Assembly (NCBI GenBank): GCA_947387485.1
Contig: CANDNT010000004.1
Location: forward strand, 124,001 to 188,000
Length of the DNA: 64,000 bases
DNA from: Aquimarina rhabdastrellae
GTDB taxonomy: Bacteria > Bacteroidota > Bacteroidia > Flavobacteriales > Flavobacteriaceae
Direction of reading: 5' to 3'
Shown: one piece after another, positions 1 to 64,000 of the stretch
How the letters are laid out: every line of letters starts with the position of its first letter
How positions within the stretch are numbered: the stretch's first letter is position 1
Made by a program: the position numbers and the translations under genes
Notes under the pieces: model-generated
The model's input: only the letters and a program-made list of their open reading frames with translations
Databases searched by the model: none
Told to the model about the DNA's origin: nothing

Positions 1-748
1 TATTTGAAGTAAGCCATACTTGTTCTTCAAATAAATCAACTAATGTTTTTGATTTATCATAATTAAGATTGTAATCATTAAAAATTTCTATTTTTTGTTT
101 TTCTTCTTCTTGTACAATAGAAATGCTTTTAGTAATTGTATTTAGATATGATTTAAGATTACAAATCCATATTTTATAAGTTTTAATAAAATGTTGTGCA
201 GCTTCGTCGCTTATATAAGAATCGTTATATGATAGACTTAGTTCAAACTGATTTTTATTTTTACTAATAAAAAGTATAACTGGTAATTGATTTTCAATTT
301 TGTGATCTATTTCACCATATATTATTCCGTGATTAGCAAGTTTTTCAAAAGGATATTTTTCTTGAAGCTTTTTATCGTATTCAACATGTTGATAAACTTC
401 TTGTATTTCTTTTTTAACCCTATTGATATAAGACTTGAAAACTTCTTCTTCTACTAGTATATTATCAAATAATAAAGATTCGTTAGTATTATTAATTTTT
501 GATGAAAAAATATATTTTTCAAAATCAAGGTAACGGTTTGATAATACATTAAAAATACTAAGAAAGATAGTGAACTCAGCCATACTATTATCCTTAGTAA
601 GCTTTGATAAAAATTTTATCTCTTCTTTATCATTAACCGTTTCTTTTATTGTTTTTTTATCATAAAAAAGAATATCATTTATAACTGTAGTCTTTTTTAC
701 TTTTTTTAACCAATAATTGGATACTATCTTTTGTTTAATATTATTCAA
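1..748 (-). CDS. Non-ribosomal peptide synthetase, 5' part (runs off the left edge)
   Basis: The minus strand is open from a stop just upstream of 748 to the window edge, about 249 codons. The first ~220 residues look like the C-terminal half of a condensation domain (FWL-like start 'NYWLKKVKK', then 'ENQLPVILFI'), the truncated starter domain often seen at the front of Bacteroidetes synthetases. They run into 'TLVDLFEEQV', the typical first motif of an adenylation domain. The protein would therefore start with a partial condensation domain followed by an A domain that loads the first amino acid; the rest lies outside the window. No ATG lies near the start: TTG at 748 gives the longest plausible N-terminus, and the first ATG is at 583, inside the domain. 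Product and module number cannot be judged from here. Confidence 0.78.
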   Translation of the reverse strand, partial: MNNIKQKIVSNYWLKKVKKTTVINDILFYDKKTIKETVNDKEEIKFLSKLTKDNSMAEFTIFLSIFNVLSNRYLDFEKYIFSSKINNTNESLLFDNILVEEEVFKSYINRVKKEIQEVYQHVEYDKKLQEKYPFEKLANHGIIYGEIDHKIENQLPVILFISKNKNQFELSLSYNDSYISDEAAQHFIKTYKIWICNLKSYLNTITKSISIVQEEEKQKIEIFNDYNLNYDKSKTLVDLFEEQVWLTSN

Positions 749-818
749 TTTAAAATGTTTTTGTGTTTAACTATCTATGAGAAGTGTATATATTATTTAT
801 AAGAGAGATGTATAGTTA

Positions 819-852
819 ATTTATTTATCTAAATATTTCTAGATAAATAAAT
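819..852. repeat. Perfect 12-bp inverted repeat upstream of the NRPS gene
   Basis: Arms 819-830 (atttatttatct) and 841-852 are exact reverse complements around a 10-base spacer. It lies about 70-100 bases upstream of the synthetase start and has no GC-rich stem or clear T-run, so it could be an operator or a weak AT-rich hairpin. Function is inference. Confidence 0.45.
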
Positions 853-1065
853 CCAATCACCACACCATCCTATTTAATTAAAAATCAAATAGTAACATAC
901 TTTAAAATAACTGCTTTTCTTGAGCGTAATTTACATAAGAGAAGATTTTAATATTCTATTTTTAGTATATAGAATTGTATTTTATCAGAAGTAATGGTTT
1001 TTGATAAAGCTTCGCTTCCCTCAGTTACATGAGTTGCATTTTAGAAAAAAAAAGAAAATAATAAT

Positions 1066-1097
1066 AAGATATTGTCTTTTTTGTTGGTCAATATCTT
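1066..1097 (-). terminator. Hairpin with T-rich tail on the minus strand
   Basis: Arms aagatattg (1066-1074) and caatatctt (1089-1097) pair perfectly around a 14-base loop. Read on the minus strand the stem is followed by a T-rich stretch (complement of the A-rich 1044-1065), as in an intrinsic terminator. It sits 15 bases after the stop of the small ORF at 1112-1192. Confidence 0.45.
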
Positions 1098-1111
1098 TTT
1101 TAACGGTGCAA

Positions 1112-1192
1112 TTATACTACTTTTTTTCTTTGAAAATCTTTAGGTAAGTTAAAAAATTGTAAAAAATCACTTACTATATTCCCAGTTACCAT
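1112..1192 (-). CDS. Possible 26-residue peptide, unknown
   Basis: ATG at 1192 to TAA at 1112; the peptide begins MVTGNIVSDF and ends QRKKVV. It is not hydrophobic and has no recognisable family. In its favour are the terminator-like hairpin directly after the stop (1066-1097) and the hairpin at 1321-1371 upstream, which together bracket it as a possible transcript. Against it are the short length and the lack of a clear ribosome site. It may equally be part of a small RNA or chance. Confidence 0.2.
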   Translation of the reverse strand: MVTGNIVSDFLQFFNLPKDFQRKKVV

Positions 1193-1320
1193 TAAACCGT
1201 AATAATATTATACAAAAACATCAAAAACTTGTATGATATTAACCAAAGAAGGTTATTCAACTAATTAAAAAATCATATATTCATTGTTATATTTATAAAG
1301 AATGCTTAATTAGTAACTAT

Positions 1321-1371
1321 AATAAGAAAAGCTAATCCATAATTTAACGTTCTGAATTAGCTTTTCTTATT
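1321..1371. terminator. 16-bp perfect inverted repeat, likely bidirectional terminator
   Basis: Arm 1321-1336 (aataagaaaagctaat) is the exact reverse complement of 1356-1371, with a 19-base loop. Downstream sequence on the plus strand is T-rich. It lies after the DUF4199 gene read on the minus strand and would end that transcript. Confidence 0.6.
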
Positions 1372-1498
1372 TATACTTTATTTTTTGTAATCTTAAAATT
1401 CCTATCTACATTTTTGCTTTTCTATATAGTTCTCAGGAATCTCATTCATAATTAATATAAGTAATTTATTAAATGTAACTTATATAATTATACTCCTC

Positions 1499-2029
1499 TT
1501 ATTCTTTTGATTTAAAAAACAAACTCATAATTAAAGAAAATGCTCCTCCGGTAATAAGATTACCAACAAAAGAAAATTGAGCCTGCATTGTAGTGCTATA
1601 ATATTTTGTTTGCTCATTGACTTTTTGTGTCAATTCTTGAGCAGGAATATTTTGCTGACTCATTTTCTTAATAAGTACTTCTGTCATATCCTCTATATAA
1701 GTCGTATAGATATACTCATAAAAAATGATTGTAAAAACAACTGCAAATACTGCTGTAGATAGACTTACCCACATCCCATTTTTAAATGCTTGTAAGAAAC
1801 TTATTTTTCCTCCATTATTATTTTTATAAGCTAAAATACTTTTACCTATACCTAATAGTAAAAATAGATATAGTGCAATAAACAATATAGTCCCTCCTAT
1901 CATAAACATATCATTTTCTATTGCCTTAGGTCCTACCATATGTATTGCTAATAAAAGAAGCATTAATACAGTACCTGATAATGCAATAACAAAACCTGTT
2001 TTAATTGCATACTTCGTTTTCTTGTCCAT
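1499..2029 (-). CDS. DUF4199 family membrane protein
   Basis: 176 residues with four predicted membrane segments, near 11-30, 42-62, 86-107 and 150-171, and a short basic N-terminus (MDKKTKYAIK). Layout and length fit the DUF4199 family, common in Bacteroidetes and of unknown function. The stretch between the third and fourth segments (about 108-148) is hydrophilic. ATG at 2029 is the natural start. It is the last of four same-strand genes (3456 down to 1499), about 100 bases from its upstream neighbour, so membership in one operon is uncertain. Confidence 0.7.
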   Translation of the reverse strand: MDKKTKYAIKTGFVIALSGTVLMLLLLAIHMVGPKAIENDMFMIGGTILFIALYLFLLLGIGKSILAYKNNNGGKISFLQAFKNGMWVSLSTAVFAVVFTIIFYEYIYTTYIEDMTEVLIKKMSQQNIPAQELTQKVNEQTKYYSTTMQAQFSFVGNLITGGAFSLIMSLFFKSKE

Positions 2030-2126
2030 TAGTTATTTTGTTTTTAATATCTGAGAACAAATTTGATAGAAAAGGATTTTTTACACAATTTTCATGGGGT
2101 GGATAAAAGGGTGGATATTTTTTATT

Positions 2127-2549
2127 TCACTCATTTTCAAACATATCAAAAAGCTCTTTCCTATTTTTAATGTTTAATTTTTTATAGCTATTATTGATAT
2201 GTGTTTTGATGGTAGACAACTCAACAAACATTTCGTTGGCGATATCTTGATTTTTTTTCTTCTTCAAGATCAGTTTTACTACCTCTTTTTCCTTTTGTGT
2301 TAGATCAAACTTATCAATTTTTTTAATTTTACTTTTATGCTTGTATTGCTCTATAAGCATTCCAAAAGAGCATACTGTTATAATAAATGGGATTAGCAAT
2401 AATGAATTTATATAATCAATTTGTGCAATTCCGTAATAACTTGAAAAATACACTACGTTAAATATCAAAACACAGATCACAACCAATATCGCTAATCCAA
2501 TGATAAAGGCATTTTTGTTTTGAATATTCATTAGTTTATTAGTATTCAT
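2127..2549 (-). CDS. Membrane-anchored LuxR-type HTH protein
   Basis: 140 residues. Two membrane segments near 14-35 and 45-66 are followed by a basic linker and a C-terminal LuxR/FixJ-type helix-turn-helix (about 80-137; 'LTQKEKEVVKLI', 'IANEMFVELSTIKTHI'). No receiver or ligand domain is present, so the DNA-binding domain is tethered to the membrane with almost no periplasmic part. Such small tethered HTH proteins are frequent in flavobacteria; signal and targets are unknown. It starts 3 bases after the stop of the gene at 2553-3023, so the two are probably cotranslated. Confidence 0.7.
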   Translation of the reverse strand: MNTNKLMNIQNKNAFIIGLAILVVICVLIFNVVYFSSYYGIAQIDYINSLLLIPFIITVCSFGMLIEQYKHKSKIKKIDKFDLTQKEKEVVKLILKKKKNQDIANEMFVELSTIKTHINNSYKKLNIKNRKELFDMFENE

Positions 2550-2552
2550 ATT

Positions 2553-3023
2553 TTATACCATTCCTTGATCATAAAGTTCAAATTCAAACATTGCTACCTT
2601 ACTATATCCATAAACTCTTTCTAATATCATATGTACTATTTTTTGAATTCGAGTATGATTATTCCCCATATTTAAAACATAACATGGTATTGTATCAAAC
2701 TCATAATATGTAAACTCTTTTGAAATATCTAATGCTTTAAATCGATCTTCTGCTTCTTTTTCATTATCAAAAGATAAGTTTATCGAGAAATTAAACTCAC
2801 TCTTTTCTGTTTGAATCTGTTCAATTAATACCCCATGCATAAGTTGTAAAACAACTTCATTCTCACTGATTAAATTGATCAAAAAAGCATGATTATATGT
2901 TTCAAATTGTTTTGAAGTCAATTCGAGAATATGTGGTAATCCTTCATTTAAAGGTACTCTTTGATTTTTACTCCTATCCTTACCACTAAATATACTTAAT
3001 ATTGACTGTACTATTTTTTTCAT
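2553..3023 (-). CDS. Hypothetical protein, 156 aa
   Basis: I do not recognise this protein. The N-terminus (MKKIVQSILSIFSG) is amphipathic rather than a clear signal peptide. The body is mixed alpha/beta, with an acidic middle and a C-terminal strand 'VAMFEFELYD'. No catalytic motif is visible. It is tightly linked to the membrane HTH gene downstream (3-base gap), so it may be its partner or modulator, and it starts 19 bases after the VOC gene. The operon link is seen; function is unknown. Confidence 0.6.
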   Translation of the reverse strand: MKKIVQSILSIFSGKDRSKNQRVPLNEGLPHILELTSKQFETYNHAFLINLISENEVVLQLMHGVLIEQIQTEKSEFNFSINLSFDNEKEAEDRFKALDISKEFTYYEFDTIPCYVLNMGNNHTRIQKIVHMILERVYGYSKVAMFEFELYDQGMV

Positions 3024-3042
3024 TGATGATTCATTTTTTAAA

Positions 3043-3456
3043 TTAATTTGCTTCTGGTCCTATCCACATAAAAGGGTTATATGCTATCTCCCATAAATGA
3101 CTATCTAAATCTTTAAAATATGCATGAAAACCTCCCCAAACTGCCTTTTGTGGTTCTTTTATAATCGTTGCTCCTGCACTTCTTACCAGTTCAATGAGTT
3201 TTATTACCTCTTCCTCAGAGGTAACATTATGAACTAGATTTATCCCACTATATCCTGTACCTTCATGAGAGATTCCTGCATCACTAGCTAAGTTTTCGCG
3301 ATTAGCAAGACCTAACCATGTCCCATTAAGTTTAAAAAATGCCACTCCTGGAGGTGATTCTATCATGTGTAAACCTAATCCATCTCTGTAAAATGTTATC
3401 GCTGCTTCTAGATCACTTACTCCAAGCGATATCATACTTATTCTTGAATCCATCAT
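3043..3456 (-). CDS. VOC (glyoxalase/bleomycin resistance) family protein
   Basis: 137 residues forming two beta-alpha-beta-beta-beta repeats. The N-terminal half carries 'LGVSDLEAAITFYRDGLGL', the usual first motif of the family, and the C-terminal half 'DLDSHLWEIAYNP', where the family's second metal-ligand half lies (H and E). Family members act as lyases, dioxygenases or antibiotic-binding proteins; the substrate cannot be read from sequence. It is the first gene of the minus-strand group 3456-2127 and is divergent from the TetR gene at 3641, which could control both. Confidence 0.75.
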   Translation of the reverse strand: MMDSRISMISLGVSDLEAAITFYRDGLGLHMIESPPGVAFFKLNGTWLGLANRENLASDAGISHEGTGYSGINLVHNVTSEEEVIKLIELVRSAGATIIKEPQKAVWGGFHAYFKDLDSHLWEIAYNPFMWIGPEAN

Positions 3457-3612
3457 CTACTTACTATTTTCCTGATTGATTTTATATAATGTAACTACTT
3501 ATACCATATTATTATCGATCAAAGTTACATTTTTTGTATATATATTAAGTTTTATTATTTGTCAATTTTAATTGTACATACTTCTAAAAATAATCCTTTT
3601 TTGTTAAATTTA

Positions 3613-3620
3613 TATTTTTG
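3613..3620 (+). promoter_or_regulatory. Candidate -7 element (TATTTTTG)
   Basis: Exact match to the Bacteroidetes -7 consensus TAnnTTTG, 21 bases before the ATG of the TetR gene. No well-spaced -33 TTTG is present, so support is moderate. Confidence 0.3.
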
Positions 3621-3640
3621 CTCTCAAACGTAAATCCTAC

Positions 3641-4228
3641 ATGAAAAACACTAAAACCCGTATCATAAAAAAAGCACTTGAGTTATATAATACTAGAGGA
3701 ATTTCTAATGTTTCCAGTAAAGCTATCGCTCTTGAGTTGGGTATCAGTGATGGAAACTTACGCTATCATTATAAAAACAAAGAAGCTATTTTAATCACTA
3801 TACTTAAACGTATGATTGAGGATTTACACGAAACTGAAAAAAACTTTTCGATAGAACAAACTATTGATAGAGCTTTCTTTTTTAACACTTTTAGAAATGC
3901 TTATGAGGTTACTTATCACTATCGTTGTATTTTTATAGATCAAGTATATTTACATAAAGAGTTCCCTCTATACTTCGAAGATTTTTCTGCCTATGTACAA
4001 ATGTGGCGCACAAAATTTTTAGCCCTTTTTGATTATTTATTAGCTCAAAACATATTTAAAACATCATTTTCTAAACAACAGTATAAAGATTTATTTGAGC
4101 AAGTTTATATGTTCTCTAATAGTTGGTATTTTTATAAAGAACAAGAACCTGATAAAAATCTAGACTATTTCGCAAATATTGGAGCCTCTATCTTTACTCC
4201 TTATTGGACTCATCCAGAAGCTGTATAA
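3641..4228 (+). CDS. TetR/AcrR family transcriptional regulator
   Basis: 195 residues. The N-terminal ~55 residues form a TetR helix-turn-helix ('ALELYNTRGISNVSSKAIA', then 'GNLRYHYKNKEAIL', the recognition helix). The remaining ~140 residues are helical and aromatic-rich, as expected of the ligand-binding and dimerisation domain; the ligand is unknown. It lies between the divergent VOC gene and the plus-strand run of small proteins starting at 4385, from which it is separated by 156 bases, so it could regulate either side. Confidence 0.8.
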   Translation: MKNTKTRIIKKALELYNTRGISNVSSKAIALELGISDGNLRYHYKNKEAILITILKRMIEDLHETEKNFSIEQTIDRAFFFNTFRNAYEVTYHYRCIFIDQVYLHKEFPLYFEDFSAYVQMWRTKFLALFDYLLAQNIFKTSFSKQQYKDLFEQVYMFSNSWYFYKEQEPDKNLDYFANIGASIFTPYWTHPEAV

Positions 4229-4384
4229 CACTATATTATAAATAGATAAGTATACTCCTATCACTTTTTGATATTATATTATCACATTTTAATTCAAAAT
4301 TAGCCTATTTGGGCTATATTCTTTTATAATACATAATATTGATTTAGCTTCGTGGGGCTAATAATTAATTCATCAATATATTTT

Positions 4385-4984
4385 ATGCGATTATCTAAAG
4401 AAAAAATCCAAAAAGAATTCCACGATTATCTTTTACCTACTACACTTTCCTCTTTAATAGATTTTGATAATGACATATCAGACAATTACTATTATACAGA
4501 AGCATTTGAGTTAACCTATAGAAGTTATTATGATCTTGCTTTAGAACACACCTCAGTAAGAAGAGCGTTTTTTAAAGCTATAATACCTTTCGCGCAAGCT
4601 ACACATTCTGGATCTTTTTATGCTTTCTGGGCAAAAGATGATACTAAAGATTTAAATCAAGCTCCAATCGTTGTTTTTGGTGATGAAGGAGGCATACATA
4701 TAATCGCAGATAATATAAACGAACTATTACAAATCATAGCTATCGATGTTGAACCTATGGTCGATGATGAAGAAGTTTTTTTTATTGATGACGAAGAAGA
4801 TGATTATATCGAGGAAGATGAAGAGGAATCTTCTAGTAAGCATATAGATTCTTTTAAAGAATGGTTACAACGAGATTTGAATTTAACACCATTTACAAAA
4901 GACGAAATAGCTCCTGCTATCGAAAAGGCACAACAAAAACATCAAAAGGACTTTGAAACCTGGTTAACTCCATTAGCTAATTAA
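4385..4984 (+). CDS. SUKH-like hypothetical protein, first of an eight-gene run
   Basis: 199 residues from ATG 4385. An in-frame GTG at 4352 would add 11 residues but has no supporting ribosome site and breaks the natural MRLSKEK start. The middle part ('APIVVFGDEGGIHIIA') resembles a core strand-turn-strand seen in distant SMI1/KNR4-like proteins; this is a weak, visual match. Residues about 128-150 are an almost continuous Asp/Glu run, followed by a charged helical tail. No signal peptide. The next gene follows after 23 bases and all seven downstream genes run the same way, so this is probably the operon leader. Role in immunity is inference from neighbours. Confidence 0.55.
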   Translation: MRLSKEKIQKEFHDYLLPTTLSSLIDFDNDISDNYYYTEAFELTYRSYYDLALEHTSVRRAFFKAIIPFAQATHSGSFYAFWAKDDTKDLNQAPIVVFGDEGGIHIIADNINELLQIIAIDVEPMVDDEEVFFIDDEEDDYIEEDEEESSSKHIDSFKEWLQRDLNLTPFTKDEIAPAIEKAQQKHQKDFETWLTPLAN

Positions 4985-5007
4985 TTACAAATCTCAATTT
5001 TACATTT

Positions 5008-5784
5008 ATGAATTTTATCAATTTATTCAAAAAACGACAGGACAATATAGCTCAAGAACCTCAATTTGAGCAAGACATTATTTTAGGAATTCCAGGTAAA
5101 TGGGATTCAATTGATGCTATTAAAGCTTCTATTATAGAACATTCTAATAATGAACTCACTATTAAAGACAATTTTATTACCGATAGTCAAACAGGTCAAG
5201 TTTATGAATTAGATATTTATGATTATGATCCACAAATGTGGCTCGCTTTTAAGAAATGGAGTAAAACACCGCTAGACGAAAATTTCTTGGACGAATTAGA
5301 TACTCATACGCATACCATTTATCTTGTAGGTCCTGGTGGTAGTATGTCTCTTGCTCAACGTATATCCGAAATAGCCGTGCATATTCTTAATGCTGGTGGT
5401 TTTGGTGTAAAAATTGAAACTAGTGGTACTGCATATGACAAATCCAACTGGACAACAACTGTAGGTATAAATGCTCCTATAGCACTATATAGCTTGTATG
5501 TAAGACAAATGCAATATGCTAGAACAAGTTTTAGTTATACTTGCGGAATGCATAATTTGGGGCTAGCCGATGTATCTACACGTCAAACAGATTTACAAAT
5601 AGCCATTCCAGCTGTATTACAATTTAACTCTGATCGCCTGATGGATAATTTAACCATAAAAGCTGGTGATCAATATACTGCCCTTGATACAGATTTTTTA
5701 ATCACAGAAGAAACCACCTGTCCTACTGCCGATGATGAATATTATAGAAATCCATGGGGAATGTGGTTACTAACTGCAAAATAA
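5008..5784 (+). CDS. DUF4261-like hypothetical protein
   Basis: 258 residues, cytoplasmic. The N-terminal third ('GIPGKWDSIDAIKASII') and C-terminal third ('CGMHNLGLADV', then an acidic strand-rich end) recall DUF4261 proteins, which have no known function and often sit beside SUKH-type immunity genes; I hold that family name loosely. The centre contains a glycine-rich segment 'LVGPGGSMSLAQRISEIA'. It follows the previous gene by 23 bases and precedes the SUKH gene by 37. No catalytic residues can be assigned. Confidence 0.5.
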   Translation: MNFINLFKKRQDNIAQEPQFEQDIILGIPGKWDSIDAIKASIIEHSNNELTIKDNFITDSQTGQVYELDIYDYDPQMWLAFKKWSKTPLDENFLDELDTHTHTIYLVGPGGSMSLAQRISEIAVHILNAGGFGVKIETSGTAYDKSNWTTTVGINAPIALYSLYVRQMQYARTSFSYTCGMHNLGLADVSTRQTDLQIAIPAVLQFNSDRLMDNLTIKAGDQYTALDTDFLITEETTCPTADDEYYRNPWGMWLLTAK

Positions 5785-5821
5785 CCCTCTTATAATTATC
5801 TAATATCTTATCATCACCAAA

Positions 5822-6382
5822 ATGAACTGGGAACAGCTATTTGATAGCATCCACTATGACGCATTAGCTGGTGCTACCGAAGGACAATTAAAATTATTTA
5901 AAACAACCTGGAATGCCGATTTAACTAAAAGCGAAATCGATGAACTCATAATTTCAGAAAAAAAATTATTTACTTCAGAAGAGCATAAAAACTTTACTCA
6001 ACATCCAAAATCGTATGATCAATGGAAATTTCCTGATCGAGAACTGCCCAAAAGTTATTTGTCTTTTTTACAGTTTTGCCATACTGGAATAACAACGGTA
6101 AAAGGTGACAGGGAAATTCAGTTTTTTTCGACCAAAGAAATTAGGCCATATAATTTGATTTACGGACTCCCCGAAGAGTTACCTGGCGCACTCTCTATTG
6201 CTATGGATGGTTATGGAAATCAATTGTTTTTTGATATGAGAGAAAAAACAATTGATGACGAATATAAAATTTATGCATGTTCTTCTAGCGATCTAGATTG
6301 GGATGAAGCTAAAATTATAGCTGACTCTTTTGTGGATTTTTGCTTAGGCGAAACCGCTATTGATCAATTTATGTATGCGTAA
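5822..6382 (+). CDS. SMI1/KNR4 (SUKH) family protein
   Basis: 186 residues with the SUKH core: 'ELPKSYLSFLQFCHTG', then a strand pair leading to 'LSIAMDGYGNQLFFDMRE', and the closing helix 'IIADSFVDFCLG'. SUKH proteins are widespread in bacteria, many of them immunity proteins that neutralise polymorphic toxins by binding them in the cytoplasm. No toxin gene is visible in this window. The N-terminal ~70 residues are an extra helical extension. Gene spacing (37 and 31 bases) places it inside the same operon. Family call is confident; target is unknown. Confidence 0.75.
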   Translation: MNWEQLFDSIHYDALAGATEGQLKLFKTTWNADLTKSEIDELIISEKKLFTSEEHKNFTQHPKSYDQWKFPDRELPKSYLSFLQFCHTGITTVKGDREIQFFSTKEIRPYNLIYGLPEELPGALSIAMDGYGNQLFFDMREKTIDDEYKIYACSSSDLDWDEAKIIADSFVDFCLGETAIDQFMYA

Positions 6383-6413
6383 ATAATTTTCAATATTCAT
6401 TAATATTAAACGA

Positions 6414-6827
6414 ATGGCTTCAAAACAATTCAGAAAAATTGTAGTTAATAACCAAACTTATTTATGGAATCGCGCACATTATCATCTAGTTGAATACAAA
6501 CATTCTGCATGTATAGAAACGGTTGTTGTGTATCTAGAAGGTTATAAAAATTCTCCTATGCGAGTTTCTTTTAGAGAAGAAGATAACTTGGAGATATACA
6601 CAGATCTAGAAAAAGGAAATTGGTGCGTAGGTTATCCTAGATCTGGAGTTATTTGGTTTTCTGGTCAAAAAAATATTGATATCAACTTAAATAGACCTGC
6701 TGTAGTAGCTAAACTAATTAAATATTTTACAAAAACACAGTGGAAACCTATGAAACGAACAAAACCACTTATTATCGATAATGCCTTAACATTATTGGAT
6801 CAATTAGATTTACCACAAGGATTATGA
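6414..6827 (+). CDS. Hypothetical protein, 137 aa
   Basis: Not recognised by family. The chain is beta-rich in its first two thirds ('TVVVYLEGYKNSPMRVSF', 'NWCVGYPRSGVIWF') and helical at the end. No signal peptide or membrane segment, so it is likely cytoplasmic. Its stop overlaps the start of the Sel1-repeat gene by 4 bases (ATGA), so translation of the two is coupled. Within a SUKH-containing operon it may be another immunity-type or accessory protein, but this is only context. Confidence 0.55.
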   Translation: MASKQFRKIVVNNQTYLWNRAHYHLVEYKHSACIETVVVYLEGYKNSPMRVSFREEDNLEIYTDLEKGNWCVGYPRSGVIWFSGQKNIDINLNRPAVVAKLIKYFTKTQWKPMKRTKPLIIDNALTLLDQLDLPQGL

Positions 6828-7390
6828 ATACAACAATTCGTCAATATTTAACTTACAGTTTTATCTTTATAGCTTTCTTTAATAGTTATAGTCAATCTTG
6901 CTTTACTAAAGAAACACTTCGATTTAAATCCGAATCACAAACTTATAAAAGTGAAACTATCTCTTGGTTAAAAGATGCTGCCCAAGCTAATTATGCCTAT
7001 GCTGCTCATGATTTAGGATTGATATATGTGCGTGGTCGCAAGGTTTCTAGGGATTATGATAAAGCTTATTCTTATTTTGAAAAAGCTGCTTTACTTGGTC
7101 TTCATAATTCTATGAGAAGTCTAGGCATTATGTGGAAAAATGGTGAAGGTAGGACTGTCAACTTAGCCAAAGCTTATGGATGGTATCGCTTAGCTGGAGA
7201 ATATATCCCTACTTCGTGGAGTACCTGGAGTATTCCTAGAGCAAAAATTGCCATGTTTAAACGTATGGCTAGTGAATTAGCAGAAAATATGACTCCTGAA
7301 GAACTTAAAGAAGGAGAAAAATATTATAAAAAAATGAAAGCTAGAATACAATGCGATTTTCTAACTTGGGTTACTGATCAAAATCCTTAA
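6824..7390 (+). CDS. Secreted Sel1-repeat protein
   Basis: 188 residues. A signal peptide (about 1-23, ending near 'NSYSQS') is followed by two Sel1-like repeats at about 47-118 ('YAAHDLGLIYVRGRKVSRDY', 'SMRSLGIMWKNGEG'). Sel1 repeats form curved helical scaffolds for protein binding; there is no enzyme motif. The C-terminal third is helical and charged and ends with an isolated Cys. Start ATG at 6824 overlaps the previous stop. A periplasmic scaffold inside an otherwise cytoplasmic immunity-like operon is notable. Confidence 0.7.
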   Translation: MNTTIRQYLTYSFIFIAFFNSYSQSCFTKETLRFKSESQTYKSETISWLKDAAQANYAYAAHDLGLIYVRGRKVSRDYDKAYSYFEKAALLGLHNSMRSLGIMWKNGEGRTVNLAKAYGWYRLAGEYIPTSWSTWSIPRAKIAMFKRMASELAENMTPEELKEGEKYYKKMKARIQCDFLTWVTDQNP

Positions 7391-7477
7391 TAATATCTGT
7401 TTGATTTTATGAAATTAACTTATCACTTAAAAATAGTATAACACTTTCATTATTACTCATTTCTTATTTTACATCTT

Positions 7478-8128
7478 ATGTCACAATATTATATTTATAT
7501 ACTCGTAGCTATAATGGTTATTGTCATGCAATTCTTTGGTTTAAAAAGATTCAAAAAACTTAAGAATAGAACCAAAACATTAAGAGCCGAAGCTACTCGC
7601 CTAGGACTTTCTTATCATTATTACAATGATAATTATGAACGTGATTATGTATTAGGGTTTGATTACCTTGACCGTTCAAAAGGATTAGCAAATAGTTCTG
7701 GAGGTGCGTATCATATGATTAGTGGTCAATATCATAATCAAACTGTTTTATCTTTTGATTATCTTTTTACTGCTACTAGGACAAGTGCTGTTACATATTC
7801 TCAAACAGTTTTTTTCTTTTTTGATATATCACCAGACATTCCAGATTTTATAATAACTCCTAACAACAGTCTTCGTCAAGCTTTAAAGAAAAGTTATACA
7901 AATGCATCTATCCAACAACAGTTTGAGGAACAATTTATATATCAAAATAACAGTAATCGCTCGTATTCTTTATCTCAAGGATTCTTAAAAAAATGTATGG
8001 AATATCCTGAATTAAGAATTCAAAAAATAGATGATCGCATAGTTTTTTTTGAAAAGGATTACATCATCAAACCTGAGCATTTACAAGATAATCTAGATTT
8101 TTATACGCAACTCATACAACAATTATAA
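7478..8128 (+). CDS. Single-pass membrane protein of unknown function
   Basis: 216 residues. One N-terminal membrane helix (about 4-22), a basic stop-transfer segment (RFKKLKNRTK), then a soluble mixed domain. The C-terminal part ('RIQKIDDRIVFFEKDYIIKP') recalls the fold seen in DUF3137-like membrane-anchored proteins, but I would not assign the family. Gap to the Sel1 gene is 87 bases, the longest inside the run, so a second promoter is possible. The next small gene starts 4 bases after its stop. Confidence 0.55.
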   Translation: MSQYYIYILVAIMVIVMQFFGLKRFKKLKNRTKTLRAEATRLGLSYHYYNDNYERDYVLGFDYLDRSKGLANSSGGAYHMISGQYHNQTVLSFDYLFTATRTSAVTYSQTVFFFFDISPDIPDFIITPNNSLRQALKKSYTNASIQQQFEEQFIYQNNSNRSYSLSQGFLKKCMEYPELRIQKIDDRIVFFEKDYIIKPEHLQDNLDFYTQLIQQL

Positions 8129-8132
8129 TGTT

Positions 8133-8237
8133 ATGTCAAAAACATTGATCAAAGTAATCATTTTCATTTTGATAGTAATCTTATTAGGTTATGGTCTCTT
8201 ACTTTTATGGGATGAAATGGACCTTTTAAAATGTTAA
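8133..8237 (+). CDS. 34-residue single-helix membrane peptide
   Basis: ATG 8133 to TAA 8237. Sequence starts MSKTLIKVIIFILIVILL and continues with one membrane helix (about 5-26) and a short acidic tail ending in DLLKC. Coding is supported by its position: it starts 4 bases after the previous stop and ends 34 bases before the next start on the same strand. It could be a small partner of the membrane protein encoded at 7478 or a holin-like/toxin-like peptide. Too short for family recognition. Confidence 0.5.
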   Translation: MSKTLIKVIIFILIVILLGYGLLLLWDEMDLLKC

Positions 8238-8271
8238 TCTTAAATTACAATTATTATTCTTAAGTTACTTC

Positions 8272-8844
8272 ATGAAAAAAATACTACTCTTATTCTTGAT
8301 GATATCATCTTATTCTTGGGCAGATCCAAGGGATAATTTTACCTTAAAAGAAGCTCAAAATTTATCATTATTTTTAAAATATGATCCTTTTATTGTAGAT
8401 TATTGTGACTGTTGCAGCTATGAAGGAGACTATGCTGTAAAAGTACATCTTATGAAAGTGATTTCTTCTGAAATTGTTTCATGTGAATGGGATCCAGAAT
8501 TTTATAGTGTAAAAGTAAAAGTTGAGATCTTAGCTCAGATACCTTATAATGAAAATGGTTTGGATTATAATTCTCCTATAAAAATCACAAAACGTCAAGA
8601 AGAACTAATTGTTAATGCTAATTACTTTTGGGGTTTTAAAGAATTGTTTTTTAAAAATGCTCCTATTGTACCTTTGGTTCCTTTTGATGCTATTTTAAAA
8701 TATCAAGATGATGTGAATTATGGTGATTGTAGAGCCATTACAAATTTTCCAGATCCAAGAAAAATTAATGACAAACAATACGATACTTGGTATTCTAATA
8801 TTCTCAATTCTTTTGAAGACTATGATAGTGAGGAAGGCTATTAA
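8272..8844 (+). CDS. Secreted hypothetical protein, 190 aa
   Basis: A clear signal peptide (MKKILLLFLMISSYSWA) is followed by a mature domain with a cysteine group 'YCDCCSYEG' near residue 45 and two further cysteines, suggesting disulfides or metal binding in the periplasm. The C-terminus is acidic (DYDSEEGY). I do not recognise the family. It is the last gene of the plus-strand run; the convergent acetyltransferase ends 13 bases later. Confidence 0.6.
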   Translation: MKKILLLFLMISSYSWADPRDNFTLKEAQNLSLFLKYDPFIVDYCDCCSYEGDYAVKVHLMKVISSEIVSCEWDPEFYSVKVKVEILAQIPYNENGLDYNSPIKITKRQEELIVNANYFWGFKELFFKNAPIVPLVPFDAILKYQDDVNYGDCRAITNFPDPRKINDKQYDTWYSNILNSFEDYDSEEGY

Positions 8845-8857
8845 ATCACGCCCTCTA

Positions 8858-9382
8858 TTATTCTAAGTTCTCTTTTAAAAGACGATATCTACTTACTGTT
8901 TGATGAAAATTAATCCATCCTGGAGTTGTTTCATATGTTTTAAGAAATTCAAAACCTAGTTTTAAAAGCGTTTTATTAGGAGCTATGTTTGCTGCTCTAG
9001 GTTCGCAAATAAGTTCTTTTAAGTCAAAATACTTAAAATATAAAGGAATGGTTTTTTGTAAGAAATGTAATCCTAATCCACTTTTACGTTTCTCATTTTT
9101 CCATACATGTAAATGCATTGTAGCTGATGAACCAAAAACAATATTATTAATATTTGAATGTCCTATTGGTTCATTATCCATAAGCCAAACCACATAAAAG
9201 AAAGCTCTTTCATTAAAGGGTTTTACTATATCTAATTGTAATTTTTTAATCCATTGTTCTCTTTCTGGTAATTTGGCCCTATCAACTCCCATTTTTTCAA
9301 GAAAAGCAGCTTCTGCATTGAGAAAATAATCAACCATTAATTCAATTTCATTAAGACACATTTCTCTTGCCTCTATTTTCAT
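8858..9382 (-). CDS. GNAT family N-acetyltransferase
   Basis: 174 residues from ATG 9382 (a TTG two codons upstream is less likely). The chain shows the GNAT layout: substrate-contact helices at 10-60, strand 'FFYVVWLMDNEPIGHSNI', the acetyl-CoA loop region 'WKNEKRKSGLGLHFLQ' and the C-terminal 'NKTLLKLGFEFLKTYE', typical of the RimJ/RimL-like branch. It would acetylate an amine of a small molecule or protein in the cytoplasm; the acceptor cannot be named. Its gene is separated from the upstream cupin gene by an AT-rich inverted repeat. Confidence 0.75.
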   Translation of the reverse strand: MKIEAREMCLNEIELMVDYFLNAEAAFLEKMGVDRAKLPEREQWIKKLQLDIVKPFNERAFFYVVWLMDNEPIGHSNINNIVFGSSATMHLHVWKNEKRKSGLGLHFLQKTIPLYFKYFDLKELICEPRAANIAPNKTLLKLGFEFLKTYETTPGWINFHQTVSRYRLLKENLE

Positions 9383-9418
9383 GTGCAATATTTTTGTTTT
9401 ACATGTAAATATAATTAG

Positions 9419-9459
9419 TATATCCTCAAAAAGGAAATTTAAATTCTTTTAAGGATATA
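9419..9459. repeat. Inverted repeat between cupin and acetyltransferase genes
   Basis: Arms tatatcct (9419-9426) and aggatata (9452-9459) pair, with an inner aaaag/ctttt pair and a central aattt/aaatt palindrome. It may act as a terminator after the cupin gene, but the stem is AT-rich and interrupted. Confidence 0.3.
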
Positions 9460-9469
9460 TTACAGCTGT

Positions 9470-9808
9470 TTATATTGAAGTCTTTTCTTTATATCTATCT
9501 ACTTGGTCAAATAATGTCAAATCCTTATATCCTGCTTTTATTTTGGCCGAATGAATCACATCTTTTTCTATATAATAATGATCTCCTTTTTTAAGATGTT
9601 TGATTTTACCTGCTATATTAATTTCCATTTCGCCATCTAATACGATGCCCCATTGTGCATTGTGAGAATGAGGTGGAACTTCTACATCTCTATCAAACTC
9701 CATAAAGATAAATTGTTGTTCACCAGCTTGTATTAGTCTAGACATCACCCCTTCCAAAGCTATTTCTGCTTCAGGGAATCTAGCTATTAATGGATTATTT
9801 TCTATCAT
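9470..9808 (-). CDS. Small cupin-domain protein
   Basis: 112 residues, one cupin barrel. Motif 1 is seen as 'VPPHSHNAQWGIVLDGEMEI' with two of the usual metal-ligand histidines; motif 2 is 'GDHYYIEKDVIHSAKIKAG' with the second-site histidine. Single-barrel cupins bind a metal and a small ligand and act as sensors, isomerases or dioxygenases. It starts 4 bases after the stop of the decarboxylase gene, so it is most likely cotranslated and works on the same compound. Substrate is unknown. Confidence 0.75.
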   Translation of the reverse strand: MIENNPLIARFPEAEIALEGVMSRLIQAGEQQFIFMEFDRDVEVPPHSHNAQWGIVLDGEMEINIAGKIKHLKKGDHYYIEKDVIHSAKIKAGYKDLTLFDQVDRYKEKTSI

Positions 9809-9812
9809 TTTA

Positions 9813-11207
9813 TTATGCCTTTATTTCTTTATTCAATTTAAGTATTAATTCCATTATGCGATCAATATCAGTTGTTGTAGTTGCCCAATTTGATACACTA
9901 ATACGCATAGCTTCTTTTCCTTGCCAATTTGTGCCACTAAACCACGCTAAGCCGTCATCTTGTATAGCTTTAATCATCAATTTAGTTTTTTTACTCGACC
10001 CAAAAGAAACCATTACTTGATTAATAAAAACTTCATTCAATATTTCAAAACCTGCTGCTTTTAATTGACTTTCAAAATATTTTGTCAATCGACATGAATT
10101 ATCGATCATTTCAGAAACACCTCTTTTTCCTAAACTTTTTAATGCCGCCCACAATTCTACAGCTCTAGCTCTTCTAGAAGTTTCTAATGTTGTATTCATA
10201 GGATCTTCGCTATCTTGAATCAAGTAGTTTGCTTTTAACTGAATACTTTCTTGAATAGCCCTTTCATTACGAAACAATGCAATCCCAGAATCATATGGTG
10301 TATTAAGCCATTTATGCCCATCTGTTGCCCACGAATCTGCTTTTTCAATACCTTTTGTTAAATACCTATAATGTTGAGATGTCCTTGCCCATAACCCAAA
10401 AGCCCCATCAACATGTACCCATGCACCATATTTTTTTGCTTTGTCTATTATATAATTAAAATCATCAAACCCTCCTGTATCAGTATTACCTGCATTAAGG
10501 CATACTATAGTTGGTTCATCATTAAATCTAGGCAATGCTGTAATATCTATTACTCCTGCTTTATTTACAGATACTTTCTCGATCTGTTCATTACCAATAC
10601 CTATTACTCGTAAAGCTCTAAGCATTGTTGTATGAACTTCTTCTCCTACTATAACTCGTATTTTTGGAGCACCTATAAGCCCTTTCTTTACTACATCCCA
10701 ACCATATTTTTTTAATACATAATTTCTAGCTCCCACTAAGCATAAGATATCAGCTGTTGTAGTCCCAGTTACATAGGAGCATGTCGTATCCGAGGGTAAA
10801 TTTAAAATATCTACTATCCATTCTTCTACTACTTTCTCTAATTTACAAACGGTTGGAGACATTAATTTCATGGTAGGAGATTGGTCCCATACTGTAGCCA
10901 ACCACATTGCTGCTATACTGGCAGGTAATGCTCCTCCATTAACAAAACCAAAATAACGAGGACTTGCAGTAAGCATCGTACCAGGACTTCCTAGTGTATT
11001 CAATTCTTTTATAATAGCTGTAGCATTTGTTGCATTCTCTGGTAGTTTATAAACAAATTGTTCCAGATTTAATACATCTTCTTTACTAGGAAGCACATTT
11101 CTATGGGGTAATGCTCTCAAAAATTCTTTAGATACTTGATGAGTCAGATCCAATACCTCTTCCTTTTCTCTCCAAAGATTATTAATATCAAAGTTTTTAT
11201 TACTCAT
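9813..11207 (-). CDS. PLP-dependent group II amino acid decarboxylase
   Basis: 464 residues with the fold-type I decarboxylase pattern: stacking histidine in 'EEVHTTMLRALR' (about H192), the PLP-pyridine aspartate in 'VHVDGAFGLWA' (about D267) and the Schiff-base lysine in 'ATDGHKWLNTPYDSG' (about K299). These features match aromatic-L-amino-acid, tyrosine and aspartate-type decarboxylases (pyridoxal_deC family), forming an amine and CO2. Length is normal. The substrate is not determined by what I can see. The cupin gene follows 4 bases later and an AraC regulator lies 59 bases upstream on the same strand, so an inducible amino-acid conversion is likely. Confidence 0.82.
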   Translation of the reverse strand: MSNKNFDINNLWREKEEVLDLTHQVSKEFLRALPHRNVLPSKEDVLNLEQFVYKLPENATNATAIIKELNTLGSPGTMLTASPRYFGFVNGGALPASIAAMWLATVWDQSPTMKLMSPTVCKLEKVVEEWIVDILNLPSDTTCSYVTGTTTADILCLVGARNYVLKKYGWDVVKKGLIGAPKIRVIVGEEVHTTMLRALRVIGIGNEQIEKVSVNKAGVIDITALPRFNDEPTIVCLNAGNTDTGGFDDFNYIIDKAKKYGAWVHVDGAFGLWARTSQHYRYLTKGIEKADSWATDGHKWLNTPYDSGIALFRNERAIQESIQLKANYLIQDSEDPMNTTLETSRRARAVELWAALKSLGKRGVSEMIDNSCRLTKYFESQLKAAGFEILNEVFINQVMVSFGSSKKTKLMIKAIQDDGLAWFSGTNWQGKEAMRISVSNWATTTTDIDRIMELILKLNKEIKA

Positions 11208-11266
11208 TATAATTAGATTTTGAGCAAAACTATGATATGGTAAATTCTAAAACTTGTATATTATTG

Positions 11267-12088
11267 CTATCGTATCTGTTTTTGGTATTGCTTAGGTGTT
11301 ATTCCTAAAAAAAGCTTAAAATTACGAATGAAATGACTTTGATCATAAAAACCAACTTCATATGCAATTTCAGTAGATGTCTTCATTCTCTTTAACAGTT
11401 TACGTGCTTTATTTAACCTTAAGTTAATCAAATATTGATGTGGTGGTATTCCATTAGCTTTAGCAAACATTCGGTTTAAGTGATATGGACTTAGTTCTGC
11501 TATCTCTGCTAATTCTTTTAATTCAATTTTTTTAGTGTAATTATCATGTAGATATTCTTCAACTTTATTTAATGTCTTTCTATCCTTATGTTCTCTAATT
11601 ATATCTTGATGAGATATAGTGTGGTTCTTAATTAAATATACTAATACTTCGTACAAATAATTTTGTTTTTGAATACAATCAAAAGTATTATTCCTTAAAA
11701 CTGTATGTAAATTAATTAAGTGTTTCTCTACATAGGTATCCCTAATAGCAAATTGAGAGAACTTGGGATTCCCTTTATTTTTATCAAAAACTTCTTGACC
11801 TATATTATTAATAAGTTCAGGTTTGATATAAAACATTATATATATAAAACCATGATCATCTAAGTTTTCACTATTATGAATTGTTTGAGGGTTTACAACA
11901 GGAATATCTCCTTTTATCATATACTTATCCCTCTTGTGTTTTGAATCATATCCTTGAATACCATATTCCATAACTCCAATAGCATATTCATCATGAATAT
12001 GAGCTTGACTCTTATAAGATTTAATATTTGCAGACATTATTTCTACACCATCAAGATCTTTATCTATATGGAAATCTACTTGATTCAT
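11267..12088 (-). CDS. AraC family regulator with N-terminal cupin sensor
   Basis: 273 residues. The N-terminal ~120 residues look like an AraC_binding cupin ('QAHIHDEYAIGVMEYG', 'VVNPQTIHNSENL'). The C-terminal ~100 hold two helix-turn-helix units ('LKELAEIAELSPYHLNRMF', 'STEIAYEVGFYDQSHFIRNF') and the family ending 'LGITPKQYQKQ'. It probably senses a small molecule and activates the decarboxylase-cupin pair downstream on the same strand. The 59-base gap allows either cotranscription or a promoter bound by this protein. Confidence 0.82.
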   Translation of the reverse strand: MNQVDFHIDKDLDGVEIMSANIKSYKSQAHIHDEYAIGVMEYGIQGYDSKHKRDKYMIKGDIPVVNPQTIHNSENLDDHGFIYIMFYIKPELINNIGQEVFDKNKGNPKFSQFAIRDTYVEKHLINLHTVLRNNTFDCIQKQNYLYEVLVYLIKNHTISHQDIIREHKDRKTLNKVEEYLHDNYTKKIELKELAEIAELSPYHLNRMFAKANGIPPHQYLINLRLNKARKLLKRMKTSTEIAYEVGFYDQSHFIRNFKLFLGITPKQYQKQIR

Positions 12089-12198
12089 TTAAAATTACTC
12101 TATTAGAGATACTATAAAATTCATAAAATAAATGGTCTCACAAATTTAGTTAAATTTATTTTTGACTACCTCACTATAGTTTTTATATGCTATATAAA

Positions 12199-13221
12199 TC
12201 AGTTTTTCACTTTTGTTAACTTTATAAATAATTGTATTTTATATAGACTATCTTCATCATTTATGTTTAATTCATATTGATCGGGATAAAGTAATTCTAA
12301 ACGCTTTCTTACATTTTCTAACCCTATTCCTTTAGATAGTTTTTCGTTATTGCTAGTCGCCAAAAAACTATTTGTGCAATTAAAATAAAGTGCCCCGTCA
12401 TCTTTAACTTTTATATCTATATCTATTGTAATATTATCACCTTGGCTAGCCGTACTATGCTTAAATGCATTTTCTACAAACATGGTCAATATAAGCGGTG
12501 CTATAACAAAATTATCTGAAGCTATCGCTGACGAAAAATTAACTACTCCTCTATTTTCTATTTGAAGCTCATTTAAAGCAGTAAAATCTTCAAGATGTTT
12601 GATTTCTTTGGATAGTGGGACAAAATTCTCTTTACAATCATATAACATATACCGTATAACAGATGAAAGTTCCAAAATAATAGAAGGTGTTTTAGGAGAA
12701 TTCTCTATAGCATAAGAATATAGATTATTAAGATTATTGAATAAAAAATGTGGATTAATCTGTGATTTCAAAAAGCGTAATTCACTTTCGTTTACAGCTA
12801 ATTGCAAACTCTCTAACTCTTGTTGTTTTTGTATAGCATCCCAAGCCATTTTAAAACTCACCATCATAAACAGAAAAGGGAAAATACTTAATATGGTATA
12901 AAAAACATTAGAGATTATTGCTCCTCTATGTCCACCTACCAATACAGGCTCTAATACGTATTCTTCCATAAAATAAACCCCTAATAATACCATTATGATA
13001 AGTAACCAAAAAGTTAGCATCTTCTTGGTATAAAAAAATCTAGGAACAAGTACGTAGCTTATAAAAAGAGCAGTCAATGCATAAAAACCAAAAAAGGCAA
13101 TATCATACATATAAACTTTCATTTCATGCTTATTTAATGCATACATCAAAAAGAGTATAACAAAAAATATGCTTTGATATAGAAACTCCTTAAATCGTGT
13201 TTTTTGCAATAACGTTTTCAT
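12199..13221 (-). CDS. LytS/YehU-type membrane sensor histidine kinase
   Basis: 340 residues. Four or five membrane segments occupy about 12-125, then a coiled linker leads to the His_kinase domain ('KSQINPHFLFNNLNNLY', phospho-acceptor His) and an HATPase with N-box 'TMFVENAFKHS' and G-box 'GIGLENVRKRL'. Partners of this family are LytTR-type response regulators; none is encoded next to it. It is divergent from the DUF5916 operon at 13412, with 190 bases between. A TATTTTTG sequence ends only 5 bases before the ATG on this strand, so a leaderless message is conceivable. Confidence 0.82.
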   Translation of the reverse strand: MKTLLQKTRFKEFLYQSIFFVILFLMYALNKHEMKVYMYDIAFFGFYALTALFISYVLVPRFFYTKKMLTFWLLIIMVLLGVYFMEEYVLEPVLVGGHRGAIISNVFYTILSIFPFLFMMVSFKMAWDAIQKQQELESLQLAVNESELRFLKSQINPHFLFNNLNNLYSYAIENSPKTPSIILELSSVIRYMLYDCKENFVPLSKEIKHLEDFTALNELQIENRGVVNFSSAIASDNFVIAPLILTMFVENAFKHSTASQGDNITIDIDIKVKDDGALYFNCTNSFLATSNNEKLSKGIGLENVRKRLELLYPDQYELNINDEDSLYKIQLFIKLTKVKN

Positions 13222-13411
13222 AATTCAAAAATATAAAGAGTTGTTAAACTTTTCTTATAATCTTGGGTTTACAACAAAATTAATAGGGTCAACAGTAATT
13301 CTTATCGGTTATTCGACGATTTGCTGTTGAACTGCTTACTTTGGATGTTGATAGATTTTGTTTTTTCAACTAAGGCATCTATTTCATTTTTGTTTTTGAA
13401 AAAGAAGAAAA

Positions 13412-15838
13412 ATGAAAAAGGAATTACTAACCATACTATATTTTTGTGTCGTTGTTTTAAGTTATGCGCAACAAAAAACAATTACTGCCTCTCGTATACA
13501 GTCTACCATAAAAATTGACGGTGAATTAAACGAATCTGAATGGAACTCGGCAAACGAAGCTACAGATTTTACTATGCTTACTCCAGATAATGGAACACCT
13601 GCTCCTGTAACTCATAAAAGTAGCGTTAAACTATTATATGATGATACCTCCATTTACATTGCTGCTTACCTTCACGATCCAAATCCAGAATCCATTACCA
13701 ATCAATTTACTTTACGTGATAATGTTTTTGGTGAAACCGATGTGTTTACTATTGCTATCAATCCTTATAATGATGGTATTAACGAAAATAAATTTTATGT
13801 TACTTCTGCCGGTACTCAAGGAGATTCAAAAACAATTCCGAATAGAAGACGAGGAAATGCCGATGATTTTAGTATCAATTATGTATGGGAAAGTAGTGTA
13901 AATATCGTTGATGATGGTTGGATAGTAGAAATAAAGATTCCGTATTCTGCATTGCGTTTCTCTAGTGATACAAAAGATTGGAGTATCAATTTTTTTAGAG
14001 ATATTAAATCTTTAAATCAAATCTATTCTTGGAATTATGTAGATAGAAGTATTGGACGAGAAGCACAGTATCATGGTTTACTTAAAGGTATTTCTAATAT
14101 TACTCCTCCACTTAGATTAAATTTTTTACCCTTTGTATCTGGAAAAACAGAATTACAAGAAGGTGAATTTGAAAACGATTTAAACTTTGGACTTGATGTA
14201 AAATATGGTTTAAGTGATAGCTTCACACTTGATGCTACTTTAATCCCTGATTTTAGTCAAACTGGATTTGATGCACTTACCCTTAATCTAGGTCCATTTG
14301 AACAAACTTTTAGAGAACAACGTCAATTTTTCACAGAAGGTGTTGAGTTATTTGAAAAAGGAGATTTATTCTTTTCTCGTCGTATAGGTAACGCTCCTAG
14401 TAGTTCTCCTAACCTAAAAGAAAATGAAGAAATAATTGATTCCCCTACAGAAGTTAAAGTTCTTAATGCTTTAAAATTATCTGGTAGAACAAAAAAAGGA
14501 TTAGGTATCGGTTTTTTTAATGCTATTACCGAATCTACATCGGCTACTATAAGAGATACAAATACAGGAGAAGAACGAAAAGAAGAAGTTGAACCATTCA
14601 CAAATTATAATGTATTTGTACTCGATCAACAGTTTAATAATAATTCGTCTGTAGCTTTTACAAATACTAATGTATTTAGAACAGGAAGTTTTAGAGATGC
14701 CAATGTATCTGCCTTATCTTGGGATATCTCAACCAGATCAAATTCATATAATATTAATGGTAACGCACGTTTAAGCGCCGTTAATGATACTGAAACGCTA
14801 AATGGATTTAGTTCTGAATTGCGTTTCTCAAAAACTAAAGGAAATTTTAGATTTGGAGTGAATCACAGATTTAGTGATGATAAATTTGATAATAATGATC
14901 TAGGTCGACAGTTTAGAAATAACTTTAGCAATTTTGGTTGGAATCTTAATTACCAAACTTTTACTCCTACTCAATGGTTTAATAGCTATCGTATATTCTT
15001 CTGGGGGAATCGTAATTATCTATATAAACCTAATGTACATACTGGAACTTTTGGTGGTATAGATACTAATTTTACACTTAAAAACTTTGATTCTTTAGGT
15101 TTTGAAGCTTGGGGAGCTTGGGGAAATCGTTATGATTATTTTGAACCTAGAGTTGCTGGTCGTTTCTTTAAGCAAGGTATTGATTATAATCTTTTATTCT
15201 TTTACAATACTGATAGGGGTAAAAAACTGTCTTCTTCATTTAGATTTCATTTTAAGGATTATTTAGAAACAGAGCAACGTTCTTATAACTTTAGAATATC
15301 TCCTAGATATCGCTTCAATAATAAGTTAAACATTAGTTATTCTCTTAATCTTGATCTCACAAGAGCACAAACAGGATATGTAGATGATAATGGTACTGAT
15401 GTTATCTTTGGTGATAGAGATCGTATTAGGACTGAAAATCAAATTCAGTTAAACTATAACTTCAATACTAAACAAGCATTATCTCTTAATTTCAGGCATT
15501 TTTGGACTACAGTTCAATACAAAAATAGATTCTATGATCTTTTAGATGATGGGACATTACAATCCTCGTCTCCAGATTTAAGCTTTAATCCAGATACCAA
15601 TTTTAATGTATGGAATTTAGACTTGAGCTATAGTTGGCAATTTGCTCCAGGGAGTCAAGCTATATTATTATATCGAAATTCTATTTTTCAAAATACCGAC
15701 GAAGGATCATTGGGCTATTTTGAGAGTCTAAATAATCTTTTTGAAGAGCCTATTAAACAAACTTTATCCTTAAGAATTGTTTACTACTTAGACTATCTCA
15801 ACGTAAAAAACATCTTTAAAAGTAAATCAAATATATAA
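13412..15838 (+). CDS. DUF5916 outer-membrane-type protein with CBM9-like domain
   Basis: 808 residues. After a signal peptide (1-19, ending SYAQ) comes a carbohydrate-binding family 9-like domain (about 25-215; 'IKIDGELNESEWNSA', 'YDDTSIYIAAYLHDP'), then a long beta-strand-rich DUF5916 region with repeated aromatic alternation and a final strand near 'QTLSLRIVYYLDYLNVKN', fitting an outer-membrane beta-barrel. The family is typical of marine Bacteroidetes; its transported or bound substrate is unknown. It heads a plus-strand group with YceI 18 bases downstream, a symporter and two lipoproteins, suggesting a joint uptake role. Confidence 0.75.
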   Translation: MKKELLTILYFCVVVLSYAQQKTITASRIQSTIKIDGELNESEWNSANEATDFTMLTPDNGTPAPVTHKSSVKLLYDDTSIYIAAYLHDPNPESITNQFTLRDNVFGETDVFTIAINPYNDGINENKFYVTSAGTQGDSKTIPNRRRGNADDFSINYVWESSVNIVDDGWIVEIKIPYSALRFSSDTKDWSINFFRDIKSLNQIYSWNYVDRSIGREAQYHGLLKGISNITPPLRLNFLPFVSGKTELQEGEFENDLNFGLDVKYGLSDSFTLDATLIPDFSQTGFDALTLNLGPFEQTFREQRQFFTEGVELFEKGDLFFSRRIGNAPSSSPNLKENEEIIDSPTEVKVLNALKLSGRTKKGLGIGFFNAITESTSATIRDTNTGEERKEEVEPFTNYNVFVLDQQFNNNSSVAFTNTNVFRTGSFRDANVSALSWDISTRSNSYNINGNARLSAVNDTETLNGFSSELRFSKTKGNFRFGVNHRFSDDKFDNNDLGRQFRNNFSNFGWNLNYQTFTPTQWFNSYRIFFWGNRNYLYKPNVHTGTFGGIDTNFTLKNFDSLGFEAWGAWGNRYDYFEPRVAGRFFKQGIDYNLLFFYNTDRGKKLSSSFRFHFKDYLETEQRSYNFRISPRYRFNNKLNISYSLNLDLTRAQTGYVDDNGTDVIFGDRDRIRTENQIQLNYNFNTKQALSLNFRHFWTTVQYKNRFYDLLDDGTLQSSSPDLSFNPDTNFNVWNLDLSYSWQFAPGSQAILLYRNSIFQNTDEGSLGYFESLNNLFEEPIKQTLSLRIVYYLDYLNVKNIFKSKSNI

Positions 15839-15856
15839 ACCTAAAATTGTATACAA

Positions 15857-16417
15857 ATGAATATCAAAAAATTATTAACAGCCTTATTATTCTTAGCGAT
15901 TACTACCGCTCAAGCACAATCAACATGGAAATTAGATGCAGGACATTCTTCTATCAATTTTGCTGTATCTCATCTTGTAATTTCTGAAACAACTGGATCT
16001 TTTGATCAATTTGACATAACAGCTATTACAGAAGAGGATTTTAAAAATCCAAAATTTGAAGTTGCTATTGAAACTGCTAGTATCAATACAAAAAATGAAA
16101 GAAGAGATAATCACCTAAGAGCTGATGATTTCTTTGGTGCAGAAAAATTTCCTAAGATTACTTTTAAAAGTACTTCTTTTGAAAAAGTTGATGATAAAAC
16201 CTTTAAAACAACTGGTGATTTAACTATTAAAGGAATTACCAAGAAAGTAACTTTTAACGGTAAATTAAACGGTATTTTAAAAAGTGACCGTGGACAAAAA
16301 GCTGGATTAAAATTAAACACTACAATCAAACGTACAGATTTTAAAGTAGGTAGTTCAGGAGGTTCTGTTGGTGAAGATGTAACAGTAACTATCAATCTAG
16401 AAATGGCTAAAAAATAA
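15857..16417 (+). CDS. YceI family periplasmic lipid-binding protein
   Basis: 186 residues with a signal peptide ending at 'ITTAQA'. The mature part is a YceI lipocalin-like barrel: 'WKLDAGHSSINFAVSHLV', 'ETASINTKNERRDNHLRADD', 'FPKITFKSTSF' and 'GDLTIKGITKKVTF' are all family signatures. YceI proteins bind isoprenoid chains such as ubiquinone precursors in the periplasm. It starts 18 bases after the DUF5916 gene and ends 8 bases before the symporter gene, so it belongs to that operon. Confidence 0.9.
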   Translation: MNIKKLLTALLFLAITTAQAQSTWKLDAGHSSINFAVSHLVISETTGSFDQFDITAITEEDFKNPKFEVAIETASINTKNERRDNHLRADDFFGAEKFPKITFKSTSFEKVDDKTFKTTGDLTIKGITKKVTFNGKLNGILKSDRGQKAGLKLNTTIKRTDFKVGSSGGSVGEDVTVTINLEMAKK

Positions 16418-16425
16418 ATTAGTTT

Positions 16426-18162
16426 ATGAAGATTCTGGATTGGATTGTTCTCATATTTATAATCATTATAATCATTGTTTACGGAATTAAGAAAACCCGA
16501 AAACCATCTGATTCAGAATCTTATCTAAGAGGACAACAAACTTTACCATGGTGGACAATAGGTCTATCTGTAATGGCAACTCAAGCAAGTGCTATAACCT
16601 TTTTGTCTCTCCCTGGTCAAGCTTATGATGAAGGATTACGATTTGTACAGTTTTATTTTGGGCTACCCATAGCCATTATTTTACTCTGCATATTCGTTTT
16701 ACCTGTATATTACAAATTGAATGTATATACTGCTTATGAATTTCTTGAAAAGAGGTTTGATTTAAAGACAAGAAGTTTTGCTGCATTCTTATTCTTATGC
16801 CAAAGAAGTGTTGCTACAGGTCTTACACTCTTTGCTCCTTCTATTGTATTATCCTCTATTTTGGGTTGGAACTTAAGTTTTACTACCTGTATCATTGGGC
16901 TTTTAGTAATTATATATACTGTTTCTGGAGGTACAAATGCTGTGAGTCAAACTCAAAAACAGCAAATGCTTGTCATCCTTCTGGGATTAATAATTATATT
17001 CTTTATTATTATTTCAAAATTGCCATCAAATGTTTCTTTTCAAGACGCAATTACTATAGCAAATGATACAGGTAAATTAAAAGCTATAGATTTTGAATTT
17101 GATCTCTCTAATAAATACAATATCTGGAACGCTATTTTGGGCGGTACATTTTTGTTTTTGTCCTATTTTGGTACAGATCAAAGCCAAGTTCAACGCTATT
17201 TATCTGGTAAATCTTTAAAAGAATGCCAATTAGGCCTACTATTTAATGCCATACTTAAAATTCCTATTCAGTTTTTTATTCTCTTTATAGGAGTTTTAGT
17301 TTTTATCTTTTTACAATTCAATACTACCCCTTTACATTTTAATACTGCAAATGTAGCTTTGATTAAAAATTCTACCTATGCAGATCAATATATATTATTA
17401 GAAAAGCAATTTGACTTATTAGAAAAGAAAAAGTTAGATGCTATTAATCATAATCTAGAAGCAAAAACTGTAGATAAAACTGAAAACATAGCTTCTATTA
17501 ATAACATACTTATTAAGGAAAAAGCTATTAGATCTGAAGCTAAAACATTGTTAAAAAAGTTTTCGGTTCAATCTGGAGTTCAAATTGAAACTGAAGACAC
17601 AGATTATATCTTTATAAATTTTATTACACAACACTTACCTCAAGGATTTGTAGGCTTATTAATAGCAATTATAGTATTAGCTGCCATGTCTGCTACTGCT
17701 GCTGCAATTAATGCACTATCTACAACTAGTATAATAGACTTTTATAAACGTTTATACAAACCTAAAGCAACAGATAAACATTATTTGTCTGTTTCAAAAG
17801 TAGCAACATTCTCTTGGGGCATCATATCAATTTTCTTTGCAATGATCATCACTTTATTTGATAACCTCATTGAAGCTGTAAACATTATAGGCTCTTTATT
17901 TTATGGAGCTATTCTTGGCATTTTTATTATTAGTTTTTTTCTAAAAAAAATCATGGCCAATGCGACTTTTATTGGCGCTATTATAGGTGAACTTATCGTG
18001 ATCCTACTTTTTATACTTAATACTTATGAAATTATTGATATAGCCTATTTGTGGTTCAATCTTATAGGTTGTGGCATTACAATACTTATCGCAAGTTTAT
18101 CTCAATGGATTATAACTATTAATAATCGTAAAAAACTAAACTTAATTCTTATCAAAAACTAA
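16426..18162 (+). CDS. Sodium:solute symporter (SSS family)
   Basis: 578 residues with about 13 membrane helices. Family signatures are seen in 'TQASAITFLSLPGQAYDEG' (second helix region), 'TVSGGTNAVSQT' and 'FLSYFGTDQSQVQRYLSGKS'. Unlike small sugar symporters, a charged, partly coiled insertion of about 70 residues (about 320-390, rich in Lys/Glu) lies between hydrophobic segments. Substrate is unknown; relatives move sugars, amino acids or other small solutes with Na+. It follows YceI by 8 bases and precedes the DUF3500 lipoprotein by 6. Confidence 0.85.
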   Translation: MKILDWIVLIFIIIIIIVYGIKKTRKPSDSESYLRGQQTLPWWTIGLSVMATQASAITFLSLPGQAYDEGLRFVQFYFGLPIAIILLCIFVLPVYYKLNVYTAYEFLEKRFDLKTRSFAAFLFLCQRSVATGLTLFAPSIVLSSILGWNLSFTTCIIGLLVIIYTVSGGTNAVSQTQKQQMLVILLGLIIIFFIIISKLPSNVSFQDAITIANDTGKLKAIDFEFDLSNKYNIWNAILGGTFLFLSYFGTDQSQVQRYLSGKSLKECQLGLLFNAILKIPIQFFILFIGVLVFIFLQFNTTPLHFNTANVALIKNSTYADQYILLEKQFDLLEKKKLDAINHNLEAKTVDKTENIASINNILIKEKAIRSEAKTLLKKFSVQSGVQIETEDTDYIFINFITQHLPQGFVGLLIAIIVLAAMSATAAAINALSTTSIIDFYKRLYKPKATDKHYLSVSKVATFSWGIISIFFAMIITLFDNLIEAVNIIGSLFYGAILGIFIISFFLKKIMANATFIGAIIGELIVILLFILNTYEIIDIAYLWFNLIGCGITILIASLSQWIITINNRKKLNLILIKN

Positions 18163-18168
18163 CTATAT

Positions 18169-19365
18169 ATGAAAGCTATTCTATATGTATCTATATTCTT
18201 GAGTATTATTTCTTGTAATGCTCAAAATGAAAAAACAACAACTAAAAAAGATACAGAAACTAAAAGACCCTTAAGTCATTTTGAAAAACATGAACTTAAT
18301 TATTTAACTACTCCTTATAAAGGAATTTTCACTTCTACAGGAAAAAAAGAAGGACTTTTTCCTTTAAAATCCACTGGAATTTCAACTGAGAAAATAATTA
18401 CCACAGCACAACAATTTATCAAAGGATTAACTCCGTCACAAAAAGAAAAAACTGTTTATCCTTTTAATGACGAAGAATGGCGAAAATGGTGTAATGTAGA
18501 TAATGGTATTTATAGAAGACAAGGTGTTTCTATCAAAGAAATGACACAACAACAACGTCAATTGGCATTTAAAATGTTAAAAACTTCTTTAAGTGCAAAA
18601 GGATTACAGTTGTCTAAAGACATTATGAAAACCGATCAAACACTAAAAGAGTTAAATGGGAATTCTCCTGATTTTGATGAAGAATTATATTATTTCACGA
18701 TAATGGGTTCTCCTTCTACAACTGAGCCATGGGGTTGGCAATTAGATGGGCATCATTTAATTATTAATTATTTTGTTTTGGGAGACCAAGTAGTAATGAC
18801 ACCAACCTTTATGGGAGGTGAACCTATCATTACAACTACAGGAAAATATAAAGGCAATACGTTATTTCAAGATGAGCAAAATTTAGGTTTAGCCTTAATG
18901 CAAGCTCTCCCTATATCTCAACAAGAAAAAGCTACTTTAAGTACACAAAAGAATAGAAATAACGCTCAAGCCGAAGCTTTTTCTGATAACATAACGCTAA
19001 ATTATGAAGGATTAAAAGTATCAGAATTATCAAAAAAACATCAAGATCAATTACTACAACTTATCGATCAGTATGTGTCAAACATGATCGATAATCATGC
19101 AAAGGTTAAAATGGACGAAATTAAAACTCATCTTGACGATACCTATTTTGCATGGATAGGGAAAACCAGTGATGATAGTGTTTTTTATTATCGTATACAC
19201 AGTCCCGTTATATTAATTGAATTTGATCATCAAGGTCCTGTAGGTGTTAGAAGCAACAGTCGAGGGGCAACAAGAAATCATATCCATACCGTTGTACGCA
19301 CTCCTAATGGTAATGATTATGGAAAGGATTTATTAAAGCAACATCTAGAAAAACATCATCATTAA
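18169..19365 (+). CDS. DUF3500 lipoprotein
   Basis: 398 residues. A lipoprotein signal ends in 'LSIISC' (C16). The mature protein has the DUF3500 pattern ('ELYYFTIMGSPSTTEPWGW', 'HLIINYFVLGDQVVMTPTFM'), with a conserved histidine-rich end 'GATRNHIHTVVRTPNGNDYG' that suggests a metal or acid-base centre. DUF3500 has no established function. It lies in the outer membrane or periplasm beside the symporter gene, so it may process the transported compound; that is inference. The C-terminal HHH is unusual. Confidence 0.75.
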   Translation: MKAILYVSIFLSIISCNAQNEKTTTKKDTETKRPLSHFEKHELNYLTTPYKGIFTSTGKKEGLFPLKSTGISTEKIITTAQQFIKGLTPSQKEKTVYPFNDEEWRKWCNVDNGIYRRQGVSIKEMTQQQRQLAFKMLKTSLSAKGLQLSKDIMKTDQTLKELNGNSPDFDEELYYFTIMGSPSTTEPWGWQLDGHHLIINYFVLGDQVVMTPTFMGGEPIITTTGKYKGNTLFQDEQNLGLALMQALPISQQEKATLSTQKNRNNAQAEAFSDNITLNYEGLKVSELSKKHQDQLLQLIDQYVSNMIDNHAKVKMDEIKTHLDDTYFAWIGKTSDDSVFYYRIHSPVILIEFDHQGPVGVRSNSRGATRNHIHTVVRTPNGNDYGKDLLKQHLEKHHH

Positions 19366-19406
19366 TATTTAATATAATTAAACCAATCGTAAACCCTTAA
19401 AATACT

Positions 19407-20231
19407 ATGAAACTCACTAAGCACTTAGCGATCTTAACAATTACAGCTACAATAGTTAGTTCTTGTAAACAAGAAACCTCATCGTCTAATCTTTCATCTG
19501 CTCCACAAAATCAGATAGAAAAAAGAACTACTGAGATTAAGGTTAATACTAAAACTTATCCCGATTTAATATCCAAAATGTTTGATAAACACGGCGGAAT
19601 AGAAAACTGGAATACCATGCATCAACTTAGTTTTGATTTAGGAGAAGGTGATGATAAAGAAACTACTATTACCGCTTTGCATAGTCGTAAAGCAAGAATC
19701 GATACCAAAAATGATGCTATAGGTTTTGATGGTACTAAGGTATGGTCCTTAGAAAAAAGTGATAAAACTTATGAAGGAAATGCTAAATTCTATTATAATC
19801 TGATGTTCTACTTCTATGCCATGCCTTTTGTATTAGGTGATGATGGTATTATTTATGAAGAAGTTCCTCCTCTTGAATTTGAAGATATTTCTTATCCTGG
19901 AATGATGATCTCATACAAAAGTGATGTCGGTTTATCTCCAGATGATCAATATATTGTTTATGTACATCCTAAAACAGGTGAGATGGAATGGTTAGGTTAT
20001 ACTGTCACTTATTTTTCTAAAGAAAAAAGTAAAAAATTTAGTTTTATACGTTACACAGATTGGCAAACAGTTAATGGTATAAAATTGCCTAAAACACTAA
20101 CTTGGTATACATCAGAAAATAACCTTCCTACTACAGTAAGAAATAGTGCTGAGTTTAAAAATGTTTCTCTTAAAAATACCATAAACGCAGATTTATTTAC
20201 TATCCCAGAAGGTGCAAAAATAGTTGAATAA
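19407..20231 (+). CDS. Lipoprotein, DUF6503-like
   Basis: 274 residues. Lipoprotein signal with 'TIVSSC' at about residue 20, followed by a Ser-rich linker and a beta-rich domain beginning 'FDKHGGIENWNTMHQLSF', which fits the DUF6503 proteins of Bacteroidetes (relatives of LolA-like outer-membrane lipoprotein carriers). Function is unknown; a lipid or hydrophobic-ligand carrier fold is plausible. It is 41 bases after the DUF3500 gene and is followed by a terminator-like repeat, so it ends the operon. Confidence 0.65.
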   Translation: MKLTKHLAILTITATIVSSCKQETSSSNLSSAPQNQIEKRTTEIKVNTKTYPDLISKMFDKHGGIENWNTMHQLSFDLGEGDDKETTITALHSRKARIDTKNDAIGFDGTKVWSLEKSDKTYEGNAKFYYNLMFYFYAMPFVLGDDGIIYEEVPPLEFEDISYPGMMISYKSDVGLSPDDQYIVYVHPKTGEMEWLGYTVTYFSKEKSKKFSFIRYTDWQTVNGIKLPKTLTWYTSENNLPTTVRNSAEFKNVSLKNTINADLFTIPEGAKIVE

Positions 20232-20248
20232 CTACCTATGAATGGAGT

Positions 20249-20298
20249 GATGTATTTTAAGGCTACTTGAATTTCCTTGTAAGGTTTTAAAATACATC
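20249..20298 (+). terminator. Probable terminator of the DUF5916-DUF6503 operon
   Basis: A 12-base arm gatgtattttaa (20249-20260) pairs exactly with 20287-20298, with a 26-base loop. It starts 18 bases after the lipoprotein stop. The long loop and AT-rich stem make it weaker than the other hairpins here. Confidence 0.4.
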
Positions 20299-20443
20299 TC
20301 TTCTAATCATTTAGTTAGTTTTCTAATTATAAAGGCTTTATCAATTAAGCTATACTTTTTACAGCTAGAAAACTATCCTCTAACTAACATTAAAAACAAC
20401 ATTAATTCTTTAAACCTTAACTATGATAACTTAATACAATTAC

Positions 20444-21034
20444 ATGATATTAAACGCTATAAAGAACAAAGCTATTTTTCGAAACATCATTTTATTGTTT
20501 TTAAATCGATGGGTCGAAAAAAAAACTTTAAATTTTTCATCTTATCTAATCAAACAGTGTAAAATACTTGATGTAGGTAGTGGTAATTGTCTTATTACTC
20601 AAAATTTAAAAGAAAAAGGCTTCAATATCATTCCTGTAGATATTCAAAACTTATCCATAGTAAAAACCATTACTCCTATAGTTTATGATGGAAAAACACT
20701 ACCATTTAAACAACAAAGTTTTGATACTATCTTACTACTAACTGTTTTGCATCATAGCGATGATCCTTATCAATTGATTACTGAATGTAGTAGAGTTGCA
20801 AAAGAACTTATAATTATAGAAGATACTTATACTAATTCTATTCAAAAAACTGCTACTCAAATTGTTGATTGGTTGGTAAATTTTGGTCATTCAAAAATGA
20901 CCTATCAAAATAAAACAGAAAAAGAATGGGAATACATATTCTCAGAATTAAACATCAATGTATTATCCAAAAAAAGAACAGCTATCTTATTCTTTTTTCA
21001 ACAAACTACCTATCACCTTAAAATCCAAAATTAA
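20444..21034 (+). CDS. Class I SAM-dependent methyltransferase
   Basis: 196 residues. Motif I is 'ILDVGSGNCLITQNL', the acidic SAM ribose contact is in 'IIPVDIQ', and the post-motif 'ILLLTVLHHSDDPYQLITE' matches the Methyltransf_11 type. The substrate is not visible; small enzymes of this type often act on lipids, quinone precursors or natural products. It has its own region of about 200 bases upstream and a clean terminator downstream, so it is a single-gene unit. The N-terminal 30 residues are basic and hydrophobic and may touch the membrane. Confidence 0.8.
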   Translation: MILNAIKNKAIFRNIILLFLNRWVEKKTLNFSSYLIKQCKILDVGSGNCLITQNLKEKGFNIIPVDIQNLSIVKTITPIVYDGKTLPFKQQSFDTILLLTVLHHSDDPYQLITECSRVAKELIIIEDTYTNSIQKTATQIVDWLVNFGHSKMTYQNKTEKEWEYIFSELNINVLSKKRTAILFFFQQTTYHLKIQN

Positions 21035-21043
21035 TATTAAAAT

Positions 21044-21073
21044 GAAAGCTCTTCCTTAAAAAGAAGAGCTTTC
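21044..21073. terminator. Intrinsic terminator after the methyltransferase
   Basis: An 11-bp perfect stem, gaaagctcttc (21044-21054) with gaagagctttc (21063-21073), loop of 8 A/T-rich bases, starting 10 bases after the stop codon. Confidence 0.7.
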
Positions 21074-21166
21074 GAAGTTTAACAAAAATCTCAGACAAAG
21101 ATCCAACCTCATCTTGTCCACATTTATAAAATAATTCTCATCAATTATTTATCTTGTACTCTATTT

Positions 21167-21724
21167 TTAAAAATCATATCTAAAACCTAGAGTTGGTGTG
21201 TCATTCATATAACCCGAAGTAACTTTAAATTTACTATCGTATCGCTTTGTAAATATATAACTCATACCTATTCCTATAGCTGCACCAGCTACCACATCCC
21301 ATCCATCATGTTTTTTTGATTCAATTCTAGTATATCCTACATAACTTGCCAAAACATAAGCTGGTAAACCATATTTCCATCCATATCTTTTATGCACAAA
21401 AGCTGCACTCATAAATGCTACAGAAGTATGCCCTGAAGGAAAGCTATTATTATTTTCTCTATTAGGTCTTTCTTTATCTATTATAAACTTTAATCCATAG
21501 GTAACAGCTAGAGTTCCTGCCAAAGCTTTAGAAAACTGCATCCCTCCTTTTTGTTCATCTTTCCATATAGCGGTTGATCCTAATGCTAGAGTAGGCATCG
21601 TAAATAATAACACATCACCTATAGATTTATGTGTCTTTTGTGTCGAACTTAATGGCTCTTGACTATACGTTAATGAAGAGATACAACAAATTATCAATAA
21701 ACATATTTTTGTCTTTACTATCAT
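21167..21724 (-). CDS. PAP2 family phosphatase
   Basis: 185 residues with a signal peptide (ends near 'SLTYSQ'). The three phosphatase motifs are present: 'KERPNREN' (K and R), 'SFPSGHTSVAF' (PSGH) and 'SYVGYTRIESKKHDGWDV' (R, H, D). These form the acid phosphatase/lipid phosphatase active site that removes phosphate on the periplasmic side, for example from undecaprenyl diphosphate or lipid A. Its start overlaps the glycosyltransferase 9 stop by 4 bases (ATGA), so the two are coupled; a role in outer-membrane lipid or polysaccharide assembly is likely. Confidence 0.85.
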   Translation of the reverse strand: MIVKTKICLLIICCISSLTYSQEPLSSTQKTHKSIGDVLLFTMPTLALGSTAIWKDEQKGGMQFSKALAGTLAVTYGLKFIIDKERPNRENNNSFPSGHTSVAFMSAAFVHKRYGWKYGLPAYVLASYVGYTRIESKKHDGWDVVAGAAIGIGMSYIFTKRYDSKFKVTSGYMNDTPTLGFRYDF

Positions 21725-22788
21725 ATAGCCATCTCTTCTAGTTCAACAAATAATCTCGATTCTATCAGCTTCATGATCTCTCTAACTCTGACTGTATTTG
21801 TATTTATAGGAAGACTACCATTATCAAAAGGTTTATACATATCAATATTAGTAACAGAAAATAATCCTAAGGTAGTAGTATGTGTCGCACTAGCTAAATG
21901 CATTATACCACTATCTGCACCTATAAAAATATCTGTGTTTGCAATTACTCCTGCTAATTCTCTAATATTTCTAGTATAAAAAGTAGGTTCTTTATATCCT
22001 ATTTTTGAAATATTCTCTTTAGGTAAGACTTCAATAATGTTTACTTTTGGAAAACGATCTTTAAGTTCATTATAGAATATTTCCCACCACTGTTCGCTAT
22101 AACATTTTGCACCTGTAGCATAGGTAAATAAACAAATAGTCTGCTGATCATTATTAACTAGATCTCTTACATTTTTCTTTCCGTTGATCAACTCTTGCTT
22201 TGTTAGTTTAATAGCTAATGGTGAAATTTCACTTTCTAAATCTGATATTCCTACGGTTTGTAAAAATTGTCGCAATGCAAATACAGATTCTTTAGCAATA
22301 TGTTTTGATGCTATCCCATCTGCCATAGGTATCCACTTACTACTATCGACTAATTTAAAATCGGCTCTAGATATTACTGTAAAAATTCTTCCTGACGAAG
22401 ATCCTCCTACTGCATTTATTGATAGGTCATATTTTCTTGTTCTAAACGAGAAACAAACTTTTAAATATTTAAAAAGATTCTTAAATGGTTTTTTGGGTAA
22501 TTCATATACCCTATCAACAGTATTATAATTAACATATAGTTGTGGTGCACAACTTTGATTAGTTAATAAATCTATTTTACAATTAGGAAATGTATTTTCA
22601 ATCTCTTGAATAAGCGGAGAGATAAGTAGTAAATTACCTAACCTATGATTAGGTCTACATATAAGTACTTTTTTAACCGTTAACGGATCTAAATCATTAT
22701 ACTTTTTATAATCACTTATACTGTTTGTAAAAAATTTAAGTAATTTTCGTTTAGGCCTATTCAAAGATTTTATAAAACTCATCTGCAT
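21721..22788 (-). CDS. Glycosyltransferase family 9 (heptosyltransferase-like)
   Basis: 355 residues (M1 at 22788, M3 at 22782 equally possible). The GT-B N-terminal half has 'ICRPNHRLGNLLLISPLIQ', the typical first loop of ADP-heptose:LPS transferases, and the C-terminal half has 'FIGADSGIMHLASATHTTTL', the nucleotide-sugar site. Members add sugars to the lipopolysaccharide core at the cytoplasmic face. It is coupled with the PAP2 phosphatase gene. The exact donor is unknown. Confidence 0.83.
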   Translation of the reverse strand: MQMSFIKSLNRPKRKLLKFFTNSISDYKKYNDLDPLTVKKVLICRPNHRLGNLLLISPLIQEIENTFPNCKIDLLTNQSCAPQLYVNYNTVDRVYELPKKPFKNLFKYLKVCFSFRTRKYDLSINAVGGSSSGRIFTVISRADFKLVDSSKWIPMADGIASKHIAKESVFALRQFLQTVGISDLESEISPLAIKLTKQELINGKKNVRDLVNNDQQTICLFTYATGAKCYSEQWWEIFYNELKDRFPKVNIIEVLPKENISKIGYKEPTFYTRNIRELAGVIANTDIFIGADSGIMHLASATHTTTLGLFSVTNIDMYKPFDNGSLPINTNTVRVREIMKLIESRLFVELEEMAI

Positions 22789-22907
22789 TCAAACTTTAAA
22801 ATTGAACACAAATTAGAAGTCGTGTTCATTACATTTTAAAGCAAATGTATAGGTCAGTTATTCTCTCAAAAAATAGACTTAGTGCTATATACGCACTTTA
22901 GACCCAT

Positions 22908-23021
22908 TCATACCAAACACACATATAACCAACTAACAAACAGTGATATAAACAAAAACAAGAAGAACAATCGAAAAGGTTCAGGATACGTATTTTGTAC
23001 ATTTACACCTAATAATTTCAT
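22908..23021 (-). CDS. Possible 37-residue membrane peptide
   Basis: ATG 23021 to TGA 22908. The peptide begins MKLLGVNVQNTYPEPFR and then carries a single hydrophobic helix (LFFLFLFISLFVSWLYV) ending at the C-terminus. It lies alone in the 270-base gap between the glycosyltransferase 9 and AraC genes, on the same strand as both. Its composition is that of a real single-pass peptide rather than random frame, but no family is recognisable. Confidence 0.4.
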   Translation of the reverse strand: MKLLGVNVQNTYPEPFRLFFLFLFISLFVSWLYVCLV

Positions 23022-23059
23022 GATTTAAAAAATGCTTTTACAATTATCAGAAGCTTTTT

Positions 23060-24088
23060 CTAGCTTTTAAGTTTCTTTTTAAATTCACTCGGAGTCATTC
23101 CTTTTAATTTCTTAAAAGTAGTATTAAAAGATGATTTGGATTTGAACCCTACCTCGGTTGCAATTCCCATTATCGTATAATTATTATACTTCTCATCATT
23201 TAAATATGCTATAAACTCATCAATTCTACATTTATTAAGATATTCTTGAAAACTTGTTTGCATATATACATTGAGTACTTCAGACAAATGTTGTCTTGGG
23301 ATTCCTATCTCTTTGGCAACATCATTTACGGTAAGGTTATTATTTTTAAAAAGCTTATCCTCTGTCATTAATTTTATAAAAACCTCTTTATATTCTTCTA
23401 TATTAAATCTGTTAATACTTGAAGTTTTATATTTTACAATTTCTGCATTAGGTAAAATTGTTTTTGGAGCAATCACTAATTTAAACAAGATGATATACAG
23501 TAATAGAACAGATAATCCTATAATTCCATAGCTTTCTATAAAGGGTATCGTATCATGCTCTCCTGTAAAATAATATGGAATCGTATCTAAGATATGGACA
23601 ATTGCATAAGGGATTATAAAATAAAGAATCCATTGTTTCTTTTTATTAATGATAATATTATAAATCATATAACCTAAATATCCAATCATAGCAAAACCTA
23701 CCATGGCTTCTCCTAATATAAATAGCATATGTCCTAGTCCATTAGGAAGCTTATCTATTACATCTTCTATAAATTGCAGTATAACAAAAAACACATATGG
23801 TATAAAATACGCTAGATCTTTTATTTGAAATTTATCTTTTTCAGAATTACTATATTTTATAAGCAAAAAGAATAATGTTATTACTAATGGCGCATGGAAT
23901 AAAAACCAATTTGCATCGGTTTGAAAAAGATTAAAATCATCATCTCCTATACAATGTAAAATCAGCCCTACAATACAACTTAATAATAAAAAGAAATTGA
24001 GTTTCTTATAATTTCTCCTTTTATTTATTAATAATATTAAAAGAAAAACACCCTGAATTAGTGCTATTATTTGAATAGTTCTTAGCAT
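23060..24088 (-). CDS. Membrane-embedded AraC-type regulator
   Basis: 342 residues. About seven hydrophobic helices fill residues 4-205, followed by a C-terminal AraC domain with two helix-turn-helix units ('VNDVAKEIGIPRQHLSEVL', 'GIATEVGFKSKSSFNTTF') and the family ending 'MTPSEFKKKL'. Such 7TM-AraC fusions are common in Bacteroidetes and probably sense a membrane-permeable or surface signal. Downstream on the same strand lie the possible 37-residue peptide and glycosyltransferase 9. A 14-bp hairpin upstream (24174-24204) separates it from the metal locus. Confidence 0.82.
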   Translation of the reverse strand: MLRTIQIIALIQGVFLLILLINKRRNYKKLNFFLLLSCIVGLILHCIGDDDFNLFQTDANWFLFHAPLVITLFFLLIKYSNSEKDKFQIKDLAYFIPYVFFVILQFIEDVIDKLPNGLGHMLFILGEAMVGFAMIGYLGYMIYNIIINKKKQWILYFIIPYAIVHILDTIPYYFTGEHDTIPFIESYGIIGLSVLLLYIILFKLVIAPKTILPNAEIVKYKTSSINRFNIEEYKEVFIKLMTEDKLFKNNNLTVNDVAKEIGIPRQHLSEVLNVYMQTSFQEYLNKCRIDEFIAYLNDEKYNNYTIMGIATEVGFKSKSSFNTTFKKLKGMTPSEFKKKLKS

Positions 24089-24173
24089 ACATTTATTTAT
24101 AATAATTCAAATCTTAACAAAATATTTTAAATAAAAAAATTTGATCTATTAGCTGGGGTTATTTACCCATAAA

Positions 24174-24204
24174 AAAAAGATGGTTTATAGTAAACCATCT
24201 TTTT
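24174..24204. terminator. Strong terminator at the end of the metal-efflux locus
   Basis: Perfect 14-bp stem: 24174-24187 (aaaaagatggttta) with 24191-24204, 3-base loop, A-run and T-run at the two sides, so it can work in both directions. It begins 31 bases past the stop of the anchor-protein gene on the minus strand. Confidence 0.8.
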
Positions 24205-24234
24205 AAACTTATTTTTAAATCCTAAATTATATTA

Positions 24235-24870
24235 TTAGAATAACTCGTATTCTCCTTTCAATCTCAACTGAATTGTGATATCCTCTTTAGTATCATTTCT
24301 ATAATACCATCCATGTTTTCCTTCAAATGGTGCCGTTAAAGTTCCTGCCATATTATTTGAATACGCTAATGTATAGCTTTCATAAAATACATTTTTAGGC
24401 GGATTCTTTTGTTTTACTTCACCATGAAAATCTATATATACCACTCCTTTATTTGTCATCCATTCATATTTTACACTTCCATATTTAAGCATTTTAAATT
24501 TGTATTCTATTCCCTTACCTGCAGGAACAACAACCTCAATAGTATCTTCTCTTTGAGTATACTGTACTTCTGGTGGAGGATTATTAGCTTCGATTGGTTT
24601 AGGCACACTTGCTGGTGAACCTACCTTTTCTAACGTTATCTTTTTATAACTCGGTGTTGTAGTTGTAGTTTTAACTTCAGTTTCTACTATTACTTTATCC
24701 TCTTGATATAATTTGCTAAATCCCAATAGTTTTCCAGTCTGTAATGGATCCATACCATATTCTGCCGGAAAGACTGCTGTTATTAACACTACCATTCCTA
24801 TTACAAAAGCTATAACTACTGATTTTATGATTTGTTTTTTGCCCATAATAGGCTGATTATTTGTTTCCAT
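24235..24870 (-). CDS. Transmembrane anchor protein of a metal/HupE locus
   Basis: 211 residues: a single membrane helix (about 13-33), a Pro/Thr-rich linker (about 65-105) and a C-terminal beta-rich domain with conserved tyrosines ('VPAGKGIEYKFKMLKYGSV', 'EGKHGWYYRNDTKEDITI'). Proteins of this kind accompany HupE/UreJ genes next to RND metal pumps and are annotated only as membrane anchors; the function is unknown. It is 9 bases downstream of the HupE gene, so the two are cotranscribed. The last gene before a strong terminator. Confidence 0.65.
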   Translation of the reverse strand: METNNQPIMGKKQIIKSVVIAFVIGMVVLITAVFPAEYGMDPLQTGKLLGFSKLYQEDKVIVETEVKTTTTTPSYKKITLEKVGSPASVPKPIEANNPPPEVQYTQREDTIEVVVPAGKGIEYKFKMLKYGSVKYEWMTNKGVVYIDFHGEVKQKNPPKNVFYESYTLAYSNNMAGTLTAPFEGKHGWYYRNDTKEDITIQLRLKGEYELF

Positions 24871-24879
24871 ATAAATTAT

Positions 24880-25569
24880 TTATGATGTAAAATATCCTGT
24901 CAATTGAAATCCTAGCAGTAAAAAACCTGCTGCCATTAAAAGTGTATTGGTAATTTTTGAGAACTTTAAATAACTATCGTATTGTCTCCAAAAAGCTATT
25001 ATTAATAAGATCAATCCTAATGCTAAAAATTGTCCAATTTCTACTCCTAAATTAAATCCTAGTAAATTGACGAATAGTCCTTCTTCATCAAATTCAAACT
25101 CTTGCAATTTTGTAGCCAATCCAAAACCGTGAAATAGTCCAAAAACCAAAACAGCTACTTTTGTATTAGGTTGTTTTTTAAAGAATTGTTTAAATCCTCC
25201 TAAATTATCAAATCCTTTATATACTATAGATAAAGCTATAATCGCATCAATCAAATACGCATTAACATTAATATCTGCCATAACACCTAATAATAATGTT
25301 GTACTATGACCAATGGTAAAATAACTCACGTATGTTATTATTTCTTTAGTTCTATATAAAAAGAAAATGACTCCTACCAGAAATAGTAAATGATCATACC
25401 CCGTTATCATATGCTTTGCTCCTATATACAAAAATGGACCAAAAGCAACTCCTTTATTACCAGAAAGAAATGATTGTGTTTCATCATCTACTCCATGTGC
25501 ATATGCCGTAATTGAAATCATACAACAGAGCATTATCATTATAGGAGTAATTATTTTTTTTAGCTTCAT
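24880..25569 (-). CDS. hupE: HupE/UreJ family metal permease-like protein
   Basis: 229 residues with a signal peptide (ends at 'ITAYA'), then about six membrane helices. Histidine motifs typical of the family are 'GAKHMITGYDHLLFLVGV' near residue 53 and 'VFGLFHGFGLATKL' near residue 143; these residues are the proposed metal contacts. HupE-type proteins transport or bind nickel or cobalt. Context with an RND efflux system suggests a role in handling divalent metal rather than hydrogenase maturation. The signal-peptide region retains a mature N-terminal 'HGVDDETQ' with histidine. Confidence 0.8.
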   Translation of the reverse strand: MKLKKIITPIMIMLCCMISITAYAHGVDDETQSFLSGNKGVAFGPFLYIGAKHMITGYDHLLFLVGVIFFLYRTKEIITYVSYFTIGHSTTLLLGVMADINVNAYLIDAIIALSIVYKGFDNLGGFKQFFKKQPNTKVAVLVFGLFHGFGLATKLQEFEFDEEGLFVNLLGFNLGVEIGQFLALGLILLIIAFWRQYDSYLKFSKITNTLLMAAGFLLLGFQLTGYFTS

Positions 25570-25612
25570 ATCTAGCTATTTATTATTTGTTTTACAGTTT
25601 AACAAAGTAATC

Positions 25613-25641
25613 TAAGCACCTGTCTAAAAAACAGATGCTTA
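25613..25641 (-). terminator. Hairpin between the small lipoprotein and HupE genes
   Basis: Arms taagcacctgt (25613-25623) and acagatgctta (25631-25641) pair over 11 positions with one G-U-type mismatch and a 7-base loop. It may reduce read-through from the pump genes into hupE, giving lower expression; a full stop is not certain since the stem lacks a long T-run. Confidence 0.5.
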
Positions 25642-25647
25642 AAGTGA

Positions 25648-25863
25648 TTAATGTGCATGTCCATGCTCCTTTACTTGACGTATGCTATCTAATCGTCTTT
25701 TTTCTGCTTCGTCTATAGCATTTTCTTGTTTAGCTTTTACTTCTTCAACTTTAGTTTCTACTTTAGTCTCTGTAGTTTTTTCTGTAGCTTTCTTATCTGT
25801 ACATGAAATAATACATGCTCCAATTGTTACGGCTAATACAAGGTTTAAAATTCTAGTTTTCAT
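25648..25863 (-). CDS. Small lipoprotein with C-terminal His tail
   Basis: 71 residues. Lipobox 'IGACIISC' with C20, then a Lys/Glu/Thr-rich charged segment (about 21-60) and a C-terminal 'KEHGHAH', a likely metal-binding tail. It sits 23 bases after the adaptor gene on the minus strand and looks like a periplasmic or outer-membrane metal-sequestering accessory to the efflux system; this is inference from the tail and context. Too short to name a family. Confidence 0.6.
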   Translation of the reverse strand: MKTRILNLVLAVTIGACIISCTDKKATEKTTETKVETKVEEVKAKQENAIDEAEKRRLDSIRQVKEHGHAH

Positions 25864-25886
25864 AATTATTTTGGTTTTGAAATGAG

Positions 25887-27065
25887 TTATTCTTCTTCTA
25901 ATGAGTTTTTAATTGCTGAGATTATAGCATAGGCATTTTCTAGAACAAGTTCTTTATTATTTAATACTTCTTCAGAAAATTCAATGGCTGTATAACCATC
26001 TTGTGTAATCCCTTTTTTAATAGCGATCAATTTAAAAATAGTACCTTCTTGAGTTATTTTTTCTTTTAAAACAACATAATCTTTTTCATTAAATTCTACA
26101 ATTGCATCTTCTGGTACAGCTTCAAATGTTTGAGTTCCATATGCTATTTTGGCTTTGACATACATCTCTGGTAAAAGCCCCTGAATGTTCTCTTTTGATA
26201 TATCTCCATGTACTATAATGATATTATCATTTCCTGATGTTTTTCCTATCTGAACCACTCTTGCTATTCTGTCAAATTTTATTTCGCCTGCCAAAGAAAA
26301 CTTTATTTCTTGTTCTATGGCTAATTTTCCAATATTATTTTCAAAAGCATTTAATTCTAAATGTATTTTATCCGTATTTACAATTTCAAAAATGACATCT
26401 GTTGATGTTACATAATCTCCTATCACGGCATTACTTGTTTTTATATAACCACTAATAGGTGCATATAGACTAGTTACTCTTGAGATATTACCGTCCTGAA
26501 TAGCTTTCTTATTAAGTCCAATTAAGGCTATTTTTTGCTCTAATGCGCTTACTTTTGCCTGAATCATTTTATACTCTGATTCAATCTTTTGGAATGTTTT
26601 TTTAGAATTTACATCTTGTTTTCTAAGCTCTTGTTGCCTTTGATATTCTTGCTCTAGATAGCCAAGTGTACTATAAGCTGCTAAGTATTCTTGTTGAACA
26701 GTAATAAACTCAACATTTTCTATAGTAGCCAATACTTGTCCTTTTTTAATCGGAGTTCCTACTATCATTCCTGCTGATTTAAGGTATCCTCCCATAGGTG
26801 CAGAGACAATAGCTTGATGTGATGGATCAACTTCGATTTTTCCGTTTAATTGAAGTATATTACTCATACTTCTTTTGGTAATACGACCTGTTTTAGTTGA
26901 AGCAAGTTCACTTTGTTCTTTAGTGAATTTTATAGTTGTTATTATTCCTTCTTCAATCTTTTTGCTTTCTACATTTTCAACTTTCTCAACATTGTTGTTA
27001 CACGATATCAGTATTAATGTCACAATACCTATTAACATATTGTTTCTTATTCTTTCAAAATTCAT
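25887..27065 (-). CDS. RND efflux periplasmic adaptor (CzcB/CusB-like)
   Basis: 392 residues. Lipoprotein signal with 'LISC' at about residue 22. The chain then shows the membrane-fusion-protein order: barrel-sandwich half ('HQAIVSAPMGGYLKSAGM'), an alpha-helical hairpin rich in Gln/Glu (about 120-185), the second lipoyl half ('LYAPISGYIKTSNAVIGDYV') and a beta-barrel region. It links the inner-membrane pump to the outer-membrane channel. It starts 13 bases after the pump gene. No methionine-rich copper-binding segment of the CusB kind is seen. Confidence 0.85.
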   Translation of the reverse strand: MNFERIRNNMLIGIVTLILISCNNNVEKVENVESKKIEEGIITTIKFTKEQSELASTKTGRITKRSMSNILQLNGKIEVDPSHQAIVSAPMGGYLKSAGMIVGTPIKKGQVLATIENVEFITVQQEYLAAYSTLGYLEQEYQRQQELRKQDVNSKKTFQKIESEYKMIQAKVSALEQKIALIGLNKKAIQDGNISRVTSLYAPISGYIKTSNAVIGDYVTSTDVIFEIVNTDKIHLELNAFENNIGKLAIEQEIKFSLAGEIKFDRIARVVQIGKTSGNDNIIIVHGDISKENIQGLLPEMYVKAKIAYGTQTFEAVPEDAIVEFNEKDYVVLKEKITQEGTIFKLIAIKKGITQDGYTAIEFSEEVLNNKELVLENAYAIISAIKNSLEEE

Positions 27066-27078
27066 TGTCTTTTTCTTT

Positions 27079-30000
27079 TTAATTCGTCATTACTTCTCCT
27101 AATAAGGTTTCTATCGCAATCACGGTTTGATTGTTTAAGTATATCGCATCCAAGTATTCTGTTTGAATTGTATTGGCTACGGCCAAATTCTGGAGGTATT
27201 GCGTATAATTTATTTCACCTTCTTTAAAACTCAGATTTGCAGTCTTAATCAATAATTCGACTTGCGGAATTGCATTTTGAACATAATAGGCTAAAGTTTC
27301 TTGATATTTTTCATAAGCTTTGATATGTTCTTGTAAACTCGCTTCTTTCTCTACTTTAATCAATTCTAATTGACTTAAAGCTATCGTTTCTTTTAGCTTA
27401 GCCTGTTTTATTTTGGATCTATTCCCTCCAGGAAATAACGGAATTGCTAATCCCATTTTAAAAGATGAAAAACGATCTGAAGATGTATAACTAATTGCAT
27501 TATTAGCTATATTAGATTGTCCTGTATAGGTCTGACTATTGTATCCTAATAGAATATCTGGTAAGATTAAACTTCGACTTAACTTAGTTTCTTTTTCTTT
27601 TATTTTGACTTTGCCTTCAAGATATTTTATCAATGGTATATGAGCTACATTCTTTTTTGAATCTATAGCTAATAGTGTTTTAGTTTTAAAATCATTAGCA
27701 TTTAAAATCAAGTTATCTTCTGTGTATACTATTGCTTGTAATTTCTTCTTTGCAATGGCAATATCACTATCATTTTGTTTTAACAGATTATTCATTTTCA
27801 TAGCCTGAGTTCTTGACATTATATGTTCAAGTTTTGTTGTCTCCCCTGTTTCATACCTCTTTTTACTTGCAAAATCTAGTTGCTTATAAATACTATCTTG
27901 CTTTAATAGCAATTTTCTTTTAGCCAATTGCATTGCATAAAAATCATAGGCATTTTTAACTTTCCCGATTAATATTGTCTCTTGTAAAGCTTTATGATCT
28001 TCACTACTTTGCATTTTTGATTTAGCCAAAAGGTTTTGACGATAATATACCGTAGGAAAAGCTATACGTTGTGATATAGAAAATAAATCATCATCAACAC
28101 CTGGATTGCTTAATTCTCCATAACTATATGAAACTTCGGTTTTAGGTATATTAATAGCTTCATTTTTTGCTATTTTGGTCATCTCTACTTGGTAAGTTGC
28201 AATCTTTATGCTATTGTTATTTTTTAAAGCTTCCTTAATTGCTTCTTTTAAAGTTATAGTTCTTCCTTGTTTATTTATGTTTTGTGCATTTACTGTAGTT
28301 ATACTACTTAAGCCTAATACTAAGCCTAGTACTGTCACTATTTTATTAGCTTTGAATTTATTTTTCTTTAATGTGTAGCTATATAAAATAGGGATGATCA
28401 CCAAGGTTAGGATTGTCGCTGTAAATAGTCCTCCTATTACTACTGTAGCTAACGGACGTTGTACTTCGGCTCCAGATGTATTAGAAAGTGCCATAGGTAG
28501 AAACCCTAACGATGCTACCATTGCTGTCATTAACACAGGACGCAACCTGGTTTTTGTTCCTAAAAGTATTCGCTGATAAATATCTGTTATACCTTCTTTT
28601 TCTAATCTATTAAACTCAGCAATTAATACGATACCGTTTAAAACTGCTACACCAAATAACGCTATAAATCCAATTCCCGCCGAAATACTAAAAGGCATTT
28701 CTCTTAAAATAAGTCCAAATACTCCACCAATTGCAGAAAGTGGTATTGCTGTAAAAATCAACAAACTTTGTTTAACCGATTTAAATGTAAAATACAGTAA
28801 CAATAAAATCAGTAATAAAGCTGCTGGAACAGCTATCCCTAAACGTTTGTTTGCTTCTTGTAAATTTTTAAATTGTCCACCATAAGTAATATAGTATCCT
28901 GCTGGCATATTGATCTTTAAACCAATACGTTCTTTTATATCATTTACAATACTCTGTACATCTCTATTTCTTATATTAAAACCAATTGTAATTCGACGTT
29001 TGGCATTATCTCTTTGGATTTGTACAGGTCCTGGTTCATAAGAAATTTGAGCTACCTCTGCTAATGGTATCTGATTACCTGAAGCTGATGTTACATAAAT
29101 ATTCTTTACATCTGTAATGGCTGTTCTATACAATTTGTCTAAGCGTACGACAAGATCAAAACGTCGTTCTCCTTCGTAAATTAACCCTGCAGATTTTCCT
29201 GCAAACGAAGTAGCAATTACCGCATTGATATCTTCAATGTTCATTCCGTATTGTGCGATCTTATCTCGATTCATTTTTATCTGAATTTGAGGTAAACCAG
29301 TAATTTCTTCTATATATAAATCTTCTATTCCTGCTACGGTTTTAATTGTATTTCCTACTTGTGATGCTAAAGTCGAAAGTTTATCCAGATCTTCTCCATA
29401 TATCTTCAATACCACATCTTGCTTCGCTCCTGTAAGTAATTCGTTAAAACGCATTTGTATAGGTTGCTGAAATCCAAAGGTTGCATTGGCTATTACTGCT
29501 AATTTCTCTTCCATTTTTGTAACCAATTCTTCACGAGTATTTGCTACTTTCCATTCGTCTTTATCTTTAAGGATAATCATCATATCTCCTGCTTCTATAG
29601 GCATAGGATCTGTAGGTATTTCACCTGATCCTATTTTATTGACAACCTGCTTAACTTCATCCGGAAAATTCTTTAGTATAATTTTTTGAGCTTGAGTAGA
29701 AACTGCTATAGATTGCTGTATAGAACTCCCTACCGGAACTCTTGTTTCTACCGCAAAATCACCTTCATCCAATTGTGGAATAAATTCTCCTCCCATTGTA
29801 TTAAAAGTAATTACAGTTAGTATAAATACTCCAATAGTAATTCCTAAGACAAGACGTTTTCGCTGTAAAGCACCTTTTATAATTGGATCATAAAAACGTT
29901 GAAATACCGTCATCATTTTATCTGAAAAATTACGCTTATGCGTTGTTTTTCTACTTAACATCAAAGCAGACATCATAGGTACATAAGTTAAGGACAACAG

Positions 30001-31479
30001 AAAGGCTCCTAAAATGGCAAAAGAGACCGTTTGTGCCATAGGTCCAAACATTTTTCCTTCTACACCTACAAGTGCGAGAATTGGTAAATACACAATCAAA
30101 ATGATAATTTCTCCAAACGCAGCAGCAGATCGTATTTTTTTTGAAGATTGGTATACTTCTTCATCCATTTGCGCTTTTGTGAGCTTAGTTACTCCTGTAT
30201 ATTTTGTTTTACTCTTTGTTATGCCATGCATTACTGCTTCAACAATAATAACAGCACCATCTACTATTAATCCAAAATCAATTGCTCCTAAACTCATCAA
30301 ATTACCAGAAACACCGAACATATGCATCATTCCTATTGCAAAAAGCATGGATAATGGTATAACTGAAGCTACGACTAGTCCTCCTCTTAGGTTTCCTAAA
30401 AAGAGTATTAATACAAAAATAACGATCAATGCACCTTCGGCTAAGTTGGTTACTACAGTATTAATAGCTCTATCAACCAAGTTTTTTCTATCCAAAAATG
30501 GTTCTATAACAACCCCTTCTGGTAAGGTTGTCTTAATTTGTTCTATCATATCTTTTACATTAGTAATAACCTTAGAAGAATTAGCTCCTTTGAGCATCAT
30601 CACAATTCCTGTTACAACTTCTCCTTCTCCATTTCTAGTTGCTGCACCATAACGTGTACCGTGACCTAAAGTAACATTGGCAACATCTCTAATTAATATA
30701 GGGATACCATTTTCATTAACTTTAATTACAACTTTTTCTATTTCTTCAATATTCTTTATTAATCCTTCACTACGAATAAAAATAGCTTTTGGGTTTTTAT
30801 CGATATAAGCTCCACCAGTATTCTGATTGTTTTTCTTTAACGCTTCAAACAATTCTGATACTGATATATTCATGCTTTGTAATCGATTAGGATCAATTGC
30901 TACTTGGTATTGTTTAATATAACCTCCAAAACCACTCACTTCAGCTACTCCTTCTGTACCTAGAAGTTGTCGCTTAATAATCCAATCTTGAATTGTTCTT
31001 AACTCGGTAGCATCGTATTGTTTTTCATATCCTTTGGCAGGACGAACAACATATTGGTAAATTTCTCCTAATCCTGTTGTTACAGGTGCCATCTCTGGAG
31101 TTCCTATTCCTTCAGGTATATTTTTAGCAACTAATGCTAATCGTTCTTGTACTTGTTGTCTACCCCAATATAAATCAACATCTTCTTCAAAAACGATAGT
31201 GACTATAGATAGTCCGAATCTTGAAAAAGAACGCATTTCGTCTATATTAGGAATACTGACCATCGCTTGTTCTACAGGAAATGTGACAAGCTGTTCGACT
31301 TCTTGAGCGGCCAGTGTAGGCGATACCGTAATAACCATTACTTGATTATCTGTAATATCTGGTACCGCATCGATAGGTAGCTTTGATAAAGCATATGAGC
31401 CCCATATAATCAAAGCTACAGTGATTAGTCCGACAACTAATTTATTAGTTATCGAAAACTTTATTATTTTATCTAGCAT
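27079..31479 (-). CDS. Heavy-metal RND pump fused to a TolC-like channel domain
   Basis: 1466 residues, against about 1040 for an ordinary pump. Residues 1-1040 are a complete HME-RND permease with 12 membrane helices. The fourth helix carries 'DFGLIVDGAVIIVE' (D at about 401 and 407, E at about 414), the charged motif of CzcA-type divalent-cation pumps; CusA copper/silver pumps lack it. Residues about 1066-1466 are a TolC/CusC-like outer-membrane factor ('TITLKEAIKEALKNNNSIKI', long coiled hairpins). The two are joined by 'KIVTVLGLVLGLSSITTVNA', which looks like the signal peptide of the channel part retained inside the fusion. Upstream genes encode a His-rich protein and a thioredoxin-like protein. 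Likely exports Zn, Co, Cd or Ni. Confidence 0.85.
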   Translation of the reverse strand: MLDKIIKFSITNKLVVGLITVALIIWGSYALSKLPIDAVPDITDNQVMVITVSPTLAAQEVEQLVTFPVEQAMVSIPNIDEMRSFSRFGLSIVTIVFEEDVDLYWGRQQVQERLALVAKNIPEGIGTPEMAPVTTGLGEIYQYVVRPAKGYEKQYDATELRTIQDWIIKRQLLGTEGVAEVSGFGGYIKQYQVAIDPNRLQSMNISVSELFEALKKNNQNTGGAYIDKNPKAIFIRSEGLIKNIEEIEKVVIKVNENGIPILIRDVANVTLGHGTRYGAATRNGEGEVVTGIVMMLKGANSSKVITNVKDMIEQIKTTLPEGVVIEPFLDRKNLVDRAINTVVTNLAEGALIVIFVLILFLGNLRGGLVVASVIPLSMLFAIGMMHMFGVSGNLMSLGAIDFGLIVDGAVIIVEAVMHGITKSKTKYTGVTKLTKAQMDEEVYQSSKKIRSAAAFGEIIILIVYLPILALVGVEGKMFGPMAQTVSFAILGAFLLSLTYVPMMSALMLSRKTTHKRNFSDKMMTVFQRFYDPIIKGALQRKRLVLGITIGVFILTVITFNTMGGEFIPQLDEGDFAVETRVPVGSSIQQSIAVSTQAQKIILKNFPDEVKQVVNKIGSGEIPTDPMPIEAGDMMIILKDKDEWKVANTREELVTKMEEKLAVIANATFGFQQPIQMRFNELLTGAKQDVVLKIYGEDLDKLSTLASQVGNTIKTVAGIEDLYIEEITGLPQIQIKMNRDKIAQYGMNIEDINAVIATSFAGKSAGLIYEGERRFDLVVRLDKLYRTAITDVKNIYVTSASGNQIPLAEVAQISYEPGPVQIQRDNAKRRITIGFNIRNRDVQSIVNDIKERIGLKINMPAGYYITYGGQFKNLQEANKRLGIAVPAALLLILLLLYFTFKSVKQSLLIFTAIPLSAIGGVFGLILREMPFSISAGIGFIALFGVAVLNGIVLIAEFNRLEKEGITDIYQRILLGTKTRLRPVLMTAMVASLGFLPMALSNTSGAEVQRPLATVVIGGLFTATILTLVIIPILYSYTLKKNKFKANKIVTVLGLVLGLSSITTVNAQNINKQGRTITLKEAIKEALKNNNSIKIATYQVEMTKIAKNEAINIPKTEVSYSYGELSNPGVDDDLFSISQRIAFPTVYYRQNLLAKSKMQSSEDHKALQETILIGKVKNAYDFYAMQLAKRKLLLKQDSIYKQLDFASKKRYETGETTKLEHIMSRTQAMKMNNLLKQNDSDIAIAKKKLQAIVYTEDNLILNANDFKTKTLLAIDSKKNVAHIPLIKYLEGKVKIKEKETKLSRSLILPDILLGYNSQTYTGQSNIANNAISYTSSDRFSSFKMGLAIPLFPGGNRSKIKQAKLKETIALSQLELIKVEKEASLQEHIKAYEKYQETLAYYVQNAIPQVELLIKTANLSFKEGEINYTQYLQNLAVANTIQTEYLDAIYLNNQTVIAIETLLGEVMTN

Positions 31480-31662
31480 TGCATTTTTTTAGTTTAATTA
31501 AATACGATATCATGAGGTACTTTTACTGTACTTCAGATATATTGTTTAATGTAAATTTGGGATACAAGAGTGTTCTTACTAAGAATCTCATTATTCTTAA
31601 TAAAACATCCTATTCTTATATAGGTTTAATACTATATAAGAGTTGTATCACCGTAACTTAAA

Positions 31663-32118
31663 CTAAATAAAAGCAGGTGGTCCCCGTAGGGAGAGTGAAG
31701 TTAATAGAGGTTTCCTGACTGATTTTAGTACATAAATATCATTTATCGTACTAGTTATACTAGAGAGATCTCTTTTTAATAAAAAAGTATACGGAAGAAT
31801 CTTAGTACTATCATCTGTAGTTTTTTCTAACGCTGTTTTCACATATTGCGCAAGAACAATAACCTCATCTGTAATAGCATTGTGTGCATGACTTTCTAAA
31901 AAATGATTAAAAAAGTCTAAATCATTATGATGATCTCCACTTTTATTTTCATGATGATGGTTTGTATCAATATCATCATGGTGATGATCTACATCGTGAT
32001 CAGTAATAGCATGCTCTAATTCATGTACATGATGAATATGAGGTAATATAGTGTGTAATAACGTTAAGCTAAAAATGCTTAACAACACTATAGGCGCTAT
32101 TTTTCTGATAGAATTCAC
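31663..32118 (-). CDS. Histidine-rich periplasmic protein of the metal locus
   Basis: 151 residues. GTG at 32118 is the only plausible start (no ATG nearby). An N-terminal hydrophobic helix (about 7-27) acts as a signal or anchor; residues about 27-75 contain more than a dozen histidines in HH, HHH and HxH groups with interspersed aspartates, a metal-chelating stretch. The C-terminus is ordinary. Related small proteins precede CusA/CzcA-type genes in flavobacteria. It starts 27 bases after the thioredoxin-like gene and lies about 180 bases before the pump. Confidence 0.65.
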   Translation of the reverse strand: MNSIRKIAPIVLLSIFSLTLLHTILPHIHHVHELEHAITDHDVDHHHDDIDTNHHHENKSGDHHNDLDFFNHFLESHAHNAITDEVIVLAQYVKTALEKTTDDSTKILPYTFLLKRDLSSITSTINDIYVLKSVRKPLLTSLSLRGPPAFI

Positions 32119-32145
32119 GTTGCGAAGTTAAAAAATAAAATTAGA

Positions 32146-32583
32146 CTATAAATTATCTTCTTCAATCAATCCTTGTATTGCATACAAAAGTCTATTTTGG
32201 GCACCTGATTGAGATCCAAATATTGATCTGTAAACAGTTCCATCTTTTTTTATCAAAACCCATTGTGGTGTTCCTTCACAATTAAAGTCATCATATACTC
32301 GATGGTGCTTATCTATATATATAGGAAACGGGGTTTCTTTTTTGGTAAAAATACTTTCTATATCTGTTCTTGATATATCATTATTTCTAAAATTACTATG
32401 TATCCCCAGTACTTGAATATCTTTAAACTCTTGTTGATACTCATATGCTAAAGGAATTGCTCTACCTGTACATCCTAAACATTCATTATTGTAAAAAATT
32501 AAAACTAGAGGTTTGTTATTATATAAGTTAATTAGATCAACTTCGTTTTGATCTAGGTCATGTACTTTTATAGTCGTAATCAT
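32146..32583 (-). CDS. Thioredoxin-like (AhpC/TSA, TlpA-type) protein
   Basis: 145 residues from ATG 32583. An in-frame TTG at 32604 is unlikely because it falls inside a hairpin. The fold follows thioredoxin: 'LVLIFYNNECLGCTGRAI' with a C-x-x-C site, and the cis-proline loop 'CEGTPQWVLIKKDGTV'. No signal peptide, so it may be cytoplasmic, or a leaderless peripheral protein. It starts the group that includes the His-rich protein and RND pump, and may protect thiols or metal sites during metal stress (inference). Confidence 0.75.
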   Translation of the reverse strand: MITTIKVHDLDQNEVDLINLYNNKPLVLIFYNNECLGCTGRAIPLAYEYQQEFKDIQVLGIHSNFRNNDISRTDIESIFTKKETPFPIYIDKHHRVYDDFNCEGTPQWVLIKKDGTVYRSIFGSQSGAQNRLLYAIQGLIEEDNL

Positions 32584-32603
32584 TTTTTTAGTATAAAAAA
32601 ACA

Positions 32604-32633
32604 AGATACTATTTTATATACAAAATAGTATCT
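32604..32633 (-). terminator. Terminator after the 387-aa helical protein gene
   Basis: Perfect 12-bp stem, 32604-32615 (agatactatttt) with 32622-32633, loop atatac. It lies 37 bases beyond the stop of the helical protein gene and just before the start of the thioredoxin-like gene, so it isolates the two. Confidence 0.6.
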
Positions 32634-32669
32634 CATCTTATTCAATGATTTTAAATCTGAAAAATCACT

Positions 32670-33833
32670 TTATGCATTTAAAATAGCTTGAACACATGAA
32701 GATCCTTTTAATTCACCTATATCCTTTCTAAATGCAACTCTTACATTATTCTCAAAACTTGTAAACTTAACTACAAAGCTTGAAATATCACTTGAAAGCT
32801 CAGTAAAAGGTGTTACTACAGTTTCAATTTCATTTTCAAACTTAGTAATCACTCCCTCTAAATCATTTAATCCAGGAATACTATTTTCTAAATAGTGTTC
32901 TACATCTTTAAAAACACTATTAATTTTGTTAAAAATTGATCCTAAAAATTCCTTTACACCATCCATTAAAAGATCTTCCACTTCTTCTATGATATCTTCT
33001 ATTCCGTTAAGAATCTCTTGTACTGTAAATGTAAAATACTCTACTTTAACTGAATCTTTCCAAGGTTCATACCATGGCCCCGTAACTTTAATTCCATATG
33101 GTACACTTATCTTATGATTTAACGCTGAATTAATATCTTTGGCTACAGCTAATATTGGACTTATATCATTTGTGAATGTATTAATAGCTTCGCCTATAGG
33201 TGCTACATCATCTTTTAATATACTACCTGCATCTGCTAATCCATTAGAAACTGTTGCTCCTGTACTAATTAATCCATTTAGTACATTATTAGCTCCTTTT
33301 ACATAAGGATCAGCATCTTTAGAGAAATCTTCTAAAACACTCACCAAACTAGTTTTTTGTACACATTTATAAATATTATAAAACTCTGTTTTAAAATTTG
33401 AAGCAGCTGTTTCTCCACTATTTACATAATCTCCAATTTTACTCACTTTAGATTCCATTTTTTCTAAAGCATCTTTGTATGGTTTTACGATATCAGCTAC
33501 TTTCTTCACTGGTTTATTTGCATCTGTAATACCATCTTTTAAAGGCTTAAGTATCTTTTTTAAATCTCCAACAAATGTGCCTACATCTGGAACTAATTCT
33601 AGAATAGTCAAAGCATCTGATAATGCTGTAATACCATCTATTAAGTCACTAAGATCATCTGATATTTCTGATGGATACGAGATATAAGAAATCGCATTAT
33701 TTAGTTCGTAATCCAAACTATTGATTCCTTGATCTATAGTAGTCAAATCAGATACTGTTGTGTTTAAATCATTTAAAAATGTAGTAACACTACTTGTTTC
33801 TACTACTTCTTTTGTTGCTAATTCTGTACTCAT
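32670..33833 (-). CDS. Orphan all-helical protein, 387 aa
   Basis: ATG 33833 (MSTELATKEV) is the natural start; the in-frame extension begins with TTG. I recognise no family. The chain is almost wholly amphipathic helix with heptad-like spacing of Ile, Leu and Val, few aromatics, and only two cysteines. There is no signal peptide and no true membrane helix. A hydrophobic helix stands near 80 ('LTILELVPDVGTFVGDL') and a single non-helical insert near 250-280 contains two tryptophans ('KVTGPWYEPWKDSVKVEY'). The layout recalls helical-bundle pore-forming toxins, phasins or apolipoprotein-like lipid binders, but this is only a shape comparison. The gene stands alone: a hairpin ends it and 194 bases separate it from tspO. 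Confidence 0.6.
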   Translation of the reverse strand: MSTELATKEVVETSSVTTFLNDLNTTVSDLTTIDQGINSLDYELNNAISYISYPSEISDDLSDLIDGITALSDALTILELVPDVGTFVGDLKKILKPLKDGITDANKPVKKVADIVKPYKDALEKMESKVSKIGDYVNSGETAASNFKTEFYNIYKCVQKTSLVSVLEDFSKDADPYVKGANNVLNGLISTGATVSNGLADAGSILKDDVAPIGEAINTFTNDISPILAVAKDINSALNHKISVPYGIKVTGPWYEPWKDSVKVEYFTFTVQEILNGIEDIIEEVEDLLMDGVKEFLGSIFNKINSVFKDVEHYLENSIPGLNDLEGVITKFENEIETVVTPFTELSSDISSFVVKFTSFENNVRVAFRKDIGELKGSSCVQAILNA

Positions 33834-34027
33834 AATAAATTTGTTTTGATTTTTTAGTTTGATTTGTATAGCATACAATATCTATACAGAGCCATTAACT
33901 TCATTAATGGACATCTTTTTTAATCAAAAAACAATCTATATGAGATCTCTTAACTAGTATATAAACTGTATCTTTTTGATACTACTAATGTATAGCTAAT
34001 TACTCCCTAAAAATATTTCATCATATT
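33834..34027. promoter_or_regulatory. Promoter region of the 387-aa protein gene
   Basis: 194 bases between tspO and the helical protein gene. It holds a 7-bp inverted repeat ccattaa/ttaatgg at 33892-33910 with a 5-base loop, which may be an operator. I could not find a convincing Bacteroidetes -33/-7 pair. Confidence 0.3.
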
Positions 34028-34489
34028 TCAAATCACATAAACATTAAGTGATATAGCAATACACATCCATATTATATAAGGTAATATTAAAAGAGACCAT
34101 AAGTTCATCTCTCTTTTAAACTTACTTGTCATCAATATCAATACAATTTGTAAAGCGATTAATATGATAACTCCTAATATGATATAATGCTGATTAAAAA
34201 AAATGTAATTCCAAGACACATTTAAAATCCATTGCAAACTATAAAGTGTAACTACTTTTTTTGTAGATACTCTATGCCATAGTTGAGCCATATATACAGC
34301 AAAACAAATCATAATAAAAGACCATGCTATCCCAAATAAAGCATTAGGTGGTGACCATGGTGCTTTATCTAGATTAGCATACCATAGTGATCTAGGTCCG
34401 TTATCCATAAGATAAATACCTAAAGCTAATGCTGCAAAATTGAGTACTAGAAAAACTAAAAAGTTTTTTATCCCTTGTATACTTTTCAT
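34028..34489 (-). CDS. tspO: TspO/MBR family membrane protein
   Basis: 153 residues with five membrane helices and the family's tryptophan-rich signature ('WYANLDKAPWSPPNALFGIA', then 'WNYIFFNQHYIILG'). Bacterial TspO binds porphyrins and intermediates of tetrapyrrole metabolism and is often light- or oxygen-regulated. It starts 4 bases after the FolE stop, at the end of a photolyase-pterin operon, consistent with light or oxidative-stress control. The usual length fits. Confidence 0.85.
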   Translation of the reverse strand: MKSIQGIKNFLVFLVLNFAALALGIYLMDNGPRSLWYANLDKAPWSPPNALFGIAWSFIMICFAVYMAQLWHRVSTKKVVTLYSLQWILNVSWNYIFFNQHYIILGVIILIALQIVLILMTSKFKREMNLWSLLILPYIIWMCIAISLNVYVI

Positions 34490-34492
34490 GTT

Positions 34493-35194
34493 TTAATCTT
34501 TTATATAGCCTTGTAGTTCTCTTATTTTTGCTTCTGTATTAAATACTCCTCCATAGTATACTGTTACAGTTTCTGAAGTATCATCTTTTACTCCTCTAGA
34601 TGAAACACAAAGATGCTTTGCTTCTATGATCACAGCTACGTCTCTTGTATCTAATATGTTCTCTAATTCTTTTCCTATTTGATTTGTTAATCGTTCTTGT
34701 ACTTGTGGTCGCTTAGCATAATATTGTACAATACGATTGAGTTTTGATAAACCTATTACTTTACCCGAAGAGATATATGCAATATGAGCTTTACCTATTA
34801 TAGGAACAAAATGATGTTCGCAATTAGAATAGAAACTTATATTCTTCTCTACCAACATTTGATGGTATTTATACGTATTATTAAATAATGCGATTTTAGG
34901 TTTATTTTTAGGATCTAAGCCAGAAAAAATCTCCTCGATATACATTTTAGCAACTCTATCTGGTGTTCCCTTTAAGGAGTCATCTGTAAGATCTAATCCT
35001 AAAACATCCATTATTTCGCTAAAAAGCACACTAATCTTTTCCTTCTTTTCTTCATTGGTTAATGTAAAGGCATCTTCTTTTAAAGGTGTTTCTAGGCTAG
35101 TAAACATATGTTCATCTCCTATTTCATCTATCGTAAAATCAATCAAATTTGATTCTTCAATAAGGGTATTCTGCATAATTTCGTTCTGTTTCAT
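34493..35194 (-). CDS. folE: GTP cyclohydrolase I
   Basis: 233 residues. Zinc ligands are visible in 'YSNCEHHFVPIIGKAHIAY' (C, H) and 'AKHLCVSSRGVKDDTSET' (C), plus 'KVIGLSKLNRIVQYYAKRPQ'. It opens GTP to 7,8-dihydroneopterin triphosphate, the common precursor of folate and reduced pterins. The N-terminal ~45 residues are an extra acidic extension. From ATG 35194 the gene overlaps the PTPS gene by 38 bases; an alternative ATG at 35107 falls after that gene's end. FolE with PTPS indicates dedicated pterin synthesis. Confidence 0.92.
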   Translation of the reverse strand: MKQNEIMQNTLIEESNLIDFTIDEIGDEHMFTSLETPLKEDAFTLTNEEKKEKISVLFSEIMDVLGLDLTDDSLKGTPDRVAKMYIEEIFSGLDPKNKPKIALFNNTYKYHQMLVEKNISFYSNCEHHFVPIIGKAHIAYISSGKVIGLSKLNRIVQYYAKRPQVQERLTNQIGKELENILDTRDVAVIIEAKHLCVSSRGVKDDTSETVTVYYGGVFNTEAKIRELQGYIKD

Positions 35195-35579
35195 ATAGCT
35201 TAATTTTTAATTCTAATGCTGGATCAATATGTGATCGTAATCTATCATAAATTACCATTGCAATATGTTCTACTGTAGGATTCAAATTTTTAAAATCTTC
35301 TACTTCTAGATTAAGGTTTTTATGATCCAAAGGGGTTAATATATTAGTCTTTATCAATTCTGATAAAACTTTTGTATCCATTACATAGCCGGTTTCTGGA
35401 TTGCATATACCTATTATTTTAACTTCAAGGTCATAGTTATGCCCATGATAATGAGGGTTATTACATTTACCAAAAACTTCTTTATTTTTTTCGTCGCTCC
35501 AATGTGCATTATGTAATCGATGTGCTGCATTGAAATGTTCTTTTCGTATAATTGCTGTACGATATTGAGGAGTTTTCAT
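35157..35579 (-). CDS. 6-pyruvoyl-tetrahydropterin synthase (eukaryote-type motif)
   Basis: 140 residues. The site 'GKCNNPHYHGHNYDLEV' has Cys-x5-HGH, the spacing of animal PTPS, whereas E. coli QueD has Cys-x3-HGH. First zinc histidine is in 'EHFNAAHRLHN'; the glutamate is near the C-terminal 'KLYETERN'. The enzyme converts dihydroneopterin triphosphate to 6-pyruvoyl-tetrahydropterin (biopterin route); QueD activity cannot be excluded. Downstream FolE provides its substrate. No queuosine genes are adjacent. Located in the photolyase operon. Confidence 0.82.
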   Translation of the reverse strand: MKTPQYRTAIIRKEHFNAAHRLHNAHWSDEKNKEVFGKCNNPHYHGHNYDLEVKIIGICNPETGYVMDTKVLSELIKTNILTPLDHKNLNLEVEDFKNLNPTVEHIAMVIYDRLRSHIDPALELKIKLYETERNYAEYPY

Positions 35580-35586
35580 TTTATGT

Positions 35587-35856
35587 TTATATACGCTTAC
35601 TTATTTTGTTTAATGATATATTACGTTGTCTATTACATTTGAATCTACCTTTTTCAAAACTTCTTCTCTTTAAATGTTTGGTAACTCTTCCTTGTACTCG
35701 TTTTCTCCATCTATTAAAACTTGATCGTTTTAATTCTTTTCTCATAAGTGAAATCACTTGAGATTCATTTAATCCAAATTGATACTTAATAGCTTCAAAA
35801 GGTGTTCTATCTTCCCATGCCATTTCTATGATTCGATCTAATGTTCTATCTGTCAT
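35587..35856 (-). CDS. TIGR03643 family small basic protein
   Basis: 89 residues. The N-terminal half holds a helix-turn-helix-like 'TLDRIIEMAWEDRTPFEAI' and 'GLNESQVISLMRKELKRSSF', the signature of the TIGR03643 family; the C-terminal ~40 residues are Arg/Lys-rich. Members occur beside photolyase/cryptochrome genes in Bacteroidetes and Proteobacteria, with no known function. It overlaps the upstream hypothetical gene by 11 bases and precedes PTPS by 7. A nucleic-acid-binding role is suggested by charge only. Confidence 0.75.
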   Translation of the reverse strand: MTDRTLDRIIEMAWEDRTPFEAIKYQFGLNESQVISLMRKELKRSSFNRWRKRVQGRVTKHLKRRSFEKGRFKCNRQRNISLNKISKRI

Positions 35857-36277
35857 AAAAATCGCTATTATTTTTCCCCAATACTTCTATTCTCATTTGT
35901 TTCATTTTCTCTATAAACACGTTATTTTCTTTATAACTTTTTAGTTTAAATTGTATATACTGTCCTTGAGCATGTAGGCTAAAAAATTCTGTTTTATAGT
36001 ACACCAACTGGTAATATGGTATACACCATGTATATGTTTGATGTAATTGTTTTATATGAGTTAATATTCCTTGTGGCCTCAATTCTATATTTGCATAATT
36101 AAGATCACTATTTTCAATTAACTTTTTATTGATCATATTGCTTGCTTTAACTATAATCATTCTTGACGAACCTACTCCTTTAAGTTTAAGTTTTTGCCAA
36201 ATAGAAAATGGTTTCCCGACCAATTCATTAATTCTTTTTGTTATCTCAGGTTCTTCATATGTAGTTTCAATAATCAT
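35846..36277 (-). CDS. Hypothetical protein of the photolyase operon, 143 aa
   Basis: I do not recognise the family. The protein is soluble, basic and mixed alpha/beta ('SRMIIVKASNMINKKLI', 'TYTWCIPYYQLVYYKTEFF'), with many aromatics. Its ATG overlaps the photolyase stop by 4 bases (ATGA) and its end overlaps the TIGR03643 gene by 11, so it is translationally tied to both. By position it may help photolyase assembly, chromophore loading or DNA repair; inference only. Confidence 0.6.
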   Translation of the reverse strand: MIIETTYEEPEITKRINELVGKPFSIWQKLKLKGVGSSRMIIVKASNMINKKLIENSDLNYANIELRPQGILTHIKQLHQTYTWCIPYYQLVYYKTEFFSLHAQGQYIQFKLKSYKENNVFIEKMKQMRIEVLGKNNSDFYDR

Positions 36278-37761
36278 GAGCTTCTAGTTTTACGATTCAT
36301 TAAAGTATGCCTAAGTAGAATTCGCTTACTTTCTTCTATTACCAATTTATCTGTTCTCAGTTTCCATAAAGTATCACTTGCTCGTTTACGATTTAATTTC
36401 ATATCAATAATTGGATAAGGATATGCTTCTCCTAATCTAAAATTATATAATCCTTGTTCTAGCGAAGTCATTAAATACGGTTCATGTATAAATCGTGTAT
36501 CAAGTGATGCTAACTCTGGCACCCAAGCTTTAATAAACGCTGCATCTGGATCATGTTCTAGTCCGTTTTTTATAGGATTATATATACGTAAAGTGTTGAT
36601 TCCTGTCTCTCCTGCTTGCATTTGTAATTGAGGAAAATGAATTCCTGGTTCAAAATCTAGAAATTGTCTGGATAAATGTATTGTTGCTTCTTGCCAAGGT
36701 TGCCATAATAAATGTGTAAAAAAAGAAACGACCATTGCTCTCATTCTAAAATTGAGATAGCCAGTAGTATTCAAACATCGCATACATGCATCAACGATAG
36801 GCACTCCAGTATTCCCTGTTTTCCAAGCTTCTTGAAACTCTTGAGATATTTTCTTTTTAAGTTTATGAAATCCTTTATTTACACTTGCTTTTTCCATCAC
36901 GTATTCCATTTCAAATTTTTGTATAAAATGTGCCTGCCATCGCAATCGCGCCATAAACCCATCTAAAGTTCGTTTTTTAGGACTAACTTTCCGTAAGGCT
37001 TTTGCTTCTTGCCATACTTCTCTTATCGATAAATTACCCCAAGCAAAATATGGTGATAATCGACTACAACCTGTACGAGATCCTTGCGGTTTAGAAATAT
37101 CTGAAGCATAATTTTGATATCGCTCTTCAAAAAATGAAGCTTTATAACGAAGCGCCATTTGTCGTCCTCCTTTTTGAAAAGGTGTTTTTAATATCGTATG
37201 GAGTGATACTGTTTTAAAATGTTTGTTAATGTTCTCTATTACTTCATTTGAAATAAAATTCTCTTTCTGTGGGTTAAACTTATATGTGTTGGTTTTCATA
37301 TAATCTTCCCATTGTATACCCCAATCTAATCTATTTTGTATTCCTCTTTGTACTCCATTATTTATATTCTCGATCCATTTAATCTTATTATTTTTACAAT
37401 ACCTATTAAATTTTTTATCTCGCTGATATGTTATTAATATTCCCGTTTCTTGATGTGAATAAACAGTATCTATAAAAAACAATTCTTGCAATTTATTCAT
37501 CACTGAGATCATATCTGATTGTACAGCCAACACTTGAGTATTATAACTTTGTAATTTTGTATTTATAGCTACAATTGATTGTTTTATAAAATCCCAATGT
37601 CGTTTACTATAATGAGTATCATTAAGTAATAATTCTTCAAACACATATAACAATAAGATACGCTTACCACTAGCAATAGCATTACTTATTGCTTCGTTAT
37701 CTTCTAAACGTAGATCCCTTTTAAACCAAACAATTACAATATGTTCTTTTTTATTATACAT
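36274..37761 (-). CDS. Deoxyribodipyrimidine photolyase/cryptochrome, intact
   Basis: 495 residues. The N-terminal alpha/beta domain starts 'VIVWFKRDLRLEDNEAI'. The C-terminal FAD domain shows 'GVPIVDACMRCLNTTGYLNF', 'RMRAMVVSFFTHLLWQPWQE' and 'AGETGINTLRIYNPIKNG'. It binds FAD and uses blue light to split pyrimidine dimers; subclass cannot be fixed by eye. It is the only full-length photolyase here: the two upstream photolyase-type genes are broken. Its start overlaps the end of the FeS-photolyase remnant by 8 bases and it couples to the hypothetical downstream gene. Confidence 0.88.
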   Translation of the reverse strand: MYNKKEHIVIVWFKRDLRLEDNEAISNAIASGKRILLLYVFEELLLNDTHYSKRHWDFIKQSIVAINTKLQSYNTQVLAVQSDMISVMNKLQELFFIDTVYSHQETGILITYQRDKKFNRYCKNNKIKWIENINNGVQRGIQNRLDWGIQWEDYMKTNTYKFNPQKENFISNEVIENINKHFKTVSLHTILKTPFQKGGRQMALRYKASFFEERYQNYASDISKPQGSRTGCSRLSPYFAWGNLSIREVWQEAKALRKVSPKKRTLDGFMARLRWQAHFIQKFEMEYVMEKASVNKGFHKLKKKISQEFQEAWKTGNTGVPIVDACMRCLNTTGYLNFRMRAMVVSFFTHLLWQPWQEATIHLSRQFLDFEPGIHFPQLQMQAGETGINTLRIYNPIKNGLEHDPDAAFIKAWVPELASLDTRFIHEPYLMTSLEQGLYNFRLGEAYPYPIIDMKLNRKRASDTLWKLRTDKLVIEESKRILLRHTLMNRKTRSS

Positions 37762-38302
37762 CCTGTGTTGTTATGATGTGCATTGCCCTTTTCTTGATTT
37801 TTTCACGCTCTTCAATCGGAATCTTATTTAGAATACTGTACATCATTTTCATTCTTCTATTCTTAGCAAGTTTTTCTCGATGTATCTCTAAAAAATTCCA
37901 ATACAAACTATTAAAAGGACAGGAGTCACTTTCTATTCTCGTTTTGTGATTATAGGTACAACTCGTACAGTAATTACTCATTTTATTGATATAGCTTGCC
38001 GATGAGATATACGGTTTTGTTGCTATTAACCCACTATCTGCATATTGGCTCATGCCTCTCGTGTTAGGTAGTTGTACCCATTCTATAGCATCTATATATA
38101 CACCTAAGTACCAAGCATCTACTTGACTAGGGTTTACCATAGATAATAATGCATAATTACCTAAAACCATTAAGCGTTGAATGTGATGTGCATATGCATT
38201 ATCTAATGAATTTTGAACTGCATGTTTTATACAATTCATATTTGTATGAGCATTCCAGTAAAAATCTGGTAGTTCTTGATTGTGATTAATGAGTATAAAC
38301 AC
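37754..38302 (-). pseudogene. C-terminal remnant of an iron-sulfur (6-4) photolyase
   Basis: A 182-codon frame starting at GTG 38302 encodes only the C-terminal part of an FeS-BCP/PhrB-type photolyase, which is about 510 residues when complete. Clear landmarks are 'MNCIKHAVQNSLDNAYAHHI', 'WYLGVYIDAIEWVQLPNTRG', 'MSQYADSGLIATKPYISSAS' and the cluster cysteines 'YCTSCTYNHKTRIESDSCP'; with the cysteine in 'MNCIKH' all four cluster ligands are present. The N-terminal ~330 residues, including the antenna domain and part of the FAD pocket, are missing, and a stop lies two codons before the GTG. It abuts the CRY-DASH remnant in another reading frame. Probably non-functional. Confidence 0.8.
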
Positions 38303-38623
38303 ATTTTATATCATACTTTTTTGCAAGTAATTTTATAACCGCTATAGGTTCTTTTAAACTAACTTCAAGGGGAACCAATAGATCCGATAGGTTTTTTCTT
38401 AGATTACAAAGACTCTCTAATAGAAATTTTGCTCTATATACTTCTAGTTTTCTAATCCCTAATTCATTACTATCAAAAATCTTATCATCAAAACAATATA
38501 ATCCAATAACACTTTTATGATTGTCTAATGCTTGTTTTAGTACATTATTATCATGTATTCTTAAGTCATTCTTAAGTCATTTTTAAACCATACTAATGCT
38601 ACATCATCAGCTTCATTATTCAT
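38286..38623 (-). pseudogene. N-terminal remnant of a CRY-DASH-like gene with frameshift
   Basis: ATG 38623 reads MNNEADDVALVWFKNDLR and then hits TAA at 38561 after 20 codons. The cause is an 11-bp tandem duplication (cttaagtcatt at 38560-38570 and again at 38571-38581). Removing one copy restores a frame that continues for about 90 codons: 'IHDNNVLKQALDNHKSVIGL', 'YRAKFLLESLCNLRKNL', ending 'YDIKCVYTH' with TAA at 38286. The 'FLLESLCNLRKNL' segment is typical of CRY-DASH. The FAD domain is absent and the remnant ends at the FeS-photolyase piece. It starts 20 bases after the flavin reductase gene, so it was part of the same operon. Confidence 0.8.
38560..38581. repeat. 11-bp tandem duplication that breaks the CRY-DASH frame
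   Basis: Two perfect head-to-tail copies of cttaagtcatt. Eleven is not a multiple of three, so the duplication shifts the frame; with a single copy the reading of a photolyase N-terminal domain is continuous. Confidence 0.85.
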
Positions 38624-38642
38624 TTCTTTATAACATTCATTT

Positions 38643-39296
38643 TCAATTATTATTGGTCTCAAATTGAGCTAAGACATCTTGTCTTGGCCGTTGATAATCA
38701 TATCTTCTACGTTCTTTTGGAGTAGCATAAGCATCTAATCCATTGATTGCTGTTACATTTCCTTCAACTAAATCAACAAATCCATCATGTTTTATGAGGT
38801 TTTCTTTAATAAACAATGCTTCTATCGATCCTATAAGCAAAATAGTATCATTAGATTTAATATAATATTCTTCTTCATACTTCATCAATAACTGTACAGG
38901 AGCATTTTTTACAAAAGGCACATCCCATTCATCTCTATATTGAGGAGTTAACTTCGTTGCATCAAATTCTGAGAATTCCAAAGGGTATTTAGCAGATGTA
39001 TGGTGTGCCTCTTGAGTTATTTCTTCATGTATATGATTTATAGTATAATACTTTGTTTCTTTTATATTTTTATACGTATCTCTAGGTACTGTTAATGGTC
39101 TAAAAACCATTCCCATTAAAGGAGGTGCTGACCCCATATGTACTACAGAACTAAATACTGCTACATTAGGTCTTTTATTATTAGAAATTGATCCTATGAG
39201 ATTAGCAGGTTTAAATCCAGAACAACTGTTGATTAAATTAATTTTATAGAGATGCTCTAATGCATCAATTTCTGATCTTAAAAATCTTTTCATCAT
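38643..39296 (-). CDS. Flavin reductase-like domain protein
   Basis: 217 residues. The FMN-binding split-barrel pattern is seen in 'GFKPANLIGSISNNKRPNVA', 'MVFRPLTVPRDTYKNIKETK' and 'YTINHIHEEITQEAHHTSAK'. Such flavoproteins use NAD(P)H-reduced FMN or store flavin; in photolyase clusters a supply of reduced flavin would keep FAD active (inference). It overlaps the ABC1-kinase stop by 4 bases (TGA/ATG) and is followed 20 bases on by the broken CRY-DASH gene. Confidence 0.8.
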   Translation of the reverse strand: MMKRFLRSEIDALEHLYKINLINSCSGFKPANLIGSISNNKRPNVAVFSSVVHMGSAPPLMGMVFRPLTVPRDTYKNIKETKYYTINHIHEEITQEAHHTSAKYPLEFSEFDATKLTPQYRDEWDVPFVKNAPVQLLMKYEEEYYIKSNDTILLIGSIEALFIKENLIKHDGFVDLVEGNVTAINGLDAYATPKERRRYDYQRPRQDVLAQFETNNN

Positions 39297-40615
39297 CTAT
39301 TTTCATTCAGTTTTTTAAACCTATTAATCTCTATGTGATTTGCTTTTAAATCATGCATTAAATTATATAGTCCAAAAAATGCTCTATTCATATAAATAAA
39401 GTGTTTAGAGCCTCTATTTCCATTCATTTTTCGCAATGTAGTATCCTTTGAATAGCGTTCACCAAGTTTTGCTATTTTCCCAAAAAAGTCACCATCAGAG
39501 AAATCAAAATAAACTTCATGAAAAGGTTGTGTAAATAAGCTAAGCATCTCATGAAACATCGCAGAAAAGAATTTCTTTTCTTGAGGAGTATCATCTTCTT
39601 TCAAAATTTCTAATTCATAAAGTTTTTGTTTAAAAACCTCTGGATTTGATAACTTCTCTTTTTCTGCAAGTTCAAAATATGGTTCATAAAATGTTTGGGG
39701 AATAGCCTTTACACAACCAAAATCTAAGATGACCAGTTGATCATCTGGGGTAATCAAGAAGTTTCCTGGATGTGGATCTGCGTGTACTTTTCGTAAACAG
39801 TGGATTTGATGCATATAAAAATCCCATAAAGCTTGTCCTATTTTATTAGATTTATTTACATCATTATTACGTGCGGTAAATTCAGATAAATGTTCTCCTT
39901 TCATCCAATCCATCGTAATAATTCTATCCGACGATAATTGGGGATAATACTCTGGAAAGATCACATTAGGAATATGTTTACAGGCTTTGGCAAGTTCTTC
40001 GCTTTGCTTGATTTCTAATATATAATCTGTTTCTTCTTCAAGCTTTTGTTCTACTTCTTTAAAATATTTATCAGAGCCTTTTCCTTCTATATTAAACATT
40101 TTCATCGCAATAGGTTTGACCAATGCTAGATCTGAAGCTATACTTTGAGCTACACCTGGATATTGTATTTTCACAGCTAATTTTTTCCCATCTTTTTTTG
40201 CCAAGTGTACTTGTCCTATACTTGCTGCATTAATAGCATTGGTATCAAAACTATCATAAAGCTCTTGCGGAGATTGACCAAAATACTTTTTAAAAGTCTT
40301 GATCACTAAAGGTGGCGATAATGGTGGTACCGAAAATTGAGATAAAGAAAATTTCTCTACATAGGCATTGGGTAGTAGATTCTTTTCCATACTCAGCATT
40401 TGTGCCACTTTAAGAGCACTACCTTTTAAGTTCTTCAATCCATTATAAATATCTTCTGCATTTGCATTATTTAATTTCTCTTTGGCTGAATTTTCATTAC
40501 TTACAATACGGTCGCCATAATATTTGATATAATTTATCCCAACTTTTGCTCCTGTTTCAATTAGTTTTGAAGCACGTTGTATTTTTGTAATCGGTATACT
40601 ATCTATTGTCTTCAT
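39293..40615 (-). CDS. ABC1/UbiB-like (AarF) atypical kinase
   Basis: 440 residues. The kinase-like core shows the A-rich loop 'INAASIGQVHLAKKDG' (in place of the usual Gly-rich loop), a lysine in 'KLAVKIQYPG', the catalytic 'VHADPHPGNFLI' and the metal motif 'VILDFGCVK'. The family's KxGQ motif is changed to 'KVAQ' ('SALKVAQMLSME'), an Ala for Gly. Members regulate quinone biosynthesis or isoprenoid lipids as ATPases. It follows the TetR gene by 3 bases and overlaps the flavin reductase, so it is part of this photolyase-pterin operon. Its job here is unknown. Confidence 0.85.
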   Translation of the reverse strand: MKTIDSIPITKIQRASKLIETGAKVGINYIKYYGDRIVSNENSAKEKLNNANAEDIYNGLKNLKGSALKVAQMLSMEKNLLPNAYVEKFSLSQFSVPPLSPPLVIKTFKKYFGQSPQELYDSFDTNAINAASIGQVHLAKKDGKKLAVKIQYPGVAQSIASDLALVKPIAMKMFNIEGKGSDKYFKEVEQKLEEETDYILEIKQSEELAKACKHIPNVIFPEYYPQLSSDRIITMDWMKGEHLSEFTARNNDVNKSNKIGQALWDFYMHQIHCLRKVHADPHPGNFLITPDDQLVILDFGCVKAIPQTFYEPYFELAEKEKLSNPEVFKQKLYELEILKEDDTPQEKKFFSAMFHEMLSLFTQPFHEVYFDFSDGDFFGKIAKLGERYSKDTTLRKMNGNRGSKHFIYMNRAFFGLYNLMHDLKANHIEINRFKKLNENR

Positions 40616-40618
40616 ATA

Positions 40619-41272
40619 TCATCTTCTTAAGTTTTCTTTAAATAAAAATTTACCCAAATCCATTACACTTTTTATAGGCTTGATATTCATTAAATCAAAG
40701 CAAGCTGTAACAGATTTCTCTATAAATACATCAGTTTTTTCAAATCTCTCTGAAGTATCTTTCTTCCAATAATTGATAAAAATTATCAATTGCCCCCAGC
40801 CTAATTCTTCTATCTTTTTATCCTGAAACCTATTTAAATTCTTATTCTTTAATTCCAACTTCTCTATTTCTAAACCACTCATAAATTCTTTCACATTTTT
40901 TCTAAGTCCTGAAAAAAGCGAAATACTGTGACTTATGCTTGTTTGTTTTTGAAGTACATATAGTACAAAGCTTCTATTTACCGTAAGTATCTCAAAAAAA
41001 GTATAATAAAAACTCAGTAATTGATCCTTGGCTTGAAACGTATGATAGGCTTCATTTTTATGTAATAATGCTATAGTATGATTATAAAAGGCAGTAAAAA
41101 CATGTTTTTCTAAAACTTCAAAGGAAGCAAAAAACGTGTAGAACTCTGATTCCTCTATTCCACATTCTTTAGCAAATACATATACATTTTCTGGTGCTTT
41201 ACCCTGCTTTAAGACAAAATCCATATAGGCTGATACCAATTGCATCTTATCCATTTTAACTTCCTGACTCAT
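40619..41272 (-). CDS. TetR family regulator of the photolyase operon
   Basis: 217 residues from ATG 41272; a TTG at 41299 in the same frame is unlikely. The N-terminal region is a degenerate TetR helix-turn-helix ('VYVFAKECGIEESEFYTFF'), and the rest is helical. It is the first gene of the run that continues with the ABC1 kinase 3 bases downstream and ends at tspO, so it probably controls its own operon, possibly in response to a light- or stress-generated compound. Such TetR-ABC1-photolyase orders recur in flavobacteria (from general knowledge, not checked here). Confidence 0.75.
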   Translation of the reverse strand: MSQEVKMDKMQLVSAYMDFVLKQGKAPENVYVFAKECGIEESEFYTFFASFEVLEKHVFTAFYNHTIALLHKNEAYHTFQAKDQLLSFYYTFFEILTVNRSFVLYVLQKQTSISHSISLFSGLRKNVKEFMSGLEIEKLELKNKNLNRFQDKKIEELGWGQLIIFINYWKKDTSERFEKTDVFIEKSVTACFDLMNIKPIKSVMDLGKFLFKENLRR

Positions 41273-41360
41273 AAGCTTTTTATTTATTTTCTTATTCAAA
41301 AATACAAATTGTTTAACTTTTAAACAAAAAGATTAAACAAAATAATTTTATGCATAAAAA

Positions 41361-41381
41361 AAACCACACTCAGTGCGGTTT
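41361..41381. terminator. Short terminator hairpin downstream of the TolC-family operon side
   Basis: Arms aaaccacac (41361-41369) and gtgcggttt (41373-41381) pair over nine positions with one mismatch and a 3-base loop, bordered by A- and T-rich sequence. It lies in the 133 bases between the TolC gene end (41406) and the TetR start (41272). Confidence 0.55.
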
Positions 41382-41405
41382 AATATTTATGCGTATTAAA
41401 ATTAT

Positions 41406-42800
41406 TTAATTCACAATTCCTCTCACCTCATACAGGTCTGTCAATACTTGAAGTTGTTTAATTCTCAAATCATTTTCTTTCATTTGATTTTGTATGAGTT
41501 TCTGCTCTCTTGAATTAATTAAAAATAAAGAACTCTCTCCTATCTCAAATTTCTTTTCTTCGGCTACTACAAGTTCTTGATACTTTACCGTTATATCCTT
41601 AATTAAATCATATTGTTTGTCAATAGAACTTATTTCTGTTTTTACTGCTTCTAGTTTATTTTGAATCTTATAAGTTGTGGTTAATCTTTCAAAATTAGTT
41701 TCCTCTATTTTAAATTTTGCCAATCTTAAATCTCCTCTTTCTTTCCTTAAAAAAAGTGGAAAATTAAATCTTACAGCTGCTTTATAATTCTCAAAATCTA
41801 TACTACTTATTTGATCATACTCTGGTGTCAAAAAATTATATTGTACTTCAATTTTTGGTAATAGCTTGTTTTGTTTTAATCGTTTTTCTACTTCTAATAT
41901 TTTAATTTTAGTCATTAAACCGTTAAGCTTTGGATGACTATCAATTAAATTTTGTGTGGGTTCATCTTCTTCTATTCCTAATACATTTACAACGTTCTGC
42001 TTATCGATAAGTTCTGGTGTAATTCCTTCTTTTATTTCGATAGGAGTGTTTTCAAACCATAAAAAATTACTTGCATTAAGTAAGGCTTTTTGCTTTTTTA
42101 AGGTTATGGCTTCTAGCTTAAGTCTTCTATTTTGTTCTGTAATCAAAGCTTCAGTAACTAGTATTGCTGGTTTATCTCCTGCTTCTACACTACGTTCTAC
42201 AGCTGTTTTACGTTCAACAGCTTTAGCAACAGCTAATTTTTGTATTTCATATTCATTAGCTGTTTTTAGCCATTCAAAATAGGCTTTACTAGCAGCAACA
42301 AGTATGGTATTAATCGTTAATTCGTTTTCAGCTTTTGTTTGTTCTCTATACAAACGTGCTTTTTTTAAGGTTGCCATTCTATCATTAATCAAGAATCCTC
42401 TAGCTAGATTTACAGAAATCCCTGCACTATATAAACCTTCTTCTGGAACCGTTAAATTAGGATTTAAAAACTCACCTTCGTTTCTTTCGTAACCTACCTT
42501 GGCTTCAATACCATACCAAATAGGTTGTTTTAATGTCGCATTTAATTCATCATAGTATTCTGTTCCTTTAAAGAATTTACGATCGTAATCTGCTATTATT
42601 TTAGGATCAAAATTACCTTTAGCCTTAGTTAACTTAGCATTTGCTTTATCCAATTGTAAATTAGCCTTTTTAACTAATGGATGTTGTTGTTTAACATAGT
42701 TTAAATAGGTTTCAAAACTCAGTTTTTCAATTGTTTGTCCAAAGCTTAATAAAGGAAAAAAGCAAACCAAAAATAAAATGACATAATGTTTCTTCTTCAT
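41406..42800 (-). CDS. TolC family outer-membrane efflux protein
   Basis: 464 residues. Signal peptide ends near 'PLLSFGQ'. The mature chain has the two-repeat outer-membrane-factor pattern of long coiled helices and short barrel strands ('SFETYLNYVKQQHPLVKKAN', 'PKLNGLMTKIKILEVEKRL'). It forms a trimeric channel through the outer membrane. It starts 2 bases after the HlyD gene stop, and the three genes down from 45821 form one exporter. Residues near the middle carry a 'KQNKLLPKIEVQYNF' helix-to-barrel turn. Confidence 0.85.
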   Translation of the reverse strand: MKKKHYVILFLVCFFPLLSFGQTIEKLSFETYLNYVKQQHPLVKKANLQLDKANAKLTKAKGNFDPKIIADYDRKFFKGTEYYDELNATLKQPIWYGIEAKVGYERNEGEFLNPNLTVPEEGLYSAGISVNLARGFLINDRMATLKKARLYREQTKAENELTINTILVAASKAYFEWLKTANEYEIQKLAVAKAVERKTAVERSVEAGDKPAILVTEALITEQNRRLKLEAITLKKQKALLNASNFLWFENTPIEIKEGITPELIDKQNVVNVLGIEEDEPTQNLIDSHPKLNGLMTKIKILEVEKRLKQNKLLPKIEVQYNFLTPEYDQISSIDFENYKAAVRFNFPLFLRKERGDLRLAKFKIEETNFERLTTTYKIQNKLEAVKTEISSIDKQYDLIKDITVKYQELVVAEEKKFEIGESSLFLINSREQKLIQNQMKENDLRIKQLQVLTDLYEVRGIVN

Positions 42801-42802
42801 GT

Positions 42803-44155
42803 TTACTTTTTTGTTTTTGATGCTTCTGCAGTTTTCACTTCATAATAATTAGGAGGGAAACCATTTAATTTTCGCCATAGCTCATACCATATAGGCACTT
42901 CTTCTAACAATGCGATTGTATAAGCTCCCGAACCTATACGTATGCGATCTGGCCAAGCTTCTTCTTCGGGATCTGGTTCTATTAATACTCTAAATTTACC
43001 ATTGCTACTAATAAAGTTTTCTATAGCGATAATCTTTCCTGCAAACGTTCCAAAAGAAGTATTAGGCCAACCGCTAAAGAAAATTGCTGGCCACCCATCA
43101 AACTGTATTCTAACTTTTTCACCTATGTGTAATAATTGCAAATCAATAGGACTAACATATGTTTCTACAGCAAGTGCATAATTTGCAGGCATAATACCTA
43201 CTAGTGGTTCTCCTGCCTTAAAGTTTTCTCCTATACCACTTCGTATTGCTTTATTGATAATTCCATCTTGAGGTGCAGTGATATAATATAATCCACTACG
43301 TATCTCATAATTTGTAGATTGGTTCTCTAGCTTTGCAACCTGAGCTTTAGCTTCGTTTTGATCAGATATAGCTGTGTATTTACTACTCTCTGATTTGGCT
43401 ATTTTATCATCATAAGCAACTATAACTCTATTAATTTCTATAGTGGCATTGCTTAATTTATTTTTATTTGCTAAAACTTTATTTTCTTTCGAAATCATTT
43501 TTGCTTCCAGCTCTTGCATCTTGAGCTTTTTTAATTCGAGATCAGTTTTTGATTTAATCCCTTCATTAAATAAAGATGCTGTACGCTTATATTGCTCTTG
43601 AGCAATATTTAAATTGTTTTTAAGCGCTATCAACTGTATACTATCACTCTGTATCTCAAGTTTCAATTCATTTAACTTATTTTTCGCTTGAGAAACTTTA
43701 ATCACTTTTTCTTTTTGTAGAGCTGCTACCTGATTTTCCAAAGCTGTGATTTTACCTTGATAAGATATAACAGATTCGCTTTTTGCCTGCTGCTGCGCTC
43801 TTGTTCGTTCTAATAAATTAGGATCTTGGTATTCATTTTTAAGTTCTGAAATAAATACAATCGTGTCTCCTTTTTTAACCAAATCACCTTCTTTTACATA
43901 CCATCTTTCAATTCTACCAGGAATTGGTGACTGAATTGTTTGTGGACGTTGATCCAATGTTAATGTAGTCACAAATCCATTTCCTGAAACATTTTGTGTC
44001 CAAGGCAAAAACAGTAGAATAAATACTAAGATCAAAAACAACCCCAGTAACTTATTGAATAAATTATAGTATTTACCAGTAAACGCTCTTTGATGTGCTT
44101 TATAAGACTTGAGCGATACCTTCTTATTGAGTTTATCGTGAGATATATTAAGCAT
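42803..44155 (-). CDS. HlyD family periplasmic adaptor of an ABC exporter
   Basis: 450 residues. One N-terminal membrane helix (about 35-54), a lipoyl half ('QTIQSPIPGRIERWYVKEGD'), a long coiled-coil hairpin (about 100-270, rich in Lys, Glu and Gln), the second lipoyl half ('YYITAPQDGIINKAIRSGIG') and a C-terminal beta-barrel with 'PISVDLQLLHIGEKVRIQFD'-like segment. It bridges the ABC unit and the TolC channel. Its ATG overlaps the end of the ABC gene by 8 bases, so translation is coupled. Cargo is unknown. Confidence 0.85.
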   Translation of the reverse strand: MLNISHDKLNKKVSLKSYKAHQRAFTGKYYNLFNKLLGLFLILVFILLFLPWTQNVSGNGFVTTLTLDQRPQTIQSPIPGRIERWYVKEGDLVKKGDTIVFISELKNEYQDPNLLERTRAQQQAKSESVISYQGKITALENQVAALQKEKVIKVSQAKNKLNELKLEIQSDSIQLIALKNNLNIAQEQYKRTASLFNEGIKSKTDLELKKLKMQELEAKMISKENKVLANKNKLSNATIEINRVIVAYDDKIAKSESSKYTAISDQNEAKAQVAKLENQSTNYEIRSGLYYITAPQDGIINKAIRSGIGENFKAGEPLVGIMPANYALAVETYVSPIDLQLLHIGEKVRIQFDGWPAIFFSGWPNTSFGTFAGKIIAIENFISSNGKFRVLIEPDPEEEAWPDRIRIGSGAYTIALLEEVPIWYELWRKLNGFPPNYYEVKTAEASKTKK

Positions 44156-45821
44156 TTTGAGTCGTGTTTAAAGTTATTTTCCCGTTATCCAATCTAATTT
44201 TACGCTTGCAATACTTTTTCCAAAGCTTATTTTTACTTGCTACTATTAACGCCCATGGACGCTCTGGAGCAGTTAAATAACTCATAATTGATAAAGCCTC
44301 TTCTTCTTCAAATGCGTCCAAAGGATCTTTGAGTAATAAAATCTTAGGTTCGTTTACTATGGCTCTAGCCAAAAGTATTCGTTTAGAAGTCGTGAAAGAC
44401 ATCTGTTGTCCTTCAGAAAACAACATGGTATCCAATCCTTTAGGCTGCTCTTTAATAAATGCTAATAGCCCTAAATGCTTTAATATATCGTATAATTTCT
44501 TTCTATCTATATTAGGATTTCCTAAAGTGATATTTTCCAAAATAGTCCCTTCAAACGGAAGTTGTTCTGGTAGTGTTTGCCCTACAAACATTCTATATTT
44601 ATTGAGCCAGATACCATTAATAGAGACATCATTTACATAAAATCCTCCATAAGTAGGTTGCACTAATCCAGAAATCACTTTGAGTAAGGTCGTTTTTCCT
44701 GATCCAGATTTTCCTTCAAGTAATATTCTATCACTACTGACAATATCCAAGTTTATACCATCCAAAATCTTGATCGAATTCCCTTTTTGATATATTAAAT
44801 CTTTTAATTCTATTTTTAAATCTTCTCCATTATCAAAAGGAACAACTCCTGTTTGTACTTCAAGTTCTTTATCTACTACTTGTCCTATTTTTTCTAAAGA
44901 AGTCAACACATCATAAAACGATTCTAATCCCTTGATAATTTTCTCTACAGATGTGATTACTAATAGTATAATAATCTCTGAAGCTACAAATTGACCTATA
45001 TTCATTTGTTGATTTAAGACCAATAATCCTCCTATGATTAATAATCCAGCAGTTACTAGAACTTTAAAACCAATCATCTGTATAAATTGCGTGATTAAAA
45101 CTTTAAAATGATTCTCTCTAGCTTCAAGATAACTCACTGTTAATTCATCATTTTTATACATAGAAAAATCTGTACTTCCAGAAAGTTTAAAACTAATTAA
45201 TGATCGAGCTATCTCTTGAATCCAATGCGCTACCTTATATTTACTCTTAGATTCTGCCAAGCTTGTTTGTAAACCTTTAAGCGCTGTAAACTTAAAAATG
45301 ACATAGATAAGTACTACCAAAAGTAGTCCGTAAATAATAAAAAACGGATGGTAAAATGATAATAAAATCAATCCTAATACAATTTGTAATATCGCCGAAG
45401 GAAAATCTATCAATAGTTTTGACAATCCCTTCTGGATCGTTAACACATCAAAAAAACGATTGGCTAACTCAGGCGGATAATAATTATATAATTCCTGCAT
45501 CTTAATTTTTGGGAATCGATAAGCAAACTCAAAAGAAGCTCGTGTAAAAATCTTTTGTTGCATTTGCTCTAGAATACGCATTTGCATGAGTTGTAAAACT
45601 CCCTGAAAAGCAACTCCTAGTGTTACCAAAAATACTAGAATAATCCAAGAAGTAGAAACTTGGGCACTTTGCATAAAATTAATAATTGCCTGAATTCCTA
45701 TAGGTAATGTAAGCGCTACAAATCCAGAAAATATAGCGTAATAACATATATGTAGAATATCTTTTCTATCAAGTTTTAATAGATTGATAAAACGTTTCCA
45801 CGGTGAAATGATTTCTTTCAT
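44148..45821 (-). CDS. ABC exporter subunit with aberrant ATPase motifs
   Basis: 557 residues. Six membrane helices (about 20-310) precede an ATP-binding domain. Walker A is normal ('LEGKSGSGKTTLLKV'), Q-loop is 'FVGQTLPEQLPFEGTI'. The signature reads 'FSEGQ' (usual LSGGQ) and is followed by 'QMSFTTSKRILLAR'. Walker B reads 'ILLLKDPLDAFEEEE': Lys replaces the usual Asp and Asp the catalytic Glu. The switch His is replaced in 'ALIVASKNKLW'. No peptidase C39 domain. Family relatives share some of these changes (from memory), so it may be a slow or regulatory ATPase. Confidence 0.8.
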   Translation of the reverse strand: MKEIISPWKRFINLLKLDRKDILHICYYAIFSGFVALTLPIGIQAIINFMQSAQVSTSWIILVFLVTLGVAFQGVLQLMQMRILEQMQQKIFTRASFEFAYRFPKIKMQELYNYYPPELANRFFDVLTIQKGLSKLLIDFPSAILQIVLGLILLSFYHPFFIIYGLLLVVLIYVIFKFTALKGLQTSLAESKSKYKVAHWIQEIARSLISFKLSGSTDFSMYKNDELTVSYLEARENHFKVLITQFIQMIGFKVLVTAGLLIIGGLLVLNQQMNIGQFVASEIIILLVITSVEKIIKGLESFYDVLTSLEKIGQVVDKELEVQTGVVPFDNGEDLKIELKDLIYQKGNSIKILDGINLDIVSSDRILLEGKSGSGKTTLLKVISGLVQPTYGGFYVNDVSINGIWLNKYRMFVGQTLPEQLPFEGTILENITLGNPNIDRKKLYDILKHLGLLAFIKEQPKGLDTMLFSEGQQMSFTTSKRILLARAIVNEPKILLLKDPLDAFEEEEALSIMSYLTAPERPWALIVASKNKLWKKYCKRKIRLDNGKITLNTTQNA

Positions 45822-45947
45822 TTGATCGAAATTAAACGTAAAAAAAGTGTATTTAAAGTAGAAAATCTTGTCTTAAATACTATTTCGTTGATATTAAATT
45901 TTAAGTGTAATGTTCATCGAAATTCGAACATTAATTTGAAGAGTTTG

Positions 45948-46280
45948 TTATGCCATATCCGGTGGCGGAATCAAAATATCAATAGCTATAATAGTATATA
46001 ATTGATTAGCAGAGATATTCTTATATCTCTTGATGTGGTCAAAAATATAATCGTGTTCAGCTATGATTAAAAGCTTAGTCTTTTGATCTTCGGTATCTTC
46101 TTGATTTTTTTCTTTTTCCTCTGCATCTTCATCATATTCATAAAGAGCAGTTACTTCTGTATGATCTTGTAACAACATAGCTATAGTTTGATGCGCTGGT
46201 TGAATTAATACAATGATTAACCCAAACAAGCATATCAAGCTTCTTAAAATATACGCTATGTTATTTGTTTTCAGATTCAC
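45948..46280 (-). CDS. Hypothetical protein, one N-terminal membrane helix
   Basis: 110 residues from GTG 46280 (no ATG fits). One membrane helix (about 11-32) leads to an acidic segment ('DEDAEEKEKNQEDTEDQ') and a helical end with a curious 'LIPPPDMA' tail. The gene stands 127 bases upstream (on the minus strand) of the ABC gene. It may be a small companion of the exporter, or the tail could be its own short signal; I see no family. Confidence 0.5.
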   Translation of the reverse strand: MNLKTNNIAYILRSLICLFGLIIVLIQPAHQTIAMLLQDHTEVTALYEYDEDAEEKEKNQEDTEDQKTKLLIIAEHDYIFDHIKRYKNISANQLYTIIAIDILIPPPDMA

Positions 46281-46567
46281 TACAATTTAAAAAATCAAAT
46301 TATACTGTTTGTTGTAATTAATAGTATCGCACAAATATACGATAGTATTACTATCAATAAAAATAGTAACTCAATTTTAATGTTTTTTTTACATTTATTT
46401 TTCTTTAGCATTAACAATACAAAAGGATTATTTAATTATTAACACACTAATAATCAAACTCAAAATTTAAATTTCTTCTTATTGATGTAATATTTGCCTT
46501 AACACCACTTTAAGATAAGATGTATTATAAAATTTATATTTTCGGTTTTTCATTAAATAATCATCTT
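46281..46567. promoter_or_regulatory. Divergent intergenic region upstream of the amidohydrolase
   Basis: About 290 bases. Holds a 6-bp palindrome gatagt-att-actatc at 46341-46355 that could be an operator, and the candidate promoter at 46466-46496. Otherwise AT-rich with no ORF. Confidence 0.4.
46466..46496 (+). promoter_or_regulatory. Candidate promoter of the amidohydrolase gene
   Basis: TTTA (46466-46469), 19 bases, AATATTTG (46489-46496). Spacing is exactly that of the Bacteroidetes TTTG-N19-TAnnTTTG promoter, with one mismatch in each element. The ATG is 72 bases downstream. Confidence 0.35.
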
Positions 46568-49500
46568 ATGCACAAAAAGTTTTTAGGAATACTACTAGGG
46601 GTTGTCACCCTTTTTAGTGCAGAAGCGCAAGAAAAAGACAAAAAATGGGATGTAGCCAATCCAGGTGCTGCATTCAAGTACAAAAATCATAAGTTTAGTA
46701 CCTCAGAGGGAACTTGGATGAATGTTGATGTAAGTCCAGACGGAAAAACATTAGTTTTCGATTTATTAGGAGATATCTATTCTCTACCTATAACAGGAGG
46801 AAAAGCTACTCCACTTAGAACAGGAATTCCGTTTGAAGTACAACCACGCTTTAGCCCAGACGGAAAACAAATTCTATTTACCAGTGATGCTGGTGGTGGT
46901 GATAATATGTGGTTAATGAATACCGATGGTTCTGGAGCAAAACAAGTTACAAAAGAAAACTTTAGACTATTAAATAACGGTGTATGGATGCCTAATGGTA
47001 ATTATATCGTGGCTAGAAAACATTTTAGCTCAGAGCGTTCTTTGGGAGCTGGAGAAATGTGGCAATATCACATTACTGGAGGTTCTGGAGTTCAATTAAC
47101 AAAACGTAAAAATGATCAACAAGATGTAAACGAACCTACCATATCTCCAGATGGGCGTTATATGTATTATGACGAAGATATGTATCCTGGAGGGTATTTT
47201 CAATACAACAAAGATCCTAATAAACAGATCTATGTCATTAATCGTTATGATTTTGTTACTGGGGAAACTAAGAGAATTACTGGTGGTCCAGGAGGAGCTG
47301 CTAGTCCGCAAATATCTAGAGATGGTAAAAAACTAGCTTTTGTACGTCGTGTTCGCACAAAATCCGTTTTGTTTATTCATGACTTAGAAACTGGCGAAGA
47401 ATGGCCTATCTATGATAAACTTAATAAAGATCAACAAGAAGCATGGGCTATTTTTGGTGTTTTCCCAGATTATAACTGGATGCCTAATAACGAAGAAATC
47501 GTATTCTGGTCTCACGGAAAAATCAATAAAATCAATATCAATACTTTAAACGTTACCGAAATTCCGTTTACGGTTGATGCAACTATCAAAATTGCAGAAA
47601 CAGTACATTTTAATAATCCTGTTTCACCTAAAACATTTACAGCAAAAGCTATACGTAATGCAGTAACTTCTCCAGACGGAAAAACTGTTGCTTTTAATGC
47701 TTTGGGATATGTATGGACCAAATCACTTCCTGATGGAACTCCTAAGCGTTTAACACAAGGACAAGATTTTGAAGCAGAACCAAATTTCTCTCCTGATGGA
47801 TCAGAAATTGTATTTGTTACATGGAATGACGAAAACCTAGGTAGTATTGTAAAAGTAAATGTTAATGGAGGTGCTCCTACAAAATTAACTGCTCAGAAAG
47901 GAATCTATCGTACGCCATCTTTTTCTCCTGATGCTAAAAAGATTGTCTTCTTAAAAGAATCTGGTAATGGTGATCAAGGAAGGATTTTTACCAAAAAATC
48001 TGGAATCTATACGATGGATGCAAACGGAGCTAACATAAAGTTTGTTATTGATGAAGGACAGTATCCTACATTTACAAAAGATGGTAACCGCATTTTTTAT
48101 CAAACTGGTGGGACATATTTTGGAAGTTTAACAAAAAAACTACTTAGTGTAAATCTTAATGGTAAAGAAAAACGTACTCACGTTTCTTCAAAATACGCAA
48201 ACCGTCTAGTACCTAGTCCTGATAATAATTGGATAGCTTTTTCTCACTTGCATAAAGCTTATGTTGCACCATTAAATATCAATGGTAAAACAATTACACT
48301 AGATAATAAGTCGACATCGGTTCCTGTATCTCAGATTGCACGTGATGCAGGTGTAAATTTACATTGGTCTCCAGATAGTAAACAGGTATATTGGACATTA
48401 GGTGATGAGTATTTCTCAAACGAACTAAAAAACCGTTTTAGTTTCCTTCCTAATGCACCAGAAGAATTACCTGAAATGGATATCAAAGGAATTAAAATTA
48501 ACCTAGTACAACCTACAGATGTACCACAAGGAACAATTGCTTTTACTAATGCACGTATCATTACTATGGAAGGTGATAAAGTAATAGAAAACGGTACTAT
48601 CGTTATTAATCAAAATAAGATTGAAGCTATAGGAGATGCTTCAAAAGTAAAAGTACCTAGTGATGCAAAGGTTTTTGATGCTTCTGGAAAAACTATTATG
48701 CCAGGACTTGTTGATGCTCACGCTCATATAGGTGCCTTTAGATATGGATTAAGCACTCAAAAACATTGGCAATTTTATGCAAATTTAGCTTTTGGTGTTA
48801 CTACAGCTCATGACCCATCTACAAATACAGAAACTGTATTTAGTTTATCAGAATTGGTAAAAAGCGGAAATACTGTAGGTCCAAGATTATATTCTACTGG
48901 TTTTATTTTATATGGAGCAGATGGCGATTTTAAAGCAGTTATCAATAATGTTGATGATGCACGCTCTTCTATTCGTCGTACTAAAGCATTTGGGGCTACC
49001 TCTGTAAAAAGTTACAATCAGCCTCGCCGTGAACAGCGTCAACAAGTAATGCAAGCTGCGCGTGAATTAGGTATTAATGTAGTACCAGAAGGAGGTTCAA
49101 CTTTTTATCACAATATGTCTATGATCATGGATGGTCATACGGGTGTAGAACACAACATTCCTGTTGCTCCAGTATATAAAGATGTTTTAGAATTATGGGG
49201 AAATAGTAAAACTGGCTATACTCCTACGCTAGTTGTAAATTACGCTGGAATGACAGGTGAATATTATTGGTATCAAAAAACCAATGTATGGGAAAACGAA
49301 AAATTATTAACATTCACTCCTAGAGCTGTAATCGATGCACGTGCAAGACACCGTACTATGATTCCTGACGAAGAATATGAAAATGGTCATATCCTTACTT
49401 CTAAAGCAACTACCGCATTGGCTAATAACGGTGTTAAGGTTAATTTAGGTGCTCATGGACAATTACAAGGACTTGGCGCGCATTGGGAATTATGGATGCT

Positions 49501-49849
49501 TCATCAAGGTGGTATGACTAACCTACAAGCTTTACAAGCTGCGACTATCAATGGTGCTAATTATATTGGTGCAGGAAAAGAAATAGGTTCTTTGAAAAAA
49601 GGAAAATTAGCCGATTTAATTGTTCTAGAGAAAAATCCACTAGAAGATATTCAAAATACGAATACCGTACGTTATACTATGGTTAATGGTCGTTTATACG
49701 ATACAGAAACTATGAACGAAATCGGTAATACTGATAAAAAACGTACTAAGTTTTATTGGGAAAACAACAAATATAATGGTGCTTTTGAATGGCATGAGCA
49801 AGCACAGAGTTTTACACTACCTGGTTGTGGATGTCACGTAGGTCACTAA
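46568..49849 (+). CDS. Secreted amidohydrolase with TolB-like beta-propeller
   Basis: 1093 residues from ATG 46568, which is followed by a signal peptide (MHKKFLGILLGVVTLFSAEA); an upstream ATG at 46520 would spoil this signal. Residues about 40-640 contain repeated PD40/TolB blades ('FSPDGKQILFTSDAGGGDNM', 'SPDGKTVAFNALGYVW'). The C-terminal ~400 residues are a metal-dependent amidohydrolase: 'MPGLVDAHAHIGAFRYG' (HxH), later 'IPEGGSTFYHNMSMIMDGHT' and 'GAHGQLQGLGAHWE'. The tail has 'LPGCGCHVGH', an unusual Cys/His end. Likely hydrolyses a cyclic amide, peptide or nucleobase-like compound outside the cytoplasm. It is a single-gene unit ended by a strong terminator. Confidence 0.85.
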   Translation: MHKKFLGILLGVVTLFSAEAQEKDKKWDVANPGAAFKYKNHKFSTSEGTWMNVDVSPDGKTLVFDLLGDIYSLPITGGKATPLRTGIPFEVQPRFSPDGKQILFTSDAGGGDNMWLMNTDGSGAKQVTKENFRLLNNGVWMPNGNYIVARKHFSSERSLGAGEMWQYHITGGSGVQLTKRKNDQQDVNEPTISPDGRYMYYDEDMYPGGYFQYNKDPNKQIYVINRYDFVTGETKRITGGPGGAASPQISRDGKKLAFVRRVRTKSVLFIHDLETGEEWPIYDKLNKDQQEAWAIFGVFPDYNWMPNNEEIVFWSHGKINKININTLNVTEIPFTVDATIKIAETVHFNNPVSPKTFTAKAIRNAVTSPDGKTVAFNALGYVWTKSLPDGTPKRLTQGQDFEAEPNFSPDGSEIVFVTWNDENLGSIVKVNVNGGAPTKLTAQKGIYRTPSFSPDAKKIVFLKESGNGDQGRIFTKKSGIYTMDANGANIKFVIDEGQYPTFTKDGNRIFYQTGGTYFGSLTKKLLSVNLNGKEKRTHVSSKYANRLVPSPDNNWIAFSHLHKAYVAPLNINGKTITLDNKSTSVPVSQIARDAGVNLHWSPDSKQVYWTLGDEYFSNELKNRFSFLPNAPEELPEMDIKGIKINLVQPTDVPQGTIAFTNARIITMEGDKVIENGTIVINQNKIEAIGDASKVKVPSDAKVFDASGKTIMPGLVDAHAHIGAFRYGLSTQKHWQFYANLAFGVTTAHDPSTNTETVFSLSELVKSGNTVGPRLYSTGFILYGADGDFKAVINNVDDARSSIRRTKAFGATSVKSYNQPRREQRQQVMQAARELGINVVPEGGSTFYHNMSMIMDGHTGVEHNIPVAPVYKDVLELWGNSKTGYTPTLVVNYAGMTGEYYWYQKTNVWENEKLLTFTPRAVIDARARHRTMIPDEEYENGHILTSKATTALANNGVKVNLGAHGQLQGLGAHWELWMLHQGGMTNLQALQAATINGANYIGAGKEIGSLKKGKLADLIVLEKNPLEDIQNTNTVRYTMVNGRLYDTETMNEIGNTDKKRTKFYWENNKYNGAFEWHEQAQSFTLPGCGCHVGH

Positions 49850-49875
49850 AAAATAAATACTATAATATATTCGAA

Positions 49876-49904
49876 AAAAAGAGGTCTGATTTAGACCTCT
49901 TTTT
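49876..49904. terminator. Bidirectional terminator between amidohydrolase and LysR genes
   Basis: A perfect 12-bp stem, 49876-49887 (aaaaagaggtct) with 49893-49904, loop gattt, with A- and T-runs on the two flanks. It serves the convergent genes ending at 49849 (+) and 49911 (-). Confidence 0.8.
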
Positions 49905-49910
49905 CTCTTT

Positions 49911-50795
49911 CTATTCTTTAAAAAATTGTTGTATCCTTTGTAAAGCAGGATTTCTATTATCCTTTTTCCAAATAACCGAAAGCACTGCTTCTTGTGGTAT
50001 ATTCTTTAATTCAATAAACCTTATAGCAAGATCATATCCATGTTGTAATGATGTAGGTATTATGGCTACTCCTAAACCACTTTCTACTAATTTAAAGATC
50101 GTTTGTGCATGAACTGATTTATGTGATACCCTAGGTACAAATCCAGCATCATCACATATACTCATAATTTTATTGTAATAATCAGAACTATAATCTGCTG
50201 AAAATAGAATAAAGTTTTCTTGGGCTACTTGTTCAATTCCTTTAAAATTTGATTCATCTAAATTCAAACTTTTGGGCACAACTAACGAAAACGTATCTGT
50301 AAATACCGGTTGTCTATACAAACCACCTGGAACTCGAGCTAATCTCACAAAACCAATATCCAATTCGTCTTCTTGAATGGCTTTTACTTGATCGTGATTG
50401 GACATTTCTTCTAGACTTGATTTCAATTTTGGAAACTCCTCATTCATACGCAATAATAATTCTGGTATTACATTTTGCATAGCAGATCCTAAAAAACCAA
50501 TTCGCAATTCCCCTTCACTTCCCTTATCAATCATACTTACATGTCTCTTAGTAAATTCTAAATGATTTAAAATAAAAGCAATTTCGTCTTTAAGGTATGC
50601 TCCAGCTGGAGTTAATACCACATTTCGCTTATCTCTTACAAATAATTCTGCATCCAAAATCTCTTCCATTTGTCGTATTTGCCTACTCAATCCTGGCTGT
50701 GAAATATGCAAACGTTCTGCTGCTTTTCTAAAATGTAACTCTTCGGCAACAGCCATAAAATATTTAAAATGTCGTAATTCTAATTGATAACCCAC
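49911..50795 (-). CDS. LysR family regulator next to the hut genes
   Basis: 294 residues, starting at GTG 50795. N-terminal winged helix ('LRHFKYFMAVAEELHFRKAA', then 'ERLHISQPGLSRQIRQME') and a C-terminal type 2 periplasmic-binding-like sensor domain ('GELRIGFLGSAMQNVIPELL'). It is divergent from hutH with 91 bases between the starts, the usual layout for a LysR activator that controls both directions. The inducer would be histidine or urocanate by context, which is inference. HutC, the usual repressor in proteobacteria, is not present here. Confidence 0.82.
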   Translation of the reverse strand: MGYQLELRHFKYFMAVAEELHFRKAAERLHISQPGLSRQIRQMEEILDAELFVRDKRNVVLTPAGAYLKDEIAFILNHLEFTKRHVSMIDKGSEGELRIGFLGSAMQNVIPELLLRMNEEFPKLKSSLEEMSNHDQVKAIQEDELDIGFVRLARVPGGLYRQPVFTDTFSLVVPKSLNLDESNFKGIEQVAQENFILFSADYSSDYYNKIMSICDDAGFVPRVSHKSVHAQTIFKLVESGLGVAIIPTSLQHGYDLAIRFIELKNIPQEAVLSVIWKKDNRNPALQRIQQFFKE

Positions 50796-50886
50796 AGTTA
50801 TTAGTTATTGATAAAATTAGTATTTCCAAGTATCAAAACTACATATTATTTTAGTCGTATAAAAAAGAACAAGACACTTAACTATA
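50796..50886 (+). promoter_or_regulatory. lysR-hutH intergenic control region
   Basis: 91 bases. TTTC at 50823-50826, a 20-base spacer and TATTTTAG at 50847-50854 resemble the Bacteroidetes promoter, 33 bases upstream of the hutH ATG. LysR binding is expected here but no clear T-N11-A dyad can be singled out. Confidence 0.3.
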
Positions 50887-52467
50887 ATGGCACAGTCAAA
50901 AGAACAATTTTTACTAGGAGAAGGGTATTTAACTTCTGGAATAGCATTAGCTATTGCTCGCAATGAAATTCAAGGGATTATCTCAGATTCAGCTAGAGCA
51001 AAAATCAATGCAAACCGTCAGGTAGTAGAAAATATCGTACAAAAAGGAGAAGCTGTATACGGAATCAATACTGGTTTTGGTCCGCTTTGTACAACTATGA
51101 TTTCTAAAGAAGAAACACGTATACTACAAACTAATATCCTACAAAGTCACAGTGTTGGCGTAGGTGAACCTATAGCTACAGAAATTGCAAAATTAATGTT
51201 GATTCTTAAGTTACAATCACTAGCTAAAGGGTTTTCTGGTATAGCAGAAACGACTTCGGATCGTATCTTATGGCATATTGATAACGATGCAATTCCTGTA
51301 GTTCCTAGTCAAGGTTCTGTAGGAGCATCTGGTGATTTAGCACCATTATCTCATTTATTCTTACCTCTTATTGGTTTAGGTAAAGTACAATACCAAGGAG
51401 AAGAAATCACAACCGCTACCCTATTTGAAAAAACAGGTTTATCTGCTATTGAATTAGGTCCAAAAGAAGGATTAGCACTTATTAATGGTACGCAATTTAT
51501 CCTTGCTCACGCTGTTAAGGTTGTTGAGAAATTACATTCTTGTTTAACACAAGCTGATATCATAGGTGCAATGATGATCGAAGGACTTCAAGGATCAATC
51601 AAGCCTTTCTTTTCAGAGTTGCATAATCTAAGACCCTATAAAGGAAATAAACACGTAGCTGCACGTGTTAAATCACTATTAGAAGGATCAGAAATCATGG
51701 ATGATCATGCTAATTGTGACCGTGTACAAGATCCGTATTCTTTACGTTGTATTCCTCAAGTACATGGTTCATCACGTAATGCTTGGCTACACCTTAAAGA
51801 ATTAGTCGAAATCGAACTTAACTCGGTTACAGATAACCCTATTGTAATTAGCGAAGAACTTACTATTAGTGGGGGTAGTTTCCACGGGCAACCATTGGCT
51901 ATGGCTATTGATTATGCTTGTTTGGCTGCTTCAGAAATCGGAAATATATCTGACCGTCGTATCTATCTTGCTCTTGAAGGTAATTCTCCAGGGGTTCCTA
52001 AATTATTAATGGAAGATACTGGTATCAATTCGGGATATATGATTTTACAATATACTACAGCTGCTTTGGCTAGTGAAAACAAAGGACTGTGTTTCCCTTC
52101 TAGTGCAGATAGTATTCCGACTTCTCTAGGTCAAGAAGATCATGTAAGTATGGGATCTATAGGTGGTCGTAAAGCTTTAAGAGTATTAGACAATGTAGAA
52201 AAAATATTAGCTATTGAATTATTAACTGCTGCACAAGCATTTGACTATAGAAAACCACTTAAATCTGGAGCAATTCTTAATGAGATTCATCAGACCTTAC
52301 GTCAAGAAGTGGATTTTGCTGCTGTAGATCGCGTATTTGCAGATGATATCGAAAAAGGTATTGCTATTATCAAATCACAACAGCTTATTCAACTAGCACA
52401 AAGCATGGCTACACAAGAAAATATCAACTTAGCTACCGAATTTGATAGCGAATTCGAAAACTACTAA
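50887..52467 (+). CDS. hutH: Histidine ammonia-lyase
   Basis: 526 residues. The MIO cofactor triad Ala-Ser-Gly is seen in 'QGSVGASGDLAPLSH' (A147-S148-G149). 'QSHSVGVGEP' holds H88, the selectivity histidine of the histidine and tyrosine lyases; context selects histidine. The enzyme removes ammonia from L-histidine to give urocanate, the first step of histidine breakdown. Length is normal. Divergent LysR gene upstream, hutI 10 bases downstream: one operon. Confidence 0.92.
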   Translation: MAQSKEQFLLGEGYLTSGIALAIARNEIQGIISDSARAKINANRQVVENIVQKGEAVYGINTGFGPLCTTMISKEETRILQTNILQSHSVGVGEPIATEIAKLMLILKLQSLAKGFSGIAETTSDRILWHIDNDAIPVVPSQGSVGASGDLAPLSHLFLPLIGLGKVQYQGEEITTATLFEKTGLSAIELGPKEGLALINGTQFILAHAVKVVEKLHSCLTQADIIGAMMIEGLQGSIKPFFSELHNLRPYKGNKHVAARVKSLLEGSEIMDDHANCDRVQDPYSLRCIPQVHGSSRNAWLHLKELVEIELNSVTDNPIVISEELTISGGSFHGQPLAMAIDYACLAASEIGNISDRRIYLALEGNSPGVPKLLMEDTGINSGYMILQYTTAALASENKGLCFPSSADSIPTSLGQEDHVSMGSIGGRKALRVLDNVEKILAIELLTAAQAFDYRKPLKSGAILNEIHQTLRQEVDFAAVDRVFADDIEKGIAIIKSQQLIQLAQSMATQENINLATEFDSEFENY

Positions 52468-52477
52468 TTCAAAACTC

Positions 52478-53719
52478 ATGGCTGTATATAAATTAATAGG
52501 TCCTATTACACAACTTATCACACTTGATAAATTACCGCTTAAAGGAGCTTTAAAAGACGAGAGTCTTAGTTCTATTGCACAAGCAGGTATCTTAATCAAA
52601 GATGAGCATATTGAACGTGTAGACACTTATGAAACTTTAAAAGCAACAACTACAACGTTACAACCTGAGTTAATCGAACTCGATGGAGATTATGTAGCTG
52701 TTCCTGGATTTGTAGATTCACATACGCATATATGTTTTGGAGGTTCTAGAGCAAACGATTATGCCATGCGAAATGCAGGTAAAACGTATTTAGAAATTGC
52801 CAAAGCTGGTGGTGGTATTTGGGATACCGTTACGCAAACTCGTAAAGCTTCTCAAGAGACTTTAACACAAAATACTATTGCTAGAGCTAATCGACACTTA
52901 GCTTCTGGAGTTACTACTATCGAAGTAAAAAGTGGTTATGGTTTATCGGTAGACGAAGAATTAAAAATGCTTCGTGCGATAAAAGATGCTACTCCACAAG
53001 TAGAAGCCGATTTAATTCCTACCTGTCTTGCAGCACATATTTTGCCTAAAGATTTTGATGGAGACCACGCTGCTTATTTAGCCGAGATTAGTGAAAAAGT
53101 TTTTCCTATTCTAAAGGAGGAAAACTTAGCCAATCGTATTGATGCTTTTATCGAAGAAGAAGCTTTTTCTAATGAGGTCGTAACTCCTTATTTTGAAAAA
53201 GCTCAAGAAATGGGATTCGATATCACAGTACATGCAGATCAATTTAGCACAAGTGGTAGTGAAGTTGCTGTAAAATTTAATGCGGTAAGTGCAGATCACT
53301 TAGAAGCGAGTACCGAAAAAGAAATCGCATTACTAGCACATAGCGATATAGTAAGTACAGCCTTACCTGGAGCTTCTATCGGATTGGGATGTGCTTTTAC
53401 TCCTGCGCGTCAGATTCTTGATGCTGGTGGTGCTGTAGCCATAGCTAGTGATTGGAATCCTGGCTCTGCTCCTATGGGTGATTTATTGATGCAAGCTGCT
53501 ATTTTAGGGACTTTCCAGAAATTATCCAATGCAGAACTATTAGCAGGAATCACTTATAGAGCGGCATATACTTTAAAGCTTGATGATCGCGGACGATTAG
53601 CTCAAGGATATTTAGCCGATTTTAACCTTTTCCCTACACATCATGTGAATGAGATTTTTTACCACCAAGGTAAATTAACACCACAGCAAGTATGGAAAAA
53701 TGGTAAACGAGTACAATAA
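52478..53719 (+). CDS. hutI: Imidazolonepropionase
   Basis: 413 residues from ATG 52478, which matches the family start; a longer frame begins inside the end of hutH. Amidohydrolase metal ligands are in 'PGFVDSHTHICFGGSRAND' and 'ITVHADQFSTSGSEVA'; the final aspartate lies in 'AIASDWNPGSAPMG'. It hydrolyses 4-imidazolone-5-propionate to N-formimidoyl-L-glutamate, the third step of the pathway. It follows hutH by 10 bases and precedes hutU by 21, so the three form one transcript. Confidence 0.93.
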   Translation: MAVYKLIGPITQLITLDKLPLKGALKDESLSSIAQAGILIKDEHIERVDTYETLKATTTTLQPELIELDGDYVAVPGFVDSHTHICFGGSRANDYAMRNAGKTYLEIAKAGGGIWDTVTQTRKASQETLTQNTIARANRHLASGVTTIEVKSGYGLSVDEELKMLRAIKDATPQVEADLIPTCLAAHILPKDFDGDHAAYLAEISEKVFPILKEENLANRIDAFIEEEAFSNEVVTPYFEKAQEMGFDITVHADQFSTSGSEVAVKFNAVSADHLEASTEKEIALLAHSDIVSTALPGASIGLGCAFTPARQILDAGGAVAIASDWNPGSAPMGDLLMQAAILGTFQKLSNAELLAGITYRAAYTLKLDDRGRLAQGYLADFNLFPTHHVNEIFYHQGKLTPQQVWKNGKRVQ

Positions 53720-53740
53720 AGACAACACCAACATAAAACT

Positions 53741-55741
53741 ATGACTTTTAAAGAACAACTATTACAAGGTATTCCTAATGAGCTTCCGCCAAAGAAAGAA
53801 TACGACCCAACTATAAATCACGCGCCTAAGCGAAAAGATATATTATCGACAGACGAAAAGAAATTAGCAATTCGCAATGCGTTGCGTTATTTTCCTGAAG
53901 CTTGGCATGCAGAATTAGCACCAGAATTTGCTCAAGAATTGAACGAATATGGTCGTATCTATATGTATCGCTTTATGCCAGAATATACCATGTATGCACG
54001 ACCAATCAATGAATATCCTGCTCAAAGCACACAAGCAGCAGGGATCATGTTGATGATACAGAACAACCTGGATCCAGCAGTAGCACAACACCCTCAAGAA
54101 TTGATTACGTATGGTGGTAATGGTGCTGTGTTCCAAAACTGGGCACAATACTTACTTACTATGCAATATCTGGCGACCATGACAGATGAGCAAACTTTGC
54201 ATATCTATTCTGGTCATCCTATGGGATTATTCCCTTCTTCAAAAGATGCACCAAGAGTAATTGTTACTAATGGAATGATGATTCCTAACTATTCTCAACC
54301 TGATGATTGGGAAAAATTTAATGCTTTAGGTGTTACTCAGTACGGTCAAATGACTGCTGGTTCTTATATGTATATTGGACCACAAGGTATTGTACACGGA
54401 ACTACTATTACCGTAATGAATGCCTTTAGAAAGAAATTAGAAAAAGGAGAAACCCCATCTGGAAAAATATTCTTAACTGCCGGTCTTGGTGGAATGAGTG
54501 GAGCACAACCTAAAGCAGGTAATATTGCTGGTTGTATCACCATTTGTGCAGAAGTAAATCATAATGCTGCTCAAAAACGTCACGAACAAGGATGGGTAGA
54601 CGAAATTATCGATAATATCGATACACTTGTTACTCGCGCAAAAGAAGCTGTTGCTCAAAAAGAAGTTGTTTCTATTGCGTATCAAGGAAATATCGTAGAT
54701 GTTTGGGAACGTTTTTATGACGAAAATATCTTTATTCATTTAGGATCTGATCAAACGTCATTACACAATCCGTGGTCAGGTGGCTATTATCCTGTAGGAT
54801 TGACTTATGAAGAATCAAATGAGTTAATTCGTACTGCTCCAGAAACATTTAAAGAAAAGGTGCAAGACTCTCTACGCAGACAAGCCGAAGCTATAAACAA
54901 ACACACTGCTCGTGGTACCTATTTCTTTGATTATGGAAATGCGTTCTTATTAGAAGCTTCTCGTGCTGGTGCTGATATCATGGCTCCTAATGGAATTGAT
55001 TTTAAATATCCTTCTTATGTACAGGATATTTTAGGCCCTATGTGTTTTGATTATGGATTTGGACCATTCCGTTGGGTATGTACCTCTGGAAATCCAGAAG
55101 ATTTATCAAAAACAGATGCTATTGCTGCCAAAGTAATGAGCGAAATCAAAGCTGTAGCGCCAGAAGAAATTCAGCAACAAATGCAAGATAACATCACTTG
55201 GATAAACGAAGCTGAACAAAATAAATTGGTGGTAGGATCGCAAGCTAGAATCTTATATGCAGATGCCGAAGGTAGAGCAAAAATCGCCGAAGCTTTTAAT
55301 CAAGCAATTAAATCTGGTGATATCTCTGCTCCTGTTGTTTTAGGAAGAGATCATCATGATGTAAGTGGTACAGATTCACCTTATCGCGAAACTAGTAATA
55401 TTTATGATGGTAGCCGCTTTACTGCAGATATGGCTATGCATAATGTTATTGGTGATAGTTTTAGAGGTGCTACCTGGGTTTCTATCCACAATGGTGGTGG
55501 TGTAGGCTGGGGAGAAGTAATCAATGGTGGTTTTGGTATGCTTCTAGACGGCTCTGAAGCAGCTTCTGCCAAACTAAAGAACATGCTTTTCTATGATGTA
55601 AATAACGGAATCTCTCGTAGGTCTTGGGCTCGTAATAAAGAGGCCATGTTTGCTATCAAACGAGAAATGGAACGTACACCAGAGTTAAAAGTGACGCTTC
55701 CTAATATTGTAGAAGACGATTTGTTAGATCAATTATTCTAA
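53741..55741 (+). CDS. hutU: Urocanate hydratase (long form)
   Basis: 666 residues; classical bacterial enzymes are near 560, so this is the longer type known from Bacteroidetes and eukaryotes. Clear family blocks are 'ITYGGNGAVFQNWAQYLL', 'LYIYSGHPMGLFPS'-like 'HIYSGHPMGLFPSSKDAPR', 'GLGGMSGAQPKAGNIAGC' (NAD+ site) and 'PVVLGRDHHDVSGTDSPYRE'. It uses NAD+ as an electrophile to hydrate urocanate to imidazolonepropionate. It lies 21 bases after hutI and ends with a hairpin that separates it from hutG. Confidence 0.92.
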   Translation: MTFKEQLLQGIPNELPPKKEYDPTINHAPKRKDILSTDEKKLAIRNALRYFPEAWHAELAPEFAQELNEYGRIYMYRFMPEYTMYARPINEYPAQSTQAAGIMLMIQNNLDPAVAQHPQELITYGGNGAVFQNWAQYLLTMQYLATMTDEQTLHIYSGHPMGLFPSSKDAPRVIVTNGMMIPNYSQPDDWEKFNALGVTQYGQMTAGSYMYIGPQGIVHGTTITVMNAFRKKLEKGETPSGKIFLTAGLGGMSGAQPKAGNIAGCITICAEVNHNAAQKRHEQGWVDEIIDNIDTLVTRAKEAVAQKEVVSIAYQGNIVDVWERFYDENIFIHLGSDQTSLHNPWSGGYYPVGLTYEESNELIRTAPETFKEKVQDSLRRQAEAINKHTARGTYFFDYGNAFLLEASRAGADIMAPNGIDFKYPSYVQDILGPMCFDYGFGPFRWVCTSGNPEDLSKTDAIAAKVMSEIKAVAPEEIQQQMQDNITWINEAEQNKLVVGSQARILYADAEGRAKIAEAFNQAIKSGDISAPVVLGRDHHDVSGTDSPYRETSNIYDGSRFTADMAMHNVIGDSFRGATWVSIHNGGGVGWGEVINGGFGMLLDGSEAASAKLKNMLFYDVNNGISRRSWARNKEAMFAIKREMERTPELKVTLPNIVEDDLLDQLF

Positions 55742-55761
55742 CCGCTTCAAAACTAACTCAT

Positions 55762-55804
55762 AAAAGACTACGTGAATAACATTTTAAATTTTACGTAGTC
55801 TTTT
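55762..55804 (+). terminator. Terminator between hutU and hutG
   Basis: 12-bp perfect stem, 55762-55773 (aaaagactacgt) with 55793-55804, followed by T-rich sequence on the plus strand. It starts 21 bases after the hutU stop, so hutG, 170 bases further, is either read through or has its own promoter. Confidence 0.7.
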
Positions 55805-55974
55805 TCATTTATACCTATTATTTTTGCCCTCCCCAACACTATAAAGTTCCTATTAGGCATGTCCTTTTACGAGCTTAAATATCAAGTTGTCATCGCTTTT
55901 TTGTGCGTATACAACACAACATTATAATACACCTAAAAGCTAAGGGAAGCTTATTGGTCTTTAATTTATTTGGA

Positions 55975-56955
55975 ATGAAAACCTACAAAAAAACAAATCC
56001 ACTAATCTGGACAGGTCGCGCATCAAACGACCAATTGTATGTACATGAAAAAGTACGTTGTATCGATCTAGAACAAACAGCGTTATCTAGCATCTCAAAT
56101 CAAGAAAAGACTTTTGCCTTATTAGGATACGCTTGTGACGAAGGCGTAAAAAGAAATCACGGTCGCCCTGGTGCTATACAAGCCCCTAATGCGATCCGTA
56201 ATATGATTGCCAAACTTTCTAATCACTTTGATAACGATACACATTTAATCGATGTAGGTGATATTGTATGTCTTGATAATGATTTAGAAAACACACAGCG
56301 TGCCATGGCTGCAATGGTACATGAGTTATTAACTTATAATGCTTTTCCTATTATTCTGGGGGGAGGTCATGATCTAGCTTATGCACATTTTAACGGAATC
56401 AAAGATTATTTAGAACCACAAGGTAAATCTATAGGTATCATCAATCTAGATGCTCATTTTGATCTTAGAGCTGTTACTAATAAAGGTACTTCTGGTACTC
56501 CTTTTTATCAAATAGCACACGAGGCACCTCAAGATCAATTTCATTATTTATGCCTAGGAATTCAAAAAGAGGCTAACAACCGTCATCTGTTTGAAACTGC
56601 AGATCGTTTAGGTGTTACCTATCTTGAAAATCACGAATACCATATTAATTATTGGGATAATGTAAAACAGACTTTAGAGGATTTTATGTCCAAAGTTGAT
56701 CATGTGTATTTAACTATTGATTTAGACGGATTTTCATCTGCTTTTGCACCTGGAGTGAGTGCACCTTCTCCTTTTGGTTTTGCACCAGGAGTAGCAGTAC
56801 AAACTTTAAAAACCATCTGTAACTCAGGTAAATTGATCAGTATGGATTTAGTGGAATTAAATCCTACTTACGATATCGATAATTCTACCGCTCGACTCGC
56901 TTCTCGATTAGTAAGTATAGCGATTGAGTTTATGAATGCTCAATATAATAAATGA
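55975..56955 (+). CDS. hutG: Formimidoylglutamase
   Basis: 326 residues from ATG 55975, aligned with the family N-terminus; an in-frame GTG at 55903 would add 24 residues without precedent. Arginase-family manganese motifs: 'ILGGGHDLAYAHFNG', 'IINLDAHFDLRAV' and 'TIDLDGFSSAFAPGVSAP'. It hydrolyses N-formimidoyl-L-glutamate to glutamate and formamide, ending the pathway. The terminator between hutU and hutG suggests separate or weaker expression. Confidence 0.9.
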   Translation: MKTYKKTNPLIWTGRASNDQLYVHEKVRCIDLEQTALSSISNQEKTFALLGYACDEGVKRNHGRPGAIQAPNAIRNMIAKLSNHFDNDTHLIDVGDIVCLDNDLENTQRAMAAMVHELLTYNAFPIILGGGHDLAYAHFNGIKDYLEPQGKSIGIINLDAHFDLRAVTNKGTSGTPFYQIAHEAPQDQFHYLCLGIQKEANNRHLFETADRLGVTYLENHEYHINYWDNVKQTLEDFMSKVDHVYLTIDLDGFSSAFAPGVSAPSPFGFAPGVAVQTLKTICNSGKLISMDLVELNPTYDIDNSTARLASRLVSIAIEFMNAQYNK

Positions 56956-56956
56956 T

Positions 56957-56986
56957 AAAAAAACACCTCAATTGAGGTGTTTTTTT
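56957..56986. terminator. Strong bidirectional terminator after hutG
   Basis: A perfect 15-bp palindrome: 56957-56971 pairs with 56972-56986 (core acacctcaattgaggtgt), with A-run left and T-run right. It serves hutG (+) and the convergent lyase gene (-) at 56995. Confidence 0.85.
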
Positions 56987-56994
56987 TACTTTGT

Positions 56995-58890
56995 TTACTT
57001 CTTTATAATCGTTAATTCCACATCTGTTTGCTTTCCTTTCATTTTAAGAAAATACATTCCTGTTGATAATTTCGAAAGATTTAACTTTCTATTTTTCTGA
57101 TCCACTTCTTTATCAAAAACAACTTCTCCTCTAATATTAAATATTTTTACAGCTAATTTTTGATCGTTAAAATTAGGTAATACAATATCGTTTGAAAAAG
57201 GATTAGGATATATTTTACTTTTCTTAATGTTATTTTTAGACAAATTCAACTTATTTTCAGAATCGTCACTAACACTATTTTTTGTACTTGGATTCATCAA
57301 ATACATTATACACTGCTCCCCATAATCCGTACTATTCTCTCTAACCTCAAAAATATATTCCATTTCTCTAAAAAAAGGATCATTAGGGATAGTTATACTT
57401 GTCGATGTTGTATTAATCCATTTTTTCACCCCTAAAGTATCTGTAATTCTTACGATATAATTTGATGCGCTAGGGAGTCCATAAAAATGTAATTCATCAT
57501 CAATATTAAAAATATATTTATTACAATCACCATCAATTATCCTTGTTGTTGCGGGTGTTCTAACATAACAGGTATTACCATAATCTAAATCAAAATCAAT
57601 TCCTGTTGCTTTTACTTTTACACCATAGCTATCATTAGCTTTAAATCTATTGTCATTTCTAATATCAATTGTAGTAGCAGGACTATCAATCGTAAATTCT
57701 CCACCTTCTTCGTTTGTAAAATGAAACCTATAGTTTGTAGCTCCCTCTATTGGTTTACATGTTAATTTCATGTCTTCTATATTCAATATTTTCTCACAAT
57801 ATTTGGCAGTTAATTGAGTTTCATTTTCTGGAATTAAAGCAGGGAAATATTCGGTAACACTAAAACTATCAATATACATAGACATTGTGTTTGTAAGATA
57901 TTGTCTATAATGTCCTAACTTTACTCCATAGTCAACTTGAATAGGGTTAATATCATTAGTTAAAACTACATTTTCTCCTAAAAGTTTTGATGCATCTTTT
58001 GTTGTATCCGTGTCAAGAATTGCTTCATATTGCAATTTAATATAATCATAACCTGTAAACACAACTGGATATCCATTGATCCATAATTGTACATAACCAT
58101 TAGATCGGTAAGAAGGTCTTATTTTTATAATAATACTATTCCACTCTCCTTTTTTTATACCATCTTTAATGTATAATCTTTTACGATTAGCATCCACATG
58201 AGTTCTACTCAAATGTCCTTCTATTTCGTCTTTTATAATAGAAGGTGGATCTACATAAAAAGAAAGATCTCTATAAAGATCGTCTGCTGGCGCATTAGGT
58301 TCATAAATATAATCTAACGCTGCTATAGTATTAGCCGATAAGTCATATTTTTGCCCTGTTTGAGCATCTCTACCTTGAGGTTTTAATTGAAATAGTTTAT
58401 GATACGAGTTTGCTATGTTTTGTTCTATAAACTCGTTATCATTAGGTATAAAAACATTCCATTTATAATATAACTTTTTATTACTAGGTGTTCTAAACAC
58501 AATTTCTGATCTTGTTCTAGAATCTACATTATCCCCCATTCTAGGTATATCATTGTCACGTACTGTTAATTTTAATGCCTTTCTGTTTTGGTTTGTTACA
58601 TGTCTATTAGATACATCCCAACTATAACCTTTTCCTTCGTATACAATTTTTAAATTACATTCTTGTGAAGGCGATAAATTGGGATCTTCATCCAATTTAG
58701 GAACGCAATAGTCATCTTGTCTATCTGTTCCTGTGGGTAAAGTTGCTGTAGCAACTTCTCCTCCAATATTATTTATATCTCTCCAAAAATTCTCATGTTC
58801 AAAATTTTGATAATATGGAATTGATACTTGTGCCTGCATAGGCAGGCTAAATAGCAAACATGCTATAACTAAACTATAAATGTTTTTCAT
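56995..58890 (-). CDS. T9SS-secreted polysaccharide-lyase-like protein
   Basis: 631 residues. Signal peptide ends at 'LPMQAQ'. Residues about 20-350 match the heparin-lyase-like Polysacc_lyase fold ('VDSRTRSEIVFRTPSNKKL', 'YVQLWINGYPVVFTGYDY', 'IDSFSVTEYFP'). Residues 360-530 form two fibronectin-like beta modules with conserved 'INDNDPFFRE'-like edges. The C-terminal ~75 residues are a type A sorting domain ('SKIYPNPFSNDIVLP', 'LSKLSTGMYFLKMKG'), so the protein is exported by the type IX system and likely acts on an extracellular glycan. No SusC/SusD pair accompanies it. Confidence 0.78.
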   Translation of the reverse strand: MKNIYSLVIACLLFSLPMQAQVSIPYYQNFEHENFWRDINNIGGEVATATLPTGTDRQDDYCVPKLDEDPNLSPSQECNLKIVYEGKGYSWDVSNRHVTNQNRKALKLTVRDNDIPRMGDNVDSRTRSEIVFRTPSNKKLYYKWNVFIPNDNEFIEQNIANSYHKLFQLKPQGRDAQTGQKYDLSANTIAALDYIYEPNAPADDLYRDLSFYVDPPSIIKDEIEGHLSRTHVDANRKRLYIKDGIKKGEWNSIIIKIRPSYRSNGYVQLWINGYPVVFTGYDYIKLQYEAILDTDTTKDASKLLGENVVLTNDINPIQVDYGVKLGHYRQYLTNTMSMYIDSFSVTEYFPALIPENETQLTAKYCEKILNIEDMKLTCKPIEGATNYRFHFTNEEGGEFTIDSPATTIDIRNDNRFKANDSYGVKVKATGIDFDLDYGNTCYVRTPATTRIIDGDCNKYIFNIDDELHFYGLPSASNYIVRITDTLGVKKWINTTSTSITIPNDPFFREMEYIFEVRENSTDYGEQCIMYLMNPSTKNSVSDDSENKLNLSKNNIKKSKIYPNPFSNDIVLPNFNDQKLAVKIFNIRGEVVFDKEVDQKNRKLNLSKLSTGMYFLKMKGKQTDVELTIIKK

Positions 58891-59047
58891 GATAAATTAT
58901 TTTATGTACAAATTAAAGTCAAAACTACATAAAAACACTATTCATTAATTGTAAATAACTTATTTAATTATTCTACAATTATGGCATAAAATTTTCATGC
59001 AGTTTGGTTTAACAACAGTATTATATAATGATCTAAACAACCTAAGT

Positions 59048-60289
59048 ATGAAAAACAAAACACTACTCTTTTTTAGCCTTTTAATTATTGGACTATATTC
59101 CTCTATCAATGCACAAACTCAATTTTTACAACAAATAGGTGTAAAAGACAGTCTTTATTCTAATTCTTTAAAAGAATCTCGGGCTTTTTATATTCAGTTA
59201 CCTACAAGCTATACTGCTAATCCTGATCGTAACTATCCTGTCGTATATATTATAGACGGAGAAGTCTTATTGCCTACAGTAACTAATGTTCATGAATTTT
59301 ATTATGGTGGTTTTATGCCCGAGATGATTCTGGTAGGTATTTCTAATGCACATCATCGCACTAGAGATTTAACTCCCTCTACCATCACGACCAAATATGG
59401 TATGCCCTTTAATCAAGAAAACGGAAAAGCTGATCAGTTCCTTCAATTCCTTAAAGAGGAGTTGATGCCTCATATAGCAAAACAGTATCGTACTACATCA
59501 TATCGTACCTTGATTGGTCATTCTTATGGTGGTTTGTTTGCTATGCATACCTTAATTCATCATCCAGAACTTTTTACTAATTATATCGCTATCGATCCTA
59601 GTCTTAATTGGGATAGTCAAAAATTATTACATCAAGCTAAGACTGCTTTGGCTACAAAAAATTATAAAAACAAAGGGTTATATCTATCCTTAGGTGGACA
59701 ATTGCATATGCAAAATCCTAATATTACTATTGATAATGTGATGCAAGATACCTCTGATTTTACCGAATTTGCTCGATCAAATATTGCTTTTGCTGAGCTT
59801 ATAAAATCTAATGCTAAAAATGGATTAACTCTTGAATGGGAATTCTTCCCTAAAGAATTACATGGTTCTATTCCTTTTCCTTCTATTAGAAATGGGTTAT
59901 TGTCTCTTTTTGAATGGTTTCAAATGGAAAAAACCGATCGCTTTAACTCTCCTGATACACCCAAAGAAGAATTATTGAAGATCATACAATATAGAGCACA
60001 AAAGCTTGAACAACATTTTGGATATGCTGTAGCTCCTTATCCCGAAGATTTATTTAATATGTCTGGTTATATGAGTTTGCAAGCTGCTCAACCTGAAAAA
60101 GCAAAAATGTTTTTTCAATTGGCTATTGATCATTACCCTAAAAGCGCCAATGTATACGATTCTATGGCCGAATTTTACGAAGGTCAAAAGGATTACAAAA
60201 AAGCTTCAGAATTTATATCAAAAGCATATAAATTAAGTGGTAGTGATTATCATCAAAAAAGGATGCATGAGATACAAGCTAAATTATAA
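59048..60289 (+). CDS. Secreted esterase (PF00756-type) with C-terminal TPRs
   Basis: 413 residues from ATG 59048, where a signal peptide starts (MKNKTLLFFSLLIIGLYSSI, cut near 'INAQ'). An alpha/beta hydrolase of the putative-esterase class: 'RTLIGHSYGGLFAMHTLIHH' (nucleophile Ser), 'IAIDPSLNWDSQ' (Asp) and 'KELHGSIPFPS' (His). The C-terminal ~80 residues are TPR-like ('KAKMFFQLAIDHYPKSANVY', 'ASEFISKAYKL'). IroE/Fes-like enzymes of this class hydrolyse siderophores or acyl esters. It is divergent from the lyase gene, with 157 bases between. Confidence 0.82.
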   Translation: MKNKTLLFFSLLIIGLYSSINAQTQFLQQIGVKDSLYSNSLKESRAFYIQLPTSYTANPDRNYPVVYIIDGEVLLPTVTNVHEFYYGGFMPEMILVGISNAHHRTRDLTPSTITTKYGMPFNQENGKADQFLQFLKEELMPHIAKQYRTTSYRTLIGHSYGGLFAMHTLIHHPELFTNYIAIDPSLNWDSQKLLHQAKTALATKNYKNKGLYLSLGGQLHMQNPNITIDNVMQDTSDFTEFARSNIAFAELIKSNAKNGLTLEWEFFPKELHGSIPFPSIRNGLLSLFEWFQMEKTDRFNSPDTPKEELLKIIQYRAQKLEQHFGYAVAPYPEDLFNMSGYMSLQAAQPEKAKMFFQLAIDHYPKSANVYDSMAEFYEGQKDYKKASEFISKAYKLSGSDYHQKRMHEIQAKL

Positions 60290-60300
60290 TCACTTTACGA

Positions 60301-61041
60301 TTATTTAAACAATATATTTTTAGCAATTCCTCTTTTGTGTAATAGGTATTGTATTGATACGAGTAGCACTCCTATACCATAAATGATACTTCGTTTAAGG
60401 TTTATAGAAGAGCTACTCTCATCATATCGTGTAGGACAAGTGATCTCTCCTATTTCAAAACCTTTATTAAATATTTGACATAGCATTTGATTATCAAAAA
60501 TAAAATCATCAGAATTGTGTGCTAGGTCAATAGCTTTTAGCACTTTTTGATCAAACGCTCTATATCCACTATGATATTCGGATAGTTTTTCTCCTATAAT
60601 CAAATTTTGGACAAACGTAAGAAAACGATTGGCTATATATTTATAACGAGGCATTCCTCCTTTTAAGGCTCCGTTGCCCAATATACGTGATCCCATCACA
60701 ACTGGATATACCTCATTTGCTATCAAATAACATATGGCATGTATAAGTTTGGGCGTGTATTGATAATCGGGATGTAGCATGACTATGATATCTGCTCCTA
60801 TAGCTAAGGCTTTTTCATAGCAGCTTTTTTGATTTCCACCATAACCTTTATTACTATCATGAGCAATGATATGATGTATACCTAATTTTTTAGCAATAGC
60901 AACTGTATTATCTTCGCTTTTATCGTCAACCAAGATGACCTCATCAACAATATCAAATGGTATTTCTTGAAAAGTTGTTTCTAATGTATTTGAAGCATTA
61001 TACGCAGGTAAAACAACTACTATTTTCTTATTGTTAATCAT
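60301..61041 (-). CDS. Glycosyltransferase family 2 (DPM1-like)
   Basis: 246 residues. GT-A motifs: 'VVVLPAYNASNTLETTFQEI', 'DEVILVDDKSEDNTVAIA' (Asp), and 'IIVMLHPDYQYTPKLI' with an acidic site. A C-terminal hydrophobic helix ('GIGVLLVSIQYLLHKRGI') anchors it in the membrane. Such enzymes transfer sugar to a polyprenyl phosphate. It ends 12 bases from the esterase stop (convergent), and is divergent from the membrane TPR gene. Confidence 0.83.
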   Translation of the reverse strand: MINNKKIVVVLPAYNASNTLETTFQEIPFDIVDEVILVDDKSEDNTVAIAKKLGIHHIIAHDSNKGYGGNQKSCYEKALAIGADIIVMLHPDYQYTPKLIHAICYLIANEVYPVVMGSRILGNGALKGGMPRYKYIANRFLTFVQNLIIGEKLSEYHSGYRAFDQKVLKAIDLAHNSDDFIFDNQMLCQIFNKGFEIGEITCPTRYDESSSSINLKRSIIYGIGVLLVSIQYLLHKRGIAKNILFK

Positions 61042-61109
61042 AGTTAAAATTCCTTCATTGTTATACTTTTCAGTGAAATATACTATTCAAAAATAATGAA
61101 TTAGCATTA

Positions 61110-61138
61110 TTTCTTTTCAAAAAAGAACTGTATTTTTG
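61110..61138 (+). promoter_or_regulatory. Bacteroidetes-type promoter of the membrane TPR gene
   Basis: TTTC (61110-61113), 17 bases, TATTTTTG (61131-61138), an exact TAnnTTTG, with the ATG 22 bases further on. This is the best promoter match in the window. Confidence 0.45.
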
Positions 61139-61160
61139 ATAAGAGTGTTAAATCAAATTC

Positions 61161-63260
61161 ATGCAGCAATCATTTTACGTATGCTTATTATGTAGCTTAG
61201 GAATTTCTATTCTTTTTTTGAGTCCTAATCTCTATAATGATTTTATCAATTGGGATGATCCTGCATATATTCTTCACAATCCTTTAATTAAAGATTTATC
61301 GTTTGATGGCATACAACGGTTATTTACCACCAAAGAAGTGGTGAGCACTTATGCGCCTTTGGTTTTATTTTCTTGGGCAATTGATTATGCTATAGGTGGT
61401 CTGCATCCTTTTATGTATCACTTTACTAACTTATGTATACATCTAATTGTAGTAAGCTTAGTTTATTATTTGGTTTGGCTCATAAGTAAGCGCATCGAGA
61501 TCGCTTTTTTAACTGCTGTTTTATTTGGTGTCCATCCTATGCATATTGAGGCTGTCGCTTGGATTTCTGCTCGTAAAGACCTTCTATATACCCTATTCTT
61601 TATGGCAGGTTTGATCTCTTATTATTACTATCTCCATAAAACAAACTTAAATCAAAAAAGGTTTTATTATATCCTTTGTTTCTGTTGTTTTATACTTTCA
61701 TTGTTATCCAAAGGTACAGCGGTTATTTTTCCTCTTATTCTATTTACGTTTGATTATCTATATAAAAGAAATGATTATCTAAAATTAATTTTAGACAAGA
61801 TTCCGTTCTTTATGTTAAGTGCTATTTTCTTTTATATCGCTATTGTAGGTCAAGCTACTGGTGGTGCCATGAATGACCGTCAATTTATTTCTCTTATAGA
61901 TAGTTTCGCTGTTGGTTTTTATGGCTATGCAACTTATTTAGTAAAAGTCATTATTCCTTTTAATTTAAGTATATATCACCCCTATCCTAATGCTTTAGGT
62001 AGTACATTACCTTGGTATTATTATGCTGCTACTATTCCGGTTTTGATGGTATTTTTTGGTACACTTTTTTATACCAAGAAAAAGCGACTAATCGGTTTTG
62101 GGATCGCATTTTTCTTTATTAGCCTTATTCCTGTAATTCAAGTACTTCCTTTTGGTTCTGCGGTAACAGCAGAGCGTTATACTTATTTGCCTTATTTTGG
62201 ACTACTATTACTATTAACTTATGGATTATCTTTTCTGCTACAGCGCTTTGTTACTTTAAAAAGAAGCATTTGTATTCTTATTGGTATTTACATTCTTACA
62301 TTAGGACTTAGGTCGTTTTTTTATAGTAAAACGTTTAAAAATGCTGCTACTTTATGGTCTAATGTTATTTCGCTATATCCTAATGATTTTTTAGCCTATA
62401 TGAATCGTAGCAATCACTACATTAATAATCAACAGTATACATTAGCACTAAAGGATTTAAATAAAGGCATCTCTATAAATTCCACCTATTTCTGGTTGTA
62501 TTACAATAGAGGATTAACCTATCATAAACTGCAACAAAGAGAATTAGCATTAAATGATTATACCACTGCTATACACTATGAAAAATCATATACCTCTAGC
62601 TATCTCAACAGAGGTATTATTTATAATGAACTTAATGCTTACGCTAAAGCTATTGCTGATTTTAATACGGTTATACGTCTAGAACCTAAAAACTATAAAG
62701 CCTATTATAACAGAGCACTTAACCTTATTGCTCTTAAACAATATCAAGCTGCTATCTCTGATTTAACCTTATTAATCAATGCTGATTTTATGCCTGTACA
62801 AACTAGATTAAAACGTGGTGAAGTTTTTGCTACTATAGGAAAAACTACTCAGGCTTTACATGATTTTGATAGCGTAATACATCTAAATCCTAAAATAGCA
62901 TCGGTATATACGCAAAAAGGAATTCTTCTTTTTGATGCAGGCTTATATATAGAAGCTGAAAAGAGTTTTGATAAAGCAGTTCAGTTAGATACTACTCAAG
63001 TTGAAGCTTATATTAATTTAGGAATCATATATATGAATACGCAACGAATGAATGAAGCACTAAGAGCGTTTGATACTGCACAACAATTAATGCCCAAAAA
63101 TCACCTCATCTATTACAATCGTGCATTATTATTTAGATTAATGAACTTACCTCAAAAAGCACTTAAAGAATTGGATAGTTGCTTATCTATTGTACCTGAT
63201 TTTATTCCAGCTCAGCAGGATAAAACTCAATTATTAATTGCTATGCAAAGCGATGATTAA
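61161..63260 (+). CDS. TMTC/PMT-like membrane protein with C-terminal TPRs
   Basis: 699 residues. About ten membrane helices fill residues 5-395, with the conserved loop 'FINWDDPAYILHNPLIKDLS' and 'HPMHIEAVAWISARKDLLYT', features of TMTC-like glycosyltransferase-C proteins. Residues about 405-690 are seven or eight TPR units ('LNRGIIYNELNAYAKAIADF', 'INLGIIYMNTQRMNEALRAF'). The loop's two aspartates could form an active site for lipid-linked sugar transfer to proteins; activity is unproven. It is divergent from the GT2 gene, which may supply its polyprenyl-phosphate sugar. It ends with 4 bases overlapping the convergent SGNH gene. Confidence 0.75.
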   Translation: MQQSFYVCLLCSLGISILFLSPNLYNDFINWDDPAYILHNPLIKDLSFDGIQRLFTTKEVVSTYAPLVLFSWAIDYAIGGLHPFMYHFTNLCIHLIVVSLVYYLVWLISKRIEIAFLTAVLFGVHPMHIEAVAWISARKDLLYTLFFMAGLISYYYYLHKTNLNQKRFYYILCFCCFILSLLSKGTAVIFPLILFTFDYLYKRNDYLKLILDKIPFFMLSAIFFYIAIVGQATGGAMNDRQFISLIDSFAVGFYGYATYLVKVIIPFNLSIYHPYPNALGSTLPWYYYAATIPVLMVFFGTLFYTKKKRLIGFGIAFFFISLIPVIQVLPFGSAVTAERYTYLPYFGLLLLLTYGLSFLLQRFVTLKRSICILIGIYILTLGLRSFFYSKTFKNAATLWSNVISLYPNDFLAYMNRSNHYINNQQYTLALKDLNKGISINSTYFWLYYNRGLTYHKLQQRELALNDYTTAIHYEKSYTSSYLNRGIIYNELNAYAKAIADFNTVIRLEPKNYKAYYNRALNLIALKQYQAAISDLTLLINADFMPVQTRLKRGEVFATIGKTTQALHDFDSVIHLNPKIASVYTQKGILLFDAGLYIEAEKSFDKAVQLDTTQVEAYINLGIIYMNTQRMNEALRAFDTAQQLMPKNHLIYYNRALLFRLMNLPQKALKELDSCLSIVPDFIPAQQDKTQLLIAMQSDD

Positions 63261-64000
63261 TGCTGCTTTAGCTGTTTCCATTCCTCCCATAGTGTTTCTC
63301 CTATCAACTGATAACCTTCTGCTCTCATATGTTGGTCATAATTCCAATATAAGTGTTCTCCTTGTTGTTCTTTTATTTCTATTATAGGCGTAAAATCAAT
63401 AAATGGAATTTTCAGAAAATCACATTGTTTTTTTATGGTATTTTGATGTACTCGATAAGATGCTCCTTTTAAGCTTTGGATATCATCACATTCTTGTACA
63501 CAATATTCTTTTTCAAAAGGCAAATAATAATCGGTAACTTGATTTCGGCTAGGGATATACACTATTACTGGAATTACTTTATTCTCTTCGCATATATATT
63601 TAAAAAAGCTTAAGCTTTCTCCTAATAGCGGATTTCTTTTTAAAAATTGTTCTTCTTTATGCAGTGCATTTGTCAAAAATGGATTGAACCTAGACATTTT
63701 CATTTCATTGCTAATCCATGGTTTTACATGTGGTGTTAAACTATCTTCTATATGGCTCCATGGATTTCCTTTATGTGGTACTGCTGGCAAGTATAATTGC
63801 TTGTCTTTATCAGCTCTAAAACGCAATGCCCCATATGTATTTGCTTGATCAATAATTTCGAGTAATCTAGGTTTAAATGTATTGTAATACTCTGGTTCAA
63901 GGTAAAACTCTGGAATTACAGGCATTTTCTTTCCTAGATCGTTAGCATAGATACATAAGAATGCTACATCTGGCTTATAAATAGGAATCATATCTGCTGC
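63257..64000 (-). CDS. SGNH/GDSL-type hydrolase, N-terminus beyond the right edge
   Basis: The frame is open to the window edge; the apparent ATG at 63991 is preceded by in-frame codons 'AAD', so the true start lies outside. The last ~248 residues are visible. 'YKPDVAFLCIYANDLGKK' (strand with Asn-Asp of the GDSL fold), 'VIPVIVYIPSRN' and 'NYDQHMRAEGYQLIGETLW' (catalytic Asp-x-x-His type D-x-H near the end) support an SGNH hydrolase. The nucleophile Ser lies upstream of the edge. Acts on an ester or acyl group, maybe of a glycan, given neighbours. Confidence 0.65.
   Translation of the reverse strand, partial: AADMIPIYKPDVAFLCIYANDLGKKMPVIPEFYLEPEYYNTFKPRLLEIIDQANTYGALRFRADKDKQLYLPAVPHKGNPWSHIEDSLTPHVKPWISNEMKMSRFNPFLTNALHKEEQFLKRNPLLGESLSFFKYICEENKVIPVIVYIPSRNQVTDYYLPFEKEYCVQECDDIQSLKGASYRVHQNTIKKQCDFLKIPFIDFTPIIEIKEQQGEHLYWNYDQHMRAEGYQLIGETLWEEWKQLKQH

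Follow-up and report, generated by a model that had tools for sequence, protein, structure and literature searches.

Adjoining remnants of CRY-DASH and FeS-BCP photolyase genes in Aquimarina rhabdastrellae, probably left by a recent deletion at a three-photolyase locus

We found that a photolyase gene cluster of Aquimarina rhabdastrellae contains the beginning of a CRY-DASH-type gene and the end of an FeS-BCP ((6-4) photolyase) gene, which lie next to each other in different reading frames, the sequence between them being gone. The stretch of DNA that was analyzed, hereafter the window, comprises 64,000 nucleotides (bases 124001-188000 of contig 4) of a 5.0-Mb genome assembled in 59 contigs. 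The best reading, to which we assign a probability of roughly 93%, is recent non-functionalization of a three-photolyase locus by a deletion and a separate duplication, i.e., ordinary gene decay. The initial annotation of the window had proposed two adjoining decayed photolyase genes, a frameshifting 11-bp duplication in the 5' one, and a former trio of photolyase-family genes with one member intact today. The remnants were confirmed by Pfam, NCBIfam and PDB matches (a CRY-DASH N-terminus and an FeS-BCP C-terminus), the duplication by an exact repeat at which the frame changes, and the former trio by the ordered genes of relatives, together with a third gene that is open here.

The CRY-DASH-type remnant occupies positions 38286..38623 of the minus strand, where it runs from a start codon at 38623 through codons 1 to ~106 to a stop at 38288-38286. 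The first frame reads MNNEADDVALVWFKNDLR and is broken at the 11-bp repeat, after which the translation continues in another frame, RIHDNN...KCVYTH, up to the stop. When read through the duplication, the fragment matches the PF00875 antenna domain (E = 3.9e-21), and its best NCBIfam model is TIGR02765 crypto_DASH (E = 2.6e-19), with a score of 69.5 bits versus a full-length cut-off of 317 bits; the intact DASH of L050 (Algibacter sp. MAG) scores 497.6. Among PDB chains, it matches 6kii (E = 4e-16, residues 9-107) and the cryptochrome DASH 2j4d (E = 1.1e-12), and its part 3' of the duplication aligns to residues 18-106 of the 436-residue L050 DASH. Thus, compared to the CRY-DASH cryptochrome/photolyase family (TIGR02765; PDB 2j4d), the first ~106 codons correspond to the N-terminal antenna domain; however, the remnant is frameshifted by the duplication and has no FAD-binding domain, and no full-length open CRY-DASH frame is found here, residues 107-436 being gone. 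The possibility that this N-terminal piece is the own N-terminus of FeS-BCP was considered and rejected, given the PF00875 and CRY-DASH matches and a genome without PF04244.

The exact 11-bp tandem duplication is located at 38557..38578 (copies 38557-38567 and 38568-38578), inside a conserved motif of the CRY-DASH remnant, and the reading frame is switched exactly there. No other exact tandem duplication with a 10-39 bp unit occurs in the window. In order-2 Markov simulations of 64-kb sequences, the average number of duplications was 0.03 for period 11 (30 runs) and 0.5 for periods 10-39 (10 runs), so that one such repeat at some place in the window is no more than slightly unusual by chance. 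Besides the effect of the duplication, there is no stop in the remnant up to the junction.

The second remnant is the C-terminal FeS-binding part of FeS-BCP, an open frame of 182 aa on the minus strand (37754..38302). It corresponds to the last ~177 FeS-BCP codons, lies in the third frame relative to the two CRY-DASH frames, and aligns to residues 337-513 of the 515-residue L050 FeS-BCP, with 60-70% identity to intact relatives. Matches in the PDB were obtained for 7ykn (residues 361-523, E = 5e-64), PhrB 4dja (residues 333-500, E = 2.7e-57) and CryB 3zxs. Four cysteines are kept (in MNC, CTSC and SCP) and align with those of relatives and of the PDB chains; we take them to be the ligands of the FeS cluster. 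The 182-aa frame has no Pfam or NCBIfam match at default limits, and the intact FeS-BCP of L050 is likewise without an NCBIfam match. Compared to FeS-BCP, or prokaryotic (6-4) photolyase (7ykn, 4dja PhrB, 3zxs CryB), the C-terminal ~165 residues align, cysteines included, whereas the N-terminal two thirds, to which the PF04244 domain and a portion of the FAD-binding domain belong, are missing. A functional FeS-BCP has a length of ~500 aa and the N-terminal PF04244 domain; the frame in the window has neither, residues 1-336 being absent.

The junction of the presumed ~2.0-kb deletion is at 38286..38302, where CRY-DASH homology stops and FeS-BCP homology starts. In the numbering of L050, DASH residues 107-436 and FeS-BCP residues 1-336 are absent, which by this yardstick amounts to ~2.0 kb, with the 12-base gap between the two L050 genes included. 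Judging by the relatives, the ancestral locus would have contained three adjacent photolyase-family genes, namely CRY-DASH, FeS-BCP and a third photolyase, and a deletion of ~2.0 kb from CRY-DASH codon ~107 to FeS-BCP codon ~336 would have fused the remnants out of frame; a single event is the simplest reading. The CRY-DASH frame would have been broken separately, by the 11-bp tandem duplication that can be seen in the sequence itself. The third photolyase gene would have been left open, and erosion of this gene set is likely to have been repeated in the genus. A working photolyase needs a complete FAD-binding domain in addition to its antenna domain. Since neither remnant has both, neither should be able to make a working enzyme, as far as can be judged from knowledge of the family. 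Because there is no further stop or frameshift in either half, the loss is probably recent. In general terms, bacterial pseudogenes are known to arise by deletion and short tandem duplication; the ordered remnants with a lost middle and one frameshifting duplication described here are no different in kind.

The third photolyase-family gene (36274..37761, minus strand) is intact and encodes 495 aa with PF03441 (E = 9.7e-60) and PF00875 domains; it is below the cut-off of all five NCBIfam photolyase/cryptochrome models that it matches. Its start overlaps the stop of the 182-aa FeS frame, and in relatives the same two genes abut at distances of -7 to +66 bases. All surrounding genes are on the minus strand as well. 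Just upstream of the CRY-DASH remnant are a flavin reductase-like gene (38643..39296, PF01613), an ABC1-family atypical kinase gene (39293..40615, PF03109) and a TetR-type regulator (40619..41299, PF17931). On the other side, the third photolyase is followed by a 143-aa protein (35846..36277) that is without a Pfam match and recurs at many of the named loci (40-54% identity), a DUF2805 / TIGR03643 protein (35587..35856), a 6-pyruvoyl tetrahydropterin synthase-like gene (35157..35579, PF01242), GTP cyclohydrolase I (folE, 34493..35194, PF01227) and a TspO/MBR family protein (34028..34489, PF03073). The order TetR, ABC1, flavin reductase, photolyases, 143-aa protein, DUF2805, folE, TspO is common to many named loci (Algibacter, Psychroserpens, Lacinutrix); L050 has an extra 476-aa gene between flavin reductase and DASH, which is absent from the window. 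Within the photolyase cluster, folE and the 6-pyruvoyl tetrahydropterin synthase-like gene (34493-35579) overlap by 38 bases, and, as a guess, these two genes might supply pterin for the antenna cofactor. Elsewhere in the window, at 27079-31479, there is a 1466-aa frame that by eye looks like a fusion of an RND efflux pump and a TolC-like outer-membrane protein.

We also searched the rest of the genome. No match to PF04244, the N-terminal domain of FeS-BCP, was found in it (the domain is present in 37 of 66 genus genomes), nor any CRY-DASH above the TIGR02765 cut-off, which the intact L050 DASH passes; therefore, no other part of the assembly contains the lost pieces. The genome contains two PF03441 genes, both open: the third gene of the cluster and a gene on contig 1. 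The latter fits class-I photolyase models best, below their cut-offs, and its 222 bits for TIGR02765 are also below the cut-off. The same searches led us to reject a second intact CRY-DASH or FeS-BCP elsewhere that would have taken over.

Using 66 genomes of the genus, we obtained a match to the FeS remnant in 38, that of the window included; the other matches comprise 33 genomes with a near type of FeS-BCP and four with a distant type (38-41% identity; G005, G019, G078 and G082), which was left out of the 33. The initial annotation had predicted intact CRY-DASH and FeS-BCP genes in this order in near relatives, and this is what we observed: in 33/33 genomes with near-type FeS-BCP (including G064 and G075), DASH, FeS-BCP and the third photolyase are ordered on one strand and nearly touching, the third gene being cut by the contig end in G031 and G075. 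The complete trio was found at 34 of the 80 named loci, always in this order within 5 kb; at the other 46, at least one gene is missing at the identity limits used, and many of these loci are cut by a contig end or otherwise arranged. Relatives with the same short frame, which would have spoken against decay, were sought and none was found: in the other 37 matching genomes of the genus, the open frame has 493-551 aa, and FeS frames of <400 aa among the 80 named loci are confined to L095 (192 aa) and L114 (208 aa), both no more than 90 bases from a contig start. The short FeS frame as a family of its own was therefore rejected, as no relative has such a form. Intact homologues thus stand at the same place in relatives and are disrupted in the window, as is expected of pseudogenes.

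Loss of photolyase genes is common in the genus. In 33 genus genomes, the number of PF03441 (FAD_binding_7) matches per genome ranges from 0 (two incomplete genomes) to 5; there is one match in 13 genomes, two in 2 (this genome and G013), and three or more in 16. The nearest genus genomes by ABC1 identity are G011 (79%) and G008 (73%). In G008, TetR, ABC1 and FlavR are followed directly by TspO, the photolyase block being absent (L144 4762-7834), and G011 has kept TetR-ABC1-FlavR with no photolyase within the 14 kb examined (L143 8283-10886); each of them has one PF03441 gene, elsewhere in the genome. It should be noted that ABC1 in the genus genomes is mostly on another contig or distant from the photolyases. 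Partial states were found in two incomplete genomes: in G013 (78% complete; L151 7265-9385), the third gene stands alone after a glutathione peroxidase-like gene, with no DASH or FeS-BCP in 12 kb, and in G074 (81% complete; L152 1-760), the third gene comes directly after the end of DASH, FeS-BCP being absent.

Several other disrupted frames were noted, all of which may be draft errors: a DASH that is short of ~100 residues and changes frame in Tamlana sedimentorum (L076 3932-4941), possible frame breaks in the DASH of L062 (2093-3419) and the FeS-BCP of L088 (5004-6537), and an in-frame stop in the second photolyase paralogue of G064 (L153 5289-6737). Tiny DASH frames in L037, L099, L119 and L120 were discarded, as their alignments start 5' of the start codon and all stops fall within aligned positions 1-7. 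The DASH of L098 was likewise rejected as a decayed gene, one and the same frame being found on either side of an unaligned middle.

For the rate tests, relatives were chosen for a complete cluster out of the 80 named loci: 19 for the invariant-column and tree-distance tests (18 for DASH and 16 for folE), 21 for the replacement and codon-position test (20 for DASH), and 14 plus L073 for the conserved-column test. In the tree of the third photolyase, the window groups with 15 of the 23 named-set sequences and with none of the 14 genus sequences (support 100), i.e., its neighbours are Algibacter-like sequences and not those of its own genus, which suggests a transfer or an old retained copy. The FeS remnant has a long branch and is placed with an outgroup, which is taken as a long-branch effect; therefore, the third-gene tree alone was used for the position of the window, and L073 is its sister only in that tree. 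With this reservation on L073, lone changes at columns at least 80% conserved in the 14 relatives number 24 for the FeS remnant versus 5 for L073 (chi-square 12.5), the highest value of the five genes in this test. The corresponding numbers are 29 to 11 for ABC1 (8.1), which is also fast, 33 to 20 for the third photolyase (3.2), 12 to 6 for the DASH remnant (2.0) and 15 to 11 for flavin reductase (0.6). Among columns invariant in the relatives, changes were found at 11/97 in FeS-BCP, i.e., 86/97 columns invariant in 19 relatives are unchanged in the remnant, 5/20 in DASH, 8/181 in the third photolyase, 17/251 in ABC1, 7/73 in flavin reductase, 9/36 in the 143-aa protein, 1/47 in DUF2805 and 6/135 in folE. 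Against decay, the FeS remnant shows conservative replacements, with a mean BLOSUM of 0.27 (random single-base changes give -0.27). The ratio of changes at codon positions 1+2 to those at position 3 is 0.44 compared to 0.29 among relatives; it is raised hardly more than in the intact ABC1 (0.37 versus 0.26) and flavin reductase (0.53 versus 0.37). The window-to-relatives ratio of tree distances is 2.48 for the FeS remnant, inside the 1.37-2.59 spanned by the intact neighbours. A random base change in the FeS frame produces a stop with a probability of 0.075, and the probability of no stop after 20-30 neutral changes is 0.21-0.10. Recent loss accounts for the open FeS frame and for the rate data without selection, and recency is favored over constraint because the DASH remnant, which is broken, has no additional stop before the junction either.

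The alternative in which the 182-aa frame is a live stand-alone FeS-binding helical domain that survived the deletion and is co-translated with the third photolyase was weighed against these data. It would be in line with the open frame, the four cysteines, the conservative replacements, the retention of most invariant columns, and the overlap of the stop with the start of the third photolyase. However, the overlap with the third gene, being ancestral, is no sign of new use, an open frame is also predicted by recent decay given the no-stop chance of 0.21-0.10, and the DASH remnant, which is broken, has equally few further stops; moreover, the short form is found in no relative, and conserved columns have changed 24 to 5 against L073. 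We consider this alternative very unlikely, and an activity of such a translated FeS domain, e.g., as an electron-transfer or DNA-binding helper of the adjoining photolyase, is just as improbable.

The chance that the genes are really intact, and that the duplication and the junction are artefacts of sequencing or assembly, appears similarly slim: the genome is a 59-contig draft, but the locus is in the interior of a 269-kb contig and not at its end, two different defects occur at most 300 bases apart, and neither the missing FeS-BCP domain nor another CRY-DASH was matched on any other contig. Least probable of all is that the pieces were never whole neighbours here and that recombination joined fragments already broken. 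The grouping of the third gene with Algibacter-like sequences would allow a mixed history of the block; however, the remnants have the exact order, strand and spacing of the trio in both groups, down to the overlap with the third gene.

We found nothing relevant on decayed photolyase genes in Flavobacteriia in the open-licence literature. PMC9649867 deals with a photolyase operon of a cyanobacterium. In marine Flavobacteriia, a proximity cluster of photolyase and related genes is described as enriched in rhodopsin-bearing genomes, with 2.9 copies of one photolyase paralogue per proteorhodopsin-bearing genome versus 1.9 (PMC5932025, accessible part). That part of the paper makes no mention of truncated genes or of the junction reported here, and the cluster described there may correspond to the present gene set. 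The genome of the window, which lacks a whole FeS-BCP, has no rhodopsin match either (10 of the 56 genomes searched have one). Rhodopsin was observed in 5 of 33 genus genomes (G015, G022, G023, G025 and G029), all five with near-type FeS-BCP.

With recent decay as the preferred reading, the window shows how genes for light-dependent DNA repair are lost in marine Flavobacteriia, caught cleanly at an intermediate stage. The states form a series, from the full trio in relatives, through the break in the window, to the flanking genes with no adjoining photolyase in G008 and G011, the nearest genus genomes by ABC1 identity. No new mechanism is involved, and the finding agrees with the view in the literature that the ways of coping with UV vary among these bacteria.
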